Source: a bacterium
Lineage (GTDB): Bacteria > Acidobacteriota > Thermoanaerobaculia > Multivoradales > JAHEKO01
NCBI GenBank assembly: GCA_024224155.1
Contig: JAAENP010000319.1
Span: forward strand, 1-39,464
Direction: 5' to 3'
DNA length: 39,464 nt
Shown: one piece after another, positions 1 through 39,464 of the stretch
Layout of the letters: the number at the start of each line of letters is the position of its first letter
How positions within the stretch are numbered: the stretch's first letter is position 1
The notes under the pieces: model-generated
What the model saw: only the letters and a program-made list of their open reading frames with translations
What the model was told of the DNA's origin: nothing
Databases searched by the model: none
Translations under genes and position numbers: made by a program

Positions 1-325
1 TGACCAGGATCAGGGCGAAGACGCCCGCCGGAGTCGCCAGGAACAAGGCGGCGATCGCTCCGGCAACCGCCCATGCCCAGCCGCGCCGGCGGATGGCCGC
101 GATACCGCCGACCAGGCAGACCAGCCCGCCGAGCAGAACCAGGCCCGAAAGGGTTCCGAACATCGCCGTGAGCAGCTCGAGCGGGACCTCCGGATCGTCC
201 TGAATGTCGGGCACCGTGTTGATCACGGCGCAGATGAAGGCCAGAACCAGGCCGCCGATCAGGGCGCAGACCGAGGCCACGATCTCCAGGACACCGGCCA
301 GGGTCGGGATCCACTGCTTATCCAT
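1..325 (-). CDS. Small multi-pass membrane protein, C-terminus beyond the window
   Basis: The ATG at 325-323 is preceded by GGGGGAGAA, a good ribosome binding site, and the frame stays open to base 1 (about 108 codons). The product begins MDKQWIPTLAGVLEIVASVC and shows three or more hydrophobic stretches: residues about 8-36, 55-78 and 85 to the edge, the second and third separated by a short basic turn (AAIRRRGW). An acidic loop (QDDPEVPLE) joins the first two. The pattern resembles small DUF4064-like integral membrane proteins, but no catalytic motif is visible and the function is unknown. It lies 97 bp downstream of the flavoenzyme gene on the same strand, with its own Shine-Dalgarno sequence. 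Confidence 0.6.
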   Translation of the reverse strand, partial: MDKQWIPTLAGVLEIVASVCALIGGLVLAFICAVINTVPDIQDDPEVPLELLTAMFGTLSGLVLLGGLVCLVGGIAAIRRRGWAWAVAGAIAALFLATPAGVFALILV

Positions 326-422
326 GTTGCATTCTCCCCCTGTTATTTTACGTTTTCGACGTTCTTCTTGTTTCGAGGGTCACTCCGCCCGGTCGGCCAA
401 GCCGCCGCCGGATCGCCGCGCT

Positions 423-2027
<1,605 letters not shown>

Positions 2028-2248
2028 GAGGTGGGGCCGTCAACTCCACGAGATCCGCCAACGGCTTTCAAGCCGCCCTTCCCGAATGGAGAACCCCTCC
2101 GAAAGTTGACCACGCTCGGTCCGTTTCGTCCACCTCAGCCGGCTCCGCAGGGGTAGCGTCCTTGTCCAGCACGACGCCCTTCGCCCCAGGGCGATCTCGG
2201 CCGCCGTCTGCTTTGACGGGAAGGGGCCTAGGCGCTGTCGAATCCCGT

Positions 2249-2254
2249 TACAAT
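2249..2254 (+). promoter_or_regulatory. Candidate -10 box (TACAAT) for a leaderless transcript
   Basis: TACAAT ends 7 nt before the GTG start at 2262, so transcription would begin at about the start codon. No Shine-Dalgarno sequence precedes this GTG. No -35 box sits at normal spacing; a TTGACG at 2213-2218 is 30 nt away, too far. Confidence 0.35.
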
Positions 2255-2261
2255 CCCGTCC

Positions 2262-3911
2262 GTGCCCGCGTCGGAACATGGAGACGAAGACCGCGACCTT
2301 CGCGGCGAGAACGCGACGCCCCCGAACACCGAGCTCGTCTTCCCCGAGCCCCGACCCCGAGCCTCAAGATGGCTCGAACGGGCACTACGACCGCTCGACG
2401 GCCTCTTCAACCGCGTCTACACCTCGGATTGGAACCCGCTCTACAAGAGCGGCGCCCTGGCCGTCACTTTTCTCCTGATGACACTCGTCACCGGGGTCTA
2501 TCTTTTTATCCTCTATCAAGTGGCCGATCCTTACGGATCGGTCGCCCGCCTAGACTCCACCTGGCTGGGCTCGGTCATGCGCTCGGTGCATCGTTACAGC
2601 GCCGACCTCGCCATCGTGGCGGTGGCGTTGCACGCCTTGAAGATGCTGATGACGGGACGCACCTGGGGCCCGCGCGCACTCGCCTGGGTCACGGGCGTCT
2701 TCCTGCTCGGCGTCCTGTTGCTCTGCGGCTGGACCGGATTGGTGATGGCCTGGGACGTCCAGGGACAGCTGGTGGCCATCGAAGGAGCTCGGCTTCTGGA
2801 TCTGCTGCCCATTTTCTCGGAGCCGATCAGCCGGTCGTTCACGCACCCGGATTCCGTCGGGCGATCATTCTTCTTCATGAATCTGTTTCTCCATGTCGCG
2901 CTGCCGCTCGGACTCGCCGGCCTCTATTGGCTGCATTCCTCTCGAGTGGCCAGGGCGCCGATCTTCCCGCCGAAGGCGATCCATCGGTACTCGATCGGCG
3001 CGGTGATCGTCCTGTCGGTTCTAGTACCTGTTCCCCTGCCGCCGAAGTCGGACCTTCTGGCCGTACCGATCGACGTGCCACTCGACGTCTTCTACGCATT
3101 CTGGCTTCCGGTCGCGCGCGGTGTCTCGGCCCCCGCACACCTGCTCTTCTGGGCCGCGTTGGCCGCGGTCACGGTTTCCGTTCCTTGGTGGTGGCGCCCC
3201 GAGAAACGCATGGTCGCAAAATCCATCGTCGACGAGCATCACTGCGCCGGATGCACCCAGTGCTACCTCGATTGTCCGTACGAGGCGATCAACATGGTCA
3301 CGCGCTCAGAGCCCTCGGACCTGTCGGTGTATGTCGCCAGAGTGGACCCGGCGCTGTGCGTGGGCTGCGGCATCTGCTCGGGCTCGTGTGCGCCGATGGG
3401 AGTCGGCCCGGTAGGCCGCTCCGGCCGCGACCAGCTGCGAGCGGCCGAGGCCTTCCTGCACGCCACACAACCGGGAGTGGACGATCTGGTGCTCATCGGC
3501 TGCGGCTACGGGCCCGGATCCGATATGACCCTGGCTTCGGAGGATGGGCTCATCGCCTACCCGAGCGGCTGCACCGGCTCGGTCCACACCTCGGTCATCG
3601 AGTCGATTCTGCGTTGGGGCGTCGCCGGCGTCTATCTCCTTACCTGCCCGGATCGAGACTGTTTCTTTCGCGAGGGCCCCAAGTGGCTCGAGGAGCGCGT
3701 CTACAACGACCGCGAGGCCGAGCTCAAAAACCGGATCGACAAGCGCCGCGTGAGAATCGGCAGCTTCGCCACCAGCGAGACCGCGTTAGCCTGGCGCTCG
3801 ATCGCCGAATTCCGAGCCGAGCTCGCCGGTCTCTCTCCCGTCGTGCCCGAGCGCGACGCCGCCGTCGAAGCGGAATGCAAGACCACGGACGCCTATGCCG
3901 ATTATGCGTAG
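2262..3911 (+). CDS. Cytochrome b / di-[4Fe-4S] ferredoxin / MvhD-like fusion protein
   Basis: Three redox modules are fused in 549 residues. Residues about 60-310 form a cytochrome b/b6 N-terminal domain with two exact H-x13-H pairs (H110/H124 and H211/H225), the expected ligands for two b hemes in the membrane. Residues 328-338 (CAGCTQCYLDCP) and 366-376 (CVGCGICSGSC) are two 4Fe-4S cluster motifs. Residues about 408-480 resemble the MvhD/FrhD iron-sulfur subunit of hydrogenase and heterodisulfide reductase complexes, including C414, C437, C462, C467 and the FFREGPKWLEERV ending. It probably moves electrons between the quinone pool and a soluble iron-sulfur partner; direction and partner are inference. 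The GTG at 2262 is the only start before the first membrane helix. The next gene overlaps its end by 17 nt, indicating coupled translation. Confidence 0.85.
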   Translation: MPASEHGDEDRDLRGENATPPNTELVFPEPRPRASRWLERALRPLDGLFNRVYTSDWNPLYKSGALAVTFLLMTLVTGVYLFILYQVADPYGSVARLDSTWLGSVMRSVHRYSADLAIVAVALHALKMLMTGRTWGPRALAWVTGVFLLGVLLLCGWTGLVMAWDVQGQLVAIEGARLLDLLPIFSEPISRSFTHPDSVGRSFFFMNLFLHVALPLGLAGLYWLHSSRVARAPIFPPKAIHRYSIGAVIVLSVLVPVPLPPKSDLLAVPIDVPLDVFYAFWLPVARGVSAPAHLLFWAALAAVTVSVPWWWRPEKRMVAKSIVDEHHCAGCTQCYLDCPYEAINMVTRSEPSDLSVYVARVDPALCVGCGICSGSCAPMGVGPVGRSGRDQLRAAEAFLHATQPGVDDLVLIGCGYGPGSDMTLASEDGLIAYPSGCTGSVHTSVIESILRWGVAGVYLLTCPDRDCFFREGPKWLEERVYNDREAELKNRIDKRRVRIGSFATSETALAWRSIAEFRAELAGLSPVVPERDAAVEAECKTTDAYADYA

Positions 3912-4464
3912 TCCCGGTGGCAGCACCGCCTCTTGGCTTCGTCACTTGATCATCGTGGCGTTCACCGGAGTCATCCTCGCCGCCGTCGTGGTGCTCGGAC
4001 AAGTGCCGCTCGGCCGCGGCAGCGGCCAGGCCAGGCTCCGGCTGGCCCTTCGAACGGTACTGAGCAATGCCGAGATCTGTACCGACCGAACCTCCGCGGA
4101 GCTCGAGGCCCTGCCGCAGCACATGCGCCAAGCGCGGGTTTGCGAGGAGGTGGCTCCCCCCTATCGGCTGCAGGTCGAGATCGACGGCGTTGAAGTCGTC
4201 GACGAGCGCGTCGAGCCGGGCGGCCTGCGCGGGGACCGGCCCTTGATCGTGGATCGCCAGATCGAGCTGCCGCCTGGTCCGGAGGACATGGTCGTGCGCT
4301 TCAGCCCGGTCGTTGATGTGCTTCTGGAGGAATCCCTGACCCGGGCGTCGGTCACCCTCCCGAGCTATGTGCTCGAGCAGAACGTCGAGCTGGTCGCCGA
4401 CCGCATCCTGCTGGTAACGCTCAACGACGCCACCGGCGCGCTCGAGATCTACGGCGTGCCCTGA
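3895..4464 (+). CDS. Membrane-anchored protein of unknown function, coupled to the cytochrome b fusion gene
   Basis: The ATG at 3895 (or 3904) lies inside the end of the preceding gene, so the two are read from one message and probably work together. The 189-residue product has one N-terminal hydrophobic segment (about residues 17-39, LIIVAFTGVILAAVVVLGQV) and then a soluble region, probably outside the cytoplasm, with two isolated cysteines (in EICTD and RVCEEV). No heme-binding CxxCH or other cofactor motif is present. I do not recognise the family. The context suggests an accessory or assembly subunit of the cytochrome b complex. Confidence 0.65.
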   Translation: MPIMRSPGGSTASWLRHLIIVAFTGVILAAVVVLGQVPLGRGSGQARLRLALRTVLSNAEICTDRTSAELEALPQHMRQARVCEEVAPPYRLQVEIDGVEVVDERVEPGGLRGDRPLIVDRQIELPPGPEDMVVRFSPVVDVLLEESLTRASVTLPSYVLEQNVELVADRILLVTLNDATGALEIYGVP

Positions 4465-4525
4465 TCCGTCCAATGGCGGCGATCCGGCGCTGTTCGCCGC
4501 GACCAGGGAGGCCACTTTCGAGCCC

Positions 4526-5428
4526 CTACGCCATGACGCGCCGGACCGCTTCGACGACCCACCCGACGGTCGGACCGTTGAACGCATAGGCGATGGTGCC
4601 GTCGGGCGCCAGCACGTAGACCAGCGCCGGGTGTGTGACATCACCCGTCTGCGGATCGCGATCGATGGGCATGTCCCAGGCCTCCAGCACGCCGAGGACC
4701 TCCGCCACCTCGCCCGAAAGCACGTGCGTGGCCGGCAGCTCGCTCAGGCGCCAAGACTCGACCAGCGAGGGTAGGGCGCTCGGTGTGTCGCGCCAGGGAT
4801 CCAGCGTCACCACCACCACGGCTGACGGGACTTTCGGCTCGACCTCCGCAAGCTCGGTCGCGGCACGTCGGACGGTCTCGACGACGACGGGGCAGATCGT
4901 CTTGCAGTGGGCGAAGGCGAATGTCAGTAGCGCAGGTCGTCCATCCAGATCCTCGATCGACAGCACCTCTCCACTTTGATCGACCAGGCCCAGAACCGGC
5001 GCCGGTCTCTCCTGCCGCGGATAGCTCTCGGGAAGCTCGTCGGGAATCGTCGAAAGCCGCGTAATGGCATCCAGACGACGTGCTTGAGCGACTCGTCCGC
5101 CCACGAATGCCACGCCGATCAAGGGCACCAACGAAAGGGCGACCAGGACCACGCGCCCGATTCGGCCCAGCGCCAACTGCCGGAGAGCTCGGCCCAGATC
5201 GCGGCCCCAGACACCGAGCAAGAAGCCAAGCATCGCCAGTGGACTGGCGATCAAGGTCGCCCAGCCCCAGGGCTCGGGCAGGCCGTTGGGCTGGGTCCCG
5301 AAGCACACGCTTCGTGCGCTCGCCAGCCAGTCTGGCGGAACCGGTAGCGGCGCAAACGCGAGCGCCCACCACATGACTGTAATCACCAGCCAGGCGATAA
5401 ACGCTCCGAGGGCGAATTTCGGTGTCAC
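4526..5428 (-). CDS. senC: SCO1/SenC-family copper chaperone with N-terminal membrane region
   Basis: The C-terminal half (about residues 143-300) is a thioredoxin-fold SCO domain with the copper ligands C175 and C179 (CKTICP) and H266 (DVTHPALVY). SCO proteins deliver copper to, or reduce, the CuA centre of oxidase subunit II, matching the CuA subunit encoded just upstream. The N-terminal 115 residues carry three hydrophobic segments (about 6-27, 57-73 and 92-111), more than the single anchor of ordinary SCO1. The start is a GTG at 5428 preceded by GGAGGT at good spacing. It is separated from the norY-like gene by 226 bp that include a 127-bp inverted-repeat element, so it may have its own promoter. 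The gene symbol follows the norSY-senC arrangement. Confidence 0.88.
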   Translation of the reverse strand: MTPKFALGAFIAWLVITVMWWALAFAPLPVPPDWLASARSVCFGTQPNGLPEPWGWATLIASPLAMLGFLLGVWGRDLGRALRQLALGRIGRVVLVALSLVPLIGVAFVGGRVAQARRLDAITRLSTIPDELPESYPRQERPAPVLGLVDQSGEVLSIEDLDGRPALLTFAFAHCKTICPVVVETVRRAATELAEVEPKVPSAVVVVTLDPWRDTPSALPSLVESWRLSELPATHVLSGEVAEVLGVLEAWDMPIDRDPQTGDVTHPALVYVLAPDGTIAYAFNGPTVGWVVEAVRRVMA

Positions 5429-5527
5429 CTACGCACCTCCGCCCCTAGCCCAGACGCTTCTCAGGCCAGAACAAAGGAGAGGCTTGCAGTAGGCCGAGGC
5501 CCTCATGTGGCTTTGGCACGAAACAAA

Positions 5528-5654
5528 CGCGACGCCGCAAATGCCCGAAGATGCGAGGCTTGCGACCGGAGGCTGCCGCAGGCGTACTCGAAGTACGCCG
5601 AGGACAGCCGATGGGAGCATAACGAAGCAGATTCGGGCATAGGCGGCCGTCGCG
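5528..5654. repeat. 127-bp element with terminal inverted repeats and a central hairpin
   Basis: The left end (5528-5549) and right end (5632-5654) are near-perfect inverted copies: the left contains CGCGACGCCGC then ATGCCCGAA, the right contains TTCGGGCAT then GCGGCCGTCGCG. In the middle, 5581-5599 is a perfect 8-bp hairpin, GGCGTACT-CGA-AGTACGCC, flanked by GGCTG and CAGCC that can extend pairing. No reading frame of substance lies inside. The right end touches the stop codon of the norY-like gene at 5655. It looks like a dispersed non-coding repeat (MITE- or REP-like) or a large 3' RNA structure; other genomic copies cannot be seen here. Confidence 0.65.
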
Positions 5655-7382
5655 TCAGCCGATTTTCCAGATGAGGGAGAGCAGTTTCCAATTCGTGAAG
5701 TAGTAGAGCATGAAAACCGCCAGAAAGACGAAGACCAGAATCACGGTTCCCGGGGTCCCTTTCTTGTGTACTTGCTCGGCCTCTTCGCCCGTGTTGATCT
5801 GCGGCGGGAGCTTGCTGACACCCTGCGGGACTCCGGCCATTCCGGGCTCGAGTGCCTCGAAATCGAGCGTCTTACCGAAGAACACCGAGAGCACCGCGAT
5901 GATCACGAAAGACAGGGCGCCGATCGCCGCCAGCACCCCGCCCAGACCGACGCCGGCCAGTAGCAGGTCGACCGCGGGCGGGAACTCGTGCTGAAACGGT
6001 GCATTGGCGAAGGAAATGTCCCAATGCCTCCGCGGAGCGCCGAAGATTCCGGCGAACGTCATGCTCATCGACATCACGGTGATGCCGATCGCAAACAAGT
6101 AGGGCTGGATCTTGGCCAGCTTCCACAGCGCCACCTTCTTGCGGAAGATGAGCGGTATCACGTAGTAGGTCAGCGCCATGAACGCCAGGGCCGTGCCGCC
6201 CACCACCGTGGTGTGGAAGTGACCGGGAATCCGCAGCGTGTTGTGGGCGATGATGTTGATCTGCTCGGTGCCGATCGTCACGCCCGTGATGCCGCCGAGA
6301 AAGCCGAAGATCAGCAGCGACATGAACATCCCGCTGAAACCCGGGTCGCTCCAGGGCGCCTTCTTCAGCCACTCGAAGCTGCCCTTGACGAAGCCGCGCA
6401 TGCGCTGTCCGAGCTCGATGCCCGCCGGCACGGTGAAGCCGTGGATCATGCTGGCCAGAACCGCCAGATACATCGCGTAGCTCGTGTTCCAGACCTTCCA
6501 TCCCGGTCCCATGCCCGGGTCGACCAGGAGGTGGTGGGCCGACGCCATCGAGATGAAGCCGACGTAGAGCACGAACGCCCACCGGCTGACTTTCTCGTTG
6601 AGCACCACGGCGCCCACGGTCAGCCCGCCGAGCAGATACCAGACCGCGACCATGGCCGCGACATTGATCTGCTGCGACGAATGTCCCAGGCCCCACCAGA
6701 TCAGCCGGTAGACCTGGGGGTCCATCTCCATCATGCCGAGCGACCAGAAGAAGGTCGGGATATAGACGATGGCGCCGTGCAGGAGGGTGATGACGGCGAT
6801 GATCGCCGCCGTCAATCCGCCAAAGGCGACGAGCGGCATCGACCCCTCGTAGGTCTTCTCCCGCTTGGCGACCACCAGGCTCGCGAAGAACAGACCCACG
6901 ACGATCAGAGCACCGACGGCGAAGAGGATGATCCCCAGGTAGTAGAGCGGGTCGGCTCTGAGCGGTACGTAGGAAGTAAACAGTACGTCCGCCTTACCGG
7001 CGAACACCATCCAGTCGACCATCACCATGCCGACGAGCATCAGGGCAAACCCCGTCCAGCCGAGCCTGGGGGCGGGCTGGCGCGAGTTGAGGGCGATCGG
7101 GCCGGCGAAGTAAAGAATCGCCATCTCGAAGAAGATGATGAAGAAGATCAACATATTGAGCCCGTGCGCGGTCAGCAGCCGGTAATACCAGTCGGCCGGC
7201 AGCAGATGCACGGTCTGCCAGCGGGTCAGGGCGAGCAGAATCGCCGCCACGGCGCCGATCAGGAGGGCGACGATCGCCACGACCGCGTTGATCTTGAGCA
7301 GGTTCTCGGCATCGCGGTTGACGTTCAGGCCGGTGACCGGACAGCGGCGAAACACCACATCGGAGAAGCTGGGCGAGCTCAT
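5655..7382 (-). CDS. norY: Heme-copper oxidase superfamily subunit I, NorY (sNOR)-like
   Basis: The 575-residue, many-helix protein has the heme-copper oxidase ligand set: H73 (TAHG) and H390 for the low-spin heme, H388 (PGHFHTT) for the high-spin heme, and H234, H283 and H284 for CuB. In O2-reducing A- and B-type oxidases the CuB helix reads H-P-x-V-Y with a cross-linked tyrosine four residues after the histidine; here it is H234-S-S-Q-Q238, with no tyrosine. That helix and the senC neighbour match, as I recall, the NorSY (sNOR) group described near norSY-senC genes of Nitrosomonas and proposed to reduce NO. The start overlaps the norS-like stop by 4 nt (ATGA). Routine annotation would call this cytochrome c oxidase subunit I. 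NO reduction is inferred, not shown. Confidence 0.8.
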   Translation of the reverse strand: MSSPSFSDVVFRRCPVTGLNVNRDAENLLKINAVVAIVALLIGAVAAILLALTRWQTVHLLPADWYYRLLTAHGLNMLIFFIIFFEMAILYFAGPIALNSRQPAPRLGWTGFALMLVGMVMVDWMVFAGKADVLFTSYVPLRADPLYYLGIILFAVGALIVVGLFFASLVVAKREKTYEGSMPLVAFGGLTAAIIAVITLLHGAIVYIPTFFWSLGMMEMDPQVYRLIWWGLGHSSQQINVAAMVAVWYLLGGLTVGAVVLNEKVSRWAFVLYVGFISMASAHHLLVDPGMGPGWKVWNTSYAMYLAVLASMIHGFTVPAGIELGQRMRGFVKGSFEWLKKAPWSDPGFSGMFMSLLIFGFLGGITGVTIGTEQINIIAHNTLRIPGHFHTTVVGGTALAFMALTYYVIPLIFRKKVALWKLAKIQPYLFAIGITVMSMSMTFAGIFGAPRRHWDISFANAPFQHEFPPAVDLLLAGVGLGGVLAAIGALSFVIIAVLSVFFGKTLDFEALEPGMAGVPQGVSKLPPQINTGEEAEQVHKKGTPGTVILVFVFLAVFMLYYFTNWKLLSLIWKIG

Positions 7383-7969
7383 AGGGCACCTCCTGCCGCG
7401 GCGGCCGCGCCTGCTGCGGCACCCGAGCCCGCGGGCTCGATCACGATCTTGCCGAGCATCAGATGATGATTGATGCCGCAGAACTCGTTACAGATCACCT
7501 TGTAGTCACCGGGGTTGTTGGGCGTGATCTTGAGCCCGTAGTCATATCCAGGAACGATCTGGAAGTTGACATTCGCCGGATAGAGGCTGAAACCGTGATT
7601 GACGTCGAGCGAGGAAATGTGAAGCGTGTACTCCACCCCCTCTTTGAGAACCAGCACAGGCTTCCAAGCCCACATCGTGCCCTGGAGATAGACGTCGCTT
7701 CCCGGCGGCGGCTTGACGACCGGGATCCCGCTCTCCTCGCCGACCTTGTAGTCTTCGATGAAGCGCTCGACCCGGGTCGCAAAAGCCTTGGCTTCGACCT
7801 TGGAGCGAATCCCGGAAGGGTTCTGTCCACCCTTGATATGCCAAAACGGCATCATGGCGAAGAGCACCATGCACCAGATGAACGCGATGATGATCCAGAC
7901 CTTTTCCTGCTTGCCCGCAGGCTTCCACCAGACCCCTTTGGGTGGGACGATTGCGGTGTGTAGGCTCAT
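7379..7969 (-). CDS. norS: Heme-copper oxidase subunit II with intact CuA site, NorS-like
   Basis: The 196-residue product has one membrane helix (about residues 24-43) and a cupredoxin domain. All CuA ligands are present: H125 (DVNHGFSLY) and C160-x3-C164-x3-H168-x2-M171 (CNEFCGINHHLM). It should take electrons from a soluble donor such as cytochrome c or a cupredoxin and pass them to the norY-like subunit; no c-type heme motif is fused to it. It is shorter than classical COX II and has a single anchor, as in B-type oxidases. The tail is a low-complexity Ala/Gly stretch. The ATG at 7969 follows AAGGAGG, a near-perfect ribosome binding site, and the stop overlaps the next start. Confidence 0.85.
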   Translation of the reverse strand: MSLHTAIVPPKGVWWKPAGKQEKVWIIIAFIWCMVLFAMMPFWHIKGGQNPSGIRSKVEAKAFATRVERFIEDYKVGEESGIPVVKPPPGSDVYLQGTMWAWKPVLVLKEGVEYTLHISSLDVNHGFSLYPANVNFQIVPGYDYGLKITPNNPGDYKVICNEFCGINHHLMLGKIVIEPAGSGAAAGAAAAAGGAL

Positions 7970-7984
7970 CCGGGTCCTCCTTGC

Positions 7985-8155
7985 CTATGGAAGCGTCGCA
8001 TCGGGAAGGGTGAGGACCTCGTACATGCCCCATCCGGTGTAGAAGAGGAACATCACCAGCAGACCCAACAGAAGCAGAAGGAAGGGCCGGTCGAACAGGC
8101 GCTGCCCCAAGGGGATCTCGGCCGGTGGCGAGGTGGTTTCGGTGGTTTCTTCCAT
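7985..8155 (-). CDS. Small single-helix membrane protein, first gene of the norS/norY-like cluster
   Basis: The chosen ATG at 8155 is preceded by AGGGGG at suitable spacing; an in-frame GTG at 8191 is possible but less well placed. The 56-residue product has an acidic, threonine-rich N-terminus and one helix (about residues 22-41, PFLLLLLGLLVMFLFYTGWG). It ends 15 bp before the norS-like start, so it is almost certainly in the same operon. Small one-helix subunits are common in heme-copper oxidases; a structural subunit is the likely role, but the sequence itself is not diagnostic. Confidence 0.7.
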   Translation of the reverse strand: MEETTETTSPPAEIPLGQRLFDRPFLLLLLGLLVMFLFYTGWGMYEVLTLPDATLP

Positions 8156-8300
8156 TGGGCCCCCTTTTCCCTGGCGTTGCATGTGGCTCACGCGCTCGAT
8201 ACCCCAGGCCTCGACCCCTCGTGAACCGGCGGCTAGAAAATGTTGCGCTCAATATCTCCCACCCCTTTGCGTATTGGACCACCTTTTTGGGTAGGTTCAG

Positions 8301-11084
8301 TCAGCCGGTATTGCGCATTCCTGCCGAGACTCCGACCAGACTCACTTTGACCGCGTAGTCGAGCGCTTCGCGGTCGACTGCGTCTTCGGGGAGTGACCGC
8401 AGCCGTCTCAGAAGCTCGACCTGGCAGTGGGAGATCGGGTCGACATACGGGTCGCGCAGCCGGATCGAGCGCGCCAGCGTCGGATCGCCATCGAGGAGTC
8501 CGGTACCGGTTGCCCGGCTGATGGCGGCGACCGTACGCTCGAACTCCTCGTGAATCAGAGTGCCGAAGCGCTGCCTGATCTCCCGAGTCTCCACCAGCGC
8601 AAGGTAGCGGTCGAAGATTCCGAAGTCGGCCTTGGCGAGGCTCATCTGCGAAAAATCGAGCAGCGTTCGAAAGAACGGCCACTCGCGGTACATCTCGGCG
8701 AGCAGTGTGTCCGGGACCACTTCGAGCCCCGATCCCAGGCTGAACCAGCCCGGGAGGTTGGCCCGACACTGTGTCCAAGAGAAGACCCACGGAATCGCGC
8801 GCAGGTTCGACAGCGACGGCTCTCCCTGGCGCCGGGCCGGCCGCGAGCCGATATCAAGCCGGCTGATCTCGTCGATCGGCGTCACCGAGTGATAGAAATC
8901 GAGGAAGCCCTCGGACTCGAGCAGTCCCCGGTAACGAGCTTTAGCCGCTGCCGCGGCCCGGGCGATCGCGTCACGGTACGCGCCGGGCACATCCGCTCGA
9001 GCCTTGGCGTCGTCCCGCGCCGAGCTCAACAGGAAGGCGTGCGCGACCTGCTCCAGATGCCGGTGCGCGAGATCGGGGTCCGAGTAGCGGTTGTCGAGGG
9101 CCTCGCCCTGCTCGGTCATGCGCATGCGGCCACCGAGCGACCCGGGCGGTTGCGCCAGAATCGCTTGCCCCGCGGGACCTCCGCCGCGTCCGATCGAGGT
9201 GCCGCGGCCATGAAAGATGCGCAGCGGGATCCCGGCTTCCCTGCAGACCTCGGCGACGCCCTCCTGGGCCTGGTAGAGAGCCCAGTTGGCCGCCAGAAAG
9301 CCGGCATCCTTGTTCGAATCGGAGTACCCGATCATGATCTCCTGAAGCCCCCTCCGCTCGATATGCTCCAGGTACGCCGGGATCGCAAGCAGATCGCTCA
9401 GAACGTCGGGCGCGTTCTCGAGGTCGGCCACGGTCTCGAACAGCGGCACCGCATCGATCTCGCGGACCCCAGCAAATCGGGAGAGCACGAGAACCTCGAG
9501 GATGTCGGAAACGCCTTCGGTCATCGATATCACGTAGCCGCCGGTTGCTTCCGCGCCGAGGCGCTGCTGGACGCCGGCGAGGACTCGCAGAAACTCGAGA
9601 GCCTTGACCGTTGTCGCCTCGAGCTCCCCGGGCACTTCCGGAGCCTCGGCCTCGAGCCGAGGCGCGAGCACTTCGATCCGCGCCGCCTCGGGCAGCTCTC
9701 GATAGCTCTGGGTAGTCCCACTCTGTCGCAGCAGATCGTCGAGCGCCGCCTCGTGGTGCCGGGAGTGCTCCCGCAGGTCCAAGGCGGCGAGATAGGTGCC
9801 GAAAGCCGCGGCCCGGTGCTGCACCGGACGAACGAAGGCGTCCGCGGCGCGGGCGTCGCCGCTTGCCCGGAGAGCTCGGTCGAGCTTCGCCAGATCGGCC
9901 CGATACTTGGCGCCACCGGCACCGCCGAGCCCCGCGACATCACCGGATTCATCGCTCGCGGGGGACCCGGCCGACCGCAACCGGCCGAGCTCCTCGGTGA
10001 GATCACGATGAACGTAAAACAAGCGCCTCCGATAGGGCTCGCCGGCAAACCGAGGGCTGAGTCCGAAGCGATCGGCCAGTTTCTCCAGCTCGCCTCTGAG
10101 CCTGTCCAGGGATGCTGCCTTGGGCAGCCGGCGCTCCCACTGCGAGAGTCGCTGCACCAGCAGATCGACGTCGGCGAGATGGCGCTCGATCGCCACCTCG
10201 CCCTGCAGACGGTAGGTTTCTTCGGTCACCTCGGGGGTCACGAACGGATTCCCGTCTCGGTCGCCTCCGATCCACGAGCGAAAGCGCACCATCGGAGACA
10301 GCGGCTCTTGCGAATCGGCGCCGGACCCCGAGTCGCCGTAGTAGACCGCGAGCGCGCGCGCGAAATCACCCTGGAGCCTCGGTACTGCATCGAGAAGCGA
10401 ACGCCGGTAGTAATAGAGGGCGTTCTTGACCTCGTCGAGGACCGTCGGTTTGCGGGTGAACAACTCGCGAGTCCGCCAGAGCGTCGCCACCTCGGCGTGG
10501 ATCTCGTCTCGAAGCGCCCGCCGGTCCTGGGGCGCCAGATCCCACTCGCGCAGATGCCTGAGCGCGCTCGCAATACGCTCGAGCTTCAGACGCACCGTGT
10601 AGCGCTTGACCTCGGTGGGGTGCGCGGTGAGGGTAAGCTGAATGTCGAGATCTTCAACGAATCCTCGCACCCGTTCATAGGGCCAGCCGTGATCCTTGAG
10701 ATGCTTGATCGCCGCCGCCACGGACTCGGGCTTGGGTTCGTCCTCCGTCGCTTCGCGCTCTCTTACCCGATTCACCCGGATGCGATGGATCTCCTCGGCC
10801 AGGTTGATGAGCTGGAAGTAGACCGTGAAAGCCCTCACCAGGCGCTCGGCCTGCCCGAGCTCGAGCCCGGCCAGGATCCCGCCGAGCTCGGCTTCGAGGT
10901 CCTGCCTTCCCGGGTCTTCTCGAAGTCCTTTGGTCAGACCGCGAACCCGCTCGACGAGCTCATAGAACCCTTCCCCCTCGAGCTGCCGCAGGACCGTGCC
11001 CAAGGCCCGGCCCAGAAAATCGACATCCTCGCTCAGTTGAGCAAACAGACCTTGCGCCTGGCTTTCCCGAACGGTCGAAGACAT
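8301..11084 (-). CDS. ppc: Phosphoenolpyruvate carboxylase
   Basis: This 927-residue enzyme carboxylates PEP to oxaloacetate, replenishing the TCA cycle. Full length and hallmark motifs are present: the catalytic histidine segment LTAHPTEVKRYT, GYSDSNKDAG, the glycine-rich FHGRGTSIGRGGGPAGQAI loop, and the conserved C-terminal RNTG. The usual LTAHPTEAKRRT is slightly changed (V and Y) but the key H and R/K residues remain. The ATG at 11084 has no Shine-Dalgarno sequence but a TACAAT box 6 nt upstream, suggesting a leaderless message. The gene starts 36 bp after the peroxidase stop on the same strand. Confidence 0.97.
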   Translation of the reverse strand: MSSTVRESQAQGLFAQLSEDVDFLGRALGTVLRQLEGEGFYELVERVRGLTKGLREDPGRQDLEAELGGILAGLELGQAERLVRAFTVYFQLINLAEEIHRIRVNRVREREATEDEPKPESVAAAIKHLKDHGWPYERVRGFVEDLDIQLTLTAHPTEVKRYTVRLKLERIASALRHLREWDLAPQDRRALRDEIHAEVATLWRTRELFTRKPTVLDEVKNALYYYRRSLLDAVPRLQGDFARALAVYYGDSGSGADSQEPLSPMVRFRSWIGGDRDGNPFVTPEVTEETYRLQGEVAIERHLADVDLLVQRLSQWERRLPKAASLDRLRGELEKLADRFGLSPRFAGEPYRRRLFYVHRDLTEELGRLRSAGSPASDESGDVAGLGGAGGAKYRADLAKLDRALRASGDARAADAFVRPVQHRAAAFGTYLAALDLREHSRHHEAALDDLLRQSGTTQSYRELPEAARIEVLAPRLEAEAPEVPGELEATTVKALEFLRVLAGVQQRLGAEATGGYVISMTEGVSDILEVLVLSRFAGVREIDAVPLFETVADLENAPDVLSDLLAIPAYLEHIERRGLQEIMIGYSDSNKDAGFLAANWALYQAQEGVAEVCREAGIPLRIFHGRGTSIGRGGGPAGQAILAQPPGSLGGRMRMTEQGEALDNRYSDPDLAHRHLEQVAHAFLLSSARDDAKARADVPGAYRDAIARAAAAAKARYRGLLESEGFLDFYHSVTPIDEISRLDIGSRPARRQGEPSLSNLRAIPWVFSWTQCRANLPGWFSLGSGLEVVPDTLLAEMYREWPFFRTLLDFSQMSLAKADFGIFDRYLALVETREIRQRFGTLIHEEFERTVAAISRATGTGLLDGDPTLARSIRLRDPYVDPISHCQVELLRRLRSLPEDAVDREALDYAVKVSLVGVSAGMRNTG

Positions 11085-11090
11085 CCGCGC

Positions 11091-11096
11091 ATTGTA
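11091..11096 (-). promoter_or_regulatory. Candidate -10 box (TACAAT) of ppc, leaderless
   Basis: On the minus strand TACAAT is followed by exactly 6 nt and then the ppc ATG, placing the transcription start at the start codon. A TTGACG overlapping the upstream peroxidase stop lies 22 nt before it, longer than the usual 17, so the -35 is uncertain. Confidence 0.4.
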
Positions 11097-11120
11097 GCCG
11101 GGAGGTCCGGCGCGAAGCCG

Positions 11121-12728
11121 TCAAGGCATTCGGAAAAGATCGTCGCGCAGCTCTTTGCCGATCTTGGTGTTGAGCCGGATGATGCGCGCCAGATTGTGCT
11201 CCTCGACCCAGTCCACGAGATCCTGCGGCAAGGCGCTCTGGTACCAGAACCGATCACCGTCTCTCAGCCGTTCGAACTGGTCTCGCACGACGTGAAAGAT
11301 GAGCTCGCCCACCATGGCGCCGGGCACGTGGTCCTCGGCCAGCGCGCCCACCCAGGCGTCGATGTCGTCCACCGAGGCGTAGATTGCGGCAAGCCGCTGC
11401 CGGGCCTCGCGATCACCGGTAATGTCGGCAAAGGTCCGGGCCGGTGGCAACCCCAGATCGATGCGCGTCTGGTTGTAGCTCGCCAGGCCGTGGTCGCGGC
11501 CCCGCTGGATATTGAGCGCGGGCAGATCGAAACCGCCCTCACCGGGTCGGCCGAATAAAAAATTGCGCACGTCGTCCACGACCTGGACGTCCACCTCCTG
11601 CGAATAAGCCGAGGCGAGCCCGCGCAGAAACGGCTCGACACCGGTATCGACCAGCTCCTGGGGCGCGAAGAAGGCATCTCGCAGTCGGAGGTGGCCCCCC
11701 GGAATCGGTTTTCCGTCGCGAGCCACGCGCCGCAGCTTCCTTGGCAACAAGCTGTGACCGAAACGGAAACACGCGGTAGAGAACAGGTTCGAGATCTCGG
11801 GACGGACCTTGGGATCGTAGCCTTCGTATGGAGCCAGGGCTCCCGCACCCAGGAGTGCCGGCAAGAACTCGTTGTAGGTAATCGCCTGGAGCTCGGCGCC
11901 GACAAGGGCCCGGGCCAGCTGATAGCGCTCTTCGTGCTTGGAGACTCCCTGGCGGCGCAGCATGCGGGCTATGCGGTTGTGCTCGCGCACGAACAGCACG
12001 TGCAAGGAGGTGAGCACGACATTCTCGTTCGCGCGCACGTCCCCGGCCAGGAAAAGCGACGGATCATGATCCGTCGGCGCGTTGGCCAGACCGCGGGTAT
12101 TGCCGGGCAGCAGGCCCGCGCCTCCGGTCTTCAAACGATCACCCTTGCCACGTCTTCGGCGCAAAGCCCTGGCACGCTCCTTGTCCGAGCCGTAAACCGA
12201 CGAGCCATCTATCCAGGCCGTAATCTCGTTGACCTGCTGTCGGACCCGGCCCTTGCCATGGTTGGAGCGCAGAAAGGGGATCACCATCTCGCCGGTTCCT
12301 GCCGGATCGAAAAACGGATCGCCCATCGGAACCGGAATGTCCATCCGCTCGGGCGGATCGGCAGGACCGGTGAGCGAGATATCGTGGTCGACAAACTGCC
12401 CCCAAGCCCAGATGAAGTGGCTCATCCCGGCGCGATTCCGCCGCGAGCCTTCCTGAGCGGCACAACCGTTACTGATCTCACGCGCCCCGGGTCTCGAGAC
12501 TCCGGCGGGCGTCGAGCGGCCGTTGTCATAGGCGGGGCTCGTCAGCCGAAGCAGCTCGACTCCCGTACTGCCCCACTCGGCGTGGTCCTTGTTGTTGCCG
12601 GTACCGTCGATCGAGCGGAACTTGAGCCGCTCGGCCGACGCTCCACCCGCGCCGGCAAGGACAAGCGCCAAAGCCAGGGCCGCTGTTTTCTCTGTTCTCG
12701 ACTTCGAACTCGGTTTCGCCTCGCCCAT
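11121..12728 (-). CDS. Secreted animal-type (peroxidase-cyclooxygenase family) heme peroxidase
   Basis: The 535-residue product has an N-terminal signal sequence (ALALALVLAGAGGASA, about residues 16-31) and an animal heme peroxidase domain. Visible landmarks are the distal histidine region WAWGQFVDHDISLT, the catalytic-helix stretch REHNRIARMLRR, and the proximal heme-ligand region FRFGHSLLPRKLRR. These enzymes use H2O2 to oxidise halides or organic substrates; export suggests a role outside the cytoplasm. The ATG at 12728 follows GGGGAGGAG, a strong ribosome binding site. It is divergent from the S9 peptidase gene, with an inverted repeat between them, and ppc follows 36 bp downstream. Confidence 0.9.
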   Translation of the reverse strand: MGEAKPSSKSRTEKTAALALALVLAGAGGASAERLKFRSIDGTGNNKDHAEWGSTGVELLRLTSPAYDNGRSTPAGVSRPGAREISNGCAAQEGSRRNRAGMSHFIWAWGQFVDHDISLTGPADPPERMDIPVPMGDPFFDPAGTGEMVIPFLRSNHGKGRVRQQVNEITAWIDGSSVYGSDKERARALRRRRGKGDRLKTGGAGLLPGNTRGLANAPTDHDPSLFLAGDVRANENVVLTSLHVLFVREHNRIARMLRRQGVSKHEERYQLARALVGAELQAITYNEFLPALLGAGALAPYEGYDPKVRPEISNLFSTACFRFGHSLLPRKLRRVARDGKPIPGGHLRLRDAFFAPQELVDTGVEPFLRGLASAYSQEVDVQVVDDVRNFLFGRPGEGGFDLPALNIQRGRDHGLASYNQTRIDLGLPPARTFADITGDREARQRLAAIYASVDDIDAWVGALAEDHVPGAMVGELIFHVVRDQFERLRDGDRFWYQSALPQDLVDWVEEHNLARIIRLNTKIGKELRDDLFRMP

Positions 12729-12806
12729 CGTCTCCTCCCCTTTCCCAATCTCCTTCGAATCTCAATACACTCTGATGATCATAATTCTTTCTCCCCCAAG
12801 TCGCCA

Positions 12807-12824
12807 GTTTCGCAATCGCGAAAC
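12807..12824. promoter_or_regulatory. Perfect 7-bp inverted repeat in a divergent intergenic region (candidate operator)
   Basis: GTTTCGC-AATC-GCGAAAC lies midway between the divergent peroxidase and S9 peptidase starts (12728 and 12892). On the minus strand a possible -10 box TATGAT (12783-12778) lies about 24 nt downstream of it, so the repeat would overlap or border that -35 region. It could be a regulator site shared by both genes. No regulator gene is nearby. Confidence 0.35.
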
Positions 12825-12891
12825 CAAGTCTTGCTCTCCTGATATCTTTGTTTCAGGCCTCTTCACCTCCCCAAGACAAGGAACCCTCGCT

Positions 12892-14925
12892 ATGGCGACC
12901 CGATTGAAGCTCTGTGGACTCCTCCTGCTCCTTTTCGCGGCCATTCCCGCCCAGATGGCCCTTGCCGAGACGGCAACGCAGCCTCGGCTCACACCCGAAA
13001 TGGTCGTCGACCTCGAGCGCGTCACGGCGGTCGCGATCTCGCCCGACGGCCGTGCCGTGGCCTACACGGTCGAGGTCGCGCGCAAGGAGGATGACGAGCC
13101 CGGCGACTCGTACTCGGAGCTTTGGGTCGCGAGCCTGGAGGACGGCAAGACCCGTCACTATGCCGGCCATAGTGAGGAGATCAACTCCCCCGCCTGGTCA
13201 CCGGACGGCGAATTGATCACTTTCCGGCTCAAGCGAGAGAAGGTCCACAAAGAAGTCCAGATCTATGCCATTCCTGCGCGCGGCGGTGAAGCGCGCCTGT
13301 TGACCCGTCAGAGCGCGGATGTCCAGAGCTATCGCTGGTCCCCGGACGGCAAGTGGATCGCCTTTGCCGCCAAGGACCACGACACCGAGGCGCGCACGAA
13401 AGAGAAGGAGGGTGGCCAGGACTGGGTGGTCTGGGGCGAGGAACCCAAGCATCGCCACCTGTGGCTGCTGAGCGTCAACACCGGCGAAAGCCAGCGGCTT
13501 TTCAGTGCCGACCTCGATGCCCGTGAGATCCACTGGACGCCCGACGGCGAGAGCGTCGTGTTCCAAGCCACCACCACGGCCCTGATCGACGACGAGTACA
13601 TGTTCACCCAGATCTACCGGGCACCGGCTCTTGGAGACGAGGATCCAGAAGTCGTCACTCCCACCGAGGGCAAGCTCGGTCACATGGCGATCTCACCCGA
13701 CGGCAAGACCCTCGCCTATTTGGGTGCTACCAGCCTCAATGATCCGGTTGCCCAGAGCCTGTTCGTCGTTCCCCTGAACGGCGGGTTTGCTCGCAACCTC
13801 ACCCAGAACTACGCGGGCAGCGCCGCCAATCTGGCCTGGAAGGACAACCAGACGATCGCTCTGCTCTCGGCCGAGGGCGAAAGCCACGCGCTGCTCGATG
13901 TCAACATCCGAAGCGGCAAGCGCGAGCCGGCAAACCTCGACGGTCTGGTCGTTCGCCAGTTCGACTGCTCGACGGCGACCGGAGCTCTGGCGGTCGCGGC
14001 CGAATCCCCGGCTCATCCCGCCGAGCTCTTCTTCCGAGAATCCGGCAAAGGTTCCCTGCAGCGGCTCAGCCGGCACAGCCGGATCCTGGAAGACATCCGT
14101 CTGGCAAGTCAGGAAGTCATCCAGTGGAAGGGCGCCGAAGACTGGGACATTCACGGCGTTCTGACCTATCCGCTCGACTACGAAAAGGGGCAACGGTACC
14201 CGCTGGTTCTGCAGGTTCACGGAGGTCCGGAGGGCGTCAGCCTCAACGGCTGGACAACAACGCCCGGATACCCGGTGCAGCTCCTGGCCGCTCGAGGCTA
14301 CGCCGTACTGCAACCGAACTACCGCGGCAGCTCCGGCCGCGGTGTCGCGTTCAGCAAAGCAGACCACGACGACCTCGGAGGCACCGAGTTCGAGGACATC
14401 CTGGCCGGCGTCGATGCCCTGGTCGAGCGCGGCCTCGCCGATCCCGACCGTGTCGGTACGGGCGGCTGGTCCTACGGCGGCTACATGTCGGCCTGGGCCG
14501 CGACCCGGCACAGCGAGCGCTTCCGAGCCTCGGTAGTCGCCGCCGGCCTAACCAACTGGATCGCCTTTGCCGGCTCCACCGACATCCCCTATGAGATGTC
14601 CATCGTGCACTGGAACTCATGGTGGTTCGACGAGCCGGAGCTGCACTGGCGGCGCTCGCCGCTGGCTCACATCAACAAGGCGCGCACCCCCACACTGATC
14701 GTGACCGGGGCTGAGGACGAGCGGGTCCACCCCGAGCAAGCCATGGAGCTGCACACCGGGCTCCGGATCAAGGACGTCCCGACCCAGATGGTGTTTTATC
14801 CGCGCGAGCCTCACGGGCTCGACGAGCGCGCCCACCGTCTCGACTTCATCGGCAGGACGCTGGACTGGTTCGACAAGTACCTGTCGGCGCCGAAGGTCGA
14901 AGCGATGGAAGACCGCAGGGACTGA
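12892..14925 (+). CDS. Secreted S9-family serine peptidase (prolyl oligopeptidase / acylaminoacyl-peptidase type)
   Basis: The ATG at 12892 was chosen because it begins a clean signal peptide (MATRLKLCGLLLLLFAAIPA then QMALAE) and follows AAGGAA; the frame is open further upstream but without signal features. The 677-residue protein has a WD40-like beta-propeller with repeated SPDG turns (about residues 40-430) and a C-terminal alpha/beta hydrolase domain. The catalytic triad is visible: S527 (GGWSYGGYM), D609 (GAEDERVHP) and H641 (EPHG). Such enzymes cleave short peptides, often after proline or from blocked N-termini, in the periplasm or outside. It is convergent with a second S9 peptidase that is clearly different in sequence. 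Confidence 0.92.
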   Translation: MATRLKLCGLLLLLFAAIPAQMALAETATQPRLTPEMVVDLERVTAVAISPDGRAVAYTVEVARKEDDEPGDSYSELWVASLEDGKTRHYAGHSEEINSPAWSPDGELITFRLKREKVHKEVQIYAIPARGGEARLLTRQSADVQSYRWSPDGKWIAFAAKDHDTEARTKEKEGGQDWVVWGEEPKHRHLWLLSVNTGESQRLFSADLDAREIHWTPDGESVVFQATTTALIDDEYMFTQIYRAPALGDEDPEVVTPTEGKLGHMAISPDGKTLAYLGATSLNDPVAQSLFVVPLNGGFARNLTQNYAGSAANLAWKDNQTIALLSAEGESHALLDVNIRSGKREPANLDGLVVRQFDCSTATGALAVAAESPAHPAELFFRESGKGSLQRLSRHSRILEDIRLASQEVIQWKGAEDWDIHGVLTYPLDYEKGQRYPLVLQVHGGPEGVSLNGWTTTPGYPVQLLAARGYAVLQPNYRGSSGRGVAFSKADHDDLGGTEFEDILAGVDALVERGLADPDRVGTGGWSYGGYMSAWAATRHSERFRASVVAAGLTNWIAFAGSTDIPYEMSIVHWNSWWFDEPELHWRRSPLAHINKARTPTLIVTGAEDERVHPEQAMELHTGLRIKDVPTQMVFYPREPHGLDERAHRLDFIGRTLDWFDKYLSAPKVEAMEDRRD

Positions 14926-15004
14926 GCTCCACGCGTGCGGGCTACTCTCACTGACTATTCTTGGGCCTACGTTACCGAAAGTCGGCAGCGGGTGCCGCCT
15001 CCGC

Positions 15005-15033
15005 GCGAGCCATCAGTAAATGGAAAGGCTCGC
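15005..15033 (+). terminator. Possible terminator hairpin between two convergent S9 peptidase genes
   Basis: GCGAGCC (15005-15011) pairs perfectly with GGCTCGC (15027-15033) across a 15-nt loop, followed by TTGTTGT rather than a clean T-run. It lies in the 165-bp gap after the plus-strand gene. The evidence is modest because of the large loop and weak T-tract. Confidence 0.3.
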
Positions 15034-15090
15034 TTGTTGTGGCAATGGAGCTCCGTCTCGACCGAGTCACTCCGAGTCACCGGGATCTCT

Positions 15091-17193
15091 CTACTCCGCC
15101 GCTTCCTCTTCCGCCCTCGAATGCTTGCCGAACCAGTCGACTAAATAGAGCACCGTGCGCATGAAATTCGATGGCTTGGTGGTCGTGCCGTGGTACTCGT
15201 CGTTGAATCGCAGCATCGCGGTCTCGACGCCCTGGACCTTCAACGCCGCGTAGTACTCCTCGGTCTGGGCCATCGGCGTTCTCAGGTCCAGCTCGCCGGT
15301 CATCAGCAGGGTTGGCGTGGTCACCTTGCCGACGTGCATCAGCGGCGAATGCTCGAGCCACTTGTCGGGTTTGTCCCAGAAGTAGCCGTCGAAGCGATGG
15401 TAGCCCCACTGGACGATATCGGCCGTGCCGGCGAAGCTGATCCAGTTGGTCACCGGACATCGCACCGCCGCGGCCGCGAAACGATCGGTCTGGCCGATCG
15501 CCCAGCTCGACAGCACCCCCCCACCGCTGCAGCCGGTCACATACAACCGATCCTCGTCCACGTAGCCCCTATCCAGCACCGCGTCGACCCCCGCCATCAG
15601 ATCGTCGTGATCGACACTCGGGTACGACTTGTCGATGGCGTTGCCGAACTCGGTACCGTAGCCGGTGCTGCCGCGCGGATTTGTGTACAGCACCAGGTAC
15701 CCGTGAGCCGCCAGGTTCTGATAGAAGAGGCTGAAGCCAACGTTATACATGGCGTGTGGACCGCCATGGACGTGGAGAATCATCGGGTAGTCCTCGTTCT
15801 CGTCGAACTCGGGGGGCTTGACGATCCACCCCTGCACTTGGGTGCCGTCGGTCGAGGTGTACCAGATCTCCTCGACCTCACCCATCCTTTCGCCGGTCAG
15901 GCTGTCCTCGTTGACCCTAGTCAGCTGTTTGCCGCCGCCGTCGCCGGCCAGGTTCAGCAGGACCACGTCGGCCGGCTCCTGGTAGGACGACCGGGTCGCC
16001 GCAGCGGTCTCGCCCTGACTCGACGAGGCGAGGGAGAGCATATGCACTCCCTCGGTGACCTGGCGCAACTTCCCTCGCAGCGGCGCGAAGTAGATGTTGC
16101 GCGTACCGCGGTCGCCGGCCTGAAAGTAGACACCGCCGCTGTCCGGACTCCAGAAAAGCTGCTCGGCGTCGCGATCCAGATCGCCCGAGGTTTTGCGCGG
16201 GTCGCCACCGGCCACGGGTGCGATATAGAGATCCGATGCCTGGTAGCTCTGCAGCGTGTACGGGAAACCCGCGAAAGCGACCGTCTGGCCGTCTGGAGAG
16301 ACCACCGGTCCTTGCCAGTCGCCCTTTTCAGTGACCACTTGGCGGACCTCTTCACTGGCGACATCCACCGCATAGATGTAGTTCTGGCGGTAGCCATCGA
16401 GCTCGGGCTTTTCGTCCATCAGCCCGTCGAAGAGGATCTCCCGGCCGTCGGACGTCCATGAGATTCCGCCTCCAAACTCCATCCCCGAGAAACGCGCACC
16501 GGCGTTCCAAGAACCCTCGGTAAGCTGCCGTGCCGTGCCACCGTCGGCCGGAACCACGAACACGTGGGTAAAGCCCTCCTCCAAGAAGCCTCGATAGTCC
16601 TGCCGGTAGTGGGTTTTCGTCACCAAGCGCGGGGGCTTGGTCCATTCCGCTCCTTCCGGCGACTTGGGCAGCTCGATGTTCCATTCCTCCTTCTCCGGCA
16701 CGAGCATGAGAAACGCGATCGACTCGCCGTCCGGCGACCAGCGCATGCTGCCGGGCGTCTCGTGAACCCGCGTCACCTGCGACGTCGCCCCATCACTCAT
16801 CCAGCGCACGTAGATCTGGGTCGCTCCCCCTTCGTCGGCGGCCGTGTAGGCGATTCGCGTTCCATCCGGGGACCACAGCGGATTCGAGCCCTGGGTCAGG
16901 AATCGGTGTCTCGAGCCGTCGGCGTTGACGATCCACAGCTCCGATTCCCACCGGTCGGCGAGATCGTCGACGTGCCGACGGCCGTAGATCACCTGGGATC
17001 CGTCCGGCGAGATCTGCGGGCTCGAGACCCGCTCCATCTCGAGAATCTGGGCGACGCCAAGGTAGTCCTCGGGCATCGGTTCTTCGTCCTCGGGCTCGTC
17101 GGCGTGGCCGACCGAAGCGGCGCCCACGAGAGCACAAAGAATCAAGCATGACAATAGATCGCGGAAACGACGTGGGAGCGACAAACCGGGCAT
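15091..17193 (-). CDS. Secreted S9-family serine peptidase
   Basis: The ATG at 17193 follows GGAGAG and opens a signal peptide (about residues 1-32: MPGLSLPRRFRDLLSCLILC onward to SVGHA); the frame is open upstream but lacks such a signal. The 700-residue product has a propeller of SPDG/SPDS repeats (about 45-420), then an alpha/beta hydrolase domain. Triad residues are S556 (TGCSGGGVLS), D636 (TGELDLRTP) and H668 (DEYHGT). The nucleophile motif GCSGGG differs from the GWSYGG of the neighbouring S9 peptidase, so the two belong to different subgroups and are not a recent duplication. It is divergent from the OmpA-family gene. Confidence 0.92.
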   Translation of the reverse strand: MPGLSLPRRFRDLLSCLILCALVGAASVGHADEPEDEEPMPEDYLGVAQILEMERVSSPQISPDGSQVIYGRRHVDDLADRWESELWIVNADGSRHRFLTQGSNPLWSPDGTRIAYTAADEGGATQIYVRWMSDGATSQVTRVHETPGSMRWSPDGESIAFLMLVPEKEEWNIELPKSPEGAEWTKPPRLVTKTHYRQDYRGFLEEGFTHVFVVPADGGTARQLTEGSWNAGARFSGMEFGGGISWTSDGREILFDGLMDEKPELDGYRQNYIYAVDVASEEVRQVVTEKGDWQGPVVSPDGQTVAFAGFPYTLQSYQASDLYIAPVAGGDPRKTSGDLDRDAEQLFWSPDSGGVYFQAGDRGTRNIYFAPLRGKLRQVTEGVHMLSLASSSQGETAAATRSSYQEPADVVLLNLAGDGGGKQLTRVNEDSLTGERMGEVEEIWYTSTDGTQVQGWIVKPPEFDENEDYPMILHVHGGPHAMYNVGFSLFYQNLAAHGYLVLYTNPRGSTGYGTEFGNAIDKSYPSVDHDDLMAGVDAVLDRGYVDEDRLYVTGCSGGGVLSSWAIGQTDRFAAAAVRCPVTNWISFAGTADIVQWGYHRFDGYFWDKPDKWLEHSPLMHVGKVTTPTLLMTGELDLRTPMAQTEEYYAALKVQGVETAMLRFNDEYHGTTTKPSNFMRTVLYLVDWFGKHSRAEEEAAE

Positions 17194-17423
17194 GTTCTCT
17201 CCTTCTAAAGACCGGCCCGAATGATCGGACCCGAAACAAGATTGGCGGTTGGATGCCGATCCTAGCCGATCCCAGGTACGCTGTTTGCAGCTGACGACGC
17301 CGAGCGCTGAGGCTTCGTGGCTCCGGATCAGGTGTAGCCTGGCTCTCCAAGCCCGCCGCGGAATGGTGTGGAATCTCGCGCTGCTCGTCTCTCGGAATTT
17401 TTTTCCTATCCAAAGGGGAACTG

Positions 17424-18110
17424 ATGCGCAAGCTACGCCCATCGAGCAACTCGGGCCGACTGGTCGCAATGACGGCGATTCTGGCCCTCTTGGCGACCAC
17501 TTCCGGGTGCGCCTGGATCCGTAACCAGACGGCACCGACGACCACCAAGCGAGACAAGACCAAGAAGGGGGCCGGCTATGGCGCCGCCGCGGGTGCCGCC
17601 GCGGCCATCCTCAAGGGTGAGCGCGAGGCCGACGAGATCCTCGCCGGGGCCGCCGTCGGTGCTGCCGTCGGTGCGGGAGTCGGGCACTACATGGACCGAC
17701 AGGAAGAGCGATTCGCGCGCATCCCGGGGACGACGCTGGAGCGAGTCAGCAGCGACGTTCTGCTGGTCCGGTTCGACTCGAACGTGCTGTTCGCGGTCGA
17801 TTCAGCGACGATCGGCGCAGGCGGCCGCTCGACCCTCGAGGACGTAGCCGTGATTTTGAACGACTACGAGAAGACGGCGGTCGTCGTCCAGGGCCACACC
17901 GACTCGACCGGCAGCGAAGAGCACAACTTTGACCTGTCCGAGCGACGCGCCAAAGCCGTGCGCAACCACCTGGCGGACCGCGGCGTCACCGCAGGCAGGA
18001 TGACCGCGCTCGGCTACGGCGAAGGCTATCCGGTGGCCTCCAACGCCAGCGAATCCGGGCGCCGTCGCAACCGACGGGTGGATATCCTGCTCAAGGCCAA
18101 GGCCGTGTAG
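17424..18110 (+). CDS. OmpA-family outer-membrane lipoprotein with glycine-zipper segment
   Basis: The 228-residue product starts at an ATG preceded by AAAGGGG. The signal sequence ends in a lipobox-like LLATTSGC (cysteine at about residue 29; the -3 residue is Thr, slightly unusual). Two Ala/Gly glycine-zipper stretches (about 51-60 and 73-86) end in GVGHYMDRQE. The C-terminal OmpA domain (about 100-228) contains VVVQGHTDSTGSEEHNFDLS, the ERRAKAVRNHL helix and GRRRNRRVDILL, the peptidoglycan-binding signature. It probably tethers the outer membrane to peptidoglycan. The architecture matches YiaD-like lipoproteins. Confidence 0.93.
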   Translation: MRKLRPSSNSGRLVAMTAILALLATTSGCAWIRNQTAPTTTKRDKTKKGAGYGAAAGAAAAILKGEREADEILAGAAVGAAVGAGVGHYMDRQEERFARIPGTTLERVSSDVLLVRFDSNVLFAVDSATIGAGGRSTLEDVAVILNDYEKTAVVVQGHTDSTGSEEHNFDLSERRAKAVRNHLADRGVTAGRMTALGYGEGYPVASNASESGRRRNRRVDILLKAKAV

Positions 18111-18319
18111 CGGAAGCCACGCACGGCCCGAGCCAGACCGAAGCGGAGACCGCAGCCAAGAGTCGCGCTAGGCTTGGCCGCAAGGCGCGCCAGCTCCGTT
18201 CTCCGAAACTGGCAGGCTCTGAGTGCCACCCACGAGGAGGCGCTTCCGGAATCGGCCAAGGTGGTGTTCGCCGGCAACCGGGAGTGCTAGCGTCCAACAA
18301 GGGCCCAAAGGAGCTGACC

Positions 18320-19846
18320 ATGGATCACGCCAACCCCGAGACCTACCGTTTCGACGAATATCTGGCAGCGCTGGGTGGAAACTGGCTCGAAGAGGATCCC
18401 CTCCTTCCGCGCTGGCTCGAGCGCTCGCGCCCGGCCGACGAAGAGCTGGCGCTGGTCCACAAGTTCGGCCAGGCGGCCGCTACCCGCCACCGCGAAGTCG
18501 CCGATCTCGTAGAGCAGACCGAGAACCTGCCCTATCTCGAAGCCCAGGACGCTTACAACCGACGTGCGACCGAGGTCGTGGTCCCACACGAGACCCGGGC
18601 GACCCTCGCCGAGATCCACGGCTCAGGCATCTGGAAGCAGTCCACCGACGAGCGCATCCGCTACGCGATCGTCTATCTCCTGAATCAAAACAGCGAGTTC
18701 GGCGTGACCTGTAGCACCGCTTGCACCGACGGCATGGCGCGGATTCTGCGCAGGCTCGGGGACGACCCGCGCAGCCGCACCGTGGTCGAGAAGCTCGAGA
18801 CCGCGACCTCGAAGGACTGGATCCACGGCGCCCAGTTCGTAACCGAGATCCAGGGCGGAAGCGACGCCGCCACCAATGCCCTTCGGGCGGTCCCCGCGGA
18901 TGACGGGCTCTACGCGCTCCATGGCCGCAAGTGGTTCTGCTCCAACCCGACCGCCGATTACTGGCTGGTCACTGCGCGCCTCGACGGGTCGCCTGCGGAT
19001 CATCGGGGCGTGAGTCTGTTCTGCGTTCCGCGCCAGCGCGACGGCGCACCCGACGGCTTCACTTTTCAGCGCCTAAAGGACAAGCTCGGCACGCGGGCCT
19101 TGCCCACCGCCGAGATCGATTTCGAGGGCGCGCTGGGCTGGCCGGTGGGGCCACTCGACGCGGGTCTCAAGAACATGGTCGCAGTCGTTCTCACTACCAG
19201 CCGTGTCCACTGCGTGGTCGCGGCCGCGGCGGCCGTCCGCAGGGCCGAGCGCGAAGCCCACGCCTACGCCGCGTTCCGGCGAGCCTTCGGCAAGCGGCTC
19301 GAGGAGCACACGCTCCTCGCCGCGGCCCTGCGTCGCCTACGCGAGGCTGCCGATCGTTCCTCAGCCGGAGCCTTCGCCACCGTCGACGCCTGGGTCGAAG
19401 CGATGACACCGGACGCGGACAAGGATCTCAAGCTCCGCGCGCGTGTGCTGGTAAGCCTGGCCAAGTCCGTCAGCACACGGACCTCAAATGCATACATCTA
19501 CGAAGCCATGATGACTCTCGGCGGCAACGGCATCGAAGAGCGCTTCTGCGCCCTACCGCGTCTGTGGCGCGACGCCGCCATCCTCGAGTCGTGGGAGGGC
19601 CCCTATACGTTGCTCCTGATGCAAGCGTTGGAGGACATGGTCCGCTTCGGCGTTGCCGGTCGCGAACGGGAGTTCCTCTCTCTGGGTTTGGGCGAAGCGA
19701 CCGAGGGACATGTCACCGAGCTCGCCCACATCCTCGCTGCGCCGCAAGAGGAAGAGAGCATCCTGCGATGGGCGGCGCTCGCACCGCGGGTCTACCGTCG
19801 ATTCGAAGAGCAGGCACTTACGGAGCTCGTCCCGGACCAGTCCTGA
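18320..19846 (+). CDS. Acyl-CoA dehydrogenase family protein, AidB-like
   Basis: The ATG at 18320 follows AAAGGAG at ideal spacing. The 508-residue flavoprotein carries family landmarks: CSTACTDGMARILRRLGD, QFVTEIQGGSDAATNALRA (substrate/FAD region), KWFCSNPTADYWLVTARL, the DKLGTRALPTAEIDFEGA stretch, and near the end TLGGNGIEERFCALPRLWRD followed by ILESWEGPYTLLLMQAL. The last two are typical of the AidB branch, which is longer than ordinary acyl-CoA dehydrogenases. Substrate is unknown; some relatives act on odd acyl-CoAs and E. coli AidB is linked to alkylation stress. It is monocistronic and followed by gene remnants. Confidence 0.9.
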   Translation: MDHANPETYRFDEYLAALGGNWLEEDPLLPRWLERSRPADEELALVHKFGQAAATRHREVADLVEQTENLPYLEAQDAYNRRATEVVVPHETRATLAEIHGSGIWKQSTDERIRYAIVYLLNQNSEFGVTCSTACTDGMARILRRLGDDPRSRTVVEKLETATSKDWIHGAQFVTEIQGGSDAATNALRAVPADDGLYALHGRKWFCSNPTADYWLVTARLDGSPADHRGVSLFCVPRQRDGAPDGFTFQRLKDKLGTRALPTAEIDFEGALGWPVGPLDAGLKNMVAVVLTTSRVHCVVAAAAAVRRAEREAHAYAAFRRAFGKRLEEHTLLAAALRRLREAADRSSAGAFATVDAWVEAMTPDADKDLKLRARVLVSLAKSVSTRTSNAYIYEAMMTLGGNGIEERFCALPRLWRDAAILESWEGPYTLLLMQALEDMVRFGVAGREREFLSLGLGEATEGHVTELAHILAAPQEEESILRWAALAPRVYRRFEEQALTELVPDQS

Positions 19847-19860
19847 CTCCGAAGGCCGGA

Positions 19861-20118
19861 TCACAGATTCCAGGCCGCCCGCACGGTCAGAACGTCATCC
19901 TGCGCAACCACCGCAAGATCGCCCAACGGATCGACGCTAATGAAAAACCGGCCCTCGACCTCGAGGCTGACGCGGTCGGTCAGCCGCCGCTCCGCCTCGA
20001 GGAAGATCGCCGTCGAACGATCGTCGTGATCGATCAACGCACCGACAAGCACCGAGGTGTCCTGAATGTCGTTCAGAGCCAGCCGCGCACCGAGGAAGGT
20101 GTCCTCGTCGTAAACAGA
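19861..20118 (-). pseudogene. C-terminal remnant of an outer-membrane beta-barrel protein
   Basis: The last ~85 codons of a minus-strand frame read as alternating polar/hydrophobic beta strands (GARLALNDIQDTSVLVGALI, FLEAERRLTDRVSLEVEGRF) and end in WNL then stop, like the C-terminal strands of an outer-membrane barrel. Upstream, toward 20200, the translation loses this character and no signal peptide or start is found. The 5' part of the gene is missing. Family assignment rests on strand pattern and a recalled resemblance to hypothetical outer-membrane proteins. Confidence 0.5.
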
Positions 20119-20199
20119 CGGGGACACAATACGCAGTTCGCTCGTAACCCCAGACGCTTCGCTGACCTGAAGAGTGGGTGCATTACGTATTGTGCGTAC

Positions 20200-20466
20200 G
20201 GCTTCCGCGGTACCTACATCCTGCTCGGCGGCTTGAACGCGTGGAAAGACGACATCCTCTTTCCGGTGGCTCCGGCAGACGCAACGTCCGGCCAGCTCTC
20301 CGAGTTCCGCCGCACGAGTGCTGTCAGTGCCTACTTCGGCGGGTCGCCGCAAGCTCCAACGGGCAGTGAAACAGACCTCGTTCCTGTCCAAATGCCGAAG
20401 GTCGCCATGCCCGCCGCTCCACCGATTCCGACCCAGCGCAGCCGCAAAGCCAAGGAGGGCTGCTAA
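20200..20466 (+). pseudogene. C-terminal remnant of a rhodanese-domain protein
   Basis: The frame from 20200 reads GFRGTYILLGGLNAWKDDIL, the final helix-turn of a rhodanese domain (the usual ...GGLEAW), then a linker containing SAYFGGSP and a Pro/Lys-rich tail ending KKEGC-like (RSRKAKEGC) and a stop. The active-site cysteine loop and everything N-terminal are absent: the frame upstream is an unrelated shadow of the acyl-CoA dehydrogenase gene. It is therefore a 3' fragment. Confidence 0.6.
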
Positions 20467-20517
20467 CACGAATCGATATCCTCGCGGCCGAATCAACGTA
20501 CAAGCCGCCGAGAGGAG

Positions 20518-20814
20518 ATCATCGATGACGCAACGCCCGAGCTTGGACAGGCTTCCGGAATCCTCTACTACTACCGAGAGAGCACCGACACGATAGAGCA
20601 GGTCTCGGTCGGAGCCGACGGCGACATCCGCATGTCGCCTCCCACACAACGACCCGACGGCTCGACGATCCAGCTTCGCTTCACCCACTACAACGTCGAG
20701 CCCGACCGTTTCGAGTCGAAGATGGAGATCACCCGGGACGGCGGCGAGACCTGGGTGCCGGGCAATCATCAGGTGCTGACACGGCAGATGACCGTGCGTT
20801 CGAACACGGACTAG
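20518..20814 (+). pseudogene. Remnant of a small DUF1579-like protein
   Basis: The open stretch encodes DDATPELGQASGILYYYRES ... DGDIRMSPPTQRPDGSTIQL ... ITRDGGETWVPGNHQVLTRQ and a stop. The DGGETW motif and the shape of the segment resemble the C-terminal half of DUF1579-type proteins. No upstream start with a ribosome binding site keeps the frame; it closes at a stop near 20464. A short intact gene beginning at the ATG at 20632 (60 residues) cannot be excluded but would lack an N-terminal domain. Confidence 0.45.
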
Positions 20815-20864
20815 CGGCGTCACTCGGCAGCCCGGACAGCGCCGAGGGCGTGTAACCTCGGCCG

Positions 20865-22217
20865 GTGATTTCGCCGGCCGAGTCCACCTACCCGCGCCGC
20901 ACCGAGGCCACCAGGCTACTACGCCTGGCCGGACCGCTCATTGTCGGGCAGCTCGCGGGGGTGCTCATGACTTTCGTCGACACGGTCATGGCGGGCCGGC
21001 TGTCGGCCGAAGCGTTGGCCTCGGTTGCGGCCGGCGCCGCGGTCTGGCACACGATCATGCTGGCCGGCATGGGGGTCCTCCTGGCAGTTTCACCCTCCGT
21101 CGCCCATCTGGAGGGCGCCGGCGAGCATCAAGAGATCGGTCCGCTGGTGCGCCAAGCGCTCTGGATCGCCGCCGGCCTCACAGTCCTTACCGTGGGCGTC
21201 GGCCTCGGCGCCGGGCCACTCCTTCGAGTCCTCGAAGTCGATCCGTCGTTGCACCCCACCATCCTCGGATATCTTCGGGCCCTCCTCTGGGGAGCACCCG
21301 CCATGTACGCCTTCCTCGCGCTCAGATTCCTGTGCGAGGGCATGGAGATCAGCCGCCCAGTCATGTACTTCGGCTTCATTGGCCTCGGGGTCAACGTGGT
21401 CGCCAACTACGGCCTCATCTACGGCCGCTGGGGACTCCCCGCCCTCGGTGCCGTGGGCTGCGGCTACGCAACCTCCGCGGTGTGGTGCACCGAATTCATC
21501 GGGCTCGTCGTCTATATCCGTCGGCACCCCAAGCTCGGCTCTCTCGGCATCTTCGACCACTTCGAATGGCCGCGAGCCGACTGGATCCGCGAGCTTCTCC
21601 GTCTGGGCGCTCCGATCGGCTTCAGCTTCTTCGTTGAAGTCAGCATGTTCGCGGGGGTGGCGCTTCTCATGGGATCGATCAGCGCTGTCGCCGTCGCCGG
21701 TCACCAGATCGCCATCAACGTCGCGTCGACCACCTTCATGGTGGCACTTGGCATCTCGCTGGCGACAACCGTGAGGGTCGGAAACGCCCTAGGCCGAGGA
21801 GATCTCGAAGGCGCGCGCCGGTCGGGGTGGCTAGGAATCCAGGTTGCTCTCGCTGTCCAAGTACTCTCGGCCGTCGTGCTCGTGACCTTTCCGCGAGCGA
21901 TCGCGACGATCTACAGCGTAGACGAGGGGGTCATCGGAATCGCGGCTCAACTTCTCGTGCTGGCCGCGGTCTTCCAGCTCTCGGATGGCCTGCAAGTCTC
22001 CGCCGCGGGCGCCCTCCGCGGCCTCAAAGACACTCGCGGCCCAATGATCGTTACCGTAGTCGCCTACTGGCTGATCGGACTGCCCTTCGGCTATTGGCTC
22101 TGCTTTCACCGCGACCTCGGTCCGCGAGGATTGTGGATCGGCATCATCGGTGGGCTGACCGTAGCGGGGGTTCTGCTGGCTGCGCGCTTCCGGCAGCTGA
22201 GTCGGTCGGCGTTCTAG
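20865..22217 (+). CDS. MATE-family multidrug/sodium or proton antiporter
   Basis: The 450-residue protein is almost entirely hydrophobic with about 12 membrane segments. It has the MATE repeats: LAGPLIVGQLAGVLMTFVDT VMAGRLSAEALAS near the N-terminus and the matching GAPIGFSFFVEVSMFAGVAL with AVAGHQIAINVASTTFMVAL in the second half. These transporters export cationic drugs or metabolites using Na+ or H+ gradients. The GTG at 20865 is the start; it has no Shine-Dalgarno sequence but a TAACCT box 6 nt upstream. The 3' end faces the ornithine-cyclodeaminase-family gene across a 29-bp gap filled by a hairpin. Confidence 0.93.
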   Translation: MISPAESTYPRRTEATRLLRLAGPLIVGQLAGVLMTFVDTVMAGRLSAEALASVAAGAAVWHTIMLAGMGVLLAVSPSVAHLEGAGEHQEIGPLVRQALWIAAGLTVLTVGVGLGAGPLLRVLEVDPSLHPTILGYLRALLWGAPAMYAFLALRFLCEGMEISRPVMYFGFIGLGVNVVANYGLIYGRWGLPALGAVGCGYATSAVWCTEFIGLVVYIRRHPKLGSLGIFDHFEWPRADWIRELLRLGAPIGFSFFVEVSMFAGVALLMGSISAVAVAGHQIAINVASTTFMVALGISLATTVRVGNALGRGDLEGARRSGWLGIQVALAVQVLSAVVLVTFPRAIATIYSVDEGVIGIAAQLLVLAAVFQLSDGLQVSAAGALRGLKDTRGPMIVTVVAYWLIGLPFGYWLCFHRDLGPRGLWIGIIGGLTVAGVLLAARFRQLSRSAF

Positions 22218-22224
22218 GGAGGTT

Positions 22225-22246
22225 CGGTCGACACGAAGGTCGACCG
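22225..22246. repeat. Short copy of a palindromic repeat; likely bidirectional terminator hairpin
   Basis: CGGTCGAC (22225-22232) pairs perfectly with GTCGACCG (22239-22246) over the loop ACGAAG. It sits between two convergent stop codons and touches the TAG of the minus-strand gene at 22247. Its first 10 nt are identical to, and its last 12 nt match 11 of 12 of, the ends of the 46-nt repeat at 34241-34286, as if the middle 24 nt were deleted. No T-run follows on either strand. Confidence 0.55.
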
Positions 22247-23209
22247 CTAGCCGAGGAAATCCACGCCCCCCCCCAGTCCCTTCGCCTTCGCCTGCTCGTA
22301 GACGATTCGCGCCACGGCGACGTCTTGAATCGCGAGACCGGTCGAATCGAAGACCGTGAGTTCGTCGCTCGCCTCCCTTCCCGGCTTCATCCCCGCCGCG
22401 ACCTCGCCGAGGCTGGCGTAAAGATCTTCGACCTCGAGCTCGCCGCGGCTCAGGGCCACGTTGATCTCGCCACCGCCTTCCGCCTGGTGAAGGTCGTCGA
22501 TCACTACCTTGGCATCTTTGAGGATCGCGATATCCAACTCCTGCTTGCCCGGCCCGTCGGCTCCCAGAGCGTTGATGTGCGTTCCAGGCAGGATCCAGGC
22601 TCGGTCGACGACCGGCTTACGCGACGGCGTCGAAGTGCATACGACGTCGCTGCCGGAGGCCTCCCGCGCGCTGGCAGCTCTCCCGCCGACCTCCGTGGCG
22701 AACGCCTCCGCGACATCGCTCTCGCGGTCATGAGCAACCACCTCGAGATCCTCGCCAAGGGCCACGCGCAATGCGGCGAGTGCCGTGTGCGCCTGAACCC
22801 CGCATCCAATGAAGCCAACACTCTTGGAGTCATTCCGCGCCAGGTACCTCGACGCCACGCCGGCGGCGGCACCCGTTCGGGCCGCGGTCAGGTAGGTGGC
22901 ATCCATCACCGCCAGCGGTATCGCCGTTGCCGGGTCGCTCAGGATGTAGATCCCCTGCACCGTCGGCAGACCGTAGCGATGCGGGTTCTCGGGATGGGAG
23001 TTCACCCATTTCACCCCCGCCGAGCCGCTCGCATAGGATGGCATGGCCCGGAAGTCGCCGTCGTACTTCGAAAGGTCGAGATACACCTTCGCGGGCATCT
23101 GGGTCTCCCCGCGACCGAAGGCGACAAAGGCCTCCTCGACCGCCGACACCGCGCGTTCCATGGTCAAGACCGATCGAACCTCGGACTGGGTGAGAATCAG
23201 GGTTTCCAT
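22247..23209 (-). CDS. Ornithine cyclodeaminase / mu-crystallin family NAD(P)-dependent enzyme
   Basis: The 320-residue protein has the family layout: an N-terminal dimerisation/substrate part with the lysine segment GVKWVNSHPENP and the TAARTGAAAGVASRYLARND helix, a Rossmann fold beginning VGFIGCGVQAHTAL (about residues 130-143), the DVVCTSTPSRKPVV segment, and the closing DSTGLAIQDVAVARIVYEQA. Relatives include ornithine cyclodeaminase, alanine dehydrogenase, ketimine reductase and mu-crystallin; the exact substrate cannot be read from sequence. No canonical Shine-Dalgarno sequence precedes the ATG at 23209. It follows the hydrolase gene on the same strand by 79 bp. Confidence 0.92.
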   Translation of the reverse strand: METLILTQSEVRSVLTMERAVSAVEEAFVAFGRGETQMPAKVYLDLSKYDGDFRAMPSYASGSAGVKWVNSHPENPHRYGLPTVQGIYILSDPATAIPLAVMDATYLTAARTGAAAGVASRYLARNDSKSVGFIGCGVQAHTALAALRVALGEDLEVVAHDRESDVAEAFATEVGGRAASAREASGSDVVCTSTPSRKPVVDRAWILPGTHINALGADGPGKQELDIAILKDAKVVIDDLHQAEGGGEINVALSRGELEVEDLYASLGEVAAGMKPGREASDELTVFDSTGLAIQDVAVARIVYEQAKAKGLGGGVDFLG

Positions 23210-23288
23210 CGTCAGAGCAGTCTAGCGGAACGAGATCTCTCGGCTGCGACCAACTCTCTCGCAAAAAACCGCACGTGAAGCCCAACGG

Positions 23289-24233
23289 TCACTCGGCTGT
23301 CGCCACCGCTTCGACCTCCCTCAAAAACTCCACGATCGCACCAAGAACAGCTTCCTGCTGCTCGATGAACGGGAAGTGGCCGGCATCCTCGATCAGCACG
23401 AACTCAGAGGCCGGCAGGGCCTTGTGGATCGCGGCGCCGCCGAGGACGGCACCCGGTTCGGCGTCGCCGAAGAGAACCAGCGCCGGGACCATCAAGCTTT
23501 TCAGCTCCTCGTGCAGATCGAAGCTTTCGAGGTCCGCACCGAGCTTGTCGAACAGCTGGCTGCGGGCCATGTAGTCCTCGGGCACGTAGAGCTCGAGCCT
23601 GGCGAGCTTCGCCGGATCGTGGAACTGGGTCTTGAACGAGAGCTTGAGCAGCTTCTCGATCGCCTCCGGTCGCCGCTCGGCAAACGCCTCGGTCACCAGA
23701 ATCGCCTGGCGCTCGGCCCTGAGCTCGTCGGTCATCATCTCCCCCAGAATTCCTTGTTCCTGGCGCCAGAGGGCCGCGCTCGCGGCCATGGTGTCCAGGA
23801 GGACCAGGGAGCTGAGATTCGACTCGTAGCGCACGGCGTAGTGCATCGCGAGCAGGCCACCCCAGGAGTGCCCCATGAGGTGGATGCGCTTCAACCCCAG
23901 GGCCTTCCGTAGCGCCTCGATGTCCTCGGCGAGGTTGGCCAGCCGCACGCTGCTCTCCTCGACCTCGGGCGCCGATCGGCCCGACAGGCGCTGATCGAAA
24001 AAGACGAGCTCGTAGTGCTCAGCCAGCGGCGCCAGATGCGGCAAGAGATAGCCGTGTTCCAGAACCGGCCCCCCATGGACGACCACTATCGGCTCGCCCG
24101 AGCCCATGCGCTTGACCCACAGCTCGGTCCCGTTAACGGCTTCGAGTCCTTCAACCGGCACGGACTCGCGGTGAGACGCGGCTCCGTTCACCAGAGCCAC
24201 CAACACAAGTCCCACTGTCGTCCGTCGGCACAC
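23289..24233 (-). CDS. Secreted alpha/beta hydrolase, proline iminopeptidase-like
   Basis: The start is placed at the GTG at 24233 because TTGCCA-N15-TATTCT lies just upstream (TATTCT 6 nt before it) and the resulting 314-residue product begins with a compact signal peptide (MCRRTTVGLVLVALVNGAAS). An upstream in-frame TTG at 24266 is the alternative. Catalytic landmarks are the oxyanion-hole HGGP (about residues 53-56), the nucleophile S123 in GHSWGG, an aspartate in LFGDAEPG, and a histidine in DAGHFPFIEQ. HGGP plus GHSWGG are typical of proline iminopeptidases and related ester hydrolases. It lies downstream of the CheR-type gene but behind a strong terminator, so it is probably transcribed separately. 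Confidence 0.88.
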   Translation of the reverse strand: MCRRTTVGLVLVALVNGAASHRESVPVEGLEAVNGTELWVKRMGSGEPIVVVHGGPVLEHGYLLPHLAPLAEHYELVFFDQRLSGRSAPEVEESSVRLANLAEDIEALRKALGLKRIHLMGHSWGGLLAMHYAVRYESNLSSLVLLDTMAASAALWRQEQGILGEMMTDELRAERQAILVTEAFAERRPEAIEKLLKLSFKTQFHDPAKLARLELYVPEDYMARSQLFDKLGADLESFDLHEELKSLMVPALVLFGDAEPGAVLGGAAIHKALPASEFVLIEDAGHFPFIEQQEAVLGAIVEFLREVEAVATAE

Positions 24234-24239
24234 AGTGCA

Positions 24240-24266
24240 AGAATAACCCACTGCCTGGGTTGGCAA
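24240..24266 (-). promoter_or_regulatory. Candidate promoter (TTGCCA-N15-TATTCT) of the alpha/beta hydrolase gene
   Basis: On the minus strand TTGCCA (24266-24261) and TATTCT (24245-24240) are separated by 15 nt. Six further bases lead to the GTG at 24233, so transcript and translation starts would coincide. Spacing is a little short but both boxes are good. Confidence 0.45.
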
Positions 24267-24338
24267 TACAGCCGTCGAGCTCGGTTCGCCGGTTCTGCGC
24301 GAATGGTGCGGGGGTTCGGTCGAGATGGCTAATCGGCA

Positions 24339-24383
24339 AGAAAAAAGGCCGGCAGGGAACGCCCCTTCTCCGCCCTACCAGGC
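24339..24383 (-). terminator. Intrinsic terminator downstream of the CheR-type gene
   Basis: Read on the minus strand, a stem of about nine pairs (arm CCTGGTAGGG at 24382-24373 with CCCTGCCGG at 24357 and below, two G-U pairs) is followed by CC and TTTTTTCTT. This is the clearest hairpin-plus-T-run of the window. It lies about 80 nt after the CheR-type stop and before the hydrolase promoter. Confidence 0.65.
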
Positions 24384-24464
24384 TCGGCTCTCGAAAGACC
24401 GACCCACGGAAACCAGGGACCCGCTGCCGCGGCTCTGCAGGACAGCGGCGAATAGTAGGCACCC

Positions 24465-25286
24465 TCACACCCGCCGGAAGATCGACCGCCCCACCCTTTC
24501 GAGCCCCTTTCCACCCTCGGGGAGTACCTCGTGCCCGCCGATAAGGAGAAAACCGCCGGGACACAGAACCGACACGATCCGCTCTAACACTCTCCGCTGG
24601 ACGCTCGCGTCAAAGTAGGTCCAGGCCAGGTTACGGCACAAAACGAGATCGAACGGCCCCGGTGGCGCCGCTTCCCGCACGTCCTCGCATCGAAACGTGA
24701 CGCCGCGACGGAGTTCCTCGCGCAGCTCGTACTCGCCGGCCGCGGTCTCCCGGAAAGCCTCGCTTCTCCGCCGCTCAGGCAGCTCTCGCAGGCATCCGGA
24801 CGGGTAGACTGCCCTCCGCGCTCGTACCAGGAGGCGCTCGTCGGAGTCGGTCGCCACGACTTCCAGAGCAGCATCGGCTCGCGAGGGCGCCCCCACAACC
24901 TTCCATAGCAGGCAAAGGCTATATGGCTCCTCACCCGAAGCGCAGCCCGCGCTCCAGGCTCGGATCACCGTCCGGCTCTCGTCACGGGCGGCACCAGTGA
25001 GCACCGGTAACACCTCCCGCCCCAACGCTTCCCACATCGCCCGATCCCGAAAGAAACGCGAGATGGTGACCCGGCAGAACGAATCGAGCTGCAGCCACTC
25101 AGGGCTGGGCGTCTCTTCGGCCGCGAGTCTGCGGCGGTAGCCGTCAAGACTCTCGAGTCCGAGCTCCTCGATCCGTCTCTTGATTCGCCGGCACACCTGC
25201 CGCCGCGGCTTGCGAAAACCCTCCCAGCGCAGTCCCAGCTTGGGCAGCGCCCACTGCAGAAACGCGATGCATTCGGAATCTCGCAC
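24465..25286 (-). CDS. CheR-type protein glutamate methyltransferase domain protein
   Basis: The 273-residue product matches the SAM-dependent CheR family: an N-terminal helical part (about residues 1-70), VTISRFFRDRAMWEAL (usual TxFFR), the SAM site RAWSAGCASGEEPYSL, an acidic turn in VVATDSDERLLVRAR, and DLVLCRNLAWTYFDASVQRR, where classical CheR has CRNVLIYF. CheR enzymes methylate chemoreceptor glutamates, but no chemotaxis gene is nearby, so the target may be another signalling protein. The start is a GTG at 25286 without a Shine-Dalgarno sequence. It is divergent from the FlgO-like gene, 64 bp away. Confidence 0.87.
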   Translation of the reverse strand: MRDSECIAFLQWALPKLGLRWEGFRKPRRQVCRRIKRRIEELGLESLDGYRRRLAAEETPSPEWLQLDSFCRVTISRFFRDRAMWEALGREVLPVLTGAARDESRTVIRAWSAGCASGEEPYSLCLLWKVVGAPSRADAALEVVATDSDERLLVRARRAVYPSGCLRELPERRRSEAFRETAAGEYELREELRRGVTFRCEDVREAAPPGPFDLVLCRNLAWTYFDASVQRRVLERIVSVLCPGGFLLIGGHEVLPEGGKGLERVGRSIFRRV

Positions 25287-25350
25287 AGGACAAGCGTACT
25301 CGCTTCCGAATCGGCTGCGATGTGTCGCCCAGCCCTATAATCAGGAGTCC

Positions 25351-26655
25351 ATGCTCAAAGTAACCAAGCCCCCGCAGGCACCTCGCCGATCCCGCCTCTG
25401 GCTCTTGCTGCTCGCGCTGACCGTCCTGACTGTGCCTGCCTCCGCCTTCGAGCTTCAGCTCGAAGAGATCGCCCGCTCGATTGACACGGTTTTGAATGAC
25501 AGCGGCAAAGTGCGCGTGGCGGTGGTGGATTTCACGGACATCCACGGAAACCCCGAGCCGCTGGGCAGCTTCCTGGCGGAGGAGCTCTCGGTCTCTCTCG
25601 TGTCCTCGACCGCCGGATTCGAGGTGGTCGACCGGATTCATCTGCAGACGATTCTCGATGAGAGCGAGCTCAGCCGCGCGGGCGTCTTCGGGCGAGACAC
25701 GACGAGGAAGCTCCGGGACCTGGCCGGCGTCGAGGCATTGGTGACGGGTCGTCTCACCCCCTCGAGCACCCGAGTCAGAGTGACCGTCAAAGTGCTCGAC
25801 ACCGAGACCGCTAGCCTCCTCGGCGCCGCCTCGGCGAACCTCGAGCGCGATGAGTTCCTCAACGAGCTTCTAGCCGGCTCGGACACCGGAGTCTCGGCGG
25901 CAGCGGCGGCAGCGCCGCTACCGCAGCCTGCCTCGCCCTCCGCCGAGCCCGAGATCCGGACCGACGCACCTGCGGCGACCCCTTCCAGTCCGGCCCCTGC
26001 CGAGCAGGCCCCCGCGCCACCGGCTCCGGTTTCAGCAACGAGTCCGCAGAACAAACTGGATGCGCCGGAATCGTCCTCGCCCGCGTCGGTCGTCGCGGAG
26101 TCCGAAGCCCCGGATGAGCTGTCAAGCCAGCCCCTCCCAGATGCTGCTGCCTCGCCACCTCCGGCTTCGCCTGCTCAGGGACCGATGCCTCCCGCAGTGC
26201 CACCGGCCCAGGTCCCGATCCTCGAGCCGGTAACGATCTCCGTGCAAGCGCTCCGAATTCTCGAGTCGAGCGTCCAGGTGGTGCTGGCGGTCGAGAACAA
26301 CACGGCCTCGGTTCTCGAGTGGGGTGAAAGTGGCGGCAGCCGGCTTACGGACAGCCTCGGAAAACCCCTGATCTGCTCCGACTGTCCCGAGGGTGTCGAC
26401 GCCGACGCCGTTCTGATTCCGGCCCGTGCCAAGGTGGAAGTGAACCTCTTCTTTGCGCACGATCCGAAGGCGGCCGCCCTCGAAGAGCGCGACGCCTTCG
26501 CCTTCTTCTTCAACGCCAAGCGCTCGCAGGCTGAGACCTTCACGGGGCCGTTTAGCCTCTCTCTCGACTATGAGTACCGCGGATCCGGCCGCAAGAAAGC
26601 CAGCCGCTCGAGCGCCTTCTTTCCTGACCTACTGGCCGGACAAGACGGCGACTGA
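25351..26655 (+). CDS. Secreted FlgO/CsgG-like protein with long Pro/Ala/Ser linker
   Basis: The ATG at 25351 follows GGAG and opens a signal peptide (LWLLLLALTVLTVPASA, about residues 16-32). Residues about 48-170 form a FlgO/CsgG-like domain: VRVAVVDFTDIHG, LGSFLAEELSVSLVSS, FEVVDRIHLQTILDESELS and a LAGVEALVTGRLT strand. A roughly 110-residue Pro/Ala/Ser-rich linker (about 185-295) connects to a beta-rich C-terminal domain with a paired-cysteine turn (LICSDCPEG). FlgO-type proteins are associated with the outer membrane or flagellar exterior; the function here is unknown. A methyltransferase gene follows closely on the same strand. Confidence 0.8.
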   Translation: MLKVTKPPQAPRRSRLWLLLLALTVLTVPASAFELQLEEIARSIDTVLNDSGKVRVAVVDFTDIHGNPEPLGSFLAEELSVSLVSSTAGFEVVDRIHLQTILDESELSRAGVFGRDTTRKLRDLAGVEALVTGRLTPSSTRVRVTVKVLDTETASLLGAASANLERDEFLNELLAGSDTGVSAAAAAAPLPQPASPSAEPEIRTDAPAATPSSPAPAEQAPAPPAPVSATSPQNKLDAPESSSPASVVAESEAPDELSSQPLPDAAASPPPASPAQGPMPPAVPPAQVPILEPVTISVQALRILESSVQVVLAVENNTASVLEWGESGGSRLTDSLGKPLICSDCPEGVDADAVLIPARAKVEVNLFFAHDPKAAALEERDAFAFFFNAKRSQAETFTGPFSLSLDYEYRGSGRKKASRSSAFFPDLLAGQDGD

Positions 26656-26693
26656 CTCACGACGTGTCTGCGGCTTACCTCCCGTTCGCAACG

Positions 26694-27341
26694 ATGGGCT
26701 TCTACGGTACACATATCCTGCCGAAGATCGTGGATCTGACCTGCGGTCAGAAGTCGACAATGCGCCAACGCGAGAAGATCGTGCCTCTCGCCACGGGCCG
26801 CGTTCTCGATGTTGGAATCGGGTCGGGGCACAATCTTCCCTACTACGACGCCGCTCGCGTGACCAAGCTCTGGGGTCTCGACCCCGCGGCGGAAATGACC
26901 CGGATGGCCCGAGCGCGCGCTCGAACGGTGGAGTTCGAGGTCGAGTTCATCGGCCTTCCCGGGGAGGAGGTCCCTCTCGGAGACGCGAGCATCGACACCG
27001 TGGTCATCACCTATGCTCTTTGCACGATTCCGGACGCGGTCGCCGCTCTGGCGGAGGTGCGGCGCGTCCTCACGCCGAACGGCCGACTCCTCTTCTGCGA
27101 ACACGGCGCTGCACCCGATCCCAAGGTGCGCCGCTGGCAGGATCGAATCAACCCGGTCTGGAAGCGCTTCGCTGGAGGTTGCCATCTGAACCGCATCATC
27201 CCTGAAACCATCGAGCAAGGCGGCTTCCGCATCGAAGAGATGCAGACGATGTATCTTCCGGGATGGCGACCCGCGAGCTTCAACTACTGGGGCAGCGCGG
27301 TGCCCGATGAACGATCAAGACTCCCTCGTGCACTCCGATGA
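26694..27341 (+). CDS. Class I SAM-dependent methyltransferase
   Basis: Motif I is VLDVGIGSGHNLPYY (about residues 38-52), followed by WGLDPAAEMTRMARAR and the DTVVITYALCTIPDAVAALA segment of UbiE/phospholipid-type methyltransferases. The AGGCHLNRIIPETIEQGGF stretch near the C-terminus marks a subgroup of bacterial methyltransferases of unassigned substrate. The ATG at 26694 (215 residues) fits relatives that begin MGFY; a GTG at 26664 in frame is the alternative. The stop overlaps the DinB start by 4 nt (ATGA), so these two are translationally coupled. Confidence 0.87.
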   Translation: MGFYGTHILPKIVDLTCGQKSTMRQREKIVPLATGRVLDVGIGSGHNLPYYDAARVTKLWGLDPAAEMTRMARARARTVEFEVEFIGLPGEEVPLGDASIDTVVITYALCTIPDAVAALAEVRRVLTPNGRLLFCEHGAAPDPKVRRWQDRINPVWKRFAGGCHLNRIIPETIEQGGFRIEEMQTMYLPGWRPASFNYWGSAVPDERSRLPRALR

Positions 27342-27973
27342 GCAGGACTCCTCCAGCTTTTGTTCGATTCGCCAACACCCGGAGCCGGACCCTGGACCTG
27401 GTCGAGCATCTGAGCCAGGAACAGATGGACTTTTCGCCCGGCAAGGACACTTGGTCCGCGGGGCAGGTCCTCGACCATTTGATCCAGGTGGACCGCGTCT
27501 TTCGCGAGGAGTTCGAGGAGCTGCTGAATCGGTGGAAGAAGAAGGGCGGAGGCCCCGTGACCATAATTCGCTCGCTCTCCGACGCCGGCTTCTCGCTGCC
27601 CATGGTTCCCAAGGCTCTGCTGCCGCTGTTCGACGTCCCCGCGGCAATGGCCGGCGTGTTCATTCCGCGTCCATTCCGCGAAGTGGTGTTTCGTAACCGC
27701 GCGGTCCCGGCCAAGGCGCCGCGCCGGATCAAACCGACCAGGGGACGTTCAACCGGCGAGCTGCTTCGCGAGCTCAGAGACTTTGCCGACTACCTCGACG
27801 AGTTCTTCACCGGCCACCCCGACGTCGATTGGGAGCGGCTCCGCTACTACAATCCGTTGACCGGTTTTACCAACCTGCCGGGCATCTTGAGCTTCGTCGG
27901 CAGCCACGAACGCCGACACCAAGATCAGATTCGCGACATCCTGATGTCAGAGAGATTCCCCACCGCCTCATAG
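27338..27973 (+). CDS. DinB-family protein
   Basis: The 211-residue product has the DinB four-helix-bundle signature: WSAGQVLDHLIQVDRVF with its metal-binding histidine and, near the C-terminus, VGSHERRHQDQIRDIL supplying two more histidines. DinB proteins are damage-induced or thiol-transferase-like metalloproteins; they are unrelated to DNA polymerase IV, which shares the name. The start overlaps the methyltransferase stop by 4 nt. It is convergent with the DUF429 gene. Confidence 0.85.
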   Translation: MSRTPPAFVRFANTRSRTLDLVEHLSQEQMDFSPGKDTWSAGQVLDHLIQVDRVFREEFEELLNRWKKKGGGPVTIIRSLSDAGFSLPMVPKALLPLFDVPAAMAGVFIPRPFREVVFRNRAVPAKAPRRIKPTRGRSTGELLRELRDFADYLDEFFTGHPDVDWERLRYYNPLTGFTNLPGILSFVGSHERRHQDQIRDILMSERFPTAS

Positions 27974-28074
27974 CCTGGCTTTCTGTTCCCCGCCCCGATG
28001 AGGACACCCCCCACGGGAGAGCAATTCTGAGCGTCATTCCCGAGGTCCGTCAAGAGCACCGAGGAATCCCTTGA

Positions 28075-28869
28075 CTACAGCCCCGGGCGCCAGATCTCGC
28101 CCTCCAGCCGTGTGATCGGGTTCTTCGCCCGCACCAACTGCTCGAACTCTTCGCGGTGCCGGTCCATCGCAAGCGCCGAGACCAGCGCGTCGAAGGCGTC
28201 GTCGCTCGCCTCGGCGGCAGACCGCCGACTCCCTTTCACTCCAGGACAAAACTCATCCAAGAACCTCGTACGCTCGTCCCGGCGCGACTTCTTCACCCCG
28301 CCCATGAAAACTCTCGGCCAGATTTCGACCACCAGGGGCAACCGCGGCGGATCGAACGGCCAGATGGAGAACCCGGCCTCTCGTAGCTCGCGCAGCATCG
28401 GCATCCCGCGCAAGCTGCCGACACCCACCGCCCCGGGTCCTCCGATCTGAAATACCGACTTGGGCGTCCGTCCGACCTCCTCCGCGACGGCGAGATCCGT
28501 TCCTCGCAGTAGCGGTGTTCCCTTCGACGGCTTCGTGGTCCCAGGCTTGCCCCAGAACGGGAACGGGCAGTGAGTCAGCCAATCCTCGCCGCGCTGCTCC
28601 GCCTCCTTCCACACCGTTCCGACCCCTTTGTGCTTCCGCTTCTCCAAGAAGGCCGCCGGAAACGAGAACGCGAAATCCAAACCCACCACGAGCCCGGGGT
28701 TGTAGTCGGCCTCCTCGATCAAGTACGAGGCGATCGCCTCCCTCCTCCGTCCCCTCTCCAGCCGCCACACTTGTCCATTCGCCACCTCGCAGAGCCAGAT
28801 CTTCAAGTGTCCTACCTTGCGATCGCCCGACCAATCTATGGCCAGGGCTCGGTTGACGGATTGGACCAT
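28075..28869 (-). CDS. DUF429 family protein (predicted RNase H-like nuclease fold)
   Basis: The 264-residue product begins with RALAIDWSGDRK, the acidic first strand of the DUF429 / RNase H-like fold, followed by VVGLDFAFSFPAAFL with a second acidic residue and a late acidic cluster AAEASDDAFDALVSALAM. These three places correspond to the acidic metal-binding set of such folds. The molecular function is not established. The ATG at 28869 follows GAGGAAGG. It is a single gene convergent with the DinB-family gene. Confidence 0.82.
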   Translation of the reverse strand: MVQSVNRALAIDWSGDRKVGHLKIWLCEVANGQVWRLERGRRREAIASYLIEEADYNPGLVVGLDFAFSFPAAFLEKRKHKGVGTVWKEAEQRGEDWLTHCPFPFWGKPGTTKPSKGTPLLRGTDLAVAEEVGRTPKSVFQIGGPGAVGVGSLRGMPMLRELREAGFSIWPFDPPRLPLVVEIWPRVFMGGVKKSRRDERTRFLDEFCPGVKGSRRSAAEASDDAFDALVSALAMDRHREEFEQLVRAKNPITRLEGEIWRPGL

Positions 28870-29079
28870 CTACGGGGCCTTCCTCGAGAGAGCCAAACTG
28901 ATTTCGACCCAGCCAATCTGTTCTGCCTGGGCGGCCGAGCGCAACACCCGAAAGGGTGGCGAATGAACAAAGCTCAGCATGCCGAGCCCGGGTTCTGAAC
29001 CGCGGCCAGATCCACGACTTGGTCGCTTGAGCCTCATCCCTTTGAGACGCAGACCGGTCGAGCTCGGTCTGGACGGGTT

Positions 29080-29550
29080 TCAGGTCGCCGTCGTGTAATA
29101 CCAGTGAGTCGGGGCCAGCGGACAGTACGAGCAATCTCCAGCCTGGAGCCGAAAAACACAGGCCTTCTCATCGGTGCGCAGGGAGCCGCCCAAGGCTCGC
29201 TCGAGGTCGGCCAACGGCACCAGTGACCGGCCGTCGACCTGGATCAAGTGCGCCGAGACCAGGCCCGAGCGCTGAATGGTCAGCGCGCCCTTGCGCTGGA
29301 ACCAATCGACGGTCGTATACAGCTTCTCCCCATCGACTCGCAAGGTGGTAACACTCCGACCCTCGGGATCGATGGCCGACTCCAGCTCGTCCACAGGCAG
29401 GAAGAGAACGTCGTCGACCAGCACCGCCTGACCGAGGTGACGTCCGTTGATCAGCACCTCGATGTCTGCCTCGAGCGCCTGCGCGCCGCCGGCCGCAACG
29501 ACCACAAGCGCAAGAATCATCAGGGTCCGCATCAAGTTGTTTTGCTTCAT
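29080..29550 (-). CDS. Small secreted protein with stalk-like repeat, unknown function
   Basis: The ATG at 29550 follows AAAGGAG. The 156-residue product has a signal peptide (LMILALVVVAAGGAQA, about residues 10-25), then a segment resembling the copper-amine-oxidase N-terminal stalk domain: IEVLINGRHLGQAVLVDDVL FLPVDELESAI and a second similar part, HLIQVDGRSLVPLADLERAL. The end carries three cysteines (CVF, DCSYCP) and an aromatic tail. It is probably periplasmic or surface-located. No enzymatic motif is visible. Confidence 0.65.
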   Translation of the reverse strand: MKQNNLMRTLMILALVVVAAGGAQALEADIEVLINGRHLGQAVLVDDVLFLPVDELESAIDPEGRSVTTLRVDGEKLYTTVDWFQRKGALTIQRSGLVSAHLIQVDGRSLVPLADLERALGGSLRTDEKACVFRLQAGDCSYCPLAPTHWYYTTAT

Positions 29551-29873
29551 GAGCCTACTCCTTTCATTCGTATCGTCTTTGGAGCGGATGCTCCACTTCG
29601 TCCAGTGAGTGCCACTCAGGCCTCATTTGTTACGTTTTCGTGTCGGAAGGCATGGCACCTGGCCGAGCATTCGCAGGTCCTCCCCTCGAGTGGTGCGCCC
29701 TTCTCCGCGGAGGGTTAGGCTTCGCGGAGGTCTGGTGTACCGCGCGGGGCACCAGTGGAGGTTTCGATGTCGGGCACGGAGGCACGACGTTGCCGAGAAC
29801 GCGTGAGAGTCCGACCCGACGCGCCAGGTGCGCGAAGTTGTCGAAGGCCGACCGGCCTTCAGCGACGCCGGCG
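29551..29873. other. 323-bp intergenic region without a recognisable gene
   Basis: Between two minus-strand genes. It must hold the upstream control region of the small secreted protein and the 3' end of the nuclease-like gene. Plus-strand frames open here but run antisense through the nuclease-like gene and have no recognisable content. The only clear structure is the hairpin at 29843-29860. Confidence 0.5.
29843..29860 (-). terminator. Hairpin downstream of the nuclease-like gene
   Basis: GAAGGCC (29843-29849) and GGCCTTC (29854-29860) form a perfect 7-bp stem with a 4-nt loop, 13 nt beyond the stop of the minus-strand gene. No T-run follows, so it may be a Rho-assisted end or a stabilising 3' structure. 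Confidence 0.4.
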
Positions 29874-30692
29874 TCAGCCGCCGCCCATGCGCCGCGGTGG
29901 CGGTGCCCCAACTCCACCGGCGCCAATCGCGATCGAGTTGCCCGCCGCGGCGAAAGCGACTTTTTCGCCCCTCGCACCCCACAGGCCCCGCTCCGCGGCG
30001 ATAGCGCTATCTTCGAGCCTTCGGTACCTGGCGGCGCGCTCGCACGGCCCGAGCCGGAGCAGGCCGAGACCACCCGCGATGACCTCGGCGGCGTAGTCCT
30101 TGCCGCTGGCCAGAGTCACGTAGACGACACGGTGCCCTTCCCGGTCCCGCTGGGGTGGCGAGGTCTCCGCGAGGCAGACCTCGTTGTTCTTGCGCAGCCC
30201 GAGCTCTATGGAACTCAAGGCTGTGCGACCGAACCAGCCGAGCTCGGCGAAGCGATGTCGCGTGTCCGGAGCGTCCAGACAGGCGACGTGGACCGACTCC
30301 GCCTCCCCGCCGATCCGGACCTCGAGGGTCTCGCTATTGATCAGGGCAGTGACCCTCCCTTTGACACACGGGGTCTCGTCACCGCCGTCCGCAACCGCAT
30401 CGGCCTCGGGCACCGGCCCCCTCGGCGGCACCTCCATGCGGCCGTTCAACTGCCAGGTGACAAAAGCGCTGGTGGCCAGGTCAACGTCGGCATACGGTAT
30501 CGAGACGAGGGTGCCCCCGACCTTGCGGAAGATCACCCGGCCTTGACGCTGGTCCCAGCCGCCTTCGATCGGCTCCAGACCACCTCCCAGATAAACCAAC
30601 CAGTCGTCGGCCGATGCCGGGGCGACCCAACAAGAGGCCAATACGGCGACGAGGAGCGGCAGTCGTCGCAAGCTGCGGCAGTCGAAGTTCAT
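29874..30692 (-). CDS. Secreted staphylococcal-nuclease-like protein with degenerate active site
   Basis: The ATG at 30692 follows GGGGGACG and opens a signal peptide (LPLLVAVLASCWVAPASA, about residues 11-28). Residues 29-90 form an N-terminal domain of unknown role (DDWLVYLGGGLEPIEGGW). Residues about 110-240 align with the staphylococcal nuclease fold (VKGRVTAL, CLDAPDTRHRFAELG, VVYVTLASGKDYAAEVIAGG, ERGLWG). The catalytic positions differ: the DGDT calcium turn reads NSET, the first arginine (R35) is replaced in SVHVACLD, E43 is Asp in APDT, and R87 is His in DREGHRVVY. By family knowledge it should be catalytically weak or inactive. It is divergent from the SRPBCC gene. Confidence 0.75.
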   Translation of the reverse strand: MNFDCRSLRRLPLLVAVLASCWVAPASADDWLVYLGGGLEPIEGGWDQRQGRVIFRKVGGTLVSIPYADVDLATSAFVTWQLNGRMEVPPRGPVPEADAVADGGDETPCVKGRVTALINSETLEVRIGGEAESVHVACLDAPDTRHRFAELGWFGRTALSSIELGLRKNNEVCLAETSPPQRDREGHRVVYVTLASGKDYAAEVIAGGLGLLRLGPCERAARYRRLEDSAIAAERGLWGARGEKVAFAAAGNSIAIGAGGVGAPPPRRMGGG

Positions 30693-30809
30693 ACCAACGT
30701 CCCCCGATCGGGCGGCGCCTCCAGCATACGGGACGGCTTTCCTTACTTCTGTCGACTGCTGCACTGCCTCGCTTTGTCATTCTGGGGAACAGACCCACCT
30801 GTCGAGGTG

Positions 30810-30839
30810 GTGACTCGCCCCCCTTACCCAACCTAGGCT
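30810..30839 (+). promoter_or_regulatory. Candidate promoter (GTGACT-N18-TAGGCT), leaderless
   Basis: GTGACT at 30810-30815 and TAGGCT at 30834-30839 are 18 nt apart. Seven nucleotides separate the -10 box from the GTG at 30847, so the message would start at or next to the start codon. Confidence 0.4.
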
Positions 30840-30846
30840 GGCCTTC

Positions 30847-31356
30847 GTGGGACAACAGAACTCGCGGTTCAGATGGCCCGTCGCCTTTGAGCAGCGGCTG
30901 GAGGCTCCGGCTGAGCAAGTCTGGCCGGTGATCTCCGCGCCGGGCAACCTGGAGAAGTTTCACCCGTTTTGCAAGCGCAATCCGGTGGAGAAATGGCCGG
31001 GCGCCGAGTCCCGCGATGCGATCCACTACTACAGCGGGTTGGTGCTCGAGCGCCACTTCACCCGATGGGTCGACAGCGTCGGCTACGATCTCGAGCTCTT
31101 CCAGGAGAGGCGCCCGAGAGCAACCGTGACCTGGCGCCTCTCGCCCGTCGACCCACACTCGAGCCTGCTACGCATAACCGTCAAGCCCGACATCCCCCAT
31201 GGCTGGCCCGTGGCAGTACGCTGGCTTCCGCATTTCACGTTCGTGCGGCCGGTCCTCAAGAGGTACCTCCGGTTGGCGCTCGGGGGCCTGGCCTGGCATG
31301 TCGCGACCGGGCAGCCCGTGCGGCGAAACCAGTTCGGCAGGCTGTGGGGGTTTTGA
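30847..31356 (+). CDS. SRPBCC-family (START-like) protein
   Basis: The 169-residue protein begins FEQRLEAPAEQVWPVISAPG NLEKFHPFC, the typical first strand and helix of polyketide-cyclase/START-like ligand-binding folds, and continues with alternating strands (RATVTWRLSPVDPHSSLLRI TVKPDIP). The C-terminal third is basic and aromatic (RPVLKRYLRLALGGLAWHVA). Such proteins bind hydrophobic ligands; the ligand is unknown. The GTG start has no Shine-Dalgarno sequence but a suitable -10 box. The acyl-CoA dehydrogenase gene follows 175 bp later with its own candidate promoter. Confidence 0.75.
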   Translation: MGQQNSRFRWPVAFEQRLEAPAEQVWPVISAPGNLEKFHPFCKRNPVEKWPGAESRDAIHYYSGLVLERHFTRWVDSVGYDLELFQERRPRATVTWRLSPVDPHSSLLRITVKPDIPHGWPVAVRWLPHFTFVRPVLKRYLRLALGGLAWHVATGQPVRRNQFGRLWGF

Positions 31357-31430
31357 AGACCGGCGCGGCCCGCTCGCGGAGAGGCGCCACCGGCGGCCTG
31401 CGATCGGTGCGGTTCTCACCGACGAAAGAT

Positions 31431-31459
31431 CTGTCGGCACGGTGGCCGACCGCTACAAT
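31431..31459 (+). promoter_or_regulatory. Candidate promoter (CTGTCG-N17-TACAAT) of the acyl-CoA dehydrogenase gene
   Basis: TACAAT at 31454-31459 is five of six to consensus; CTGTCG lies 17 nt upstream with three of six matches. The predicted message would have a leader of about 65 nt before the ATG at 31532. Confidence 0.4.
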
Positions 31460-31531
31460 GGGTGAGCCCAAGACGGCCGGGGCTTCACCGCTCGTTTGAC
31501 CATTCCTCTCCATCCTCCGGAGGTGGCCGCA

Positions 31532-33226
31532 ATGCTCCTCAACCCGAAGCAAGGTGTTCGCGAATACCCGGACGAAGCGAGTCACGAGACGATGCTCGCG
31601 GTGATCGATTTTTTCGAGAGCAAGGGCCTGGCGCGCATCAAACACGACGACCATGAGCGGGTCTGGTACCGGGACTTCCTCGACTTCGCAAAGGAGAAGC
31701 GTCTCTTCTCCACCTTTCTCACGCCGCCCGAGTATGGCGACGAGGGCTGCCGCTGGGATACCTGGCGCAACTGCGAGCTCAACGAGATTCTCGGCTTTTA
31801 CGGGCTGGCCTACTGGTACACCTGGCAGGTGACGATCCTGGGCCTCGGCCCGATCTGGATAAGCGGCAACGAGGAGATCAAGCGCAAAACAGCGCGGCTC
31901 TTGCGAGACGGCGGCATCTTCGCGTTTGGTCTCTCGGAGAAAGAGCACGGAGCCGACCTCTACTCGAGCGAGATGACGCTCCATCCCCAGGACGACGGGG
32001 GCTACCTTGCGCGGGGGGAGAAGTACTACATCGGCAACGGCAACGAGGCCGCGCTGGTTTCGGTCTTCGGGAAAGTCGCCGATTCGGACGACTACGTCTT
32101 CTTCGTCGTGGATCCTCGCCACGAGAAGTACGAGTGCGTCAAGAACGTCTGCAACTCCCAGAACTACGTGTCGCACTTCGCGCTCCACGACTACCCCATC
32201 ACCGAGGCGGACGTCCTGTCGCGCGGTCGCGAGGCCTGGGACACCTCGCTCAATACGGTGAACGTCGGCAAGTTCAACCTGGGCTGGGCCTCGATCGGTA
32301 TCTGCACTCATGCCTTCTACGAAGCGATCGACCACGCGTCCTCGCGTCGGCTCTTCGACCATTCGGTCACCGACTTTCCCCACATCCGGCAGTTCTTCAC
32401 CGACGCCTACTGCCGACTCGTTGCCATGAAGCTCTTCGCTCTCAGAGGATCCGATTACCTGCGCACGGCTTCCTCCGACGACCGCCGCTATCTCCTCTAC
32501 GATCCGCTGGTCAAGATGAAGGTGACCAGCCAGGGCGAGGAGGTGGTGAACCTGCTATGGGACATCATCGCGGCCAAGGGGTTCGAGAAGGACATGTACT
32601 TCGAGATGGCGGCACGCGACATCCGGGCTCTGCCCAAGCTCGAGGGCACCGTGCACGTCAACACGGCGCTGGTCATCAAGTTCATGAAGAACTATTTCTT
32701 CAACCCGGCGACCTTCCCCGAGATCCCCGAAGTCCGAGAGCCGCGTCACGACGCGTTTCTCTTCGCGCAGGGCCCTACCAAGGGCCTCGGCAAGATCCGC
32801 TTCCACGATTACCGACCGGTCTACAACCGCGTTGATCTCGCCAACGTCCGCGTCTTCAAGAAGCAGATCCGGACATTCAAGCATCTGCTGATGGCGGCCC
32901 GCCCCGACAAGGAACAGATCAAGGACATCGACTTTCTTCTGATCCTGGGAGAGCTCTTCACACTTGTGGTGTACGGCCAGCTCATTCTCGAGAACGCACC
33001 CGTTCACTCCGTGGAAGACGACGTCACCGACCAGATCTTCGACTTCCTTGTTCGCGATTTCTCCAAGTTCGCGCTCCAGCTCTATTCGAAGACCTCGAGC
33101 ACGGCGAGGCAGCGATTCTTCTGCCGGCGCATGATTCGCAAGCCGGTGGTCGACGACGCCCGTTTCGAGCGGGTGTGGAAAAAGCACGTGTACCCGCTCA
33201 GGGGCGCGTATCGGATGAGTGAGTGA
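31532..33226 (+). CDS. Acyl-CoA dehydrogenase family protein (large form)
   Basis: The ATG at 31532 follows GGAGGT at ideal spacing; a TTG 36 bp upstream is in frame but has no such site. The 564-residue product has acyl-CoA dehydrogenase landmarks: LLRDGGIFAFGLSEKEHGAD (substrate/FAD region), ARGEKYYIGNGNEAALVSVF, a middle beta domain (DDYVFFVVDPRHEKYE) and a helical C-terminal part with FEKDMYFEMAARDIRALPKL EG. It is longer than typical 380-residue enzymes and quite unlike the AidB-like gene at 18320. It probably oxidises an acyl-CoA; chain length and partner are unknown. Confidence 0.88.
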   Translation: MLLNPKQGVREYPDEASHETMLAVIDFFESKGLARIKHDDHERVWYRDFLDFAKEKRLFSTFLTPPEYGDEGCRWDTWRNCELNEILGFYGLAYWYTWQVTILGLGPIWISGNEEIKRKTARLLRDGGIFAFGLSEKEHGADLYSSEMTLHPQDDGGYLARGEKYYIGNGNEAALVSVFGKVADSDDYVFFVVDPRHEKYECVKNVCNSQNYVSHFALHDYPITEADVLSRGREAWDTSLNTVNVGKFNLGWASIGICTHAFYEAIDHASSRRLFDHSVTDFPHIRQFFTDAYCRLVAMKLFALRGSDYLRTASSDDRRYLLYDPLVKMKVTSQGEEVVNLLWDIIAAKGFEKDMYFEMAARDIRALPKLEGTVHVNTALVIKFMKNYFFNPATFPEIPEVREPRHDAFLFAQGPTKGLGKIRFHDYRPVYNRVDLANVRVFKKQIRTFKHLLMAARPDKEQIKDIDFLLILGELFTLVVYGQLILENAPVHSVEDDVTDQIFDFLVRDFSKFALQLYSKTSSTARQRFFCRRMIRKPVVDDARFERVWKKHVYPLRGAYRMSE

Positions 33227-33240
33227 AACGAGCTGCTCCA

Positions 33241-33274
33241 GGCTAGCTCGCTGTGCGAACCCGCTCGGCTAGCC
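33241..33274. terminator. Hairpin at the convergent ends of acyl-CoA dehydrogenase and arginase-fold genes
   Basis: GGCTAGC (33241-33247) pairs perfectly with GCTAGCC (33268-33274) across a 20-nt loop. The right arm overlaps the arginase-fold stop codon (33269-33271), so the structure lies in the 3' untranslated region of one gene and reaches the coding end of the other. There is no T-run. Confidence 0.4.
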
Positions 33275-34180
33275 GTCCGCCGAGTCCTTTCGCGCGCCGA
33301 GGGCCTCCACCAGCCCGCGGGCCAGGCGCTCGGCCTGCGATCCGTCGGGATCACGCTGCGGGTTGAACTCTGTCACCACCACGGCGGCACACGCGGGAGC
33401 CGCGATGAAGATCCTGAGCGCGGCGAACGCGGAGTCGATGTCGAGACCGCGGGGGTGATGCACATCGCCGGCGGGAAGGTCCGTGACGTCGACGTCGAAG
33501 TGCACGAGGATCGCGTCCGACCGGCTTTCCAGAGCAGCGAGCGCGTCTTGGGCGGCCGCCGCGGGATCCTTCCGGATCTGCCCCAACGGGTACATCGACA
33601 TGCGCGAACCCCGGAGGACCTCGAGCTCGGGAGCGTCGATCCAACCGGAGTCCACGTCGTATCCGAAGAGCACGATGTCCTCCTCCGACAGCAGGGGTCT
33701 CCGCGGCCCGATGCCGGCCAGATCGGGCTCGCCCCGACCGAGAACGTGTGCCAGAACCATCCCATCGAAGATCCCCGACTGCGTGGTCTCGGGTGTGTTG
33801 AGGTCCACGTCGCCGTCGAAGTACATCAGACCGAGGCGCGAATGGTGGCGGACAAGGCCGGCGATCACTCCCAAGGTCAAACTGCAGTCGCCCCCCAACA
33901 CCAGTGGCAATCGACGATCCGCCAGGGCCCGGTCGACGCGGTGTGCCACCTGCCGGGCAACCTCAAGAACCGGGCCGACGTTCTGTCGCCGCGGGTGCTC
34001 GGGGTCCGGGACGAAGGAGACCTTGGGAAGGTCGCCCAGGTCGGTAACGTCCAGCTCCCGTGCCCACAACCGCCCGAGCAGACCGGCGGCCCGGAACGCG
34101 TCCGGTCCCTTCTCCTGCCCGGTCTGGCGCGCGCCGGCGCTCGACGGCACGCCGATCAGTGCCAAGCGTGGCATCGGCAT
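33269..34180 (-). CDS. Arginase/agmatinase-fold (ureohydrolase) protein with altered metal ligands
   Basis: The 303-residue product (start ATG 34180; an ATG at 34174 and a TTG at 34189 are alternatives) has the ureohydrolase layout: LALIGVPSSAGARQTGQEKG PDAFR at the N-terminus, PLVLGGDCSLTLG, LMYFDGDVDLNTPETTQSG, VHFDVDVTDLPAGD and VVVTEFNP. In arginases the two manganese ions are held by GGDH, DAHxD and DxD. Here GGDH reads GGDC (C99) and DAHAD reads DGDVD (D122, D124, D126), so two histidine ligands are replaced while D229 and D231 remain. The fold is clear; the substrate and even the metal content are uncertain. Confidence 0.82.
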   Translation of the reverse strand: MPMPRLALIGVPSSAGARQTGQEKGPDAFRAAGLLGRLWARELDVTDLGDLPKVSFVPDPEHPRRQNVGPVLEVARQVAHRVDRALADRRLPLVLGGDCSLTLGVIAGLVRHHSRLGLMYFDGDVDLNTPETTQSGIFDGMVLAHVLGRGEPDLAGIGPRRPLLSEEDIVLFGYDVDSGWIDAPELEVLRGSRMSMYPLGQIRKDPAAAAQDALAALESRSDAILVHFDVDVTDLPAGDVHHPRGLDIDSAFAALRIFIAAPACAAVVVTEFNPQRDPDGSQAERLARGLVEALGARKDSADG

Positions 34181-34240
34181 CAGCCCCAACGATACATCAC
34201 GTGTCGACCTTGGGCTCGCCCGGGGGCAGCCTTGGACACA

Positions 34241-34286
34241 CGGTCGACACCCCTCGCTCCGCTCGAGGGCAGGCGAAGCTCGACCG
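34241..34286. repeat. 46-nt palindromic repeat, copy A
   Basis: Outer arms CGGTCGA and TCGACCG enclose an inner hairpin CCCTCG-CTCCGCT-CGAGGG. It is 39 of 46 identical, with no gaps, to the repeat at 36171-36216. It directly abuts the stop codon of the DUF1326 gene (34287), so it forms the start of that 3' untranslated region and may help end or stabilise the message. Confidence 0.7.
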
Positions 34287-35006
34287 CTACCGCGCCACGT
34301 CGTCCGAGGACATGTCGACGGTCACCATGAAGCCGGTCGTGCCGTTGAACTCGAAGGCCTTGTCGCCGACCTTCCAGGTTTCGACCTCGTTGGGCATCAT
34401 CTTGAAACCGTCGTTGCGCGCGGCGGCGAAGTAGGCGATGTTCTCGAGCTTGCCGGTCTCGCCGCCCATACCGGGCCACTTGTTGAGGATGGTGTGCGCG
34501 TGCGCGCCGCCGGCGAGCTTGGCTTCGGCGCGGTCCTCGGTGGCCATCCATTCGATCTCGGCGTCCTCGGCGACCTCGAACGACTTCCACTTGACGGGAA
34601 AGATATGGCCCAACGCCGTGGCAACACCTGCTTTCTGGGCGTCGGTCGTACCGGGCTGGAAGGTCACGACGGCCCATTCGGTCTCGCCGTTCTCCCAGTT
34701 CGCTCCCAGGTCGCCGGCGACCCAGAACTTGACTCCGGCGAGATCGGTATCCCCGTGATGCCCCTCGTTGACCTTGTAGGCCATGTTGAACTTGCAGAAG
34801 TGCTCGCCATCGTGGTCCGGATGAGAGGCGGGCTCGGTGTTGAAATAGCACTGGCAGAACATCGGACAGCTGCAGGCTTCAATGACGGTGCCGTTGAAGT
34901 GCCAGTCGGCGCCCTCGGTCGCGCGCAGCATGGGCGCCGCGACGAGCAAAACAGCGATGACCGCGACCGCGGTCGCCGAGAGCAGAAGTGATTTGGTTCG
35001 ACTCAT
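34287..35006 (-). CDS. DUF1326 domain protein with signal peptide
   Basis: The ATG at 35006 follows AAGGAGG. The 239-residue product has a signal sequence (LLLSATAVAVIAVLLVAAPM, about residues 7-26) and a DUF1326 domain opening with HFNGTVIEACSCPMFCQCYF, a C-S-C-P-x2-C-x-C cluster, and followed by HPDHDGEHFCKF and a HAHTILN stretch. The Cys/His content suggests metal binding, but the family has no firm function. Export in this member suggests a periplasmic role. A sigma-70-like promoter lies about 100 nt upstream. The stop touches the palindromic repeat copy A. Confidence 0.88.
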   Translation of the reverse strand: MSRTKSLLLSATAVAVIAVLLVAAPMLRATEGADWHFNGTVIEACSCPMFCQCYFNTEPASHPDHDGEHFCKFNMAYKVNEGHHGDTDLAGVKFWVAGDLGANWENGETEWAVVTFQPGTTDAQKAGVATALGHIFPVKWKSFEVAEDAEIEWMATEDRAEAKLAGGAHAHTILNKWPGMGGETGKLENIAYFAAARNDGFKMMPNEVETWKVGDKAFEFNGTTGFMVTVDMSSDDVAR

Positions 35007-35110
35007 GAAACAGGCCTCCTTGTAAGGTCGGGTGCGTGCCGGTACGCCGACCCGAGAGGTCGAAGAAGCTCCTACCAGAACCTCGCCGACTTGATTCGAT
35101 TGATCGGCCG

Positions 35111-35140
35111 ACGATACCCCTTCGCATCGAAAGAGGTCAA
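35111..35140 (-). promoter_or_regulatory. Candidate sigma-70-type promoter (TTGACC-N18-TATCGT) of the DUF1326 gene
   Basis: On the minus strand TTGACC (35140-35135) and TATCGT (35116-35111) are 18 nt apart, giving a leader of roughly 100 nt before the ATG at 35006. The -35 box is five of six to consensus. Confidence 0.45.
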
Positions 35141-35172
35141 GAATAACAATAGGTGACAGCGCCGCCTCGACG

Positions 35173-36120
35173 CTACTCCATCTCGCGCACCATCTCTTCG
35201 GCCTCCTCGACCGTGTCGATGTCTTTGGCCAGGGAGAGTCCTTCCAACAGCGGCAACCGGCCCCTGCGCTCCGGATAGCGGCGGCGATGCCGGTATCTGA
35301 CGAAGATGTTGCGTAGCCGGTAGGCCAGCTCCTCGGAGGTGCTGGTCCCTTTCCCCAGATGGACTCCCAGCAGAATGCTGTGGACGACCACCGTGAGGGT
35401 GATGGTCGGCAATCTCAGGCCCAGTAGGTGGCGGAGATCCTGGAGGAGAAGCCCGCCGAAGATATGGCTCAGGATCAACCACAGCCGATAGAGCACGGGC
35501 CGGTTGCGGCTGCGGTAGGCGAGGTTGAATGAGCTGTAGACGAGCGGCAGGCGGACGGCTTCCGGGTCGGCCACGACGACATGCCCGGGCAGCGAAGCTC
35601 TCGGCCCGGCGCCGCGGCGCGGCGCGATCCGATACTCCGGCTTCCAGGCCGAGGCGCCGAGCTCCTGCCTTCCCTCTGGGGCCAGGATCATCGGGAACCA
35701 GAAGTCCAGCGGCGCGTTCGAGTAGTAGTCCTCGAACAGGCGATGAAGCTCCCCGACCTCGGGGAGGATGTCGCAGGCCGTAATTGCGAGCGAGCGACCC
35801 GGGCAGTCGCGGGTAGCGGCGGTAATCGCCGCCTCGATGTTTTCGCCAAAGCTGCCGTCGGTGTCTATGACCTGGGCCGGTCCGCAGGTTTCGCCGTAAA
35901 CCTGTCGGGGCCCGGCGACGTAGAGCGGCTCGAAGAGTGCGCTTTCTACGAGCCGCTCGAGCAGGATGTCGATGAGGGCCCGGCCGGAGATCTCGATGTC
36001 GACTCCCTTGTAACCGCTCAGCGAGTGGAGACCCTGGACGTCTTCGGGCAGCGTACCCGGCCGCCGGTCGCTGCCGGCGAGGACAATCAAAGGCAGAGTC
36101 GGGCGTCCGTCAGTGTGCAT
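35173..36120 (-). CDS. Nucleotidyltransferase-like (MobA/GT-A fold) protein with C-terminal hydrophobic region
   Basis: The N-terminal part reads LPLIVLAGSDRRPGTLPEDV, an LAG-x-x-x-R loop like that of MobA-type NTP transferases, followed by GRALIDILLERLVESALFEP LYVAG and ITACDILPE, whose aspartate is placed like the metal-binding residue. The C-terminal third (about residues 225-285) has hydrophobic segments (LYRLWLILSHIFGGLLLQDL, ITLTVVVHSILLGVHLG), which is unusual for soluble MobA relatives and suggests membrane association. The exact substrate is unknown. The ATG at 36120 (315 residues) is the simplest start; an ATG at 36132 is in frame. Neither has a clear ribosome binding site. Confidence 0.7.
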   Translation of the reverse strand: MHTDGRPTLPLIVLAGSDRRPGTLPEDVQGLHSLSGYKGVDIEISGRALIDILLERLVESALFEPLYVAGPRQVYGETCGPAQVIDTDGSFGENIEAAITAATRDCPGRSLAITACDILPEVGELHRLFEDYYSNAPLDFWFPMILAPEGRQELGASAWKPEYRIAPRRGAGPRASLPGHVVVADPEAVRLPLVYSSFNLAYRSRNRPVLYRLWLILSHIFGGLLLQDLRHLLGLRLPTITLTVVVHSILLGVHLGKGTSTSEELAYRLRNIFVRYRHRRRYPERRGRLPLLEGLSLAKDIDTVEEAEEMVREME

Positions 36121-36170
36121 CGCGCGTGGCATATTCGAACACGACCGGCCCGGCCGTGGCCAGTGGGATT

Positions 36171-36216
36171 CGGTCGGCACCCTTCTCTTCGCTCGAGGGC
36201 AAGCGGAGGTCGACCG
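36171..36216. repeat. 46-nt palindromic repeat, copy B
   Basis: This copy has outer arms CGGTCG and CGACCG and an inner CCCT/AGGG pairing around GCTCG. It matches copy A at 39 of 46 positions without gaps. It lies in the divergent gap between the nucleotidyltransferase-like gene and rarA, about 50 nt from the former, rather than at a gene end. Confidence 0.7.
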
Positions 36217-36289
36217 CACCTGAGCTTGCCTCTCCCTCTACCCATGGCTCGCGAAGAGGCGGTACCGGCGTCTCCCACTTGCCTGGCGC

Positions 36290-36295
36290 TATGAT
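36290..36295 (+). promoter_or_regulatory. Candidate -10 box (TATGAT) of rarA, leaderless
   Basis: TATGAT is followed by 6 nt and then the rarA ATG at 36302, which has no Shine-Dalgarno sequence. No convincing -35 box is seen. Confidence 0.4.
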
Positions 36296-36301
36296 TCCGC
36301 C

Positions 36302-37726
36302 ATGACTCGTTCCTTGTTCGACGATCCATCCGACGGCCAGCCGGCGCGAGCCGGCCGCACCTCCGGTCCTCTCGCCGACCGCATGCGCCCCCGCGGCCTG
36401 GATGAGGTCGTGGGCCAGGAGAAGCTGGTCGGCGCGAAGGGGTTCCTGCGCCGGGCAATTCTGGAGGATCGGGTACCCTCGCTCATTCTGTGGGGGCCGC
36501 CGGGATCGGGCAAGACGACGATCGCCGAGATCATGGCGCGGGAGACGTCGAGCCGCTTCGTACCGTTTTCGGCGGTGACCTCGGGGATCAAGGAGGTCAA
36601 GGCGGTGATGGCGGATGCCGAGCGGCTCCGCCGGTCTCAGGGGCAGCGGACGCTTCTGTTCGTCGATGAGATTCACCGGTTCAACCGTGCGCAGCAGGAT
36701 GCCTTTCTCCCCTACGTCGAACGCGGAGACATCATCCTGGTGGGCGCGACGACGGAGAATCCTTCGTTCGAGTTGAACGGCGCGCTCTTGTCGCGATGCC
36801 GGGTGGTGGTTCTCGAGTCGCTCACGATCGAAGCGCTGGTGACGATCCTCGGGCGCGCTCTCGCCGATCGCGAGCGCGGCCCCTTCGCAAAAGCACCGTC
36901 CTCCGGGGTCGGGGCTGGCGCTGGCGCCGAGGCCCCCGTCGAAACGGATATCCAGATCGGACCCGAGGCACTCGAGGAGATCGCCCAGCTGGCGTCTGGT
37001 GACGCGCGCAAGGCGCTGAACCTACTCGAGCTCGCGGTGGCCGATGCCGCGGCTCGGGGCAACGAAGTCGGTGAGACGAGGATTGGCGCGGACGCCGTAC
37101 GCGAGATCTCGCAACGCAAGACCCTGCTCTACGACAAGTCGGGCGAAGAGCACTTCAATCTCATCTCCGCGCTTCACAAGTCGCTGCGCGAGAGCGATCC
37201 GGACGCAGCCCTCTACTGGCTGGCCAGAATGCTGGCCGCGGGCGAAGACCCGCTCTATCTCGCCCGGCGCATGGTGCGATTCGCAAGCGAAGACGTGGGA
37301 TTGGCCGACCCCGAGGCCCTGCCTCAGGCGCTGGCCGCCTGGGACACCTACCAACGGCTGGGCTCGCCCGAGGGCGAGCTGGCACTGGCCCAGGCGGCGA
37401 TCTACCTGGCGCTCGCGCCCAAGAGCAACGCGGTCTACGCCGGCTACAAGGCGGTCCGGCGAACGATCGAAGAGCGCCCGGCCGATCCCGTACCCATGTC
37501 GATCAGGAACGCGCCGACCGGCCTCATGAAGGAGGTCGGATACGGCGAAGGGCACGTCTACGCTCACGCCACCGAAGAAGGCATGGGTGGGATGGAGTGC
37601 CTGCCGGACTCGTTGGCGGGGAGCCGGTTCTACGAGCCGCGAGGGAGCGGGTTCGAGAAGAAGCTGCGGGAGAGGCTGAAGCGGTTTCGCCAAGTGAGAA
37701 CAAGGGTGCAGGGGCGCGTCTCCTGA
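36302..37726 (+). CDS. rarA: Replication-associated recombination protein A (RarA/MgsA), AAA+ ATPase
   Basis: The 474-residue product carries PLADRMRPRGLDEVVGQEKL, Walker A GPPGSGKTT (about residues 65-73), Walker B LLFVDEIHRFNRAQQDAFLP, sensor 1 VGATTENPSFELNGALLSRC and the C-terminal clamp-loader-like oligomerisation part (EDPLYLARRMVRFASEDVGL). RarA acts at stalled replication forks. An Ala/Gly-rich insert (about residues 200-220, SSGVGAGAGAEAPVE) interrupts the lid region and is not usual. The small membrane protein gene starts within its stop codon. Confidence 0.96.
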   Translation: MTRSLFDDPSDGQPARAGRTSGPLADRMRPRGLDEVVGQEKLVGAKGFLRRAILEDRVPSLILWGPPGSGKTTIAEIMARETSSRFVPFSAVTSGIKEVKAVMADAERLRRSQGQRTLLFVDEIHRFNRAQQDAFLPYVERGDIILVGATTENPSFELNGALLSRCRVVVLESLTIEALVTILGRALADRERGPFAKAPSSGVGAGAGAEAPVETDIQIGPEALEEIAQLASGDARKALNLLELAVADAAARGNEVGETRIGADAVREISQRKTLLYDKSGEEHFNLISALHKSLRESDPDAALYWLARMLAAGEDPLYLARRMVRFASEDVGLADPEALPQALAAWDTYQRLGSPEGELALAQAAIYLALAPKSNAVYAGYKAVRRTIEERPADPVPMSIRNAPTGLMKEVGYGEGHVYAHATEEGMGGMECLPDSLAGSRFYEPRGSGFEKKLRERLKRFRQVRTRVQGRVS

Positions 37727-37935
37727 TGCCTCTCGCACCACTCGTTCTCCTCGCGCTCGCCGTCCTGATCGTCGGAGAGGTGCGAGAGTACCGCCCGGAT
37801 CAAGGCCGGCACCGAGACGCGCGACTGGCCCTGGGAGGTCTGGTCCTCTGCTACGCCGCGCCGGTTCTTGTGGGCATTGCCTTTCTCCGCGAGATGTTCC
37901 TCGCAGTCCAGGGGGCCGCGGGCTTCGGAATGTGA
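37726..37935 (+). CDS. Small two-helix membrane protein, unknown function
   Basis: The ATG at 37726 shares a base with the rarA stop (TGATG), so translation is coupled. The 69-residue product has two hydrophobic helices (about residues 3-17, LAPLVLLALAVLIVG, and 36-55, LGGLVLCYAAPVLVGIAFLR) joined by a charged loop. I do not recognise the family. Coupling to rarA may only reflect expression. Confidence 0.55.
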   Translation: MPLAPLVLLALAVLIVGEVREYRPDQGRHRDARLALGGLVLCYAAPVLVGIAFLREMFLAVQGAAGFGM

Positions 37936-37949
37936 CGCGTCGTCCTAGG

Positions 37950-38942
37950 CTAGGGAGCCGACTCCGGAGGTTCCTCCTTTTCCTCTTCTTCCGCGAGCCG
38001 TTCGAGCTCGTCTTTGAGCGAACCCACCGTGGCGAAGAACTCGGCCGGCGATCGTGTCGCGAGCCACCTGGCCCCGACCGGTTTGAGCTCCGAAGCCAGC
38101 TGCGGGTTCGGCGAGAAGTCATCGCCCCCGGCGAACTCCATCACGCCAACGAAACCGAAGACAACCGCCACCGTGAGCGCGGCGGCGGTGGCGCGTCGCG
38201 CCGGTGCCATCGTCGATGCGACGCTCAGGTGCGCGTAGATCAAGCCTACCGAGACCAGCGCGGCGGCGATCCATTCGGCCACTTCGAAGGCGGAACCGGT
38301 CGACAAGAAGAAGTCCAGGTACTCGAAGCCCGTACTCAGCAGAGTAAACAGAACAGCCGCAACCGAGATCACGGTCCAGTGGGCCATGAAGCGAAACTCG
38401 TGCGACACGAGGCGGTTGCCGAGCGCCCAGAGCCCCGCCCACACGAGCAACAGGCACAGGGCCACGGCCAGGCTACTCAGCAGGTGAGACGCCTCGACCT
38501 GCCCATAGAGCTCGAAAAAGTCGGCGGCAAAGAGCGTAACCAGGGCAGTGGCGATCGCTGCCACCTTGGCCCAGGTGCCGGCGAAGAGCTTGGCTACGCC
38601 GCCGTCGTCGTGCCCGGCCGCCGGAGCCACCGGTTGTCTGGGAGTGCAAAAGCGCAGCCGGGTGTGGCCGATACGAACCTCGGTTCCCGCCTCGAGCTTC
38701 AAGCTCCTGACGCGTCGTCGAGGGCCGTCGGCGAAGACGCCGTTGCGGCTGTCTCGATCCTCGAGTCTCAGCCCGTCCTCGGTCTGCCGGACGATCAAGT
38801 GCTCTGGATCCGCCAGACGGTCGTCCACGATCACGTCGTTGCTGTAGGCCCGGCCGATCGTGAGCGGGAAACGACTGATTCGCTCCCGGCGACGCACGCG
38901 TCCCCGGCGATCCAGCACCTCGACAAAGATCACGGGTTCCAT
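37950..38942 (-). CDS. FHA-domain membrane protein
   Basis: Residues about 20-100 form an FHA domain (FPLTIGRAYSNDVIVDDRLA, DRDSRNGVFADG, VRIGHTRLRF). The conserved GR and N residues are present, but the usual serine of the S-x-x-H turn is replaced (DPEH), which could weaken phosphothreonine binding. Residues about 120-275 contain about five to six hydrophobic segments. A soluble, acidic tail follows (LKDELERLAEEEEKEEPPES). It is likely a membrane-bound reader of a phosphorylation signal. The start lies 13 nt inside the upstream gene, so the two are translationally coupled. Confidence 0.83.
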   Translation of the reverse strand: MEPVIFVEVLDRRGRVRRRERISRFPLTIGRAYSNDVIVDDRLADPEHLIVRQTEDGLRLEDRDSRNGVFADGPRRRVRSLKLEAGTEVRIGHTRLRFCTPRQPVAPAAGHDDGGVAKLFAGTWAKVAAIATALVTLFAADFFELYGQVEASHLLSSLAVALCLLLVWAGLWALGNRLVSHEFRFMAHWTVISVAAVLFTLLSTGFEYLDFFLSTGSAFEVAEWIAAALVSVGLIYAHLSVASTMAPARRATAAALTVAVVFGFVGVMEFAGGDDFSPNPQLASELKPVGARWLATRSPAEFFATVGSLKDELERLAEEEEKEEPPESAP

Positions 38943-39464
38943 CGAATCGCCCCCAGGTAGCTCTCTGCCAATTCGCGTCCCTTGTCGAGGGTTACGCCGG
39001 CCAGCACCAAAGTCGTCTCCAGCCCGCTCCGAGTCTCCCCCACCGAGGCCGCCTTGAAGACGACGTCGTACAGTCGGTCGAGCTTTTTGTATCGACGCGC
39101 GCAGAAAGCCACCTTGAGCGTCAGATCATTGGCTTTCACGAAACCCGACTCGCAGCGAAAGGACGTCACTTCCTTCTCGCCGCTCCAGATCCAACCGTAG
39201 TGCCTGCCGTAGAGATCGGTGAGCAGCTGGTAGAAGCGAAAGCGATTGAGCTTCTCGGTCGTCGCGACCCGGTGGCGAAAACTGACGATCCCGGATCGAT
39301 GCATGTGCGAGATGAACAGCTCATCGTCGGTCCCACATTGGTGAACCATCACTTCGTACGGCTCTTCCTCAACGCGCTCGGCGTCCGCCCAGCAGTTGAA
39401 GAACGGCGCCGGCTCTGTCGGCAGCTCGTAGGACCCGAGCTGACCGGTCTTGCCGGAGGCGACA
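38930..39464 (-). CDS. Protein of unknown function, N-terminus beyond the window
   Basis: The frame enters from the right edge (VASGKTGQLGSYELPTEPAP) and ends at 38930, overlapping the FHA gene start by 13 nt. The visible 177 residues include NCWADAERV, HQCGTDDELFISHMHRSG and a basic beta-rich C-terminal part (KVAFCARRYKKLDRLYDVVF KAASVGETRSG). No catalytic motif is visible in this portion. I do not recognise the family. The coupling suggests a function tied to the FHA protein, perhaps as its partner on the membrane or the periplasmic side. Confidence 0.6.
   Translation of the reverse strand, partial: VASGKTGQLGSYELPTEPAPFFNCWADAERVEEEPYEVMVHQCGTDDELFISHMHRSGIVSFRHRVATTEKLNRFRFYQLLTDLYGRHYGWIWSGEKEVTSFRCESGFVKANDLTLKVAFCARRYKKLDRLYDVVFKAASVGETRSGLETTLVLAGVTLDKGRELAESYLGAIRWNP

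Follow-up and report, generated by a model that had tools for sequence, protein, structure and literature searches.

Four genes on the minus strand, running from 8155 to 4526 of the window (the whole 39,464-nucleotide stretch of DNA analysed here) in the order small protein, subunit II, subunit I and SCO protein, form the core of a heme-copper enzyme cluster, with two further genes beside it on the plus strand. The features at the locus, and two related genes elsewhere in the genome, are:

7985-8155, minus strand: small one-helix protein, the first gene; 56 aa from a conserved Met, with a hydrophobic stretch; homologue in 79 of 83 loci
7379-7969, minus strand: subunit II, a CuA cupredoxin with one membrane helix (COX2, PF00116, 26.3 bits against a cut-off of 22); all of the 82 rows share the CuA ligands
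5655-7382, minus strand: subunit I, the heme-copper catalytic subunit, 575 aa, in which Gln238 replaces the cross-linked Tyr (COX1, PF00115, 211.6 bits); ligands and Gln invariant, position supported by a tree
6659-6683, minus strand: CuB helix segment of subunit I, region of residues 234-241, H-S-S-Q-Q-I-N-V; coordinates taken from codon numbers, ends approximate
4526-5428, minus strand: copper chaperone of the SCO1/SenC type, with about three membrane segments at its N-terminus (SCO1-SenC, PF02630, 76.6 bits); homologue in 76 of 83 loci
2262-3911, plus strand: fusion of a cytochrome b6-like di-heme protein, an HdrA-type ferredoxin with two [4Fe-4S] motifs and MvhD/FlpD; linked in 71 of 85 loci
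3895-4464, plus strand: one-helix protein with a conserved C..HMR..C pattern, overlapping the 2262-3911 gene; homologue in 59 of 83 loci
Elsewhere in the genome, G000:C312:9695-11452 and G000:C154:206515-208191: a NosZ gene over the cut-off and a NosZ-like gene under it, respectively

The genes for subunits I and II overlap by four bases, and a subunit II gene adjoins subunit I in 82 of the 83 loci. A longer open reading frame for the small protein begins at 8191; its residue 13 is the conserved Met, which makes the start at 8155 likelier. In the SCO protein a CxxxCP motif and a later His are conserved. The earlier note on this DNA had described these four genes, and they are real: its small one-helix first gene recurs in the relatives and its end at 8155 coincides with the conserved Met, the SCO1/SenC protein that it placed after the subunits is recognised by its Pfam model, and the extra membrane segments that it saw there correspond to the three hydrophobic N-terminal stretches. 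The set was nevertheless incomplete, as the plus-strand genes at 2262-3911 and 3895-4464 also belong to the gene unit. Both the residue pattern and the gene set are far beyond chance. A scan for promoters and terminators gave a score not above that of shuffles, and PADLOC returned no match.

Subunit I contains H73 and H390 as ligands of the low-spin heme, H388 as ligand of the high-spin heme and H234, H283 and H284 as ligands of CuB. Its CuB helix reads G-H234-S-S-Q237-Q238-I-N240, with Gln238 as the fourth residue after the CuB ligand His234. Across the 83 aligned rows, one for the window and one for each of 82 loci, none of the six His varies, nor do Q237, Q238 and N240; the CuA ligands of subunit II are H125, C160, C164, H168 and M171, with E162 between the two Cys. 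The full complement of heme and CuB His, the absence of the cross-linked Tyr from the H-S-S-Q-Q run and the complete CuA site had all been read from the window before, and each holds throughout the aligned relatives. Two Thermus plasmid homologues (L113:9983-11668 and L114:9983-11665), which were aligned apart, keep the Gln pair and have Lys in place of H390 (HFK for HFH). The cNOR and qNOR families are ruled out by the Gln together with the complete CuA site; neither is known to have a CuA subunit. At the same position they have Glu, according to Table A4 of PMC8756737.

The relatives were gathered by several searches. A named-relative scan with the peptides QQ[IV]N[VL][AC]AM and AHHLLVDP confirmed at least 477 loci, 80 of which were kept, and the Gln in these loci is partly a matter of construction, since the scan peptides include QQ. 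Among the matches listed are Acidobacteria, Gemmatimonadetes, Oligoflexia, Bdellovibrionales, Eisenbacteria, Rokubacteria, Spirochaetia, Kiritimatiellia, Myxococcota and others. In whole-protein searches covering 20 relatives, 297 genomes of the phylum, 95 genomes of the phylum to which a Rokubacteria record belongs and a plasmid collection, close members (at least 46% identity) again have Gln, as do the members found with a Thermus query among 368 genomes of a Bdellovibrionota-like phylum, wherever the site is covered. A Thermoanaerobaculia record (L034) holds a homologue 76% identical to the window's protein, and by this gene similarity the organism is probably an acidobacterium (Acidobacteriota) close to Thermoanaerobaculia. 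The next relatives, at about 33% identity, are ba3 oxidases with Tyr, members of the same phylum included. Additional plasmid matches checked for Gln or Asn members (L116-L119) all have Tyr; among seven more, L216 was not counted and the other six have Tyr, one of them (L219) differing at other ligand positions. The phylum reached from G313 includes the Oligoflexia genomes and yielded no Nitrosomonas.

Four Methylomirabilis-like genomes supplied Asn-type proteins (L195, L205, L206 and L208) and proteins with Asp in place of a CuB His (L189 and L190). A passage of PMC6094997 credits Ca. Methylomirabilis with one sNOR and one gNOR, Table A4 of PMC8756737 gives Asn for sNOR, Asp for gNOR and Gln for eNOR, and PMC3475470, in the part concerned, describes a change of Tyr to Asn in the Bacillus azotoformans enzyme, the features of which are found in the N. 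eutropha sNOR. On the strength of these accounts the Asn and Asp proteins served as putative references for sNOR and gNOR. They were recognised from the residue and the type of genome rather than by name, the Methylomirabilis identity being itself a putative one. A tree of subunit I, already proposed in the earlier note, was built from 63 rows and places the window's enzyme among 30 Gln rows set off by a branch with SH-aLRT 97, outside the O2-reducing clade of 17 Tyr rows (SH-aLRT 98) and separate from the four Asn rows (SH-aLRT 100). The same three groups persist in a 61-row tree built without the gNOR rows and without the columns of the CuB helix (SH-aLRT 97, 92 and 100, respectively); both are quick runs with a long-branch warning from the program, and L208, on a long branch, may be another Asn-type. 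In a Rokubacteria group (L135, L137-L141, L155 and L162) the Gln-type enzyme mostly has a second heme-copper-type subunit I as its neighbour. This second protein retains both heme His (AHYHG), is without the CuB His pair and forms a long branch next to the Gln clade.

It had been proposed that the cluster belongs with NorSY (sNOR) rather than with the cytochrome c oxidases. The part of this proposal that stands is a candidate CuA-equipped NO reductase, which is favoured by the active-site residue, the tree and the NirK/NosZ context described below; the assignment to sNOR does not. The guess is understandable because the norSY-senC gene order (II - I - SCO) is present in the window and, small membrane peptide included, resembles that of the sNOR/qCuANOR cluster described in part of PMC3475470 for B. 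azotoformans; the enzymes of ammonia oxidisers and of Bacillus (bNOR/qCuANOR) likewise share the CuA subunit II, the SCO/SenC protein and the small peptide. Their site, however, has Asn, found in all four putative sNOR references, whereas Gln occupies it in 83 of 83 rows here; the Asn-type references branch apart, and a single clade of Gln and Asn rows was rejected (p-AU 0.0017, given putative references). An sNOR is therefore an extremely improbable identity for this enzyme.

The family known as eNOR is already named, and a characterised eNOR comes from Rhodothermus marinus. The window's enzyme fits the family by sequence, in a tree that holds no authenticated eNOR: Gln stands in for Tyr, subunit I is a B-family relative apart from the Tyr-type oxidases, and a cupredoxin subunit II lies beside subunit I, a combination that matches the eNOR of Hemp and Gennis. 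In Table A4 and section 3.3 of PMC8756737 eNOR has Gln at the Tyr position and its sequences include a Thermus protein; by the Gln, and since Thermus plasmids carry a Gln-type member, eNOR is the best name. That source names neither Gemmatimonadota nor Acidobacteria, and PMC11388526 cites Murali et al. 2024 on the family. We therefore consider an eNOR-type nitric oxide reductase, a member of the heme-copper superfamily, to be the likely product of the cluster; it differs from the eNOR of Hemp and Gennis by the added SCO protein, small peptide and cytochrome b6/ferredoxin/MvhD partner.

The fold and all of the metal ligands are shared with the ba3-type (B-family) O2 reductases, which are also the closest solved structures to subunit I. 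Placement among them was rejected, as the fourth residue after the CuB His is Tyr in 17 of 17 ba3 rows and Gln in the window, and the ba3 rows form a separate clade; a position within the O2 reducers, which the earlier note had named as refuting its reading, thus did not occur. An enzyme of this kind might in principle still reduce O2 with high affinity, either without the cross-linked Tyr or by using another Tyr such as Y273, Y302 or Y249. All three are invariant in subunit I, with Y273 and Y302 kept throughout the 30 Gln-type rows and neither column holding Tyr in the 17 ba3 rows, and high-affinity O2 reduction has been argued, in the relevant part of PMC6967387, for the sNOR of Nitrosomonas europaea. 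Conversely, the Gln rows form a clade outside that of the Tyr-type enzymes, the cluster is linked to NirK, and the predicted model of subunit I (pLDDT 77, moderate) falls below 60 in blocks round residues 231-240, making the CuB region too uncertain for judging the reach of another Tyr. On this evidence O2 reduction is a very unlikely account. One conserved proton channel is expected of an eNOR. In columns that we take, from ba3 enzymes, to be a K-type proton channel, conservation is partial: Y249, S311 and T/S317 are kept, and Val245 and His314 replace the Tyr and Thr of the ba3 rows. The VIA-align rows are A-type and ba3 oxidases with no NOR listed, and carry no weight either way.

The eNOR-type cluster is accompanied by a conserved partner. 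The protein encoded at 2262-3911 combines a b6-like domain whose four His, in heme-ligand spacing, are invariant in 39 rows, a domain containing two [4Fe-4S] motifs like the C-terminus of HdrA and an MvhD/FlpD domain. Its predicted model is confident (pLDDT 88.8), the membrane part matching cytochrome b of bc1 and b6f. Profiles of cytochrome b6, of the HdrA C-terminal ferredoxin domain and of MvhD each match one part of the family, with all NCBIfam matches under their cut-offs; in contrast to these known proteins, the window's protein fuses all three in one chain and is linked to NOR genes. Opposite-strand homologues lie upstream in 50 loci and downstream in two (the window's arrangement), and same-strand homologues lie downstream in 18 and upstream in one. 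A homologue is present in 43 of the 47 loci with 4.5 kb of flank on both sides. Despite adequate flanks, none was found in L080, Thermomicrobium and the two Thermus loci. The one-helix protein at 3895-4464 has no Pfam or NCBIfam match; its homologue is fused to the end of the cytochrome b protein in L046, L049 and L074. Another variant, L039:8603-9979, is a cytochrome b partner that lacks the MvhD and iron-sulfur domains and runs straight into an end resembling the one-helix protein, which suggests that cytochrome b and the one-helix protein are the core of the module. On a Defluviimonas plasmid a single gene run reads small protein, II, I, heme o synthase, SCO, cytochrome b, hypothetical protein and hemerythrin family. 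Judging by their conserved linkage alone, the 2262-3911 and 3895-4464 proteins are probably an accessory electron-transfer module. Our literature search found no description of an eNOR partnered by a cytochrome b or by FlpD/MvhD, although such a link may still be published; one b6/FlpD protein appears in the table of PMC8756737 on other ORFs.

The genomic context supports NO reduction. The Thermus plasmid copies adjoin Rrf2 and DUF542 genes, and the Defluviimonas copy shares its gene run with a hemerythrin-family gene. In the window's genome (96.6% complete) four proteins match the COX1 family, namely subunit I and three Tyr-type oxidases, so no second NOR of this family was found. It also encodes a full-length clade II-like NosZ over the cut-off and a divergent NosZ-like protein under it. 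Among carriers of the cluster, NosZ is over the cut-off in 20 of 47 and not in the other 27 (two of the genomes, G003 and G318, look like one counted twice); within the phylum sample, at E<=1e-100, it was found in four carriers out of only seven, against 28 of 290 other genomes (Fisher p 0.003). NirK is over the cut-off in 17 of 46 carriers and in none of the remaining 29, to which the window's genome belongs (best score 31 bits against a cut-off of 296). Many carriers have neither of the two over the cut-off, which speaks against NO reduction. By a raw count from coordinates, nine of these 17 with NirK (G193, G034, G314, G321, G324, G343, G347, G334 and G332, judged by record titles and kinship to span at least four phyla) carry it about 6 kb or less from the cluster on a shared contig. 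A tblastn search of the 83 loci (6 kb flanks) with one linked NirK protein gave six clear cases, the query locus included, two of them over the curated cut-off; NirK directly follows the cluster in L037 and L040. The linked NirK proteins L037:6211-7737 and L080:11775-13238 have a C-terminal cytochrome c-like domain.

The absence of NirK from the window's genome would also suit an enzyme that removes NO as protection rather than in respiration, with the cytochrome b module a separate neighbour. An Rrf2-like gene adjoins the cluster in 15 of 83 loci, as would be in keeping with detoxification, although the two that were checked are over the cut-off for the Rrf2 family and under that of the NsrR model. 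Retention of the cytochrome b protein in nearly all of the well-flanked loci, across four relative arrangements, and the presence of NosZ in the same genome argue against a purely protective role, which we regard as unlikely.

For the preferred eNOR reading, it is plausible that electrons enter at CuA and pass through the low-spin heme to the high-spin heme/CuB pair, where two NO would be converted to N2O, the SCO protein probably loading CuA. The cytochrome b6/ferredoxin/MvhD protein and its one-helix partner, as their linkage suggests, may deliver electrons to the enzyme itself or to the quinone pool behind it. In the window's organism the N2O would pass to NosZ, and the NO presumably comes from another source, as no NirK was found. 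A more elaborate arrangement, speculative and on balance unlikely, is a membrane-spanning eNOR machine in most of these phyla, in which a cytoplasmic reductant would deliver electrons through the MvhD/HdrA-type ferredoxin, the di-heme cytochrome b and the C..HMR..C protein to CuA, bypassing bc1 and cytochrome c. Because common family models call these genes cytochrome c oxidase subunits, the organism would be credited with one extra oxidase and no NO reductase; the eNOR reading instead gives it an NO reductase alongside an N2O reductase, and no NirK. The conserved b6/HdrA/MvhD partner makes the electron donor of eNOR directly testable.

Two other kinds of gene occur in the neighbourhood. A TIGR04053 radical SAM protein, related to heme-modifying enzymes, lies near the cluster in L038 (891-2144) and on the Thermus plasmids L113 and L114; the group that holds it occurs in 5 of 80 loci in a gene-neighbour clustering of which we used only the small groups, as the largest merge core genes and shadow ORFs. 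In the window, a PEP carboxylase gene lies between the cluster and the gene for an animal-type haem peroxidase (11121-12728, minus strand; PF03098, 499.7 bits), which is two genes upstream.
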